Shown here piece by piece: positions 1-39,200 of a DNA stretch of 39,200 nt. The notes below the pieces were generated by a model. The model saw only the letters and a program-made list of their open reading frames with translations, did not search any database and was not told the origin of the DNA. Made by a program: the position numbers and the translations under genes. The stretch spans positions 1 through 39,200 of the forward strand of contig CATLGX010000007.1 in NCBI GenBank assembly GCA_949948785.1, read 5' to 3'. The first letter of the stretch is position 1. The number at the start of each line of letters is the position of its first letter. The stretch is from an uncultured Christensenella sp. Its GTDB lineage: Bacteria; Bacillota; Clostridia; Christensenellales; Pumilibacteraceae.

Positions 1-37
1 TAATTCTGTTCCTGTCCGGCAGTTGATATTCTGACAT
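1..37 (-). CDS. 5' end of a truncated minus-strand gene, possibly a REP-associated (IS200-like) transposase
   Basis: Only the first 12 codons lie in the window (MSEYQLPDRNRI), the rest running off the left edge. The start is supported by an AGGTG ribosome binding site about 7 nt upstream and a TATAAT box 31 nt upstream of the ATG. From memory of the family, small REP-associated tyrosine transposases of Clostridia often open with a similar Leu-Pro-x-Arg-x-x-Ile stretch, and this window holds dispersed palindromes of the kind such enzymes mobilise. Twelve residues cannot prove this, so the identity is a guess; that a gene starts here is better supported. Confidence 0.45.
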   Translation of the reverse strand, partial: MSEYQLPDRNRI

Positions 38-68
38 CGGCACACCTCGCTATATCTTCGTACGACAA

Positions 69-74
69 ATTATA
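69..74 (-). promoter_or_regulatory. -10 box of the truncated minus-strand gene
   Basis: A consensus TATAAT is read on the minus strand 31 nt before the ATG at 37. No convincing -35 box sits 16-18 nt further upstream. Confidence 0.5.
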
Positions 75-99
75 CCATATTCCGCACGCCTCTGCGCGT

Positions 100-469
100 C
101 AGGTTACAAAATTACACAAAAGTTTTTCGTCGCTTTGTTTTATCAATTATAATTGTCGTTTCGATTTATGCAACGGTTAAACTTCGGAAAATTGTTGCGG
201 ACAAACACGAGAGTTTATTTCCGTTTTAGCTCGCCGTAAAGTTCAAATAAATTTTACCGACCCGCCGAATATTTGGCGCTCCGCAAAGGTGCAGGTAATC
301 CTCCGCTCATGCGGGTTTTGTTTTGCGTAAAACCAAGCGAATTGTGCGCCGCGTCCAATCGCATTTTAACATAATTTCTTCCGATTGTAAACAGCGGGGA
401 TATATTTTGTCGGCGCGTGCGCATCGTTAGGTTTGTCGTGCATCGCCGCGCCGCGCGACGTTATTTAAC
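100..469. other. Non-coding stretch between divergent genes
   Basis: No open frame with a ribosome binding site was found on either strand. The only structure seen is a weak CCGC/GCGG hairpin near 311-322 followed by a broken T run, too short to call a terminator. The stretch may include the end of a mobile element belonging to the truncated gene on its left, but no terminal repeat could be identified. Confidence 0.4.
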
Positions 470-498
470 TTGACAAGGCGGGCGCTATGTCGTATAAT
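470..498 (+). promoter_or_regulatory. Sigma-A type promoter of the Na/Pi cotransporter operon
   Basis: TTGACA (470-475) and TATAAT (493-498) are separated by exactly 17 nt. The start codon follows 26 nt after the -10 box, with AGGAGAGG in between. Confidence 0.9.
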
Positions 499-524
499 GA
501 TGAATAGTAGGAGAGGACATCGGT

Positions 525-2408
525 TTGGACGTTTTATACAGCGTACTGGCGCTCATCGCCGGCATAGGAATATTTATTTTCGGAATGAAGTTTATGTCGG
601 ACGGTCTCGAACGCAGCGCGGGGCCGGGGATGCGCAAACTGTTGGGAAAGATTACGAATAACCGTTTTGCCGCGGCGGGTGTGGGTGCAACCGTTACGGG
701 CGTTATACAAAGTTCTGCGGCGACGACGGTCATGGTCATGGGCTTTGTCAATGCGGGGCTTATGACCCTTTTTCAAGCGACGGCGATTATCATGGGCGCC
801 AATGTCGGCACGACCGTTACCGGTATTCTTGCGTCGCTTTCGGCGTTTAACGTAAGCAAATTTTTCGGCGTGCTCGCTTTGGTCGGCGCGCTGATGGTCA
901 TGTTTCTTAAAAAAGAAAAGTATCAGCGCATAGGCTATATTCTCGGCGGCTTGGGCATGATTTTCGTAGGTTTGGACCTTATGGGCGGCGCGTTTAATCA
1001 GCCCGACGTCAAGAGCTTTATGAAAAAAATGTTTTCGAGTATCGACTTCCCGCTTCTGCTTATTCTCGTGGGCGTGCTGTTTACCGCGCTTATGCAAAGT
1101 TCGTCGGCGGTTACGGGCATACTCGTTACCATGATAGGCGCGAAAGCGGTCGGGCTGGAAGCTGCGATGTTCATTGTGCTCGGAAGCAATATCGGAACGT
1201 GTATCACGGCGTGGATTGCGGCAATCGGAGCAAGCACGGACGCCAAAAGAGTGGCGGTAATTCATCTTACCAATAAGGTCGTGGGAACGGTTATTTTTAC
1301 CGCGATAATCTGGCCGCTTACAACGCAGGTCGCCGACGTTTTGCGGTATTGTTTTCCGAAACCCGAATTTCAAGTGGCGATGTTCCACTTCTTTTTCAAC
1401 TTGTTTACGACGATAATACTTTTGCCCGTCATAAAGTGGGTGGTTAAGTTTGCCGAATTTGTCGTGCGCGAAAAACGCGGCGGCAAAGACGAAGCTCCGC
1501 ACATGTATTATATAGACGAGCGCTTTTTGCAGACGCCGCCCATTGCGGTAGCGCAGGTCAAGAGCGAGGTCGACCACATGGGCGATATGGCAAAGGTTAA
1601 CCTTAAACGCGCGATGACCGCCGTTCTTACGCTCGACCTCGGCGACAAAGCCGCCGTCGAAAAGGACGAACAGCGTATTAACTATATAAATAAGGGCGTA
1701 TCCCGATACCTGATTAAACTTTCGGCGCAGTCGCTCACGCGCGCCGACGAGAAGTTTGTCGGTTCGCTGTATCACGTAATCGATGACATAGAGCGTATTG
1801 CCGACCATGCGAAAAACTTCATGGAGGACGCGCAGGCGATGGTCGACGCGGACTGCTGGTTTACGCAGGAAGCGCTCGACGAGCTTGAAGACATGTACGA
1901 CAAGGTAATGGCGATGTTCGACGAGGCGATGTTTATTTTCGAGAACAACGCCGTCGGCAGGCTTAAAGAGTTTTCGGAACGCGAAGAGGATATCGACATG
2001 ACGAAACGCCTGCTTTCGGATAACCATGTCGCGCGGCTCAACGCAGGCGGTTGCTCGGTGGAGAGCGGCACGCATTTCTATTCCATAATAAGCGCGCTCG
2101 AACGCATTGCCGACCACCTTACCAATATCGCGTTTTCAATCAAGTCTCCGTCCGGCTCGCAGCGCGAGGCGATGGAAAAGATTGCGGAAGAGCAGAAGCG
2201 CCGCAGTCATGAAAAACGCAAAAGCGGCACGGGGTTGCGCAATTCGTCGGGCGCGGAAAAGAACGGCAAGACGATTGACGCCGAAACCGAACGGACAAGC
2301 CCCGTCGGCGGCATGACGCAAAGCGAGACGGCGGGCGAAGTCGCTTCGACAGGCGGAGTTATGCAGAGCGCGCAAACCGAAGAAGCGGAGGGCGGCGTCG
2401 AAATATGA
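525..2408 (+). CDS. Na/Pi cotransporter family protein with C-terminal PhoU-like domain
   Basis: Probable sodium-coupled phosphate transporter of the NptA/YjbB type in the cytoplasmic membrane. The two inverted family repeats are visible: QSSAATT at residues 62-68 and QSSSAVT at 191-197, each followed by a GxNxGT motif (GANVGTT at 91, GSNIGTC near 222). Hydrophobic segments fill residues 1-320. Residues about 350-545 are helical and charged, as in PhoU domains. The last 80 or so residues are a charged, low-complexity tail rich in Glu, Lys, Gly and Thr that is not usual in the family. Translation starts at TTG, chosen because AGGAGAGG lies 8 nt upstream and no ATG fits. The stop overlaps the ribokinase start (ATGA), so the two are translationally coupled. 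Confidence 0.92.
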   Translation: MDVLYSVLALIAGIGIFIFGMKFMSDGLERSAGPGMRKLLGKITNNRFAAAGVGATVTGVIQSSAATTVMVMGFVNAGLMTLFQATAIIMGANVGTTVTGILASLSAFNVSKFFGVLALVGALMVMFLKKEKYQRIGYILGGLGMIFVGLDLMGGAFNQPDVKSFMKKMFSSIDFPLLLILVGVLFTALMQSSSAVTGILVTMIGAKAVGLEAAMFIVLGSNIGTCITAWIAAIGASTDAKRVAVIHLTNKVVGTVIFTAIIWPLTTQVADVLRYCFPKPEFQVAMFHFFFNLFTTIILLPVIKWVVKFAEFVVREKRGGKDEAPHMYYIDERFLQTPPIAVAQVKSEVDHMGDMAKVNLKRAMTAVLTLDLGDKAAVEKDEQRINYINKGVSRYLIKLSAQSLTRADEKFVGSLYHVIDDIERIADHAKNFMEDAQAMVDADCWFTQEALDELEDMYDKVMAMFDEAMFIFENNAVGRLKEFSEREEDIDMTKRLLSDNHVARLNAGGCSVESGTHFYSIISALERIADHLTNIAFSIKSPSGSQREAMEKIAEEQKRRSHEKRKSGTGLRNSSGAEKNGKTIDAETERTSPVGGMTQSETAGEVASTGGVMQSAQTEEAEGGVEI

Positions 2409-3376
2409 TATACGTTCTCGGCAGTGTTAACAACGATATTTCGATAGAGCTGCCGCGCATGCCCAAGAAGGGCGAGACGATAAGCGCGGAAAACTGTCGT
2501 ATGGGTTTGGGCGGTAAGGGCGCGAACCAGGCGGTCGCCATAGCCAAACTCGATTACCGTCCGCAAGAAGTCGGGGCGTCGGTCAAGCTGATTGCTCATG
2601 TCGGAAAAGACGCGGCAGGCGCGGAGCTAATAGCCAAACTTCAAGAAAACCGCGTCGATACCGAGTTCGTTCGCAAGGTCAACCGCGCGACGGGCACGGC
2701 TATAGTAACGGTTACGCCCAAGGATAACAGAATAATCGTTTACGGCGGCGCAAACTCGGGACTTACGAAATCGGACGTCGACGAGGCGCTCGAAGGCGCG
2801 ACGAGTGCGGACACGCTTTTGTGTCAGCTTGAAATTCCGTTGTATATCGCGGCATACGCGTTGCGTCGCGCTCGGCAGATAGGCATGACCACTATATTAA
2901 ATCCGTCTCCCGTCAAAACCCCTCTGCCCGACGACATATATTACAACGTAGACATCATTGTTCCCAACGAGACGGAAACGCAGGCTCTTACTGGTATAAA
3001 CCCGCAAGACCGAGACAGCGAGATTGCCGCTATGCGCGCGTTCCATATGCGCGGCGTGCAATACGTCGTATTGACGCTCGGCGCGCGCGGCGCGGCGATG
3101 TCGGATGGAGCGTATATATTCGACAGGATTCCCGCGCGAAAAGTCAATACTGTCGATACGACGGGGGCGGGCGATACGTTTGTGGGCGCGCTCGCGCTCG
3201 CATATCCGCACATAGGCATGTACTCTTTTAAGGAAGCGTGTCTTTTCGCAACGCGCGCGGCGTCGATAACCGTGTCGCGCTACGGTGCGGCGGAGAGCAT
3301 CCCCACGGCGGCGGAAGTGGACGAATTGTACTGCAACGTCATAGAGGGCGGAGACGGGTTCGACGACAGGTTTTGA
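2405..3376 (+). CDS. rbsK: Ribokinase (PfkB family sugar kinase)
   Basis: ATP-dependent kinase, most likely phosphorylating D-ribose to ribose 5-phosphate in the cytoplasm. The 323-residue length is normal for ribokinase. The N-terminal PfkB signature GLGGKGANQA is at residues 34-43, and the C-terminal signature DTTGAGDTF carries the catalytic Asp near residue 256. No ribose transporter is nearby; the gene is instead coupled by a 4-nt overlap to the Na/Pi cotransporter, so a different sugar substrate is possible. A GGAGGG ribosome binding site lies in the end of the upstream gene. A terminator follows directly. Confidence 0.88.
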   Translation: MIYVLGSVNNDISIELPRMPKKGETISAENCRMGLGGKGANQAVAIAKLDYRPQEVGASVKLIAHVGKDAAGAELIAKLQENRVDTEFVRKVNRATGTAIVTVTPKDNRIIVYGGANSGLTKSDVDEALEGATSADTLLCQLEIPLYIAAYALRRARQIGMTTILNPSPVKTPLPDDIYYNVDIIVPNETETQALTGINPQDRDSEIAAMRAFHMRGVQYVVLTLGARGAAMSDGAYIFDRIPARKVNTVDTTGAGDTFVGALALAYPHIGMYSFKEACLFATRAASITVSRYGAAESIPTAAEVDELYCNVIEGGDGFDDRF

Positions 3377-3401
3377 TTAATCAAACCGTATTATCAACAT
3401 T

Positions 3402-3437
3402 AAAAAACTACCGTAAAAATTCGCGGTAGTTTTTTTG
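3402..3437. terminator. Intrinsic terminator after ribokinase
   Basis: An 11-bp stem (AAAAACTACCG with CGGTAGTTTTT) has a 10-nt loop and runs into T7 on the plus strand. The A run on the other side lets it also stop the minus-strand Xre gene. Confidence 0.9.
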
Positions 3438-3467
3438 TGAAAATTATATCGGTGCAAAACCCGATTT

Positions 3468-3674
3468 TCAATTGTCGGAGTCTACGCCGAGGAGGTAATC
3501 GGCGGAAACGTTAAACACCGCGCAAAGCCGTTTTATAGTGTCTATATTGGGCTCGGTTCTGCCTTGCTCGTAGCTTGCGTATCCGTTCGGCGACATGTTG
3601 AGCTTAATATACACGTCGCGTTGCGTCATATTACAATTCTTTCGAATTGTTTTTAATCTTTCGGCAAACTCCAT
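3468..3674 (-). CDS. Xre-family transcriptional repressor (68 aa)
   Basis: Small cytoplasmic DNA-binding protein consisting almost entirely of one helix-turn-helix domain (residues about 6-60): a MTQRDVYIKLN turn, a YASYEQG recognition segment, and the SADYLLG ending typical of Cro/CI-like regulators. It is divergent from the zinc-ribbon membrane genes, with two near-identical palindromes in between, so autoregulation plus control of those genes is inferred. There is no Shine-Dalgarno site: the extended -10 box TGGTAAAAT ends 6 nt before the ATG, so the mRNA is probably leaderless. It shares its architecture with the second Xre gene at 27.8 kb, but the two operators differ. Confidence 0.9.
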   Translation of the reverse strand: MEFAERLKTIRKNCNMTQRDVYIKLNMSPNGYASYEQGRTEPNIDTIKRLCAVFNVSADYLLGVDSDN

Positions 3675-3680
3675 ATTGAA

Positions 3681-3689
3681 ATTTTACCA
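3681..3689 (-). promoter_or_regulatory. Extended -10 promoter of the Xre gene
   Basis: TGGTAAAAT is read on the minus strand, ending 6 nt before the ATG. No good -35 box is present, which fits an extended -10 promoter. An operator-like half site (AATACCCG, 3693-3700) lies just upstream of it. Confidence 0.55.
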
Positions 3690-3708
3690 CAAAATACCCG
3701 CTTTGGAG

Positions 3709-3738
3709 TTAACATACCCATTATGGGTATGATATACT
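3709..3738 (+). promoter_or_regulatory. Promoter of the zinc-ribbon membrane protein operon
   Basis: TTAACA (3709-3714) and TATACT (3733-3738) are 18 nt apart. The first Xre operator occupies nearly the whole spacer, so bound repressor would block polymerase. Confidence 0.6.
3713..3731. promoter_or_regulatory. Operator 1 for the Xre repressor
   Basis: CATACCCATTATGGGTATG is a perfect 9+1+9 palindrome in the divergent promoter region. It lies between the -35 and -10 boxes of the plus-strand promoter. Confidence 0.75.
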
Positions 3739-3749
3739 TGTGCGAACCA

Positions 3750-3768
3750 AATACCCATTACGGGTATT
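3750..3768. promoter_or_regulatory. Operator 2 for the Xre repressor
   Basis: AATACCCATTACGGGTATT repeats the operator 1 core with a single arm mismatch. Its centre is 37 bp from that of operator 1, and it falls just downstream of the expected plus-strand transcription start. Confidence 0.72.
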
Positions 3769-3815
3769 GTGTGTAAATCGGCAAGCGTTTATGCCGTCTA
3801 ATCTAAGGAGAAATA

Positions 3816-4676
3816 ATGGCTATCATATCGTGTCCGAGTTGCGGTAAATCGGTTTCCGATAAATCGTTCAGTTGCGTGCACTGCGGTGCTCCGCTGGTGC
3901 GAGAGCCGGATAATTCGCCGCCGTTCGACAAAACGGGTGTCGGCGACGGCGGACAACGCGGTCTTGGTTCCGCCGTAGCCGTTGAACATTCGAATATGGA
4001 TTATATGGAAGCATTTTTAAAAGACGATGCAAAAACGGCGAGGATGGTCGGTAAATATAATAAACTGAACGCCGTTTACAAGCGAATCGCTTGGCTGTGG
4101 GATGTTTTTATTTTAGTCATTATCGGGTTGGCGGTTGTGCTTTCGCAAGGCACGGATTTTTTAAATACATTTGCAGGCTCATATTTAATTATGTTGCTTA
4201 TCGGAGTCTTATTGGCGCTGTTGCTCGGGTTTCGGTTTATTTATAACAGAAGCGTTGAGTTTGTTTATTCTTTGCGTTGCGCAAAATGGATTAAAAAGAA
4301 CGGTTACGACGTTTCGCAATACATAATCGATAAATTTAATGAAACGGAAGCTAATCTCGATAATGAGGGGGTAATAGGCACCGGCGAATTATTCGATTTT
4401 ACCGCCGCTTCTTTGTTTGCGAAAGACGAGCGGGCGCGAGAAACCGTCAAATTGCATTTTATAATACGAACGATGATAGCCGCGGTTTTATCGGCGTGGT
4501 TGGTGATACCGGCACCTATAATTTTATCTTTTCTTCTGACGTCGAGCTTCAATGTGGGTGTGCTCTTATCGGCGTTGATACCCATGGCAATATTGCTATT
4601 GGCTTACTTTATAACATTTTTTACATTTACCGTAAAAGACAGCGCCAAAGTCAGAAAGTTATATTATAAAGTTTAA
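3816..4676 (+). CDS. Zinc-ribbon multi-pass membrane protein, function unknown
   Basis: The protein opens with a zinc ribbon with cysteines at 6, 9, 20 and 23 (CPSCG and CVHCG). A polar linker follows to about residue 88, then four hydrophobic segments near 91-110, 118-140, 213-240 and 245-272, with a soluble stretch of about 70 residues between the two pairs. No enzyme motif is visible. An AAGGAG site 5 nt upstream supports the ATG. It is first in a two-gene operon divergent from the Xre repressor. The next gene encodes a protein of the same length and layout, so the two are probably diverged paralogues that may work as a pair. Confidence 0.8.
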   Translation: MAIISCPSCGKSVSDKSFSCVHCGAPLVREPDNSPPFDKTGVGDGGQRGLGSAVAVEHSNMDYMEAFLKDDAKTARMVGKYNKLNAVYKRIAWLWDVFILVIIGLAVVLSQGTDFLNTFAGSYLIMLLIGVLLALLLGFRFIYNRSVEFVYSLRCAKWIKKNGYDVSQYIIDKFNETEANLDNEGVIGTGELFDFTAASLFAKDERARETVKLHFIIRTMIAAVLSAWLVIPAPIILSFLLTSSFNVGVLLSALIPMAILLLAYFITFFTFTVKDSAKVRKLYYKV

Positions 4677-4696
4677 TTTAAGGCGGAGTAAAATTT

Positions 4697-5557
4697 ATGG
4701 AAAAACAAAACAAATATGATAAAGGACCAATCTGTCCCGAGTGCGGATGTCCGATAACCGACGGCATAGAAAAATGTCCTGAGTGCGGATGCCTGATTGC
4801 GCGAAGAGATATGAATGAATCGGCGGCCGACGACGGACGAAAGAGCCGCATCCAAAGCGAAGTAGATACAGTCGGGTGTGTAAAAGCGTGGGAAAACGGC
4901 TGTCGCTCCGAAAAAACGACGGTAAAAGTTTTTGAGTATTTGTGCATTGCCTTGAATATCGTCGCCGTCGCTCTTGTAATTGCCGCCATTATTCATTTGA
5001 GCGTAAAATGGTCGGACATACACGACAATATTTTAATGTATCACGTATTCTGGCGGAATATGGTAAGATATTGCGTATGGTTCGGCATGGCCTTGGCGTT
5101 TGCGAAATTATTCGACGATATTTCCGAATGTTTGAAAATAAAACGATGCGCGCTATGGCTGCACGCGAAAGGCGTGGAGACGTCATCCTGCATGACTTTA
5201 AAATCTTACGCCGCCGCAAAACGTCGCAAGGCAGGGTCGCTGTCTTGCAATCTATACATAGCTTACTATGCGCGGCATACGCAATATCTGAGAGCGCACA
5301 TAATCGCTTTCGTTATTAAAAGCGTCATAGTGTTTATTTGTTTTATCGCGGGCGGAATATGCTTGGGTCCGGGATTGAACGAGGTCGTGTTTCTTTCGGA
5401 TACGGACTATATAGATTGGGCGGTTGCAATCGGATGTTGCGTCGGAGGTTTGGCCGCGTTCGGCATGGATACGATTGCGGACTATATCTTTAAAAAGATA
5501 ATGGCTCCGCGGGCAGAGAAATGGCTTTTCGAATCAAAGGATAATAACCGCACTTAA
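4697..5557 (+). CDS. Second zinc-ribbon multi-pass membrane protein, function unknown
   Basis: This protein has 286 residues, the same as its upstream neighbour. The zinc ribbon uses the motif CPECGC twice (cysteines 13, 16, 18 and 27, 30, 32). Four hydrophobic segments follow, two near residues 76-100 and 115-140 and two in the C-terminal half. Residue identity with the neighbour is low apart from this plan. The gap between the genes is 20 nt and contains a GGAG site, so they are co-transcribed. Cysteines also occur in the membrane part, which is unusual. No terminator was seen before the rpmG promoter. Confidence 0.78.
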   Translation: MEKQNKYDKGPICPECGCPITDGIEKCPECGCLIARRDMNESAADDGRKSRIQSEVDTVGCVKAWENGCRSEKTTVKVFEYLCIALNIVAVALVIAAIIHLSVKWSDIHDNILMYHVFWRNMVRYCVWFGMALAFAKLFDDISECLKIKRCALWLHAKGVETSSCMTLKSYAAAKRRKAGSLSCNLYIAYYARHTQYLRAHIIAFVIKSVIVFICFIAGGICLGPGLNEVVFLSDTDYIDWAVAIGCCVGGLAAFGMDTIADYIFKKIMAPRAEKWLFESKDNNRT

Positions 5558-5602
5558 ATACCGAGGTTTGATTTTTAAATTGTAAAAATTTGCGTGAAAC
5601 GC

Positions 5603-5632
5603 TTGACAAGCGTGTCCGCGGTGTGGTAATCT
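5603..5632 (+). promoter_or_regulatory. Promoter of the rpmG-secE-nusG-ribosomal operon
   Basis: TTGACA (5603-5608) and TAATCT (5627-5632) are 18 nt apart, with a TGG extension before the -10 box. The -35 box is embedded in the palindrome ACGCTT-GAC-AAGCGT (5599-5613). Confidence 0.75.
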
Positions 5633-5684
5633 TATAGAGCACCGTTTAGGCGGTGTTTTATTTAGTGCCATTTCGGAGGGCATC

Positions 5685-5843
5685 ATGGAACCTAAAAACG
5701 TAAGAATAACGCTCGAATGCACGGAGTGCAAACAGCGCAATTACGACACGACCAAAAATAAAAAGAACGACCCCGACAGAATCGAGCTTAAAAAGTACTG
5801 CCGTTTCTGCAAGAAGCGCACCGTTCATAAGGAAGCCAAATAA
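5685..5843 (+). CDS. rpmG: 50S ribosomal protein L33 (zinc-binding form)
   Basis: Large-subunit ribosomal protein of 52 residues, the normal length. It has two CxxC pairs (cysteines 12/15 and 39/42), marking the zinc-containing C+ form rather than the cysteine-free form. The ATG follows a GGAGGG site. It is first in the rpmG-secE-nusG order usual in bacteria, and secE starts 1 nt after its stop codon. Confidence 0.96.
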
Positions 5844-5844
5844 A

Positions 5845-6162
5845 ATGGCGGATGAGAAACTCAACGCCAAGGGCAATAATAAAAAGGAAAAAGGAAAAAA
5901 AGAGCCCGGCAGAATACGCCGCTGGTTCAAGGATTTCTTTTCCGAGCTGAAAAAGGTAACGTGGCCGTCCTTTTCCAAGGTATTAAAGCAGACCGGCGTC
6001 GTGCTTTTGGTCGTCGTCGTGTTTTTGCTCGTGCTTATGGGCTTCGACGCACTGCTCAAACTGTTCCATGAATTCCTTATCAGCAATATCCCGTCCGAGC
6101 CTGCGGGCACGGAAGCCGTTGCGGCTGCGTTTAGGTTGATATCGGGAGGAGGGTTGCTATGA
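5845..6162 (+). CDS. secE: Preprotein translocase subunit SecE
   Basis: Essential small membrane subunit that clamps SecY in the Sec channel. Residues 1-25 are lysine-rich. The family signature follows ([16 protein letters not shown]), then one transmembrane segment at about 49-72. Gram-positive SecE proteins usually end soon after this helix; here some 25 further residues follow, ending in a Gly/Leu-rich stretch whose DNA also holds the nusG ribosome binding site. The nusG start overlaps the stop (ATGA). Confidence 0.93.
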
Positions 6163-6692
6163 CGGAAGTACAACTCCCCGAAGCGCAGTGGTATATACTG
6201 CACACATATTCCGGTTATGAGAACCTCGTAAAGGTAAATCTCGAAACGGCGTTCCAAAAGAATAACATCGAAGACAGGCTCATCGACGTTCGTATCCCCA
6301 TGGAGGACGTCGTCGAGGAAAAGAACGGCAAGCGCAAGATAGTTCACCGCAGAATGTTCCCCTCGTATGTGCTTGTGAAAATGATTTACACGCGCGACAT
6401 GTGGCACCTTATTACGGGCACGCGTGGCGTAACGGGCTTTGTCGGACCTCAGGGCAAACCCACACCGTTGACCGACGACGAAATCCGTCGCATGCAGCTT
6501 GAAAAAGTAACGGTCAAGACCGATTTCGCGGTGGGCGACAATATACGCGTCGTCAACGGACCTCTCACCGATATGACGGGCGAGATAAAAAGCATCAATA
6601 CTACGACGGGCAAGTGCTCGGTTGACATCAACATGTTCGGCCGCATGACCCCTGCGGAACTCGATACCTATCAAATAGAAAAGATAGACTGA
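6159..6692 (+). CDS. nusG: Transcription termination/antitermination protein NusG
   Basis: Cytoplasmic elongation factor that binds RNA polymerase through its N-terminal domain. The NGN domain starts with the classic [11 protein letters not shown] at residues 11-21, and the KOW domain is at the C-terminus ([19 protein letters not shown], from about residue 127). The 177-residue length is typical of Bacillota. GGAGGAGGG precedes the ATG, which overlaps the secE stop codon. Confidence 0.97.
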
Positions 6693-6815
6693 TAAAGCCG
6701 CGAGCGTTCTGTAACGCGGAACGCGAAAAACGGCGCAAACAACGTACATAACGGGAGGAGCAAAACCGCTCCGCTTGCACCGCGATTGTAAATAAAATTT
6801 TACAAGGAGAAAGAA

Positions 6816-7241
6816 ATGGCAAAGAAACTGCAAGCAGTCGTAAAACTGCAACTGCCCGCCGGCAAAGCCACCCCGGGACCTCCCGTCGGTTCGAGTCTCG
6901 GCCCGCACGGCATCAACATCCCCGGCTTCGTCAAGGAGTTCAACGAGCGCACGCGCGACAAGGAAGGGCTTATCATCCCCGTGGTCATGAGCATTTATTC
7001 CGACCGTTCGTTCACGTTCGTGCTCAAAAGCCCGCCCGCGGCGGTTCTTATCAAGAAAGCGTTGGGACTTGAATCCGCTTCGGCTAAACCCAACCGCGAC
7101 AAGGTGGGTAAGATAACGAAAGCGCAAATCGAAGAAATAGCCAAGATTAAGCAAGCCGACCTTAACGCCGGTTCGCTCGAAACGGCTATGTCTATGGTTG
7201 CGGGCACTGCTCGCTCCATGGGCGTCGTGGTGGAGGACTGA
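6816..7241 (+). CDS. rplK: 50S ribosomal protein L11
   Basis: Large-subunit protein of the GTPase-associated centre. The 141-residue length and the N-terminal [16 protein letters not shown] region match the family closely. The 123-nt gap after nusG carries no clear promoter. It holds two small hairpins, 6757-6772 (GGAGC/GCTCC) and 6786-6805 (TTGTAAA/TTTACAA), the second directly touching the AAGGAG site. These might take part in translational control, but no known leader could be matched. Confidence 0.97.
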
Positions 7242-7242
7242 T

Positions 7243-7929
7243 ATGAAACACGGAAAGAGATATACAGCCGCCGCCGCCGCAATCGAACGCGGTAAGATGT
7301 ACGACACGAACGAGGCATTCGGCAAGATAGAAGAGATTGCCACCGCCAAGTTCGACGAGACGATAGAAGCCCATATCAAATTGGGCGTCGACCCCCGCCA
7401 AGCCGACCAACAGGTTCGCGGCACGGTCGTTCTTCCCAACGGCACAGGTAAAGCCGTGCGTGTGCTCGTAATCGCCAAGGGCGACAAGGCGGATATAGCG
7501 CAAAAAGCGGGCGCGGACATCGTCGGCGCGGAAGAGATAATAGCCAAGATTCAAAACGAGAACTATCTCGACTTCGACGTTGTAATCACGTCGCCCGACA
7601 TGATGGGTCAGCTCGGCCGCGTCGCGCGTATCCTCGGACCGCGCGGTCTCATGCCCAGCCCCAAGTCGGGCACAATCACGCAAGACATCGCAAAAGCGAT
7701 TGCCGACACAAAAGCGGGTAAAGTCGAATACAGAGTCGACAAGACTTCAATCGTGCACTGCATTATCGGCAAAAAGAGTTTCGGCGCGGACAAGCTCAAA
7801 GAGAACTTCGAAACACTTATCGACGCCATTGTCAAAGCCAAACCCGCCGCGGCGAAGGGCACGTATCTTAAAAGTGTGTACGTAACCCCCGCCATGGGTC
7901 CCGGCGTAAAAGTCAACGTAAGAGGCTGA
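7243..7929 (+). CDS. rplA: 50S ribosomal protein L1
   Basis: Ribosomal stalk protein of 228 residues, normal for the family. The conserved region around [13 protein letters not shown] is present in the middle, and the C-terminal GPGVKVNV ending is typical. An in-frame upstream start is possible inside rplK, but the ATG at 7243 is preferred because GGAGG lies 6 nt upstream and the product then begins with the usual HGKRY stretch. The gene starts 1 nt after the rplK stop codon. Confidence 0.96.
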
Positions 7930-7952
7930 GACAATTCGCAATCGATAAGAGC

Positions 7953-8002
7953 GGCGTAACGGAATTTTCGAAACGGCGCAAAGCTCCTCGGGCGTAACAA
8001 TC
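7953..8002. repeat. 50-bp direct repeat, copy 1 (rplA-rplJ spacer)
   Basis: This copy is identical over 50 bp to 8042-8091, with an 89-bp period. Each copy begins with GGCGTAAC and holds the same octamer again near its 3' end. Similarity resumes past the copies in an AAAAGACA stretch. Confidence 0.95.
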
Positions 8003-8041
8003 GATAAAAGACAGTCGAACTTGCGGCACCTTGGGTAATGT

Positions 8042-8091
8042 GGCGTAACGGAATTTTCGAAACGGCGCAAAGCTCCTCGGGCGTAACAATC
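8042..8091. repeat. 50-bp direct repeat, copy 2 (rplA-rplJ spacer)
   Basis: Exact copy of 7953-8002. It ends 40 nt before the recognisable part of the L10 leader. No reading frame or promoter is evident in it. Confidence 0.95.
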
Positions 8092-8130
8092 AACAAAAGA
8101 CAAAAGTCAACACACGACAGTAAAAAAATA

Positions 8131-8255
8131 GCCTAAGACACAAGCGGTAAAACATAACGGGCAATAGCCCACTTGTCGAGGCGCGGAGATTGACACCCGA
8201 AAAGGGTGTAGATTAAAGCGGCGCACTCGACAAGAGCGGCGCCGCTTTTGACAGA
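8131..8255 (+). ncRNA. L10 leader RNA with transcription attenuator
   Basis: Cis-regulatory leader of rplJ-rplL. A putative L10-binding element pairs ACAAG (8140-8144) with CTTGT (8172-8176) around a GGGC/GCCC hairpin (8159-8170), followed by the hairpin ACACCC/GGGTGT (8193-8209). A 10-bp terminator stem follows: AAAGCGGCGC (8215-8224) with GCGCCGCTTT (8239-8248), then TTTT. Its loop contains CTCGACAAG (8226-8234), an exact 9-nt complement of CTTGTCGAG (8172-8180). That pairing would disrupt the L10-binding stem and compete with the terminator, the logic known for bacterial L10 leaders. The mechanism here is inferred from complementarity. Confidence 0.8.
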
Positions 8256-8280
8256 ACAAAATCTTTAAGGAGGTTAAGAA

Positions 8281-8769
8281 ATGTCGAAGAACAATATAGA
8301 GCAGAGAAAAGCGTATGTCGCGGAAGTAACCGACAAGATAAAGAATTCGTCGTCGGTAGTGCTCGTAGACTATCGCGGCATCAACGTCGAGCAAGACACG
8401 GCAATGCGTAAAGCAATGCGCGAGGCGGGTATCGAATACCGCGTAATCAAGAACAGCGCACTTTCCCGTGCGTTCGAAGCGACCGGTAACACGGGCTACG
8501 ACGACGCGTTTGTCGGACCGACCGCCGCGGCGTTCGGCGGCGACGACCCGATAGCGCCTTGCCGCGTGCTCAACGAGTATGCGGGCAAAACCCCCATTTC
8601 GGTCAAGTGCGCAGTCGTCGAGGGCAAGAAGTTCGACGCCGACGGCGTTAAAGCGCTTGCGCAAATCCCCGACAAGCAGACCCTGCTTGCACAGCTTTTG
8701 GGCTTGCTTACAAGCCCCATGCGCTCGCTGGCTATCGGGCTGAGCGAGGTCGCAAAACAGCGCGCATAA
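8281..8769 (+). CDS. rplJ: 50S ribosomal protein L10
   Basis: Stalk base protein that binds L7/L12 dimers through its C-terminal helix; with L12 it is the known ligand of its own mRNA leader. The 162-residue length is slightly below average but normal. The conserved VVLVDYRGI near residue 27 and YRVIKNSALSRA near 58 are visible. A strong AAGGAGG site lies 7 nt upstream of the ATG. Expression is probably set by the attenuator just upstream. Confidence 0.96.
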   Translation: MSKNNIEQRKAYVAEVTDKIKNSSSVVLVDYRGINVEQDTAMRKAMREAGIEYRVIKNSALSRAFEATGNTGYDDAFVGPTAAAFGGDDPIAPCRVLNEYAGKTPISVKCAVVEGKKFDADGVKALAQIPDKQTLLAQLLGLLTSPMRSLAIGLSEVAKQRA

Positions 8770-8925
8770 CTACGCATCGGCGAATACGCGCTACGTGCGG
8801 CTCGACCGAACGTCAGGCGCGACAGGCTGTGCGCGTGCTGTGATGTAAACAATCTAATATTAAAAAACCAACCGACGCGGGACGGCTTCCCGCAAACAAA
8901 CAATAAATTCAAGGAGAATTAAATC

Positions 8926-9300
8926 ATGGCAGATTTGGACAAGATGCTCGAAGAAATCGAGAAAATGACCGTTCTCGAGCTTAACGACCTCGTAAAGAAA
9001 ATCGAGGAGAAGTTCGGCGTATCGGCGGCGGCTATGGCTGTTGCGGCTCCCGCGGCAGGCGGCGCGGCGGCTCCCGCGGCGGAAGAGCAGACCGAGTTCA
9101 CGGTTGTGCTTAAAGACGTGGGTCCCAACAAGATACCCGTTATCAAGGTTGTGCGCGAGATAACCTCGCTCGGCCTCGGCGAAGCGAAAGCGCTTGTAGA
9201 CAACGCGCCTTCGACCATCAAGGAGAATGTTTCCAAGAGCGAAGCCGAAGAAATGTCGAACAAGTTCAAAGAAGTCGGCGCTACCGTCGAACTCAAATAA
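8926..9300 (+). CDS. rplL: 50S ribosomal protein L7/L12
   Basis: Acidic multimeric stalk protein that recruits translational GTPases. It has an N-terminal dimerisation domain, an Ala/Gly-rich hinge at about residues 40-55, and the conserved globular C-terminal domain ([20 protein letters not shown]). The 124-residue length is normal. The 156-nt spacer from rplJ holds one small hairpin (8877-8893) and a good AAGGAG site. rpoB usually follows in bacteria; here a terminator and an unrelated gene follow. Confidence 0.97.
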
Positions 9301-9322
9301 TCCATACGGTAAAAGCACAGAG

Positions 9323-9350
9323 AAGCCCCCGAGCAATCGGGGGCTTTGTC
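9323..9350 (+). terminator. Terminator-like hairpin after rplL
   Basis: A 10-bp GC-rich stem AAGCCCCCGA/TCGGGGGCTT is closed by a GCAA tetraloop. The T run is short (TTTGTC), so termination may be partial. Confidence 0.75.
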
Positions 9351-9404
9351 GTGCCCGGAATTATGCGGAGAATTTCCGTTTATTTCGGTTTGTCCGAAAT
9401 TGAC

Positions 9405-9433
9405 TTGATTAGCAAGCGGCAGTGTGGTACAAT
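9405..9433 (+). promoter_or_regulatory. Promoter of the GNAT/DJ-1 gene pair
   Basis: TTGATT and TACAAT are 17 nt apart, with TGG before the -10 box. The ATG follows 27 nt downstream. Confidence 0.65.
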
Positions 9434-9460
9434 ATTTGAAAGGAGTTAAGGAGCGAGACT

Positions 9461-10021
9461 ATGAACATTTACGAAACTTGTCCTACGTTTGAAAACGATA
9501 AGTACGTCGTACGCCCCGTTGCGGACGGCGACGACAAGGCTTTGTTGGATGTGTACGGCGACGAAAAAGCGACGCCGTTTTTTAACAGCGACAACTGCCA
9601 CGGCGACGATTTTCATTATACTACGCTTGAACGCATGCGGCAGGCTTTGGATTTTTGGAAACAGGCGTACGCCAACGGCTGGTTTGTTCGGCTTGCGATA
9701 GCGGATAAGAATAAAGGCAAAGCGGTAGGAACGATAGAGGCGTTTCTTCGCGTCGCCGACGATTATTTTACCGACTGCGTATTATTGCGGTTGGACCTGC
9801 ACAGCGCATACGAAAAATCGGAGGAAATCAAAAGCATACTGTCTTTGACGGCGCAGCCATTGTTTGCATTGTTCGGTTGCGGCAAAATTGCGACAAAAGC
9901 AATTCCGTCCGCCTCCGAACGAATCAAAGCGTTGACCGAATTCGGTTTTATTAAATCGGACGAGCCTTTAATCGGGCATGACGGCACGAAATATTACGAT
10001 TATTTTGTTTTGGATGAGTAA
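9461..10021 (+). CDS. GNAT-like N-acetyltransferase family protein
   Basis: A 186-residue cytoplasmic protein with the outline of the GNAT fold: an opening strand (YVVRPVADGDDKALLDVYGD), a mid-protein AIADKNKGKAVGTIEAF strand pair, and a C-terminal segment about a position further along the protein (LTEFGFIKSDE). The acetyl-CoA pyrophosphate-binding signature (Q/R-x-x-G-x-G/A) is not visible where expected; a LHSAYEKSEEI stretch lies there instead. The substrate is unknown and the protein may be a degenerate member. Two purine-rich sites precede the ATG. It is followed 2 nt later by the DJ-1 gene. Confidence 0.65.
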   Translation: MNIYETCPTFENDKYVVRPVADGDDKALLDVYGDEKATPFFNSDNCHGDDFHYTTLERMRQALDFWKQAYANGWFVRLAIADKNKGKAVGTIEAFLRVADDYFTDCVLLRLDLHSAYEKSEEIKSILSLTAQPLFALFGCGKIATKAIPSASERIKALTEFGFIKSDEPLIGHDGTKYYDYFVLDE

Positions 10022-10023
10022 AT

Positions 10024-10590
10024 ATGAATAGAAATAAATGTGTGAAAGTTTTGGCAATGGTCGCGGACGGGACGGAAGAGGGCGAGCTTATCAACGTCGT
10101 CGATATTCTGCACCGTGCGGGTGCGGAGATTAAACTCGTCTCAATCGACGGCGCGGAGGTAAAGAGTTCGCACGGTGTAAGGCTTGCCGCGGACGCACTT
10201 GTCGCCGATGCGGACTTTGCCGCCGCGAACCTCGTGTTCGTGCCGGGCGGCATGCCCGGGTCGGAGCGGCTGGGTCGGTGCGTTTCGCTCGTTGCCGGAA
10301 TAAAGAAAACGTTGGATGCGGGCGGCCGCGTCGCCGCGATTTGCGCCGCGCCTGCGCTCGTTCTCGGCGCGAACGGATTTTTGCGCGGCAAGCGCGGCGT
10401 ATGTTTTCCGGGATTCGAGACTGAAATGTCCGGTTGCAAAATTGCGGACGGCGCGCGCGTCGTAACCGACGGCAATATAACCACGGCGCGCGGGCTGGGC
10501 TGTGCGATAGACCTCGGTTTGGAGCTTGTCGCGCTTTTGTTCGACGAGCGCACCGCCGAGGATATAAAGAGAAAGATACAGTATTATTGA
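10024..10590 (+). CDS. DJ-1/PfpI family protein
   Basis: Member of the DJ-1/ThiJ/PfpI superfamily, which includes deglycases, glyoxalases and chaperones. The nucleophile-elbow cysteine is C107 in AAICAAP, and the conserved acidic residue that lowers its pKa in DJ-1 is matched by Glu18 or Glu19 (GTEEGE). The 188-residue length fits the DJ-1 subfamily. The ATG lies 2 nt after the preceding stop with no strong ribosome binding site, suggesting translational coupling. The exact reaction cannot be assigned from sequence. Confidence 0.88.
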   Translation: MNRNKCVKVLAMVADGTEEGELINVVDILHRAGAEIKLVSIDGAEVKSSHGVRLAADALVADADFAAANLVFVPGGMPGSERLGRCVSLVAGIKKTLDAGGRVAAICAAPALVLGANGFLRGKRGVCFPGFETEMSGCKIADGARVVTDGNITTARGLGCAIDLGLELVALLFDERTAEDIKRKIQYY

Positions 10591-10598
10591 AATTGCGA

Positions 10599-10646
10599 TA
10601 TGCGGGTTTGAATCTCCGACCGTATGCGGGTTTGAATCTCCGACCG
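10599..10646. repeat. Tandem 24-bp repeat, two perfect copies
   Basis: Copies at 10599-10622 and 10623-10646 are identical and directly adjacent, each containing GGGTTTGAATCTCC. The core recalls a tRNA T-arm (GGTTCGAATCC), but no acceptor stem or other arm is present. Confidence 0.93.
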
Positions 10647-10719
10647 TGCGCGCGGTTTTAATACGCGATTTCGATTCGACCGCGTTTGCCGACAAAATCA
10701 ATCTGTGATTGTAAATTGT

Positions 10720-10748
10720 TTGACTTACGGCACAGCGTCGGGTATAAT
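10720..10748 (+). promoter_or_regulatory. Promoter of the mrnC-thyX-rlmB-tpiA-gpmI run
   Basis: TTGACT (10720-10725) and TATAAT (10743-10748) are 17 nt apart. The expected transcription start coincides with the mrnC start codon. Confidence 0.82.
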
Positions 10749-10754
10749 ATGTGT

Positions 10755-11144
10755 GTGGATAAATCGCACGCACAAAGACTGACGCCGACGGCGTTGGCGT
10801 TTCTCGGCGACGCGGCTTACGCGCTTTATGTGCGCATGCGGCTTGTCGAAAACAGCGACGACGTTTGCGGCACTCTGCACGTCAAAGCGACGAAGTACGT
10901 AAACGCCAAAGCTCAGGCGGCGGCGTTCGACGCGCTCGACGCGGACGGCGTATTTACCGATGAGGAACGCGACATTGCGCGCCGTGCAAAAAACGCGCAT
11001 CTCCATGCGCACACCAAAGCGGCAACCGTTGCGGACTATCACAAAGCGACCGCGCTCGAAGCGGTTATAGGGTACTCGGAAGCGATTGGCGATGTTGCTC
11101 GGCGCGACGAACTGCTCTCAATGTGTTGCGCGGCGATAGAATAA
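10755..11144 (+). CDS. mrnC: Mini-ribonuclease III
   Basis: Double-strand-specific RNase that matures 23S rRNA in Bacillota; it has the RNase III catalytic domain without the dsRNA-binding domain. The catalytic segment is present (ALAFLGDAAYALYVR), as is the second one (ALEAVIGYSEAIG). Length is 129 residues from the GTG at 10755. That start is preferred because the -10 box ends at 10748, so an ATG at 10749 would lie upstream of the expected mRNA start. No Shine-Dalgarno site exists, and the message is probably leaderless. The order mrnC-thyX-rlmB is the usual one in Clostridia. Confidence 0.88.
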   Translation: MDKSHAQRLTPTALAFLGDAAYALYVRMRLVENSDDVCGTLHVKATKYVNAKAQAAAFDALDADGVFTDEERDIARRAKNAHLHAHTKAATVADYHKATALEAVIGYSEAIGDVARRDELLSMCCAAIE

Positions 11145-11198
11145 CCGCCGATTATAAAGAAAAACTTTCCGCTCGCGCGGAACAAGGAAAAGGATTTT

Positions 11199-11969
11199 AT
11201 GCAGGTATCACCCAAAGTAACGTTAATACGCTATACTTCCGACCCCGAAGCAACGGTGGCTCTCGCCGCCAAGCTGTGTTATTCCGACCGCGAGCTTCCC
11301 GACCTTACCGAAAACATTTTGGCTAAGGATAACTCGGCTTTTATCGCGCGTCTCACCGAGATGGGGCATCTTTCGCCGATAGAGCACGCGTCGTTCACCT
11401 TTTCGATAGAAGGCGTTTCGCGCGCGTTTTTGGCGCAGATAACCCGCCATCGCATAGCGTCGTTTTCGGTGCGCTCGCAACGTTACGTCTCGGAAGATTC
11501 GTTTAACTACGTTGTTCCGCCCGCAATCGAAGAACTCGGCGCGGCGGCGGTCGCGCGCTATGTCGGACAGATGGATACGATTATGGACTGGTACCGCGAT
11601 TGGCAGAGCGCGCTCGGCAGAGGTGAGAAGTCCAACGAGGACGCGCGCTTTATTCTTCCCAATGCGTGCGAGACAAAAATGATAGTAACTATGAACGCGC
11701 GCGAGCTGATGCACTTTTTCGAACTGCGTTGCTGTAACCGCGCGCAGTGGGAAATACGTTCCGTCGCATGGCTCATGCTCGCGGAGGTTTTCAAGGTCGC
11801 GCCCAACCTTTTTAAGGACTGCGGACCCGGATGCTTGCGCGGCGGCTGCCCCGAGGGTATCAAGTCGTGCGGCAAGCGCGACGAGGTGATTGACCAAAAA
11901 CAAGCGCTTGTCGAAGCGGCGGAAAAATGCGCAAAAGCGTGCGAAAGCAAGGCAAATCAAAAGCAATAG
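11199..11969 (+). CDS. thyX: Flavin-dependent thymidylate synthase ThyX
   Basis: Makes dTMP from dUMP using methylenetetrahydrofolate, FAD and NADPH. The ThyX signature RHRxxSxxxxSxR is intact at residues 83-95 (RHRIASFSVRSQR). The conserved CCNRAQWEIR segment is in the C-terminal half. The 256-residue length is ordinary. The C-terminus carries an extra cysteine cluster (CGPGCLRGGCPEG, then SCGK), seen in many clostridial ThyX proteins and possibly metal-binding. The stop is TAG, and the same frame stays open into rlmB. Confidence 0.95.
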   Translation: MQVSPKVTLIRYTSDPEATVALAAKLCYSDRELPDLTENILAKDNSAFIARLTEMGHLSPIEHASFTFSIEGVSRAFLAQITRHRIASFSVRSQRYVSEDSFNYVVPPAIEELGAAAVARYVGQMDTIMDWYRDWQSALGRGEKSNEDARFILPNACETKMIVTMNARELMHFFELRCCNRAQWEIRSVAWLMLAEVFKVAPNLFKDCGPGCLRGGCPEGIKSCGKRDEVIDQKQALVEAAEKCAKACESKANQKQ

Positions 11970-11978
11970 GCGGACGTT

Positions 11979-12722
11979 ATCAAGATTTACGGCAAAAACG
12001 CCGTTCTCGAACGGCTTAAAAGCGGCGGTTCCGTCAACCGTATAGAACTGCTCGACGGTGCGAAACGCGACGCGCGCGTGGGTGAGATTCTCGACCTCGC
12101 AAGACGCGCGGGCGCGGCGGTGCGTTTCGTCGACAGGCAGGCGCTCGACCGCACGGCTGAGGGTGCCGCGCATCAGGGCTGTATAGGACATTGTTCGGAC
12201 TTTGAATATTCGGATATAGACGACATTCTGTCGGTTGCGCAGTCGCGCGGAGAACCTCCGTTTATCGTCGTGCTCGACGGAATAGTCGACCCGCACAACT
12301 TCGGGAGTATTTTGCGGACGTGCGAATGCGGCGGCGTTCACGGCGTGATTATCGGAAAGAACCGTCAAGTTCCCGTAACCGATACGGTTATCAAGGTGGC
12401 TGAGGGCGCGGCGGAATACGTCAAGGTCGCGCGCGCGGTCAACATAAACGACGCGGTACGCGCACTCAAAAAAAGCGGTGTGTGGGTGTACGCGCTCGAC
12501 GCGGCAGGCAGAGATATATATAAGGAAAACCTTACGGGCGCGGTCGCGCTCGTCGTCGGCGCCGAGGGCAAGGGCGTTTCGAAATTGACCAAGGACCTTT
12601 GCGACGGCGTGCTGTCGCTCCCCATGCGCGGTAAAATCAACTCGCTCAATGCGTCGGTCGCCGCCGCGCTCGGCATATACAGAAAGCTCGAATGCGACGG
12701 CGGTATAGCAAGCGCCGAGTAA
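11979..12722 (+). CDS. rlmB: 23S rRNA 2'-O-methyltransferase RlmB-like (TrmH/SpoU family)
   Basis: SPOUT methyltransferase that probably methylates a 23S rRNA guanosine ribose. SPOUT motifs are clear: VVLDGIVDPHNFGSILRTCE, VVGAEGKGVSK and LPMRGKINSLNASVAAAL. The N-terminal L30e-like substrate domain is encoded from about 11979 (IKIYGKNAVLERLK), but no ATG, GTG or TTG exists between the thyX TAG (11967-11969) and 12078. The first canonical start (GTG 12078) would delete some 33 conserved residues. I place the start provisionally at ATC 11979; GTT 11976 and ATT 11985 are alternatives, as is TAG readthrough or a sequence error. The product is about 247 residues. Confidence 0.82.
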   Translation: MKIYGKNAVLERLKSGGSVNRIELLDGAKRDARVGEILDLARRAGAAVRFVDRQALDRTAEGAAHQGCIGHCSDFEYSDIDDILSVAQSRGEPPFIVVLDGIVDPHNFGSILRTCECGGVHGVIIGKNRQVPVTDTVIKVAEGAAEYVKVARAVNINDAVRALKKSGVWVYALDAAGRDIYKENLTGAVALVVGAEGKGVSKLTKDLCDGVLSLPMRGKINSLNASVAAALGIYRKLECDGGIASAE

Positions 12723-12787
12723 AAAGATACTAACCGTATCGGCAAACAAATCAATCAAAACACTCAGTAAAAAACGAGGGTAAAAAA

Positions 12788-13540
12788 ATGAGAAAACCGA
12801 TAATTGCAGGCAATTGGAAAATGAACAAGACGGCGGCGGAGTGCCGCGAGCTTGTAACTGCGCTCGTGCCCAAAGTCAAGGACGCGAAGTGCGACGTGGT
12901 GATATGCGTGCCGTTTACGGACATCGCGCTTGCCGCGGAACTGACTAAGGGCAGCAATATAAAAGTGGGCGCGCAGAACGTCGCATGGGCGGACAGCGGC
13001 GCGTTTACGGGCGAAATAAGCGCGGCAATGCTGGCGGAAGCCGGCGCGGAGTACGTCGTTATCGGGCACAGCGAACGCCGTCAGTATTTCGGCGAGACCG
13101 ATAAAACGGTAAACGCGCGTTTGACGCAGGCGCTCAAATACGGCTTGAAACCGATATTATGCGTGGGCGAAAAGCTCGAAGAACGCGAAGGCGGCATGAC
13201 CGAGCGCGTATGTGCGACGCAGGTAGAGGGCGCATTCGAAGGCGTGAGCGCGGCGGATGCGGAAAAAGTCGTAATTGCCTACGAGCCCGTCTGGGCGATT
13301 GGCACGGGCAAGACCGCTACCGACGAGCAAGCCGACGAAACGATTGGATATATCCGTTCGGTGGTGGAAAAGCTTTACGGCAAAAATACGGCAGACGGCA
13401 TGCGCATACAGTACGGCGGAAGCATGAATGCGAAAAACGTAGATGGGCTTATGGCTAAACCGCAAGTCGACGGCGGGCTAATCGGCGGCGCGAGTCTAAA
13501 AGCGGACGATTTCGCGTATATTGTAATGGCGGCAAAATAA
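12788..13540 (+). CDS. tpiA: Triosephosphate isomerase
   Basis: Interconverts dihydroxyacetone phosphate and glyceraldehyde 3-phosphate. All catalytic residues are present: Lys12 region in GNWKMNK, His94 in IGHSERR and Glu166 in AYEPVWAIGTGKTA. The 250-residue length is normal. The phosphate-binding YGGSM and GLIGGASL loops are at the C-terminus. A GAGGG site lies 7 nt upstream. Only 65 nt separate it from rlmB, with no terminator, so it is probably co-transcribed with the RNA-modification genes. Confidence 0.97.
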   Translation: MRKPIIAGNWKMNKTAAECRELVTALVPKVKDAKCDVVICVPFTDIALAAELTKGSNIKVGAQNVAWADSGAFTGEISAAMLAEAGAEYVVIGHSERRQYFGETDKTVNARLTQALKYGLKPILCVGEKLEEREGGMTERVCATQVEGAFEGVSAADAEKVVIAYEPVWAIGTGKTATDEQADETIGYIRSVVEKLYGKNTADGMRIQYGGSMNAKNVDGLMAKPQVDGGLIGGASLKADDFAYIVMAAK

Positions 13541-13614
13541 GCCTCTGACCCCGAAATAACGGCAAAGCGCGGCGGGCGGATACCGCCGACTATTCAAGAA
13601 ACATCGGAGATAAA

Positions 13615-15129
13615 ATGGACGCATTGATTATTCTCGACGGCTTCGGCGAAAACCCGAACGAGTACGGTAACGCAGTCAAACAGGCGAAAACGCCGTTTTT
13701 CGATTCGTTAATCGCAAAATACCCGCACACGCTAATCAACGCGTCGGGCTACGCGGTGGGACTGCCCGAGGGGCAAATGGGCAACAGCGAGGTCGGGCAT
13801 CTCAATCTCGGCGCGGGTCGCGTGGTGTATCAGGATATTACGACGATTGACGACGCGATAAAGAACGGGTCGTTCAATACAAATCCCGCTTTTAACAAAG
13901 CGATTGACGACGTTTTGAAAAATGAATCCGCGCTCCATCTCGTGGGACTGCTCAGCAACGGCGGCGTACACAGTATGAACACGCATTTATACGCGTTGCT
14001 TGCTTTGTGCAAAAAGCGCGGCGTAAAAGACGTGTACGTGCATGCGATTACCGACGGCAGAGACGTCCCTCCCGATTCCGGCCGTGCCTTTTTGCGCGAG
14101 CTTTCCGACAAAATATCGGAAATAGGCGTGGGAAGCATCGCAACCGTCGTCGGCAGATATTATTATATGGACAGGGACAACCGCTGGGAACGCGTCGAGC
14201 GCGGATATAACGCGGTGTTTGCGGCAAGCGGCAAGCACTTCTCGTCGGCGGACTCGGCGATAGCGGCGAGCTATGCCGCGGGCACTAAGGACGAGTTTGT
14301 AGAGCCCGTCGTAATAGGCGATTACCGCGGCGTAAACGCGGGCGACGCAATGATTTTTTATAACTTCCGCGCCGACCGCGCGCGTCAGATTTCCCGTGCG
14401 ATAACCGAACCTGAGTTTTCCAATTTCGAACGCATGGGCGGATACAAGAAAATAACGTACGTCGGTATGACGCAGTACGACGTAACTCTTAATAATATAG
14501 AAACGGCGTTCCCTCCGCGCCACCTCGACAATACGCTCGGCGAGTATCTGGCAAAGCTCGGAAAGACGCAGGCGCGCGTAGCCGAAACCGAAAAGTACGC
14601 GCACGTAACGTTCTTCTTTAACGGCGGGGTGGAAAAACCCAACGAAAACGAAACCCGCGTGCTCGTCGCAAGCCCCAAAGTGGCTACGTACGATTTACAG
14701 CCCGAAATGAGCGCTTACGAAGTAGCCGATAAAGCGGTCGAACAGGTCGAAAGCGGTAAAGACGTGCTCATTCTCAATTTCGCCAACTGCGACATGGTAG
14801 GACATACGGGCGTGCTTCACGCCGCGGTAAAAGCAGTCGAAGCGGTAGACGTCTGCCTCGAAAAGGTGGTGAAAGCGGTGTGGAAATCGGGCGGAACGGT
14901 TATCGTTACCGCCGACCACGGCAATTCCGAAGTCATGATGTTCGAGAGCGGCTCGCCGTGCACGTCGCACACCACAAATCTCGTTCCGCTCGTTGTCGCG
15001 GGAGAAAAGTATATAGGCAAAACGTTAAAGAGCGATATGGCGCTGTGCGACGTCGCGCCTACCTTGCTCGACGTCATGGGCGTGGAAAAACCGCAGGAAA
15101 TGACGGGCGAGAGCATTTTGAACAAATAG
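13615..15129 (+). CDS. gpmI: 2,3-bisphosphoglycerate-independent phosphoglycerate mutase
   Basis: Glycolytic enzyme interconverting 3- and 2-phosphoglycerate, with two catalytic Mn ions. Metal ligand Asp8 (LDGFGE) and the phosphorylated Ser58 (MGNSEVGH) are in place. The C-terminal metal site ADHGNSE and the GHTG motif are also present. The 504-residue length is normal, though the N-terminus is a few residues shorter than most members. GGAG precedes the ATG. It is paired with tpiA; the other lower-glycolysis genes often adjacent (gap, pgk, eno) are absent here. Confidence 0.97.
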   Translation: MDALIILDGFGENPNEYGNAVKQAKTPFFDSLIAKYPHTLINASGYAVGLPEGQMGNSEVGHLNLGAGRVVYQDITTIDDAIKNGSFNTNPAFNKAIDDVLKNESALHLVGLLSNGGVHSMNTHLYALLALCKKRGVKDVYVHAITDGRDVPPDSGRAFLRELSDKISEIGVGSIATVVGRYYYMDRDNRWERVERGYNAVFAASGKHFSSADSAIAASYAAGTKDEFVEPVVIGDYRGVNAGDAMIFYNFRADRARQISRAITEPEFSNFERMGGYKKITYVGMTQYDVTLNNIETAFPPRHLDNTLGEYLAKLGKTQARVAETEKYAHVTFFFNGGVEKPNENETRVLVASPKVATYDLQPEMSAYEVADKAVEQVESGKDVLILNFANCDMVGHTGVLHAAVKAVEAVDVCLEKVVKAVWKSGGTVIVTADHGNSEVMMFESGSPCTSHTTNLVPLVVAGEKYIGKTLKSDMALCDVAPTLLDVMGVEKPQEMTGESILNK

Positions 15130-15141
15130 AATCGACGCATC

Positions 15142-15171
15142 AAAAACGCGCGGGAAACCCCGTGCGTTTTT
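15142..15171 (+). terminator. Intrinsic terminator after gpmI
   Basis: AAAACGCGCGGG pairs with CCCGTGCGTTTT (12 bp, one G-U) around a 4-nt loop, then T5. Confidence 0.88.
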
Positions 15172-15214
15172 ATGTGCGTAAAAATATCGCCGTAAACGCC
15201 GCGCCTTTTCGGGC

Positions 15215-15243
15215 TTGACAGTGCCGCGTTTTTGCGATATAAT
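15215..15243 (+). promoter_or_regulatory. Promoter of the CxxC-tail / polyferredoxin-thioredoxin operon
   Basis: A consensus TTGACA (15215-15220) and TATAAT (15238-15243) are 17 nt apart. An AAAGGAG site and ATG follow within 30 nt. Confidence 0.92.
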
Positions 15244-15270
15244 ATAACGACTACGTAAAAAGGAGCACGC

Positions 15271-16113
15271 ATGAAAAACACGAGGACGGCGGAAAAATTA
15301 AGGCTCGGCTGCGAAATAGCGCTGAGCGTCTTTACCGTTGCGCTCGCCGTCGTGTTTATCTCGATAATTGCGCAGATATATTTTTCGGCGGACTCCGACG
15401 GCGTTATGTACAGCCGCGAAATCGTTTGGAGCCGACTGCAATATGCGATAGCGCCCGTCGCGGTTTGGCTCGTGCTTGTCGTCGCATGCTTTGTTATTTC
15501 GGTGCTTTTCCCGAAAGCGTCGGCAAAGCGTCCGCCGTCCGCCGCGGAGCGCGTCGGGCGGTTGCGCAAACGCATTCCTAACAAGCGGCGCGATACGGCT
15601 GACGGAAAATACATAAACGCCGAGCACAAGCAATACGCGACGATAGAACTCGTGCGGATAATTGCGTACGCGACAGCGTCGGCGTTCGCTTTGGGCGTCG
15701 CCATATATACGATAGTTTACATAAGCGACAAATCCAACTTCACGTCGCCCAAAATCAACCCCGATATAATAAAAATGTTGCGCAACGTGCTTCCTCTGAT
15801 TGCCGTCGGTTTTTTGCTGTTTATCGGCGTGATAATCTACGAACGCGCAACGGCGAAAAGACAGCTCGGAAGAATAACAAATCTGCTCGTGGCATGTAAA
15901 GGTATGCCTATTTCGCAGTCTCCGCTCGCGGCGCGGCTGGATAAAATAAAAGCATTGCTTGTCAAAAACGAGAAAGTCTCGGTATGGTGCGTGCGCGCGG
16001 CGGTATTGGTTGTCGCCGTTGTGTTTATCGGCTTGGGCGTGTGGGACGGCGGCGCAAACGATGTTTTGGGCAAAGCCGTACTGCTTTGCACCGAGTGTAT
16101 AGGGTTGGGGTGA
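15271..16113 (+). CDS. Five-helix membrane protein with C-terminal CD1871A-like CxxC tail
   Basis: A 280-residue protein with hydrophobic segments at about 14-36, 56-80, 124-150, 168-190 and 238-258. The last 40 residues (ending LGKAVLLCTECIGLG, cysteines 273 and 276) closely resemble the whole of the small CD1871A-family CxxC proteins of Clostridia, which I recall sitting beside 4Fe-4S membrane proteins. Here that module appears fused behind four extra helices of unknown function. The next gene, 3 nt downstream, is such a 4Fe-4S protein, so a role in passing electrons or thiols across the membrane is inferred. The ATG is supported by AAAGGAG. Confidence 0.78.
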   Translation: MKNTRTAEKLRLGCEIALSVFTVALAVVFISIIAQIYFSADSDGVMYSREIVWSRLQYAIAPVAVWLVLVVACFVISVLFPKASAKRPPSAAERVGRLRKRIPNKRRDTADGKYINAEHKQYATIELVRIIAYATASAFALGVAIYTIVYISDKSNFTSPKINPDIIKMLRNVLPLIAVGFLLFIGVIIYERATAKRQLGRITNLLVACKGMPISQSPLAARLDKIKALLVKNEKVSVWCVRAAVLVVAVVFIGLGVWDGGANDVLGKAVLLCTECIGLG

Positions 16114-16116
16114 GAC

Positions 16117-18318
16117 ATGGAAGAAAATAAGAAAAAAGTCATGCCGCCCGAAAAAGAAAGCGAAAATATAAATCCGTCTATGCAAGCGGAAACGGGCGAA
16201 CGCGCGGCGGATTACGGCGCGCCCGAACAAGCGCCGACCGCACAAGTCCCGACCGCCGAACAGGACAATGCTCAGAATGAGGTATCGGCGGAGGACGCGC
16301 CAGCCGAAGCGGAAGAACGCGTCGGCGGTCAAACCAATCAAGCCTGTCCCGAGAGAAAAAAGGGGATACGCGCGTGGTGGGCGCGACATAAGCCGAGCAA
16401 GCGGCGGTTTATACCGATATATTCGTTCTTGCTGTACAATGCGTATGCGCGCGGTTTTATAAAGGGCGAGATTTTCACGGGAATGACCAAGTCCGCCTGC
16501 GTGCCTGGGCTTAACTGCTATTCGTGCCCGGGCGCGGTCGCGGCGTGTCCTTTGGGCGCATTGCAAAACGCTTTGACGGGTACGGGACACGGCAGCGCGT
16601 ATTACATGCTCGGAATACTGCTTTTGTATGGGCTGATTTTCGGACGCACGATATGCGGTTTTCTCTGCCCGATGGGACTCGGACAGGATTTATTGTATAA
16701 GATAAAAACGCCGAAACTGAAAAAGAGCAAAATTACGCGGGTGCTGTCCTATTTTAAATACGTGCTTCTAGTCGTGCTCGTAGTGGCGGTGCCGATTATT
16801 TATTCGATAGACAAAACGGCGGTGCCGGGATTTTGTAAATACGTGTGTCCCGCAGGAACGCTCGAAGGCGCGATAATGCTTTTGATACATCCGAGCAACG
16901 ATTCGCTGTACGGCATGCTCGGCGCATTGTTCAGCTGGAAGACAGTCGTTTTGGTGAGTGTATTCACGGCGAGCATATTCATTTACAGATTTTTCTGTCG
17001 GTTCTTGTGTCCGCTCGGCGCGATTTACGGATTATTCAACAGATTCGCATTGCTCGGGATAAAGGTCGACCGCAGTAAATGCACGAATTGCGGCAAGTGC
17101 GTCGACAAGTGCAAAATGGATATTAAGTCCGTCGGCGACCACGAATGTATAAATTGCGGCGAGTGCATAAGCGCGTGCCCGACAAAAGCAATCGGCTGGA
17201 AGGGAAGCAAAGTATTTCTCAAAAACGTCGACAGCTCGCTTGTCAAGCCCGTGCCGACAGACATCGACGCGTCTGCGGGAGTTCCGAGAGGAAAAGCAGA
17301 AGTTTCTGCCGACATTGCGGCGGTTGTTGACCGCAACGAAAATTCGCCGTGCGGCGCAGAAGTCGCCGCGACGGGCGCGATAAGCAAGCCGCGCAAGCCT
17401 CGCGGTCGTGCGTTTTGGCTGAAAGCGCTGTGCATCGCGCTTGCCGCAATCTTGTATGCGGGCGTTTTCACGTACGTCAACTTTTTCGCGGCGGCGGAAG
17501 ACGAGAGCGTCGAGTATTTGATTGCCGTCGATTCCGCAGACGGCGGAGCCGGACTTGTATCATTTACAATCGGCGGGAGCGATAAACCCGTGTCGACGCG
17601 CGGCGACGGCGACGGCACGAAAGATGCGCCGTACGAAGTTTCCGCGTTAAAAGGACGGTGGGACGTTCCCGTCGACGGCACGACGGCGGTTTACTTCAAG
17701 TTTACGGCGCACGACGCGGCGACATACACCGTCGACGGCGGCGAAAATCTGGAATTGAAAATTTACTATTTGACGGCGGGCAAGGCGTACGCTTTATACG
17801 ATTATCAAGTGGACGGAAACAAATTTACGCTGTCGCTTAAAGCGCCCGAAGGTTACGGAAACGGCGTGGGCGATATTTGCTACGATTTCACGCTTAAAGG
17901 TTATAACGGCGTTGACGACGTAACGCTGTCGGCTTATCGCGGTAAAGTAGTTGTCGTCAATTTCTGGGGAACATGGTGCGGACCTTGCGTAAAAGAACTT
18001 CCCGAGTTCGAACAAGTGCGAGCGCAATATGCGGACAGCGCGGTAGTCATTGCCGTGCACAGCGTATACATGTCGGAGAACGGCGCGGTGCAGCGCTTCC
18101 TCGACGATAAAAAATGGAATGAGTGGGGCATACTATTCGCGCAGGATACGGGTACCAAACAAAAGAGCGACGTGTTCGCTCTTCTCGGCGGCAAAACCAA
18201 CGCATATCCGCGCACGCTCGTTATCGACGCGGAGGGAGTAATCCGCGATGCGTTCGACGGCGAGGTGTCCGCACAGCAACTCTCCGCCGCAGTCGAAAAA
18301 GCGTCGGATAAAAACTAA
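16117..18318 (+). CDS. Membrane polyferredoxin fused to an exported TlpA-like thioredoxin
   Basis: The 733-residue protein has these parts: an acidic low-complexity N-terminus (1-85); a cysteine cluster at 128, 134, 137 and 144; a NapH/YccM-type membrane region with CxxxC pairs at 180/184, 240/244 and 294/298; two 4Fe-4S motifs (CxxCxxCxxxC at 322-332 and 344-354); and a basic linker. A single transmembrane helix (434-456) then leads to an outside beta-rich domain (about 460-595) and a TlpA/ResA-like thioredoxin with WCGPC at 620-624. The order suggests electrons pass from cytoplasmic clusters to an extracytoplasmic thiol reductase in one chain. This role is inferred. The beta domain resembles modules in the lipoprotein encoded next. 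Confidence 0.88.
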   Translation: MEENKKKVMPPEKESENINPSMQAETGERAADYGAPEQAPTAQVPTAEQDNAQNEVSAEDAPAEAEERVGGQTNQACPERKKGIRAWWARHKPSKRRFIPIYSFLLYNAYARGFIKGEIFTGMTKSACVPGLNCYSCPGAVAACPLGALQNALTGTGHGSAYYMLGILLLYGLIFGRTICGFLCPMGLGQDLLYKIKTPKLKKSKITRVLSYFKYVLLVVLVVAVPIIYSIDKTAVPGFCKYVCPAGTLEGAIMLLIHPSNDSLYGMLGALFSWKTVVLVSVFTASIFIYRFFCRFLCPLGAIYGLFNRFALLGIKVDRSKCTNCGKCVDKCKMDIKSVGDHECINCGECISACPTKAIGWKGSKVFLKNVDSSLVKPVPTDIDASAGVPRGKAEVSADIAAVVDRNENSPCGAEVAATGAISKPRKPRGRAFWLKALCIALAAILYAGVFTYVNFFAAAEDESVEYLIAVDSADGGAGLVSFTIGGSDKPVSTRGDGDGTKDAPYEVSALKGRWDVPVDGTTAVYFKFTAHDAATYTVDGGENLELKIYYLTAGKAYALYDYQVDGNKFTLSLKAPEGYGNGVGDICYDFTLKGYNGVDDVTLSAYRGKVVVVNFWGTWCGPCVKELPEFEQVRAQYADSAVVIAVHSVYMSENGAVQRFLDDKKWNEWGILFAQDTGTKQKSDVFALLGGKTNAYPRTLVIDAEGVIRDAFDGEVSAQQLSAAVEKASDKN

Positions 18319-18332
18319 AATCTGTCTAAATG

Positions 18333-18384
18333 AAAAAGCAAGGCGGCGGTTACGGAAAAACTTCCCGTAACCGCCGTGCTTTTT
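18333..18384 (+). terminator. Long intrinsic terminator after the polyferredoxin-thioredoxin gene
   Basis: AAAAAGCA and GGCGGTTACGG on the left pair with CCGTAACCGCC and TGCTTTTT on the right, with a small bulge and a 9-nt loop. The next promoter begins 2 nt later. Confidence 0.85.
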
Positions 18385-18385
18385 G

Positions 18386-18414
18386 TTGACTATGCGGTAA
18401 ATATGTGGTAAAAT
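18386..18414 (+). promoter_or_regulatory. Promoter of the cysteine-containing lipoprotein gene
   Basis: TTGACT (18386-18391) and TAAAAT (18409-18414) are 17 nt apart, with a TGG extension. Confidence 0.78.
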
Positions 18415-18477
18415 AGTACAAATCTTGCACGAAGAAGTGTGCGGATTTATTTTTATACCATTTTTATGGAGGATAGC

Positions 18478-21462
18478 ATGAAAAGACTGCAAAGAGCCGT
18501 AATCGCCATTATGTGCGTTGTATGTCTCGCGTTCGGCATGATTGCCTGCGGCGACGACAACAAGCCGAGCGGCGACAAGGCGACCTATACCGTTACCGTT
18601 AAAGCAGGCAGCGGCGTAACCGGCACGACTATGCGCGGCGTTACGGTCAAGCTCCTCAACACCGCCGACGGCACGGACGCCGCAGCGGCGAAAGAGCTTA
18701 CGCTCAACGCAGACAGAACGCAGGGCACTGCGAAATTCAGCCTTAAAAAGGGCAACTACACCGTGGATATAGGAAACATTCCAGGTCTGTACGTGAACGG
18801 TTCCGTTACTCTCACATCGACAGTAACCAAGACGACCGTTACTATTACAGACCAGGCTCCGCCCGCGCCCACCGTGGAATACAAGGTGCTGTTCAAACTT
18901 CCCGACGGTACGCCCGTTGCGAATACGAGCGTGCAGATATGCGGCGGCGCTAACGGACAGTGCTACCCCGCGACGACGGACGCAAACGGCTGGGCTACTT
19001 GGAATCAGCCCGCAGGCGACTACGAAGTTCACGTTCCCTCCGCAGGCTGGCCGACTGGCTACTATTTCGACGATAGTGCGTTCAAACTTACCGCTTCGGT
19101 AAACTCGCTCAACGTAGAATTCCGCGCGCTTGTAAGCCATACCGTAACGTTTAAGTACGCGACAAATTACGACCATTCTTATTACGGATATTATGATGCA
19201 GGAGACCCCGCAGTCAATGTTTCGTTCGATATTTATGCTCACAGCAATGCGTACGGCGGTCAAGCGGTCGGCGAGAAATTCGCAACCGTTACAACGGATG
19301 AAAACGGCGTAGCAACCTTTACCGCACCTGAAATCTGCCGGTTCGAAAACATAGTCGACCCCAACGGCTGTGTCCTCGGCGACGAAGGCTCGCGCGTTCT
19401 CGAATCTCAATACTCGCGCGAAGTCGTTCTGCACAAGCCCGGTATGTGCAATAGCGCACCCATAAAGTTCACTCTCGACAAAGCCGAAACGGTAAGCTAT
19501 ACCGCCGACGGCGCGCTTGTTTGGTTCGAGTTCCCCAATAAGAAATCGGGTGTTTACACGCTTTCTTCCGCGGGCACCGACGGCGTAGCGAAGACCGTAA
19601 AGATGTTCGATAAGTCGGGCAGCGTGGTTAATCTCGGTTACGACCTTATTGCGGTAGCAAAAGAAACTCCCGAAAAAGTCGACATCATATTCACCGAAGA
19701 GAACAACAACTTCACCGTCGAAATTCCTCTTTCCAACGCATATGCCAGCGAAAGCGGTTTGGGTAGCAATTTGTTCGCTATAGGCGTCGACAGCGCGGAC
19801 GAGGCGGGAACGTTTACCGTTACACTCACTCGTACGGGCGACTATGTCGAACCAGTATTGCCCGAAGAGGTGGATGTCGAGCCTAAGCAAATGTTTGCCA
19901 AAGAAGATTTGCCCGCCATACCCGACGAGAGCAAATTCGTATTCCTCGCGGACGGATATTATACTGACGACCAACTCGTAAAAGGCTCGGACGGCATCTA
20001 TCGCTTGAAAGCCAACGAACAAATTATTTATGCGTCGTTCGGCGATAAGTACTCGTCGCCTTCCGTATTCATAAACGGCGGCGGATTTAACCAAGCTGTA
20101 CTCGAGTCGGGCGGAATAGGCTTCATATTCTCCGACCAAAAAACTTACAACAACAACTATTTGGAATTTGTGAAAGCATACATAGCAGGCAGCAACGCCG
20201 ACGGCTTGCACCCGCTTAACGACGAAATCAAAGATTTCCTTGTGTTGTACTCCAAGGGGCAGGGAAAAGCCGACCTTACGTATCAATACGCGACAGGATA
20301 TTATGCTCCCAAATACACCGAAGTCGCTGTTACGGAAGGCGTAGGACAAATCCCCGAGTTCGGCGATTTCAAAGTAGAAGTTCCCGCAAACTCCACCGTC
20401 GCAATTGCCAACATGGTTCCTGTCAGACCGTTTGGATACCAAGAATCGGCAATAACGCTTATTACCGATAACGCGTCGATTAAACTCAGTGCGACGGAAG
20501 ACGGCGCGGCTGTTAAAAAAGTCGTAGTGGACGGCGGGGCGAAGTTCTATATCAAGAACGAGAGCGCGCAAGCCGTATCCGTAAAGTTTAATGCTTTCTA
20601 CGATACCGCTGACGAGAACATAACCGCCGTAGGCACGTATGTGCTCAAAGCGTTACCCGGCAACGACGCTGTAACTTACAAGTTCACGGTTCCCGAAGAC
20701 GGCGTTTATACGTTCGATTACGACGACGATACGTACGGATGGAGCATTGCAGACGAAGTTGAGGGTCTTAGTTATCAAACGGTTGCGCAGCTTAAGCGAG
20801 GCACGGAACTCAAAATATCCGTCGTTCCCAACGATAATTGGTGCGAGCCCATTGCAGAGATTACGATAGCCAAAGTCGACGTCGTTACAAGTCTTTCGGT
20901 CGGCGCGAACCAAGTCTATGTCAATGCGGCCGAAAGGACGAGTTTTGTGTTCACCGCTCCCGCGGCAGATACGTACTCGTTTGCTTGCGACAAGGGCGTA
21001 TTCATGAGCGCGGATAAAGACGGTAAACAGGAAATTTCCGAACCCGTCGAATTGGAAGCCGGCGCCGAATACACAGTTTGGCGTTATACGTATAATCCCG
21101 TTCTCTGCACGTTAACCGTTTCCGACAGCAATGCCCCGCCTCCTCCGTCGACTCTTACGGGCGGCGAGACGATTGAATTGGGTCAGACGTATATCGTATC
21201 GGCAAGCCCCGACGGAACGACTTATACGTTTACGGCAGATGAAGACGGAACGTATGTAGTATCCGTTCCGAAGAGCGACACCGCCGATGAACCCGTAGCC
21301 TATATCACTTTCGAAGCCGGAATGGCCGTTGAAACGGTGTCAGACATAGACGGAACCATAACGCTCAAGGCAGGAACCACATACACGGTTACATGCAGTC
21401 CGTATTCTTGGGACGTAACGGATACTATTACGTTTACGCTTACTATAACCAAACAAGCGTAA
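18478..21462 (+). CDS. Large surface lipoprotein with repeated beta-sandwich modules and many cysteines
   Basis: The 994-residue protein has a lipoprotein signal peptide with lipobox GMIAC (Cys24). Residues about 30-330 hold three carboxypeptidase-regulatory/SpaA-like beta domains (for example FKLPDGTPVANTSVQI followed by TTDANGWATW). Further on, at least four modules share a pre-peptidase-C-like pattern of aromatic-x-Phe-x-x-(Pro/Asp)...Gly-x-Tyr and later Leu-x-x-Gly-x-x-Tyr (DNA near 19520, 20680, 20940 and 21220). Nine cysteines follow the lipid Cys, including the close pair ICGGANGQC; this is many for an exported Bacillota protein. The ATG at 18478 is chosen over an in-frame one 13 codons upstream because GGAGG lies 5 nt before it. 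No catalytic motif was seen; adhesion, ligand binding or a redox-client role are possible. Confidence 0.82.
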   Translation: MKRLQRAVIAIMCVVCLAFGMIACGDDNKPSGDKATYTVTVKAGSGVTGTTMRGVTVKLLNTADGTDAAAAKELTLNADRTQGTAKFSLKKGNYTVDIGNIPGLYVNGSVTLTSTVTKTTVTITDQAPPAPTVEYKVLFKLPDGTPVANTSVQICGGANGQCYPATTDANGWATWNQPAGDYEVHVPSAGWPTGYYFDDSAFKLTASVNSLNVEFRALVSHTVTFKYATNYDHSYYGYYDAGDPAVNVSFDIYAHSNAYGGQAVGEKFATVTTDENGVATFTAPEICRFENIVDPNGCVLGDEGSRVLESQYSREVVLHKPGMCNSAPIKFTLDKAETVSYTADGALVWFEFPNKKSGVYTLSSAGTDGVAKTVKMFDKSGSVVNLGYDLIAVAKETPEKVDIIFTEENNNFTVEIPLSNAYASESGLGSNLFAIGVDSADEAGTFTVTLTRTGDYVEPVLPEEVDVEPKQMFAKEDLPAIPDESKFVFLADGYYTDDQLVKGSDGIYRLKANEQIIYASFGDKYSSPSVFINGGGFNQAVLESGGIGFIFSDQKTYNNNYLEFVKAYIAGSNADGLHPLNDEIKDFLVLYSKGQGKADLTYQYATGYYAPKYTEVAVTEGVGQIPEFGDFKVEVPANSTVAIANMVPVRPFGYQESAITLITDNASIKLSATEDGAAVKKVVVDGGAKFYIKNESAQAVSVKFNAFYDTADENITAVGTYVLKALPGNDAVTYKFTVPEDGVYTFDYDDDTYGWSIADEVEGLSYQTVAQLKRGTELKISVVPNDNWCEPIAEITIAKVDVVTSLSVGANQVYVNAAERTSFVFTAPAADTYSFACDKGVFMSADKDGKQEISEPVELEAGAEYTVWRYTYNPVLCTLTVSDSNAPPPPSTLTGGETIELGQTYIVSASPDGTTYTFTADEDGTYVVSVPKSDTADEPVAYITFEAGMAVETVSDIDGTITLKAGTTYTVTCSPYSWDVTDTITFTLTITKQA

Positions 21463-21485
21463 TAGCGCGACAATACAGAAAATGC

Positions 21486-21517
21486 AAAAAGAAGAGGCAA
21501 CGCCTCTTCTTTTTTTG
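21486..21517 (+). terminator. Intrinsic terminator after the lipoprotein gene
   Basis: A perfect 13-bp stem AAAAAGAAGAGGC/GCCTCTTCTTTTT has a 3-nt loop and is followed by more T residues. Confidence 0.95.
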
Positions 21518-22017
21518 TGCATTGAACTGTATAGTGTGCTGTGCCTTTCGCGCGCAGGCGGAGAACACAGGCGGGCGATTGCACGTTGTACGTTTGCGGC
21601 CACCCCTGTCCGCATACGACGGACATCTTCTCTCGTCGGAGGGGGTTAAGTGCGTCGCCGTTTAATCAAAGCCGTCTCTCCGTACGCGAGAGCGCGGGTT
21701 ACAGCTTGTCCGCAAGGTTCGTCATTGTGCGAGCGTTCAATGCGCATTGCTATTTATCGGTAAGCTCCCTTCCGTTTTATGTGCGATGAGCATGGTCGTT
21801 TATATAAAAGCTCACACCGTACGCGAGAGCGAGAGCAAAGCTGTCGTTAGGCTCTCTCTTCGGAAAGTGAGCAAGTAGCGTCGTCGTTTATTTTAAAATT
21901 CTCATTGGAAGACGGCGAGGAGCGCTACCTTTTATTCGCAATCTCTCCTTATGCGAGTGCGCGAGGTTAATACAAAAGCCCCCTCCTTGGGAGGGACAGT
22001 GCGTCTAATCCCGTATA
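21518..22017. repeat. Gene-free island with decayed palindromic repeats
   Basis: No supported reading frame. The 15-mer CCGTACGCGAGAGCG occurs at 21680-21694 and 21817-21831, and a relaxed version of the first copy's context (TCTCTCC...GCGAG.GCGCG.GGTTA) recurs near 21943-21969. A hairpin CCCTCC/GGAGGG sits at 21981-21995. Two elements follow the word AAAGCC (about 21669 and 21976), as does one at 29259 in the other island. Read on the minus strand, the 21981-21995 stem followed by GGCTTTTG could end the ABC exporter transcript. Confidence 0.7.
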
Positions 22018-23769
22018 TTACACGGCTGTTTTTGCGAACTGCGCGTTATAAAGTTCGGCATATATTCCGCCTTTTTCGAGGAGTTCCCTGTGTCTGCCGC
22101 GTTCTACTATTTTGCCGCTGTCCATAACGAGAATTACGTCGGCGTTGACTACGGTGGAAAGCCTGTGCGCGACGACAAAGCCTGTCTTTTTTTCGCCGTT
22201 TTCGGGGCGGAGCAGGCGGTCGAACGCCGCTTGTACGCGAAGCTCTGTGCGCGTGTCGATATTGCTCGTCGCTTCGTCGAGTATCATCATGGGCGGGTCG
22301 GTGAGAAATATTCGCGCGATATTTATAAGCTGTTTCTGTCCTTGCGATATGCCGTCGCCGTCGTCGATTACGGTGTCGTAACCGTCTGGCAGACGGGATA
22401 TGAAGCCGTCGATGTCGGCGGCTTTCGCGGCGGCAATCACTTCTTCGTCGGTTGCGTCGGGCTTGCCGTAAGCAATGTTTTCGCGCACGGTGCCTTTGAA
22501 TATCCAGCTGTCTTGAAGCACCATGCCGAAAGACTTGCGTACGCAACTGCGGCTTATATCGTCGGCGTTGTTGCCGTCGAATATTATAGCGCCCGCATCG
22601 GGGTCGTAGAATCGCATCAGTAAGTTGATGAGCGTGGTTTTGCCGCAACCCGTACGCCCGACTATCGCAACCATTGTGCCGCGCGGAACGTCGAGCTTGA
22701 GATTTTGTATGAGCGGGCGTTCGGGCGTATACGAAAAGTCCAAGCCGTCGAGACGTATGTCGCCCGAAAGAGCGACGGATTTTCCGCCGTCGTCTTGCGG
22801 TTCGACTTCGGTTAGGTCGAGAATGCGCTTTGCCGCGGCGAGAGATGTCTGGAACTCAGTTATTACGCCCGTGATTTCGTTCAAGGGGCGGGCGAATTGG
22901 TTGGCGAACAGCAAAAGCGTCGTGATGTCTCCGACGTTCATCTTCCCGTCGATTGCAAAAAGCGCGCCCATGATTGCGGCGACGGCATATACGAGCGAGT
23001 TGATAAGACGGGTCGACGGGTTGACCAACGACGAGTAGAACGTCGCTTTGAACCCGCACGTTTTGTATTCGGCGTTTGTTTCGCCGAACTCCGCTTCGGC
23101 GCGGTCGGAATACCCGTATGCGGTAAGAAGCGCGTGATTTTTGATTATTTCTTCGCCGCGCTGAAAAAGCTCGCCGCGGACGCGCGATTGCTCTGCAAAA
23201 TATTTATGCGAGCCGCGCGCGATAAAGTACGACACCAACAGCGAAAGCGGAGTGAGCGCGGCTACCGCAAGCGCAATCCACCCGTTTATGCGAATCATCA
23301 ATACGAGCGTGCCGATTATCGTAACGACGCCCGTAAAAATCTGCGTCGCGCCCTGTACGACGCCGTCCGCTATTTGGTCGGCGTCTACGGACAGCCTCGA
23401 CGTCAAATCGCCGTGAGCCGCGCCGTCTATGAATTTGAGCGGCGCGTCCGTCATCGCCGAAAACCCGTCCAACCGCGCGTCGCGCACGGTGAGGAACGCC
23501 GCGCGTTGAGCACACAGGTTCATAAGCCATTGGAATACGAGCACCGCCGCTATAATGCCGGCAAGAACGATTACGTACACCGTCATCGTTTTAAAGTCGA
23601 CGTCGTGCACGCCCGTCGCGCAATTGATTGCTTCGCCTATGACTACCGGCGCGAAAAGCTGGCTTGCCGCCGAAACGATTGCGCACAAAAACGCGGCGAC
23701 CATAAGCCATGCGTGCGGTTTCAAATATTTCATGAGGCGGGTTATCGTATATTTTTCGCGCTTGTTCAT
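22018..23769 (-). CDS. ABC exporter, permease-ATPase half transporter (canonical Walker B subunit)
   Basis: Half transporter of 583 residues: a six-helix exporter transmembrane domain (about 1-310) then an ATPase domain. Walker A is GRTGCGKT and Walker B ends in the catalytic Glu (MMILDEATSNID). The signature is altered to ISQGQKQ instead of LSGGQ. The ATG at 23769 is chosen over an in-frame start 14 codons upstream because GGAGGG lies just before it, and it overlaps the partner's stop codon (ATGA). In known heterodimeric exporters such as TM287/288, the subunit with intact Walker B carries the degenerate signature, which is the pattern here. The substrate, drug or lipid-like, is unknown. Confidence 0.93.
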   Translation of the reverse strand: MNKREKYTITRLMKYLKPHAWLMVAAFLCAIVSAASQLFAPVVIGEAINCATGVHDVDFKTMTVYVIVLAGIIAAVLVFQWLMNLCAQRAAFLTVRDARLDGFSAMTDAPLKFIDGAAHGDLTSRLSVDADQIADGVVQGATQIFTGVVTIIGTLVLMIRINGWIALAVAALTPLSLLVSYFIARGSHKYFAEQSRVRGELFQRGEEIIKNHALLTAYGYSDRAEAEFGETNAEYKTCGFKATFYSSLVNPSTRLINSLVYAVAAIMGALFAIDGKMNVGDITTLLLFANQFARPLNEITGVITEFQTSLAAAKRILDLTEVEPQDDGGKSVALSGDIRLDGLDFSYTPERPLIQNLKLDVPRGTMVAIVGRTGCGKTTLINLLMRFYDPDAGAIIFDGNNADDISRSCVRKSFGMVLQDSWIFKGTVRENIAYGKPDATDEEVIAAAKAADIDGFISRLPDGYDTVIDDGDGISQGQKQLINIARIFLTDPPMMILDEATSNIDTRTELRVQAAFDRLLRPENGEKKTGFVVAHRLSTVVNADVILVMDSGKIVERGRHRELLEKGGIYAELYNAQFAKTAV

Positions 23770-25460
23770 GCTCCCTCCTGCGACGCGCAAAACTCCGCGT
23801 AGAGCGGACAATCCGCTTTAAGCGTTTCGTGCGTGCCGCGTCCGACTACTTCGCCGCCGTCGAGCACGAGTATTTCGTCGCAGCCCGATACGGCGCTGAT
23901 GCGCTGGGAAACGAATATTTTTGCGCCCGAAACGGTTTTCAAGGCGTTTATGAATTGGCGTTCGGTCTTGTAGTCGAGCGCCGACGTCGCGTCGTCGAAG
24001 AGATACAAAATATTGTCGCGCATGAGCGCGCGCGCAATGTTGACGCGTTGGCGCTGCCCGCCAGAAAGATTTTTGCCGCCTGCCGCGACGTGTCCGTCCA
24101 AACCGTGTGAAGCGAGGAGTTCGCCTGCCTGTGCAAGTTCGAGCGCGCGTTTTTCGCGTTCTTCTGTCGCGTCGGGGGCGGCTATTCTGAGGTTTTTATC
24201 GAGCGTGCCCGCAACGACGGCGGCGCGTTGCGGCACGTAGCCGATGTTTCCGCGCACAACGTCGGCGCGGTAGCGCGACGCGGGCTTGCCGCAAAAATAT
24301 ATCTCGCCGTCATTAGGCGAGTAAAAACGTTCGATTAGATTTATAATCGTCGTTTTGCCGCTGCCCGTTCCGCCGATTATGCCGAGCGTCTTATCCTTTT
24401 CGAGAGAAAACGACACGCCGCGGACGTCGTAGTCGCCGTCGTAGGCGAAACTTACGTTGTCGAAGCGCACGACTTCACGCGCGTCTATATCGACGTCGGT
24501 TTCGTCGCCGTCCTCCGGCAGAGGCGCGTCGAGAATTTCGTTTATTCGTGCGGCGCATGCCGACGAACGCGTGAATATGGTAAATACGTTGCCTATTGCG
24601 ACGATTGCGAAAAACGCCTGCGTCATGTAATTTATGAGCGCGACGAGTTCGCCCTGCGAAAGCCCGCCGTTTTCGACCTTTACGCCGCCGAACCACAGCG
24701 TGGCTATTATTGCGAGATTTACGACTGCAAACGCGAGCGGTGTGAGAAGCGCCGACAGCCGCGCCGCCGAAATATTGGTTTTTGCGGTGTTGTCGGCGGC
24801 TTTTTCAAACTCCGCTTTTGCGTGCGCCTGTTTGGAAAACGCGCGTATTACCCGAGCGCCGCCGAGCGACTGCGCCGACAGCCGCGCGGTCTCGTCGAGC
24901 GTTTTTTGTGCTTTTTTTATTCGCGGCAACGTGATTTTGAGCACGCACGACATAATGCAGGCGAGAGTTAGCGCCATTGCGAGGAAGATTAGCGCGAGTA
25001 TCGGGTCGATAATCACGCTCATGACAAAAGCGCCTATTATGACAAACGGAGTGCGCAAAGCGAGCCGCAAAGTCATATTAAGCGTGTTTTGGCAGTAAAC
25101 GGTGTCCGACGTCAGCCTTGTAACAAGCGACGCGCCGCCTATTCTGTCGTGCGTTGCGGCGGGCAGAGCGTTAATGCGTTTAAACGTATTTTCACGCAGT
25201 CGCGTGCCGAAAAACAATGCGACTTTGGACGCGAGATATTGACCCGTAACGGAAATTGCAAAGCCGCCGACGGCGAGCGCGGCGATTATTACGCAGTATT
25301 TTATAACGTACGTTTTATCGCCGTCCGCAATGCCTATGTCTATAACGTTTGCGACTATCAGAGGCACCGCGAGTTCGGCGATAGCTTCTATCAGCTTGCA
25401 CAGCGGCGCGGCAATCGCTCCGACCGTCTTTCCTTTTATGAATTTTATCAGTTTGAACAT
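23766..25460 (-). CDS. ABC exporter, permease-ATPase half transporter (degenerate Walker B subunit)
   Basis: Half transporter of 564 residues with a six-helix domain and an ATPase domain: Walker A GGTGSGKT, canonical signature LSGGQRQ, and Walker B LYLFDDATSALD, where Asp replaces the catalytic Glu. Together with its partner this gives one functional and one degenerate ATP site. A longer frame exists from TTG 25496, but that codon lies in the -35 box. The ATG at 25460 follows the -10 box by 7 nt and has no Shine-Dalgarno site, so the operon's mRNA is probably leaderless. It is divergent from the CorC-like gene. Confidence 0.92.
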   Translation of the reverse strand: MFKLIKFIKGKTVGAIAAPLCKLIEAIAELAVPLIVANVIDIGIADGDKTYVIKYCVIIAALAVGGFAISVTGQYLASKVALFFGTRLRENTFKRINALPAATHDRIGGASLVTRLTSDTVYCQNTLNMTLRLALRTPFVIIGAFVMSVIIDPILALIFLAMALTLACIMSCVLKITLPRIKKAQKTLDETARLSAQSLGGARVIRAFSKQAHAKAEFEKAADNTAKTNISAARLSALLTPLAFAVVNLAIIATLWFGGVKVENGGLSQGELVALINYMTQAFFAIVAIGNVFTIFTRSSACAARINEILDAPLPEDGDETDVDIDAREVVRFDNVSFAYDGDYDVRGVSFSLEKDKTLGIIGGTGSGKTTIINLIERFYSPNDGEIYFCGKPASRYRADVVRGNIGYVPQRAAVVAGTLDKNLRIAAPDATEEREKRALELAQAGELLASHGLDGHVAAGGKNLSGGQRQRVNIARALMRDNILYLFDDATSALDYKTERQFINALKTVSGAKIFVSQRISAVSGCDEILVLDGGEVVGRGTHETLKADCPLYAEFCASQEGA

Positions 25461-25467
25461 CGCTAAT

Positions 25468-25496
25468 ATTATATAAAGTATGTTCGTCGTTGTCAA
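25468..25496 (-). promoter_or_regulatory. Promoter of the ABC exporter operon
   Basis: A consensus TTGACA (25496-25491) and TATAAT (25473-25468) on the minus strand are 17 nt apart. The start codon begins 7 nt after the -10 box. Confidence 0.9.
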
Positions 25497-25533
25497 GCCG
25501 ATACGGCGCGTGCCGTGCGTCGCATGTTAATAC

Positions 25534-25562
25534 TTGACAGCAAAACGCATATATGTTATAAT
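25534..25562 (+). promoter_or_regulatory. Promoter of the CorC/HlyC-family gene
   Basis: A consensus TTGACA (25534-25539) and TATAAT (25557-25562) are 17 nt apart. A leader of about 35 nt with GGGAGAG follows. Confidence 0.92.
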
Positions 25563-25602
25563 GTTACGTACAATAATTCCCAAGGGAGAGTAAAGCGTCC
25601 GA

Positions 25603-26886
25603 ATGGACCCATCTAATTTAGCGTCCGCAATGTCATCTACGCAGATAGGTATGCTTATAGCGCTTGTTGCGCTTGTGCTTCTGTCTGCGTTTTTTTCGTC
25701 GTCGGAGACGGCGTTCACCACAATCAGCCGCGTGCGGTTGCACACTCTCGAATCCAACGGAGTCAAGTGGGCAAAGCGCGCAGGCAAGATGATTGACAGT
25801 TACGATAAGCTGATAACTACCATACTTATCGGGAACAACATCGTTAATATTGTCGGCTCGTCGCTTGCAACGGTGTTTTTCACAAGCGTCATATTGGACG
25901 GTTCGACGGCGGTTACCGTATCCACCGTCGTGATGACGCTCGCCGTCCTTATATTCGGCGAGATAACGCCGAAAACTCTTGCCAAAGAACATCCCGAAGG
26001 CATGGTTCGCGCGTTTGTCAATATTATTTGGTTACTCGAAATTCTGCTTTTCCCGCTGACCTGGATTTTCTCGATGTGGAAAAAGCTGCTGTTAAAAGTT
26101 TTCAAATTCAAAAAATCGCCGGGCATAACCGAAGATGAGCTTTTGACTTACGTCGAGACGGCGCACAGCGAGGGCGGTATAGACGAGCACGAATCGGAAC
26201 TTATACGCTCGGCAATCGAGTTCGAGGACCTCGACGTGGGCGACATAATGGTTCACCGCGTGGGCGTGGTCGCCGTGTCCGAGACCGCCGACATGGATGA
26301 AGTGGCAAAGGCGTTCCGAGACAACGGGTATTCGCGCATCCCCGTTTACAGCGGCACTATCGATACGGTCGTGGGCGTTATCCACGAAAAGGATTTTCTG
26401 CTCGCATACCTCGACGGTGCGAAGAGCTTTGAAAAATGTATACAGCCGACCGTTTGCCTATCCGCCAACATGAAGATTTCGGCGGCGTTGCGTATGATGC
26501 AAAAGGGCAAGATACACATGGCTATCGTCGTCGACGAGTACGGCGGCACGAGCGGTATAATAACAATGGAAGATATTCTCGAAGAGCTTGTAGGCGAAAT
26601 TTACGACGAGCACGACGAGATTGAAGAGTTTATCAAAAAAACCTCCGACAATACTTTTGTCATAAACGGAAATGCTCCGCTCCTCGATGCGTTCGATTAT
26701 ATGGACGTCGACATCAAAGAGGAGTTCGAGTCGTCGTCCGTCGGCGGATGGATTACCGAACTTATGGAAAAAATCCCCGTTGCGGGCGAAAAGATAGATT
26801 ACGAAAACTTGCATATCGTGGTTACGCGCTCCACCGCGAAGCGCGTCGCCGAGGTGCAAATCACCGTTCAAAAAGAAGAGGAATAA
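25603..26886 (+). CDS. HlyC/CorC (CNNM-like) membrane protein with CBS pair
   Basis: A 427-residue membrane protein of the hemolysin-C/CorC type, members of which affect Mg, Co or other cation efflux. The DUF21/CNNM domain covers about residues 10-190, with the GNNIVNI motif in its second helix region. A pair of CBS domains follows (about 205-330, including DIMVHRVGVVAV and HMAIVVDEYGGTSGIITMEDILEELVGEI in two parts). The small CorC_HlyC domain ends the protein (about 345-427). The older name hemolysin is not evidence of haemolytic activity. Ion specificity cannot be read from the sequence. Confidence 0.93.
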   Translation: MDPSNLASAMSSTQIGMLIALVALVLLSAFFSSSETAFTTISRVRLHTLESNGVKWAKRAGKMIDSYDKLITTILIGNNIVNIVGSSLATVFFTSVILDGSTAVTVSTVVMTLAVLIFGEITPKTLAKEHPEGMVRAFVNIIWLLEILLFPLTWIFSMWKKLLLKVFKFKKSPGITEDELLTYVETAHSEGGIDEHESELIRSAIEFEDLDVGDIMVHRVGVVAVSETADMDEVAKAFRDNGYSRIPVYSGTIDTVVGVIHEKDFLLAYLDGAKSFEKCIQPTVCLSANMKISAALRMMQKGKIHMAIVVDEYGGTSGIITMEDILEELVGEIYDEHDEIEEFIKKTSDNTFVINGNAPLLDAFDYMDVDIKEEFESSSVGGWITELMEKIPVAGEKIDYENLHIVVTRSTAKRVAEVQITVQKEEE

Positions 26887-26895
26887 GTACAGTAT

Positions 26896-26926
26896 AAAAA
26901 GCGCCGTTGTCGTACGGCGCTTTTTT
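26896..26926. terminator. Bidirectional terminator between convergent genes
   Basis: AAAAAGCGCCGT/ACGGCGCTTTTT forms a perfect 12-bp stem with a 6-nt loop. It has T6 on the plus strand and A5/T5 for the minus strand, and serves both the CorC-like and TtcA-like genes. Confidence 0.94.
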
Positions 26927-26936
26927 CGTGCACGGG

Positions 26937-27677
26937 TTATCGTTTGTTTGTAAACTCTTCGAACAGCTTTGCGAGGTTGTTCCGTTCGGGGTTCATGATT
27001 GCGCCATGAACGCGCTCGAACGCGAACGGCGCGATATTGTTCATGTAGTCTATAAGTCCTTTCATAGTTTCGCGCTTGGTTTTGCCGTCGGCGGGGCAGG
27101 GGTTTTTTATTACGGGCAGTCCGTTCTCGTTTACGAACGCCGCCGTTTCTTTTTCGCGTACGTATAGGAGCGGGCGAATAAGTTTTATGCCGGAGCGGTC
27201 GAGAAAAGAGCGCGGCGGCAGAGTGTTGAGCCGTCCCTCGAAAATCAGACCGAGAAGAAAGGTTTCCACCGCGTCGTCGGCATTATGTCCGAGAGCGAGC
27301 ACGTTATAGCCGAGTTCGTTGAGCTTGCCGTCAAGCGCGCCGCGCCGCATTTTCGCGCACAGCGAGCACGGGTTTTTCTCCTTGCGCGCGTCGAACACGA
27401 CCGGCTGTATTTCCGTTTTGACAATGTGCAACGGCACGTTAAGCTCGGCGCACAGCGGTTCGAGCGGCGAAAAGTCCGCGCCTGCGCCGGGGTCGATTAC
27501 GACGGCGCACAGCTCGAACGGACTCGTGCAGAACCGCCGATACGCGGCAAGCCCCGCGAGAAGCGCCAAAGAATCCTTGCCGCCCGACAGCCCGACGGCA
27601 ACGCGGTCGCCCTCGGCAATCATCGAAAAGTCGGCGTCGCACCGACGTATGAAAGATAACAACTTTTGAAGCTTCAT
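26937..27677 (-). CDS. TtcA-family tRNA 2-thiolation protein
   Basis: PP-loop ATPase of 246 residues that in the TtcA family adenylates and thiolates a tRNA cytidine. The PP-loop SGGKDS is at residues 31-36. A CxxC pair (Cys105, Cys108 in NPCSLC) and a later Cys in NPCPADGK match the three cysteines that hold the 4Fe-4S cluster in TtcA. The LGHNADDAVET segment is typical. In Bacillota the exact substrate of this branch is not settled. TATAAT ends 8 nt before the ATG with no Shine-Dalgarno site, again suggesting a leaderless message. Confidence 0.87.
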   Translation of the reverse strand: MKLQKLLSFIRRCDADFSMIAEGDRVAVGLSGGKDSLALLAGLAAYRRFCTSPFELCAVVIDPGAGADFSPLEPLCAELNVPLHIVKTEIQPVVFDARKEKNPCSLCAKMRRGALDGKLNELGYNVLALGHNADDAVETFLLGLIFEGRLNTLPPRSFLDRSGIKLIRPLLYVREKETAAFVNENGLPVIKNPCPADGKTKRETMKGLIDYMNNIAPFAFERVHGAIMNPERNNLAKLFEEFTNKR

Positions 27678-27685
27678 TTGCGTGT

Positions 27686-27714
27686 ATTATACAATAAACC
27701 GCTGCGCAAAGCAA
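27686..27714 (-). promoter_or_regulatory. Promoter of the TtcA-family gene
   Basis: TTGCTT (27714-27709) and TATAAT (27691-27686) on the minus strand are 17 nt apart. The ATG starts 8 nt beyond the -10 box. Confidence 0.65.
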
Positions 27715-27756
27715 CCGTTTGCGGCAACCGTCGCACGCGGCGGTTACCGCAAACGC

Positions 27757-27960
27757 TCACAGCATGCGCGGGTCGTCCGTTCGCTCCAAAAGATAATCGA
27801 GCGATACCCCGAAGTAATCGGCAATCGCTATAAGCGTGCTGTAATCGGCTTCGCGCTCGTTGGACTCGTAACGGCTTATGCTGTTTTGGTTCATGTTCAA
27901 GTCGATTGCAAGCTTTATCTGCGTGATTCCGCGTGATTTTCGTAACTCTTTAAGGCGCAT
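27757..27960 (-). CDS. Second Xre-family transcriptional repressor (67 aa)
   Basis: Single helix-turn-helix protein: RGITQIKLAIDLNMNQNSIS is the HTH core, and SLDYLLER ends the domain. It resembles the 3.5-kb Xre protein in length and plan, but its recognition segment (SISRYESNER) differs, as do its operators. An upstream in-frame TTG (27972) overlaps the plus-strand -35 box and lies only 1 nt past this gene's own -10 box, so the ATG at 27960 is chosen; the leader is then about 7 nt with no Shine-Dalgarno site. It is divergent from the 28.0-kb membrane protein, which it probably controls together with itself. Confidence 0.9.
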   Translation of the reverse strand: MRLKELRKSRGITQIKLAIDLNMNQNSISRYESNEREADYSTLIAIADYFGVSLDYLLERTDDPRML

Positions 27961-27965
27961 TATGC

Positions 27966-27994
27966 TTGACAATATTATACCACTTAGGTATAAT
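27966..27994 (+). promoter_or_regulatory. Promoter of the 28.0-kb membrane protein, overlapping operator 1
   Basis: A consensus TTGACA (27966-27971) and TATAAT (27989-27994) are 17 nt apart. A TGGTATAAT extended -10 box for the Xre gene (27982-27974, minus strand) sits in the same spacer, so the two promoters overlap back to back. Confidence 0.88.
27974..27994. promoter_or_regulatory. Operator 1 of the second Xre module
   Basis: ATTATACC and GGTATAAT form perfect 8-bp arms around ACTTA. The palindrome holds the -10 boxes of both divergent promoters. Confidence 0.7.
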
Positions 27995-27996
27995 AA

Positions 27997-28019
27997 TATT
28001 ATCCCGATACGGGATAATA
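27997..28019. promoter_or_regulatory. Operator 2 of the second Xre module
   Basis: A perfect 10+3+10 palindrome with arms TATTATCCCG and CGGGATAATA. It lies 24 bp centre-to-centre from operator 1 and across the expected plus-strand transcription start. Confidence 0.8.
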
Positions 28020-28040
28020 CAAACGTGAGAGATAGCTGTT

Positions 28041-29174
28041 ATGGACGTTACTTATTTGGCTGCCGATATCGCCGTTATAGCTGCGGCGTTCTTTTTGGGC
28101 TTGTTTGCGGGCGGCAACCGCAAAGCGTATAGCTCGCTGACGTTTTGCGGGATAGGGTATTTGACGGTCGTTGCGCTGTTCGGCAGCGGCGGTAATTTCG
28201 ATTTTTACATGCTTGTGCCGGCGCTGTTTTCCGTGGTTATCGCCGCGGCGGTTATGCTCATGCTGTTAAACGGGAGCAAGTCTATCGTCTTTTTTGCTTG
28301 GGTGCTTGCCGTTATATTTTCGGCATGGATGGTATTTGAAACCGTTTTCTTCGGGGGAATTACCGACTATTACGGCAATGCGGCGATAGGCGCGGTCATG
28401 ACGGTGTTTGCTTCGCTGTTGCTGTGCGCCGTCGTCGGGTTCACGGTCGCCGCGACGGTGATTAGGAAAAAGCGCAGAGCGGTCGGGTTTTTCGATAAAG
28501 CTCCGGCTGCGGACGGGAGCGACGGCGGCGGTTACGTTGCCTATCGGGTCGAGCACAAAGGCTGTACGGTGTGCGCAATCGTTTTGGGCGCGTTGTCGTA
28601 CGCCGCGGCTCTACTCGGGTTGCGCGCCGTGTTTGCCGAAATAAATATCGCCGATATGGCGACGGAGGTAATGATTGTCGCGTTTGTAATCATGGCGCTG
28701 AGCGGCGTAGCGTCGTGGCTTTTGATGCGATACGTGTATCGGGAGGGGTACGAGGGCAATGCCGTAACGACGGCGATGTACGTTTGGACTTGGATACCCG
28801 CGGTAATCGTTATTGCCGTCATCGTCGTCGCAATGCTCATAATGTGCGCGTTTACCGACGAGCAGCTGTCAGTCAAGTTCAATAAGAAGTGCTTCAAGGT
28901 CGTAGACGAAAACGGCGAGGTGCGCACGATAGAAAAGCTGACCGCCGACATGTACGAAAAATGCAAGGACGACCGCGGCGATTGGTGGGTAACGGCAGAC
29001 GGCGGCAGGTCGTTCAGAAAATGCGGCGCGTACGTTTTGGAGGACGAGGACGGCAAAAAGACAAACGTGCGCGACCCGTACGACACCGATTCCGGCAGAC
29101 CGTTGACCGTTGTAGACGACAAGGGCGAGATATACGACGTCGATAATTTCGGCGAGGCGACAAAGCGCGAGTAG
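28041..29174 (+). CDS. Multi-pass membrane protein with soluble C-terminal domain, function unknown
   Basis: This 377-residue protein has about eight hydrophobic segments within residues 1-273, then a soluble, charged tail of about 100 residues (from DEQLSVKFNKKCF). The tail contains two Asp/Glu-Gly turns within KVVDENGEVRTI and TVVDDKGEIYDV, suggesting a small duplicated beta unit. No transporter or enzyme motif was recognised. A weak GAGAGA site lies upstream of the ATG. It stands alone, divergent from the Xre repressor, and its promoter is covered by both palindromes. It has no visible similarity to the zinc-ribbon proteins of the other Xre module. Confidence 0.75.
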   Translation: MDVTYLAADIAVIAAAFFLGLFAGGNRKAYSSLTFCGIGYLTVVALFGSGGNFDFYMLVPALFSVVIAAAVMLMLLNGSKSIVFFAWVLAVIFSAWMVFETVFFGGITDYYGNAAIGAVMTVFASLLLCAVVGFTVAATVIRKKRRAVGFFDKAPAADGSDGGGYVAYRVEHKGCTVCAIVLGALSYAAALLGLRAVFAEINIADMATEVMIVAFVIMALSGVASWLLMRYVYREGYEGNAVTTAMYVWTWIPAVIVIAVIVVAMLIMCAFTDEQLSVKFNKKCFKVVDENGEVRTIEKLTADMYEKCKDDRGDWWVTADGGRSFRKCGAYVLEDEDGKKTNVRDPYDTDSGRPLTVVDDKGEIYDVDNFGEATKRE

Positions 29175-29209
29175 TAACAGGCTGTTTATGCCGCAAAGCA
29201 TTGCTTGGA

Positions 29210-29261
29210 TTTCTGTCGTGTGTTTACTGCCGTTATTTGTTCATTGTTTCACCCGAATAAA
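29210..29261. repeat. Dispersed direct repeat, copy A
   Basis: Contains TGTCGTGTGTTTACTGCCGT followed by TATTTGTTCATTGTTTCACC. It matches copies B and C with scattered mismatches. Confidence 0.85.
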
Positions 29262-29570
29262 GCCGTCTCCTCGGGAGAGGGGCGCGTTTGCGGGGGGGGG
29301 GCGGTATAGAAAATGAAAAATGAATAGTTAATAGTGAAAGACTGCGGGCTTACGCCCTAGTTCCTTCGCTTGTGCTCAGGAGGACATAATACAAGCGGTA
29401 TTGTTTTTATTTTGTATTTATTTTATCAGAAGAGTTACGCTTCGCTTCTTATATTCCCCTTTATGGAAAAGTGCCCCGAATGGGCAGATGAGATTTGCAA
29501 CGCGCGGCTTTTTGATTTGCATATGAAAGAACGTTACAACGACCACCAATGGCTCGCTTTTGCTCGCCAC

Positions 29571-29590
29571 CCCCCTCCCAACGGAGGGGG
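29571..29590. repeat. GC-rich hairpin 1 of the island
   Basis: CCCCCTCC and GGAGGGGG pair perfectly around CAAC. Confidence 0.85.
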
Positions 29591-29621
29591 CATAGAATGG
29601 CATTGCCTAAATAAATGGTTG

Positions 29622-29645
29622 CACCCCCTCCAACGGGAGGGGGTG
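29622..29645. repeat. GC-rich hairpin 2 of the island
   Basis: CACCCCCTCC and GGAGGGGGTG pair perfectly (10 bp) around AACG. It lies about 50 bp from hairpin 1 and shares its stem core. Confidence 0.85.
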
Positions 29646-29740
29646 TCCGCAGTGCGGGGGTGGTTGTACAAATGAATAATATATACACCCATCGTCGCGT
29701 TGCGACATCTTTCTTTTTGCGCCCAAAGAGAAAAAGGCCG

Positions 29741-29798
29741 GCACCGCCTGTTTCTGTCGTGTGTTTACTGCCGTTATAGTCGTTTTGTTGCGCCCGAA
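29741..29798. repeat. Dispersed direct repeat, copy B
   Basis: Shares TGTCGTGTGTTTACTGCCGT with copy A. It shares GCACCGCCTG upstream with copy C (GCACAGCCTG there). Confidence 0.85.
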
Positions 29799-30042
29799 GA
29801 GCGACATTACCTTAGTAACTCTGCGAAGCTATTTTGGACGCGGCTTGCTCATCCTTTTTGCGTCAGCCAATGTGGGATGTGCCGCGGAGCGGGGATATAA
29901 TAAATAATAGATACGAGATAATAAGTATGGGATGACGCCCGGATTACTTACGATGTTATGAATGACATATCAGAATGTTGCCGTTCTTACAATGTTATTT
30001 TGAGCGTAAGCGAAGAATCCGAGCAAGCTACGCGAGCCGCAG

Positions 30043-30100
30043 GCACAGCCTGAGTTTGTCGTGTGTTTACAGCCGTTATTTGTCCATTGTTTTACCCGAT
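30043..30100. repeat. Dispersed direct repeat, copy C
   Basis: Contains TGTCGTGTGTTTACAGCCGT, then TATTTGTCCATTGTTTTACC. It lies just upstream of the iron operon promoter. Confidence 0.85.
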
Positions 30101-30148
30101 TAAAATTTGTACATCCCAAAAAAATTTGCGAAAAAAGTGTTAAATAGC

Positions 30149-30177
30149 TTGACACCGCGACGCCTATTATTTATAAT
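30149..30177 (+). promoter_or_regulatory. Promoter of the feo operon
   Basis: A consensus TTGACA (30149-30154) and TATAAT (30172-30177) are 17 nt apart. Confidence 0.93.
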
Positions 30178-30184
30178 AGCATTA

Positions 30185-30223
30185 TTGGTTGCCTATTGCT
30201 AACCAAAGTTGCTTATTGCGAAC
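30185..30223 (+). promoter_or_regulatory. Candidate iron-responsive operator at the feo transcription start
   Basis: TTGGTT (30185-30190) and AACCAA (30201-30206) form an inverted repeat. The 16-mer GTTGC(C/T)TATTGC(T/G)AAC occurs twice, at 30188-30203 and 30208-30223. The site starts about 8 nt after the -10 box. The layout recalls DtxR-type metal-repressor sites more than Fur boxes, but this is only a resemblance. Confidence 0.5.
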
Positions 30224-30255
30224 GCTGTGAAAATAATAATTGGGAGGTATTAGTC

Positions 30256-30477
30256 GTGCCGCTTGCTTTGGCTAAACAAGGCGATGTATTGAGAGTCGTA
30301 AAAGTGTCGGGAGATAACGGCGTCTGTCGTCATCTCGAAAACCTCGGCATAACGTCGGGCGCGGAAATCACGCTGTTGTCGTTTGACAAGGGCAATATGA
30401 TTGTGCGCGTTCGTGATTCGCGCTTGGCGCTCGACCGCAACGTCGCGCGCTCGGTTATAGTGCGTCCGATAGAGTAA
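30256..30477 (+). CDS. feoA: Ferrous iron transport protein A (first copy)
   Basis: Small SH3-like cytoplasmic protein (73 residues) that assists FeoB. The FeoA pattern is visible: a VVKVSGDNGVCRHLENLGI segment, then GAEITLLS and the C-terminal LALDRNVARSVIV. The start is GTG at 30256, preferred over an upstream in-frame start because TGGGAGG lies 8 nt before it and the product then begins as FeoA does. It is the first gene of the feo operon; tandem feoA genes before feoB are common in Clostridia. Confidence 0.9.
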   Translation: MPLALAKQGDVLRVVKVSGDNGVCRHLENLGITSGAEITLLSFDKGNMIVRVRDSRLALDRNVARSVIVRPIE

Positions 30478-30539
30478 AAAATTTTTTGCCGTGCGGTTCG
30501 CAATTGCGAACTTAAAATTTTGCGGAAAGGAGGTATGTT

Positions 30540-30779
30540 GTGGAAAAGCCGTTATCAGAATTTAAACCCGACGAGTGTGGAATGGTTGTAAAAGTCGGCG
30601 GCGAAGGGCGTATTCGGCGGAGGTTGTTCGATATGGGAATAACGCCCGGCGCGGTTGTTACTATGCGCAAGGCCGCGCCGCTCGGCGACCCCGTGGAGGT
30701 GCGTTTGCGCGGATACGAGCTTACGCTCCGTAAGAGCGAGGCGGCGTGCGTAATCGTATCGGAGGAGGACGCCGAATGA
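30540..30779 (+). CDS. feoA: Ferrous iron transport protein A (second copy)
   Basis: A 79-residue FeoA-domain protein with the family segments GRIRRRLFDMGITPGAVV and a C-terminal LRGYELTLRKSEA. It begins with GTG, with AAAGGAGG 6 nt upstream. It differs clearly from the first copy, so the pair is an old duplication rather than a recent one. Its stop overlaps the feoB start. Confidence 0.92.
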   Translation: MEKPLSEFKPDECGMVVKVGGEGRIRRRLFDMGITPGAVVTMRKAAPLGDPVEVRLRGYELTLRKSEAACVIVSEEDAE

Positions 30780-33151
30780 GAACTTTTGCATTGGCAGGCA
30801 ATCCGAATTGCGGTAAGACGACGCTGTTCAATGCGTTGACGGGCGCGACGGCGCACGTCGGCAACTGGCCGGGCGTAACGGTAGATAAGCGCGAGGGCGT
30901 TTACAAAAAGGGCGGCGAGCATATCGCAATAGTCGATTTGCCGGGCATTTATTCTCTGTCGCCGTACACGCCCGAGGAAGTGATTTCGCGCAACTTCATA
31001 CTCGAAGAAAACGTCGGTATTATCAATATCGTGGACGCGACCAATCTCGAGCGCAACCTGTATCTCACGACGCAGCTACTCGAAATGGACGTGCCCGTTA
31101 TAGTCGCGCTCAACATGATGGACGAGGTGGAGCGGTCGGGCGACAGCATGGACGTCGCCGCGCTCGAAGCGGCGCTCGGCGTGCCCGTCGTCGCGATGTC
31201 GGCGCTAAAAGGCAAGGGCGTCAAAGAGCTGATGGCGCGCGCGGCGGCGCTCCCCGAAACGCGTAAAGGCTCGACTGTATTAAAATCGATGGCGCGCGAG
31301 ATAGCCGCGCTTGTCGGACATTTTGAAAGCGAACGAGTTTCGTCGCCGCTTTTCCACGCCGTTAAACTGTTGGAGCGCGACGAACTCGAACTTGCTCGGC
31401 GCGGCGCGGAAAGCGCGCTTTACGCGGCGGTGTCGGGCGGCGTTAAGTCGGACGAAAGAGAAACAGCCGCGGCGCAAAACGTTATAGATTACGAAGCCGA
31501 AATAGCCGACGAGAGGTACAGGTACATTTCGGAAAATCTTGCGCCCGCAAAGGCGCGTTCGGCGTCCGCAAAGACGATGAGCAGGTCGGATAAAACAGAC
31601 AGGGTTTTGACGCACAGAATATGGGCGATACCGATATTCGTTGCGGTAATGTTCATGATATTCCACTTGACTTTTTCGGAAAATCTGTTCTATCTCAACG
31701 GGTTTACCGAAGGGCAGGCGTGGATGCCGTCGCTTGTCGAGTGCGGTTTGGCGCGGGAGATAGACGGCGAAGTCGTATACAATAATTTCGGCGTGGAGTT
31801 ATTGGCGGTGTTTTACGACGGCGCGGTGTTCTCGCCGGGCGTGATACTGACAAACTTTCTCAATCTTTTCCTCGACCATATTTCGAGCGGCGTGGTTACG
31901 CTCATGGAAAACGGCGGCGCGGCGGCGTGGTCGGTGGGGCTTGTCGGCGACGGCATTCTCGGCGGGATATTCGCCGTTCTCGGATTTTTGCCGCAAATAC
32001 TCGTGCTGTTTCTGTTCTTCTCTCTGCTCGAAGATTCGGGGTACATGGCGCGCATAGCGTTTGTACTCGACCGCATATTCCGCCGTTTCGGCGTGTCGGG
32101 CAGGGCGTTCATGCCCATGATAATGGGCTTCGGCTGTTCGGTCCCCGCCGCAATAAACACGCGCACGCTAGCAGACGAAAAGGAACGCACCGCCACGATA
32201 CGCGTGATACCGTTCTTTTCGTGCGGCGCAAAACTGCCCATACTTACGGCTGTGGCGGGCGGAATAGTTGCGGCGTTCGGCATAGGAAACGCCGACGCGA
32301 TAACGTTTTCGATGTATCTTCTCGGAATCGTAGCGGCGATTGTGTGCATACTTTTGATGCGCAATACGACGCTTAAAGGCGAGACGCCGCCGTTCATAAT
32401 GGAACTGCCTACATACCGTGCGCCGAGGCTTAAAAACCTAATGCGGCATTTGTGGGACAAGACCAAACATTTCGTCAAAAAAGCGTTTACTATAATTTTT
32501 GCGTCGACGGTGGTAATCTGGCTGTTCTCGCACCTTGATTGGCGGTGGCATTATCTTCCCGACGAGCAGATGAACGAATCCATACTCGCGTCGATAGGCA
32601 TGTTTATTCAGCCTATATTCACGCCGCTCGGCTTCGGTTCGCAGCTCGGCACGTTCGGCTGGGTGTTCGCGGTAGCGACGATAACGGGGCTTATCGCCAA
32701 GGAGAACGTCATAGCGACGTTTACAACGCTCGCCGTTTGCATAGGCGCGTATTTAGGCGCAGGCACCGAGGACGGCGTGGAAGAGCTGACAGCATTGATA
32801 AGCGCGATACAGGGTACGACAGGCATTTCGACGCAAGTGTTTACCGCCGCGCTCATATCGTTTATTGCGTTTAATATGACGACCGTTCCGTGTTTTGCGG
32901 CGTGCGCGACGGCAAAAGGCGAACTGCAAAAGGGCAAGTTTAAGCGCACATTGCTGTTTTGGCTCGCGTCGAGCTATATAATCGGCGCGGCGGTTTACAC
33001 AATCGGCGCATACGTATGGCCGCTCGCGCTGTGGCTTGCGCTTATCGCGGCGGTTACGGCTCTTATAGTTTTGAGGAATATAGGCAAGTTCGACATAACA
33101 AAAATATTCAAGCGCAAAGGGCGCGCCGAAAAAAGCGAGGTCAAGCAATGA
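30776..33151 (+). CDS. feoB: Ferrous iron transport protein B
   Basis: Membrane Fe2+ transporter with a cytoplasmic G domain, 791 residues. G1 is GNPNCGKT (8-15), the switch region is GNWPGVTV, G3 is DLPG (54-57) and G4 is NMMD (113-116). The membrane domain, starting near residue 280, carries the conserved Gate motifs with cysteines (GFGCSVPA, FFSCGAKLP and TTVPCFAA). The ATG at 30776 is chosen because GGAGGAGG precedes it and the G domain then begins at once, as is usual. It overlaps its neighbours by 4 nt on both sides. Confidence 0.96.
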   Translation: MRTFALAGNPNCGKTTLFNALTGATAHVGNWPGVTVDKREGVYKKGGEHIAIVDLPGIYSLSPYTPEEVISRNFILEENVGIINIVDATNLERNLYLTTQLLEMDVPVIVALNMMDEVERSGDSMDVAALEAALGVPVVAMSALKGKGVKELMARAAALPETRKGSTVLKSMAREIAALVGHFESERVSSPLFHAVKLLERDELELARRGAESALYAAVSGGVKSDERETAAAQNVIDYEAEIADERYRYISENLAPAKARSASAKTMSRSDKTDRVLTHRIWAIPIFVAVMFMIFHLTFSENLFYLNGFTEGQAWMPSLVECGLAREIDGEVVYNNFGVELLAVFYDGAVFSPGVILTNFLNLFLDHISSGVVTLMENGGAAAWSVGLVGDGILGGIFAVLGFLPQILVLFLFFSLLEDSGYMARIAFVLDRIFRRFGVSGRAFMPMIMGFGCSVPAAINTRTLADEKERTATIRVIPFFSCGAKLPILTAVAGGIVAAFGIGNADAITFSMYLLGIVAAIVCILLMRNTTLKGETPPFIMELPTYRAPRLKNLMRHLWDKTKHFVKKAFTIIFASTVVIWLFSHLDWRWHYLPDEQMNESILASIGMFIQPIFTPLGFGSQLGTFGWVFAVATITGLIAKENVIATFTTLAVCIGAYLGAGTEDGVEELTALISAIQGTTGISTQVFTAALISFIAFNMTTVPCFAACATAKGELQKGKFKRTLLFWLASSYIIGAAVYTIGAYVWPLALWLALIAAVTALIVLRNIGKFDITKIFKRKGRAEKSEVKQ

Positions 33152-33375
33152 GCGGCGTCGATATTGCGGTTATTGTATCGGTTGCGGTTTTGTTTTCCGC
33201 GGCGCTTGCCTACGTGATTTACCGTAAAATAAAAGGTAAAGGCAGTTGCGATTGTTCGGACTGCGGCGGCAACTGCGCCGATTGCGGCGGACGGCGTACG
33301 CATGCCGCGAAGAGCGGAACGGGCGAATCGGATTGCTGCTCTCATTGCTCGAAGAGCGGAGCAAAAATCGAATAA
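33148..33375 (+). CDS. FeoB-associated Cys-rich membrane protein
   Basis: A 75-residue protein with one N-terminal transmembrane segment (about 4-24), a basic stretch, and a tail with seven or more cysteines in CxCxxC, CxxC and CCxxC groups. This is the family found behind feoB in many Bacillota, presumed to bind iron or an iron-sulfur cluster on the cytoplasmic side, like FeoC. The ATG overlaps the feoB stop codon (ATGA). Confidence 0.92.
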   Translation: MSGVDIAVIVSVAVLFSAALAYVIYRKIKGKGSCDCSDCGGNCADCGGRRTHAAKSGTGESDCCSHCSKSGAKIE

Positions 33376-33382
33376 TCAAAAC

Positions 33383-33412
33383 AAAAGCGCGGCGTGAAAA
33401 CCGCGCTTTGCC
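33383..33412 (+). terminator. Terminator-like hairpin after the feo operon
   Basis: AAAGCGCGG pairs with CCGCGCTTT around an 8-nt loop. The T run is short (TTTGCC), so efficiency is uncertain. Confidence 0.65.
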
Positions 33413-33426
33413 ATTGCCGACACTGC

Positions 33427-33455
33427 TTGACAAGCAATTGAATAACGGCTATAAT
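33427..33455 (+). promoter_or_regulatory. Promoter of the DIP1984-family gene
   Basis: A consensus TTGACA (33427-33432) and TATAAT (33450-33455) are 17 nt apart. GAGGTGG lies upstream of the ATG. Confidence 0.92.
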
Positions 33456-33487
33456 ACAGAAAAAGCATATATGCGAGGTGGAACGCA

Positions 33488-33946
33488 ATGAAACTTGCCG
33501 AAGCGCTTATCGAGCGCGCGGATATACAGCGTAAAATATCCGTTTTGCGGTCGCGACTGGAAAATAACGCTCAAGTTCAGGAGGGTACGTCGCCGCACGA
33601 GGACCCCGCCGATTTGTTTAAAGAATTCGACGAAAAAGTAAAGCGGCTTGAATATCTTATTTCGCACATCAACTATACCAATGCTACGGCAAAGTCGGCG
33701 AGCGGAAATACGATTGCCGAGCTTATTGTAAAGCGCGATATGCTCGCGCTCAAAATTTCCGCGCTCGGCGGAGTAGTCAATACGGCAAGCTCTACGGTGC
33801 GGCGCGCTACGCACACCGAGATTAAGATTTTGCCTGCCGTAGACGTCAAAGCGTTGCAAGCGACGGTGGACAAGCTGTCCAAGGAACTGCGCATTACCGA
33901 AACGGAAATCCAAAGCTGCAATTGGCTGACCGATTTGGTCGAGTAA
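33488..33946 (+). CDS. DIP1984 family protein
   Basis: A 152-residue, mostly helical cytoplasmic protein. The opening KLAEALIERADIQRKISVLR and the ending ETEIQSCNWLTDL are characteristic of the DIP1984 family. Its biochemical role is not known to me; the long charged helices suggest a coiled-coil structural or binding protein. It is transcribed alone from a consensus promoter and followed by a terminator. Confidence 0.88.
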   Translation: MKLAEALIERADIQRKISVLRSRLENNAQVQEGTSPHEDPADLFKEFDEKVKRLEYLISHINYTNATAKSASGNTIAELIVKRDMLALKISALGGVVNTASSTVRRATHTEIKILPAVDVKALQATVDKLSKELRITETEIQSCNWLTDLVE

Positions 33947-33986
33947 CGATAAAGCAGGTAGCACCGGCGGGGCGGGCGTCGACTCG

Positions 33987-34019
33987 GCGGTTAAAGTTTT
34001 AACCGCAAAAGCTTTTTTT
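33987..34019 (+). terminator. Intrinsic terminator after the DIP1984-family gene
   Basis: GCGGTTAA and TTAACCGC pair around AGTT, followed by AAAAGC and T7. Confidence 0.75.
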
Positions 34020-34148
34020 AGCATTGTTATCCGAAATCGACTGCGGAGTTTTTATTATTACGTCATTACGATTACACGGGTACTTTTAATCTAAGGTTTA
34101 TTACCTGACGCAGACCGACGGTGCGAGGGCGGGGAAGGGGATTTTGAT

Positions 34149-35381
34149 ATGCAATCGTTACGAGAACTGTACAGAATAGGCAGAGGTCCGTCAAGCTCGC
34201 ACACTATGGGACCGGAGCGGGCGGCTTCGATAATGAAGGAACGCTGTCCCGAGGCGGACGCGTTCCGCGCAGTATTGTTCGGCTCGCTCGCCATGACGGG
34301 CGAAGGACACGGCACTGCGGCGGTTATCGAGCGCGTGTTTTCGCCGTTGCCGTGCGACGTTGCGTTCGACGCGGATTCGCCGTGCGACGTTCATCCCAAT
34401 ACCATGGATATAGAAGCGTTTTCGAACGGAAAAACCGTCGGCAAGCTGAGGTTTTACAGCGTCGGCGGCGGAGCGGTCAGGATTGAAAGCGAGCCGGACG
34501 AAACGCCGTGCAAGGTGTATCCGCACAGCACGTTTACGGAAATTTCGGAATATTGCAAGTCGAATAAGTTGCGGCTTTACGAGTATGTCGGACAGTGCGA
34601 GGGCGGCGGTATTTTCGATTATCTCCAATCTGTGTGGGAGCGCATGAAACAGACCGTGCACGAAGGTCTTGTAGTATCAGGCGTGCTTCCGGGCGTTCTC
34701 GGTACGGAGCGCAGAGCGCAAAAACTGTACAATCAGCGGCATATCGACGAGTCGGCGCAAACGCGCGAAAACCGCTTGGTGTGCTCATACGCTTTTGCGG
34801 CGAGCGAGCAGAACGCCTCGGGCGGTATAGTGGTAACTGCGCCGACATGCGGAGCGTGCGGCGTCGTGCCGTCCGTACTCAAATATATGCAGGACAACCG
34901 CGGTTTTTCGGACGAACGCATAGTGCGCGCTCTTGCCACGGGCGGACTTATCGGCAACCTCGTGAAGCGCAACGCTTCGATAAGCGGCGCGGAGTGCGGA
35001 TGTCAGGCGGAAATAGGCACTGCGTGTTCAATGGCGGCGGCGGCTCTTGCCGAGCTGTTTGAAATGGGTTTGGAGCAGATAGAGTATGCGGCGGAAGTTG
35101 CGATGGAGCATCATCTCGGTCTCACTTGCGACCCTATTGCGGGGCTTGTTCAGATACCGTGCATTGAGCGAAACGCCGTCGCGGCGATGCGTGCCATAAA
35201 CGCGCTGTCTCTCGCCAACTTTTTGGCGGACTCTCGCAAAATAAGTTTCGATATAATAGTAAAGACAATGCTCAATACTGGCATGGATATAAAGAGCTGT
35301 TACCGCGAAACATCGGTCGGCGGGCTTGCAAAATATTACGAGCTGGGCGGAAAGCGCAACGGCACGGCGGAGGACGAATGA
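34149..35381 (+). CDS. L-serine ammonia-lyase, iron-sulfur type, fused beta-alpha subunits
   Basis: Deaminates L-serine to pyruvate and ammonia using an oxygen-sensitive 4Fe-4S cluster. The beta-type domain comes first (SSSHTMGP at residues 15-22) and the alpha-type domain starts near residue 150. Candidate cluster and active-site cysteines are in APTCGACG (about 233), GAECGCQAE (about 282) and LTCDPIAGLVQIPC (about 327-337). At 410 residues it is shorter than the usual 450-480 single-chain enzymes, mainly in the beta part. Many Bacillota instead have separate sdaAB and sdaAA genes. The next gene overlaps by 4 nt. No clear promoter was found in the 200-nt gap upstream. Confidence 0.92.
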   Translation: MQSLRELYRIGRGPSSSHTMGPERAASIMKERCPEADAFRAVLFGSLAMTGEGHGTAAVIERVFSPLPCDVAFDADSPCDVHPNTMDIEAFSNGKTVGKLRFYSVGGGAVRIESEPDETPCKVYPHSTFTEISEYCKSNKLRLYEYVGQCEGGGIFDYLQSVWERMKQTVHEGLVVSGVLPGVLGTERRAQKLYNQRHIDESAQTRENRLVCSYAFAASEQNASGGIVVTAPTCGACGVVPSVLKYMQDNRGFSDERIVRALATGGLIGNLVKRNASISGAECGCQAEIGTACSMAAAALAELFEMGLEQIEYAAEVAMEHHLGLTCDPIAGLVQIPCIERNAVAAMRAINALSLANFLADSRKISFDIIVKTMLNTGMDIKSCYRETSVGGLAKYYELGGKRNGTAEDE

Positions 35382-36067
35382 ACCGCGACGCAATATACGG
35401 AGTAAAAGCCGCCGTGTTCGACCTCGACGGAACGCTGTTTGACAGCGCGCGGTTGTGGTCGCAAATAGATATAGCGTTTTTGAAAAAACGCGGGCTTTAC
35501 CCTACGCCGGAGTACAAGCGCGCGCTCGCCGCGCTCGGCAATATGGAGCTTGCGCGATTTACCGTCGATTATTACAGATTGAGCGACACGCCCGAAGCGC
35601 TTGTTCGCGAGTGGACGGACATGGCGCTTTTCGAGTACGAACACAATATTAAACTTTTCGACGGCGCAAAAGAATACGTGCTCGACGTTTACGAGCGCGG
35701 AATAACCGTTGTCGCCGTTACCAGTCTCGTGCGCGAGCTTGCCGAACCGTGCCTTGCGCGCGGCGGGCTGCTCGACATAATGAAATCGCTCATAACCGCC
35801 GACGAAACGGGGCTTAGCAAAACATCGCCCGAAATATACCGCTATGCCGCGAAAACGGCGCGCGCGGAGACTAAGGCATGCGTTGCGTTCGACGACGTGG
35901 CTCGCGCCGTTCAATCGGCAAAGCTCGCCGGCATGACTACCGTCGCCGTGCGCGACGCGGTCGGAGAGGGCGATTGCGGGCAATTCGAGTACGCAGATTA
36001 CGTCGTCGATTCCGTATCGGACGCGCCGCGGCTTTTTGCCGAGGACGCGCCAACGTCGGACGGTTAA
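35378..36067 (+). CDS. HAD-family hydrolase (phosphoglycolate phosphatase-like)
   Basis: A 229-residue haloacid dehalogenase-type phosphatase. Motif I is FDLDGT (Asp15 nucleophile, Asp17 acid/base), motif II lies in VVAVTSLVREL, the conserved Lys in GLSKTSPEIY, and motif IV in VAFDDVARAV. The helical cap between motifs I and II marks subfamily I, as in beta-phosphoglucomutase and phosphoglycolate phosphatase. The substrate is unknown. It is translationally coupled to the serine dehydratase (ATGA), with GGAGG just upstream. Confidence 0.9.
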   Translation: MNRDAIYGVKAAVFDLDGTLFDSARLWSQIDIAFLKKRGLYPTPEYKRALAALGNMELARFTVDYYRLSDTPEALVREWTDMALFEYEHNIKLFDGAKEYVLDVYERGITVVAVTSLVRELAEPCLARGGLLDIMKSLITADETGLSKTSPEIYRYAAKTARAETKACVAFDDVARAVQSAKLAGMTTVAVRDAVGEGDCGQFEYADYVVDSVSDAPRLFAEDAPTSDG

Positions 36068-36076
36068 GTCCGTCGG

Positions 36077-36616
36077 TCAGTCGGGTTCTACTATATCGTC
36101 TATAAATTCGTCTTTGACGGCATAGGAATGCAAATGCGCCATGCCGTTTTTGTCTATCAGATAAAACTTGTTGCCGCTTTCCCACGAACAGTCGGCTATG
36201 CGGTCGTACCCGTCGAAGAAGCCCGACAGGTCGGATTTAGTGATGCTGTTTTTAAGTCCGTCGGACAGCATTGCGTACGCGGACGTCGTGTCGCCGTTTT
36301 TGACGAGCGAGAACAGCCGCGCTATTGGCGACGACGGCGGCGGAAGCGGTTGCGCGTTGCCGTAAACGATTATATAGCGCGGCGACAGCGTCAATAAAAA
36401 ATGGTCAGGACCGAGCCGCACGCCCGTGGCAAGCTCGCCGTTGAAATTTTCCGCGCCGTTGAGCTTGACCGTGTAGGGCAGCAGTGTGTGTTTGAGCGGC
36501 AGAGCGGTAACGTACACGACGTCGAACTCCGACATACATAGGCAGTCGGCGCGTTCTACGAAACAGCCGTTTATCAAATACACGCATTCGAATTCGCTTT
36601 TTATATGCAGTTCCAT
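36077..36616 (-). CDS. Protein of unknown function (179 aa)
   Basis: No family was recognised. The protein has no signal peptide or transmembrane helix. The N-terminal half is rich in beta-type residues (VYVTALPLKHTLLPYTVKL), and the C-terminal half looks mixed, with an SDLSGFFDGYDRIADC stretch and an acidic end. It is convergent with the HAD gene, with a 9-nt gap, and divergent from the Myb-like gene. There is no Shine-Dalgarno site; a weak TATATT box ends 6 nt before the ATG, so translation may be leaderless. The frame is open for its full length with codon use like its neighbours. Confidence 0.68.
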   Translation of the reverse strand: MELHIKSEFECVYLINGCFVERADCLCMSEFDVVYVTALPLKHTLLPYTVKLNGAENFNGELATGVRLGPDHFLLTLSPRYIIVYGNAQPLPPPSSPIARLFSLVKNGDTTSAYAMLSDGLKNSITKSDLSGFFDGYDRIADCSWESGNKFYLIDKNGMAHLHSYAVKDEFIDDIVEPD

Positions 36617-36723
36617 ATGGAAAATATATGTTTGAAGTCGGCGCGCTATGTATATTTATCGAGCGATATGTCTATTATCGTATGCGAATAAGTGCGGACA
36701 AGCCGCAGTTTTTCGGAGGGTAT

Positions 36724-37296
36724 ATGAATAATAACACAAGCTGGACAATTGAACAGACAAAAAAACTGTTTTCTCTGTGCGACAAAGCAAAATGCGGCGG
36801 TTCGAGTCTGTCCGACGCTTTCGGGCTGATGGCGGCGGAAACGGGACGGTCGGTCAACTCGGTCCGCAATTATTACTACGGTCAAGCCAAGACTTTCGAG
36901 CTGGTTCCCGAAATCGCGCAGAAGCTCGGCATAAAAAACACCAAAGTCAAGCGCGACGCATTCGTGCCGTTTAAAAGCGGCGAGATACGCGAGCTTATAG
37001 AAAATGTGATTGTCGGCAAGGCGCGCGGTAAATCGGTGCGCGCGACAATATACGAAATGGCGGGCGGCGATGCGAAGACGGCGTTGCGGCTTCAAAACAA
37101 ATACCGTTCGGTGTTGCGCTCGCACCGCGACACGGTGGAGAGCGTAATGAATTCGCTCGCCGCACGCGGCGTGGAATACGTCAATCCGTACGATAAGAAC
37201 CGCGGCGACAATTTTGCGCGTTTGACGGAATATATCGCGGCGCTCGACGAGTCCAAAGTCGGCAGTTTTCTGTCGCTGATAGAAAAATTAAAGTAA
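36724..37296 (+). CDS. Myb/SANT-like DNA-binding protein (RsfA-type), function unknown
   Basis: A 190-residue cytoplasmic protein. The N-terminus (SWTIEQTKKLFSLCDKA, then GRSVNSVRNYYYGQ) has the spaced aromatic residues and third-helix pattern of a Myb/SANT-like helix-turn-helix, as in RsfA-like sporulation regulators and related clostridial proteins. A second basic helical region follows near residue 75-135 (RELIENVIVGKARGKSVRATI, read in parts). The ATG at 36724 is preferred because GGAGGG lies just upstream; longer in-frame starts at 36628 and 36682 lack such a site. Targets are unknown. Confidence 0.7.
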   Translation: MNNNTSWTIEQTKKLFSLCDKAKCGGSSLSDAFGLMAAETGRSVNSVRNYYYGQAKTFELVPEIAQKLGIKNTKVKRDAFVPFKSGEIRELIENVIVGKARGKSVRATIYEMAGGDAKTALRLQNKYRSVLRSHRDTVESVMNSLAARGVEYVNPYDKNRGDNFARLTEYIAALDESKVGSFLSLIEKLK

Positions 37297-37330
37297 TTGC
37301 GGCGCACGCTCCGCAAATATCGCAAATCGC

Positions 37331-37359
37331 TTGATATTTTGTTCGCCGAGTAGTATAAT
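37331..37359 (+). promoter_or_regulatory. Promoter of the Nudix-asparaginase pair
   Basis: TTGATA (37331-37336) and TATAAT (37354-37359) are 17 nt apart. The ATG follows 36 nt later. Confidence 0.85.
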
Positions 37360-37395
37360 ACACGTACGAAAACAGCGAAATACGGGGTTGGCATC

Positions 37396-38010
37396 ATGGA
37401 ATCGGCAATAGACAAAAACGGAATGACGGAGGCGCAGTTCTTAAAAGAATATGACGTTTCGCGTTATTTTCGTCCGTCGGTAACGGTGGACGCCGTGCTG
37501 TTGCGCGTTTGCGGCGAGAAGGGCAGGATTCTGCTTGTAGAGCGCGGCGGACATCCGTTTATCGGCAAGTGGGCGTTTCCGGGCGGCTTTGTGGAAAAAG
37601 ACGAGTCTTGCGAGACCGCCGTCGTCCGCGAGCTTTGCGAGGAAACGGGCATAGTCGGCGTGCCGCTCCGTCAGGCGGCGGCTGTTTCCACGCCGTGCCG
37701 CGACCCGCGCTGGCGCAATATTACCGTCGTGTTTTATGCCGAACCCGAGTCGGACGTCAACGCCGTCGGCGGCGACGACGCGGCAAAAGCCGAGTGGTTC
37801 GACTTTTCGGTAAGCGCGGACGGTAAACGCGTTCGCTTATCGTTCGATTCGGAAAGCGCGAGCTTTACCGAAACTCTCGATGCGGAGCGCGACGCGTTCG
37901 GCGACGTTGACATAAATAAGACTAAAATAACCGAGCGCGGCGGCATGGCGTTCGACCACGCGAAAATAGTTTACTATTTGTTCGACAAAATCAAGCGAGG
38001 CATAAGATGA
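37396..38010 (+). CDS. Nudix hydrolase
   Basis: A 204-residue hydrolase of nucleoside diphosphates linked to another group. The Nudix box is intact: GGFVEKDESCETAVVREL followed by CEETGI, fitting GX5EX7REUXEEXGU. The upstream YFRPSVTVDAVLL strand is common in the ADP-ribose pyrophosphatase-like branch, but the substrate cannot be fixed from sequence. The ribosome binding site is weak (GGGG about 10 nt upstream). Its stop overlaps the asparaginase start by 4 nt, so both products are made together. Confidence 0.92.
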   Translation: MESAIDKNGMTEAQFLKEYDVSRYFRPSVTVDAVLLRVCGEKGRILLVERGGHPFIGKWAFPGGFVEKDESCETAVVRELCEETGIVGVPLRQAAAVSTPCRDPRWRNITVVFYAEPESDVNAVGGDDAAKAEWFDFSVSADGKRVRLSFDSESASFTETLDAERDAFGDVDINKTKITERGGMAFDHAKIVYYLFDKIKRGIR

Positions 38011-38912
38011 AAATCGCACTTGTAGCCACAGGCGGCACAATAGGCAGCCGCAAGGATTCGGACGGCGTTATCAGACTTTCTTCCGCCGCTACCGAACAGA
38101 TAGCGTCCATAGTGGGCGCAAGCTCGGTGTTCGATTCGCTGTCGACGCACAGCGAGCGCATGGAATTTTCCGACCTCAATAAGTTCCGCAATATAACGCG
38201 CGAGGCGCTGGATACTCATCCCGACGGCGTGGTGGTAACGCACGGCACCGATACTCTCGCGTTTTCTTCGGCGTATCTTGCGTACGCGTTTTGCGATACG
38301 AAAGTGCCCATTGTCATGTGTTCCGCCGATTTGCCGCTCACCGAGCATGACAGCAACGGATTCGACATCTTGCAGTCGGCGAAAATGTTTTTGCAAAACC
38401 GTCGTCCCGGCGTTTTCGTAGTGTACAAAAACGCGGGGTTTGCGCCGCAGGTCCATCACGGCGCGCGGCTTTTGCCCGCGCACTTGCACGAGCATTTTTA
38501 CCATTCGCTCGGCGATTGGGGGTTTAACGACAGCGGGCTTATGCACGGCATGGATTTTGACCTCGGCGGACATAAAGCGCTTATGGTTTCGCCGTACATA
38601 GGTCTTGATTATTCGTCCATCAATCTCGACGGGTATTCCGCCGTAGTACAGTGCGCGTACCATTCGGGCACCGTCAATGCCGCGGACTTCAATGCGTTTG
38701 CGAGCCGTTATCCCGACGTCCCCATGTTCTTGACCGCGGGGCGGAAGAAATACGCGGGGCAGGACTTCGTTCAAAACGTAATACAGTGCCACGGCATAAC
38801 GCAGACCGCGCTGTACATAAAAATATTGATAGGCTTGCAGAATAACGTCAAAGATTTGCCGGGGTTCGTGCTTAAAAACGCTTGCGGCGAAATCGTAACC
38901 GAAAAGTACTGA
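38007..38912 (+). CDS. L-asparaginase family protein
   Basis: Probably hydrolyses L-asparagine to aspartate and ammonia. Both catalytic threonine motifs are present: ATGGTIGS at residues 7-14 and VVTHGTDTLAFSSAY near residue 76-90. Length is 301 residues, a little short of the usual 320-350, with the loss mostly in the C-terminal domain. There is no signal peptide, so a cytoplasmic type-I-like enzyme is expected. The start is coupled to the Nudix gene, with GCGAGGC upstream. Confidence 0.9.
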   Translation: MKIALVATGGTIGSRKDSDGVIRLSSAATEQIASIVGASSVFDSLSTHSERMEFSDLNKFRNITREALDTHPDGVVVTHGTDTLAFSSAYLAYAFCDTKVPIVMCSADLPLTEHDSNGFDILQSAKMFLQNRRPGVFVVYKNAGFAPQVHHGARLLPAHLHEHFYHSLGDWGFNDSGLMHGMDFDLGGHKALMVSPYIGLDYSSINLDGYSAVVQCAYHSGTVNAADFNAFASRYPDVPMFLTAGRKKYAGQDFVQNVIQCHGITQTALYIKILIGLQNNVKDLPGFVLKNACGEIVTEKY

Positions 38913-38931
38913 GTAATTAAACGCATAAAGC

Positions 38932-38970
38932 AAAAGCGCTTGCGGCTGTTGAAACCGCAAGCGCTTTTTT
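38932..38970. terminator. Bidirectional terminator between asparaginase and the right-edge gene
   Basis: AAAAGCGCTTGCGG/CCGCAAGCGCTTTT forms a perfect 14-bp stem with a 9-nt loop, followed by T residues. The A run gives a T run on the other strand. Confidence 0.94.
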
Positions 38971-38985
38971 ATAGCGATGTTTCCG

Positions 38986-39200
38986 TTATACAATAGCGTT
39001 CGTCCAGGGGTTTGCGTTGCTGCCCGTTATCGGAAGTTCGCCTTTGAGCACGTCGGCGAGCGACGCATATTCTACGTTTTTGCCGTCAAATATGAATTGT
39101 TTGTTTTCGAGATACCAGTGGTCGTTATAGACCGTAACGCCGCCCAATCCCGTGGAGACGAGCATTTGCGTGCTTTCGTCCACCTTTGCATTGCGCAACG
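38986..39200 (-). CDS. 3' end of an unidentified gene, cut by the window edge
   Basis: The last 70 or so codons of a minus-strand gene that enters from the right edge. The visible C-terminus (including VTVYNDHWYLENKQFIFDGK and ELPITGSNANPW) is soluble and mixed alpha/beta, with no recognised motif. The LPITG stretch is not a sortase signal, as no membrane anchor or basic tail follows. The gene ends 16 bp before the shared terminator, which supports a real stop here. Confidence 0.6.
   Translation of the reverse strand, partial: LRNAKVDESTQMLVSTGLGGVTVYNDHWYLENKQFIFDGKNVEYASLADVLKGELPITGSNANPWTNAIV

Follow-up and report, generated by a model that had tools for sequence, protein, structure and literature searches.

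A small Xre repressor with twin predicted operators beside two zinc-ribbon membrane proteins in Pumilibacteraceae

Comparison of operators, promoters and gene neighborhoods across several clostridial genomes indicates that a small Xre protein very probably keeps both its own gene and two divergently transcribed genes, A and B, which encode paralogous zinc-ribbon membrane proteins, switched off. These genes lie in a stretch of 39,200 nucleotides (hereafter the window) that represents one contig of the 1.58-Mb genome (G000, 84% complete) of a gut bacterium. Under our main reading, a sensor-less Xre dimer would bind the operators O1 and O2 and shut off A-B and, via the weak site O3 and the overlapping promoter, would limit its own synthesis from a leaderless mRNA. 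The co-transcribed paralogues would form a single membrane complex, with the zinc ribbons, the central loop and the C-termini in the cytoplasm. For these two steps taken jointly we estimate a probability of roughly 60%. Predicted repression of A-B by Xre is well supported; autorepression of xre is suggested by the strongly conserved anatomy of the locus, and a complex with cytoplasmic ribbons by a natural fusion, the operon, the predicted topology and structural models. The anatomy of the cassette is solid and general.

The cassette and its predicted operators

The cassette, composed of xre and the divergent A-B pair, is located between rbsK and rpmG-secE-nusG (Table 1). In the genus-mate G007, rpmG follows rbsK at a distance of only ~270 bp and all three genes are missing; given their presence in one genome and absence from the same site in the other, they behave as a cassette, with no target-site duplication visible against the empty site of G007, which is too diverged. 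The sequence directly preceding rpmG-secE-nusG varies strongly among the genus members examined (L106-L122), in which the rbsK neighbor is common to the window and G007 only; this site may be insertion-prone. Near the cassette (L054 7666-8408 in G013:C7; L109 near 9331), and also elsewhere in these genomes, there are REP-like repeats whose translation yields CHSERSEE-type peptides. A phage or plasmid origin of the cassette was rejected, given that scans of viral contigs with Xre and with the B alignment detected no relative, the operator pattern matched nothing in these contigs, and tblastn searches of the plasmid set with B and of the phage set with A were equally empty.

Table 1. Features of the cassette in the window and DUF6809 genes facing orthologous repressors at other loci
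Feature	Position	Strand	Basis or remark
xre, 68 aa	3468..3674	-	PF01381 match; orthologues in G013 and G016
-10 of xre, extended, TGGTAAAAT	3681..3689	-	read from sequence; 6 nt before ATG
O3, degenerate operator ACCCGCTTTGGAG	3696..3708	.	read from sequence and locus comparison
A-B promoter TTAACA-18-TATACT (predicted)	3709..3738	+	same layout at six other loci
O1, predicted operator CATACCCATTATGGGTATG in A-B promoter spacer	3713..3731	.	perfect 19-bp palindrome
O2, near copy of O1, AATACCCATTACGGGTATT	3750..3768	.	just downstream of predicted start point
Protein A, 286 aa	3816..4676	+	zinc ribbon C6, C9, C20, C23 and four long hydrophobic helices
Protein B, 286 aa	4697..5557	+	zinc ribbon C13, C16, C27, C30 and four long hydrophobic helices
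DUF6809 gene	L092 5399-5671		divergent from Xre orthologue; same operators
DUF6809 gene	L095 5611-5892		divergent from Xre orthologue; same operators
DUF6809 gene	L096 5629-5892		divergent from Xre orthologue; same operators

The product of xre is a predicted single-domain Cro/CI-type HTH_3 repressor (E = 8.3e-14; 51.8 bits against a Pfam gathering score of 23), in agreement with a preceding sequence-only reading of the window, which had recognized no sensor domain. The best NCBIfam match of Xre, over 66 residues, is to RstR-family phage repressors (NF041951); however, its score of 65.5 bits is under the family cut-off of 80, its 68 aa compare with 108 positions in the model, and no filamentous phage genes are present nearby. 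The orthologues in G013 and G016 show 75-84% identity, and the recognition segment S-x-N-x-YASYEQGRTEP is conserved together with the operators. Exactly 6 nt separate the end of the -10 hexamer (TAAAAT or TATAAT) from the ATG of xre at the window locus and in G013 and G016, a placement from which a leaderless mRNA is predicted; thus, the xre transcript is probably leaderless. The lambda cI mRNA made from PRM is leaderless. At the DUF6809-type loci described below, the Xre gene has a Shine-Dalgarno-like sequence instead of this layout.

O1, which is symmetrical about a central T, fills the spacer of the predicted A-B promoter, whose -10 is TG-extended, and O2, 37 bp away from start to start, spans approximately +5 to +24 of the A-B transcript predicted from this promoter, as counted from a +1 placed by the -10. 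The palindrome in the spacer and its near copy are thus as the sequence-only reading had described them, whereas the degenerate O3 and the -10 placement of xre go beyond it. O3 lies on the xre side of O1, 20 bp from it centre to centre, and relatives hold the intact site ACCCATTTTGGGT at this position. The best palindrome of the 141-bp intergenic region scores 9, compared with 5.3 +/- 1.0 in 500 dinucleotide shuffles, a score of at least 9 being reached by a fraction of 0.004, in a test that ignores the second copy and conservation in other genomes. Because one such palindrome arises in 0.4% of shuffles, a single site alone would be weak evidence; the conservation of the predicted operators across loci is stronger evidence than the palindrome statistics. 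Pattern searches of the same genome, one of the checks proposed at the outset, revealed no further intact O1/O2-type site; intact sites are private to the A-B locus, and a wider regulon was accordingly rejected. When single-mismatch matches were sought in other genomes, real operators emerged in G016 and G013 only; most of the other matches examined (e.g., in G003, G012, G017, G081 and G039) were dismissed as chance occurrences inside unrelated coding genes.

Recurrence of the repressor and its partners

The repressor (59-84% identity) and the operators recur at six other loci, namely in G013, in G016, and at four loci in other Clostridia (L092, L093, L095 and L096). G016 is Anaerocaecibacter muris CLA-AA-M11, a cultured genus-mate in the family Pumilibacteraceae. 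All seven loci, the window included, share operators of the ACCCA-N3-TGGGT type embedded in TTGACA-17/18-TATAxT promoters; at the six others, the sites include a pair 19-20 bp apart, one member of which is invariably located in the promoter of the divergent gene. L094 encodes an Xre orthologue without operator sites. On this comparison, the assignment of the predicted operators to the window Xre, at positions where it would occlude the A-B promoter, is well supported, and the recurrence beside orthologous Xre genes strengthens the original proposal that A-B is the direct target of a repressor with twin operators.

The targets themselves vary. The cassettes of the window, G013 and G016, all within one genus, occupy three different chromosomal sites, and the divergent target in G013 and G016 is a relative of A/B. 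In G013, A and B are fused into one 526-aa protein that lacks zinc ribbons, accompanied by the repressor and operators; this natural fusion points to joint action of A and B and to a ribbon that can be dispensed with. At L092, L095 and L096, the target, under a promoter of almost perfect consensus, is DUF6809 (PF20648) rather than a zinc-ribbon protein, whereas at L093 the divergent gene runs off the contig. The DUF6809 loci share the Xre family, the operators and the divergent promoter layout with the window, but the DUF6809 product, of ~90 aa and with neither a predicted TM helix nor a zinc ribbon, is unlike A and B; a literature search for DUF6809 returned no paper. Given that the same repressor and operators face different target genes, they form a unit that has been paired with more than one kind of target. 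Conversely, G010 encodes homologues of A and B without Xre or operators (L055 6729-8390, G010:C45), which, judging from the sequence, is a natural escape from the repressor. The G010 pair comes directly after a sigma-70-like gene and a zinc-ribbon gene and has a plain promoter without operators.

Profile searches of the family and the order with A and B retrieved relatives with zinc ribbons and four transmembrane helices (4-TM proteins), and their Xre neighbors were detected by a six-frame HMM scan. Where relatives were identified by similarity alone and upstream DNA is visible, 12 of the 12 further loci have a small HTH gene in divergent orientation; with the genus members that have full A/B included, a divergent small Xre is found at 15 of 16 loci and is missing in G010 (G005:C105, at a contig end, was left out of this count). 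By comparison, in 263 kb of other loci, none of the 205 genes and none of the 36 membrane genes has such a neighbor, and 3 of 20 other zinc-ribbon proteins from the first search do; two further ones, at L066 and L067, have HTH neighbors that are weaker. The control loci are a non-random sample of genomes, so that the contrast may be somewhat overstated. Homologues lacking the repressor and operators, named in the sequence-only reading as evidence against its proposal, do exist, at a single locus among the 16. The Xre/4-TM coupling is strong but not obligatory. The Xre proteins of the 4-TM loci comprise about nine subfamilies; in a Pfam check, seven of them, as well as two from L066 and L067, all passed as HTH_3 or HTH_26. 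Palindromes in the divergent region are significant at three of seven unrelated Xre/4-TM loci (L145, L149 and L154) and not at L146, L153, L155 and L143/L151.

Several neighborhoods in this set have features of their own. L066 90-1162 (G005) and L067 2535-3658 (G044) encode zinc-ribbon membrane proteins outside the 4-TM family, next to different HTH genes (HTH_26 and a weak HTH_3). Upstream of the 4-TM gene at L145, L147, L148, L149, L152, L153 and L155 lies a gene for a ~180-aa zinc-ribbon protein with about two TM helices; in L155, this protein bears a W-L motif resembling the one in the 4-TM family (RCxxWL), which gives it the look of a half-length member. At L149 (5208-7928, G135:C2), Xre adjoins what by eye are a heavy-metal P-type ATPase-like gene and an ArsR/CadC-like regulator, a possible metal link in this one case. 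At L157 (1554-4263, G109:C15), genes for short zinc-ribbon membrane proteins stand five in a row, and several of the proteins have YGQP-type repeats; this array looks like a tandem expansion.

The repressor and its membrane partners differ sharply in their rates of change. Of nine pairs with Xre identity above 60%, eight combine an Xre identity of 62-81% with a 4-TM identity of 17-36%, and the ninth has a 4-TM identity of 70%; within the genus, A/B identity is 20-27%, compared with 87-96% for NusG. The two distance sets are correlated (Mantel r = 0.44, p = 0.0004), which points to partial co-inheritance of Xre and the 4-TM protein. This contrast could result from diversifying selection on the membrane proteins or from their repeated replacement by distant homologues.

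Pairs of Xre with membrane proteins (YoaS-like, PA2784-like and PA4076-like) were tabulated by Makarova et al. (2009; PMC2701414), who kept them out of the type II systems, no membrane toxin being present. The likeness consists in a conserved small Xre accompanied by a membrane protein of unknown role; however, the membrane families in that table are not described there as zinc-ribbon proteins (PMC2701414), and here two paralogues or a fusion are controlled, twin operators are mapped, and the target is swappable. The zinc-ribbon 4-TM family fits this loose kind but is not among the families named in that work (PMC2701414), and our literature search found nothing on Xre beside zinc-ribbon membrane proteins.

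Properties of the membrane proteins

Both A and B possess two intact N-terminal CxxC pairs; with the Pfam zinc-ribbon models (PF13240/PF13248) they score below the gathering thresholds (A 22.7 against 27, B 16.3 against 25), and their relatives G010 A and L146 pass. AlphaFold2 models (mean pLDDT 79 for A and 83 for B; pTM 0.65 and 0.76) contain four long hydrophobic helices in each protein. The pairwise identity is 22% over 163 aa, and profile comparison aligns the two over 199 columns with 97.6% probability, which identifies them as distant paralogues; the initial description of A and B as paralogous four-helix proteins of equal length and little sequence identity is upheld. The Lys and Arg residues of A are confined to the two termini and the central loop and are absent from the outer loops, and those of B are mostly in the same regions, with two in one outer loop; this placement should put the zinc ribbon and the bulk of the soluble portion on the cytoplasmic side, where both termini of A are also predicted.

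A fold search against the PDB produced nothing at E <= 0.001 for either protein (the best match of B, to ExbB, has a non-significant E of 1.3), and a PDB sequence search returned low-scoring zinc-finger and designed-protein matches only. No functional family was assigned to A or B by Pfam, NCBIfam or PADLOC; in particular, the PADLOC defense models gave no match at E <= 1, the Pfam SdpI family did not match, and no toxin family was matched in these three collections. TcaA and other zinc-ribbon membrane proteins resemble A and B in having an N-terminal ribbon followed by membrane helices, and match them weakly; however, nothing outside the ribbon matches, and A and B have four long helices and no large outer domain. 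The suggestion that the zinc ribbons could be the sensing part was not supported by comparison: the G013 fusion is ribbon-less, the ribbon of a G186 4-TM homologue has decayed (CP to RP), and the DUF6809 targets have none. As a general rule it was rejected, and the ribbons are probably not the sensor.

Release of the repressor and alternative readings

Given the lack of a sensor domain in Xre, release would most likely come from the target side. In a third step, an A-B complex that meets a ligand or membrane stress might capture Xre at the membrane and so raise its own expression; we tentatively favor this route, in which zinc ribbons would not be essential, by analogy. In Bacillus subtilis, SdpI captures SdpR at the membrane, raising its own expression, and the likeness consists in a small sensor-less autorepressor beside the multi-pass membrane protein that it represses (PMC1626106). 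Membrane capture supplies the signal there, and would do so here if the systems are alike. The differences are several: SdpR is an ArsR-type repressor, and an SdpRI-type system would combine such a repressor with an SdpI-family protein, whereas the window Xre is of the HTH_3 type and neither A nor B matches SdpI; SdpI lacks the zinc ribbons of A and B; sdpR and sdpI form one operon, whereas xre and A-B are divergent; and no toxin gene was recognized beside the window cassette. The main difficulties for membrane capture are the outer loops, which in A are short (14 and 7 aa) and leave little room for an extracellular ligand, and the DUF6809 target: given that the same Xre and operators drive this non-membrane protein, a general release route may lie elsewhere. 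A broader generalization, which we consider doubtful, would place these loci in an order-wide class of modules without a name as yet: a conserved Xre lacking a sensor would guard hyperdivergent zinc-ribbon 4-TM effector-receptors, which would release themselves by capturing Xre at the membrane in the course of an arms race against some outside agent. The regulator and its operators would then be an interchangeable cartridge that also drives DUF6809.

Among the alternatives, it is conceivable, though less likely than not, that A-B is an ordinary envelope-homeostasis pair (e.g., in transport or lipid handling) kept at low steady expression by constitutive autorepression with no dedicated signal. 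A single-domain repressor without a sensor, a layout of negative autoregulation, the housekeeping neighbors and the plain promoter of the G010 pair would all fit, whereas the diversity of Xre subfamilies and the very rapid divergence of the membrane proteins point to something beyond a constant low level of expression. This divergence beside a conserved repressor, together with the cargo-like intergenic insertion, would be expected if induced A-B altered the membrane for defense against, or exclusion of, phages or bacteriocins, in an arms race where Xre sets the basal level only; yet neither a match to defense models, nor a defense island adjoining the loci seen, nor a relative in searches of the phage set with A and of the plasmid set with B was detected, and we regard this function as rather unlikely.

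An addiction module, with A-B as a membrane-perturbing toxin, Xre as a purely transcriptional antitoxin, and persistence of the cassette through the harm caused by loss of Xre, appears unlikely. Small Xre antitoxins are common, the distribution is patchy with different chromosomal sites within one genus, the twin operators look tight, and the G013 fusion weakly matches a 2TM effector model (E = 0.022); however, G010 keeps A and B without Xre or operators, the toxin searches were empty, and Xre-membrane pairs were excluded from type II systems for want of a membrane toxin (PMC2701414). Finally, that the palindromes are chance or terminator-like and the gene pair a coincidence is exceedingly improbable: a single palindrome of this quality does have a shuffle frequency of 0.004, but the constancy of the site, of its spacing and of its place in the promoter across seven loci contradicts this explanation, as does the 15/16 association with Xre.

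One Xre-plus-membrane kind is here given a definition by sequence, through its predicted operators and promoters, the A-B fusion and the target swap. The contrast between a conserved repressor and its fast-changing membrane partner is reproducible. Furthermore, the cultured carrier, A. muris CLA-AA-M11, makes the release of a sensor-less Xre beside membrane proteins directly testable.
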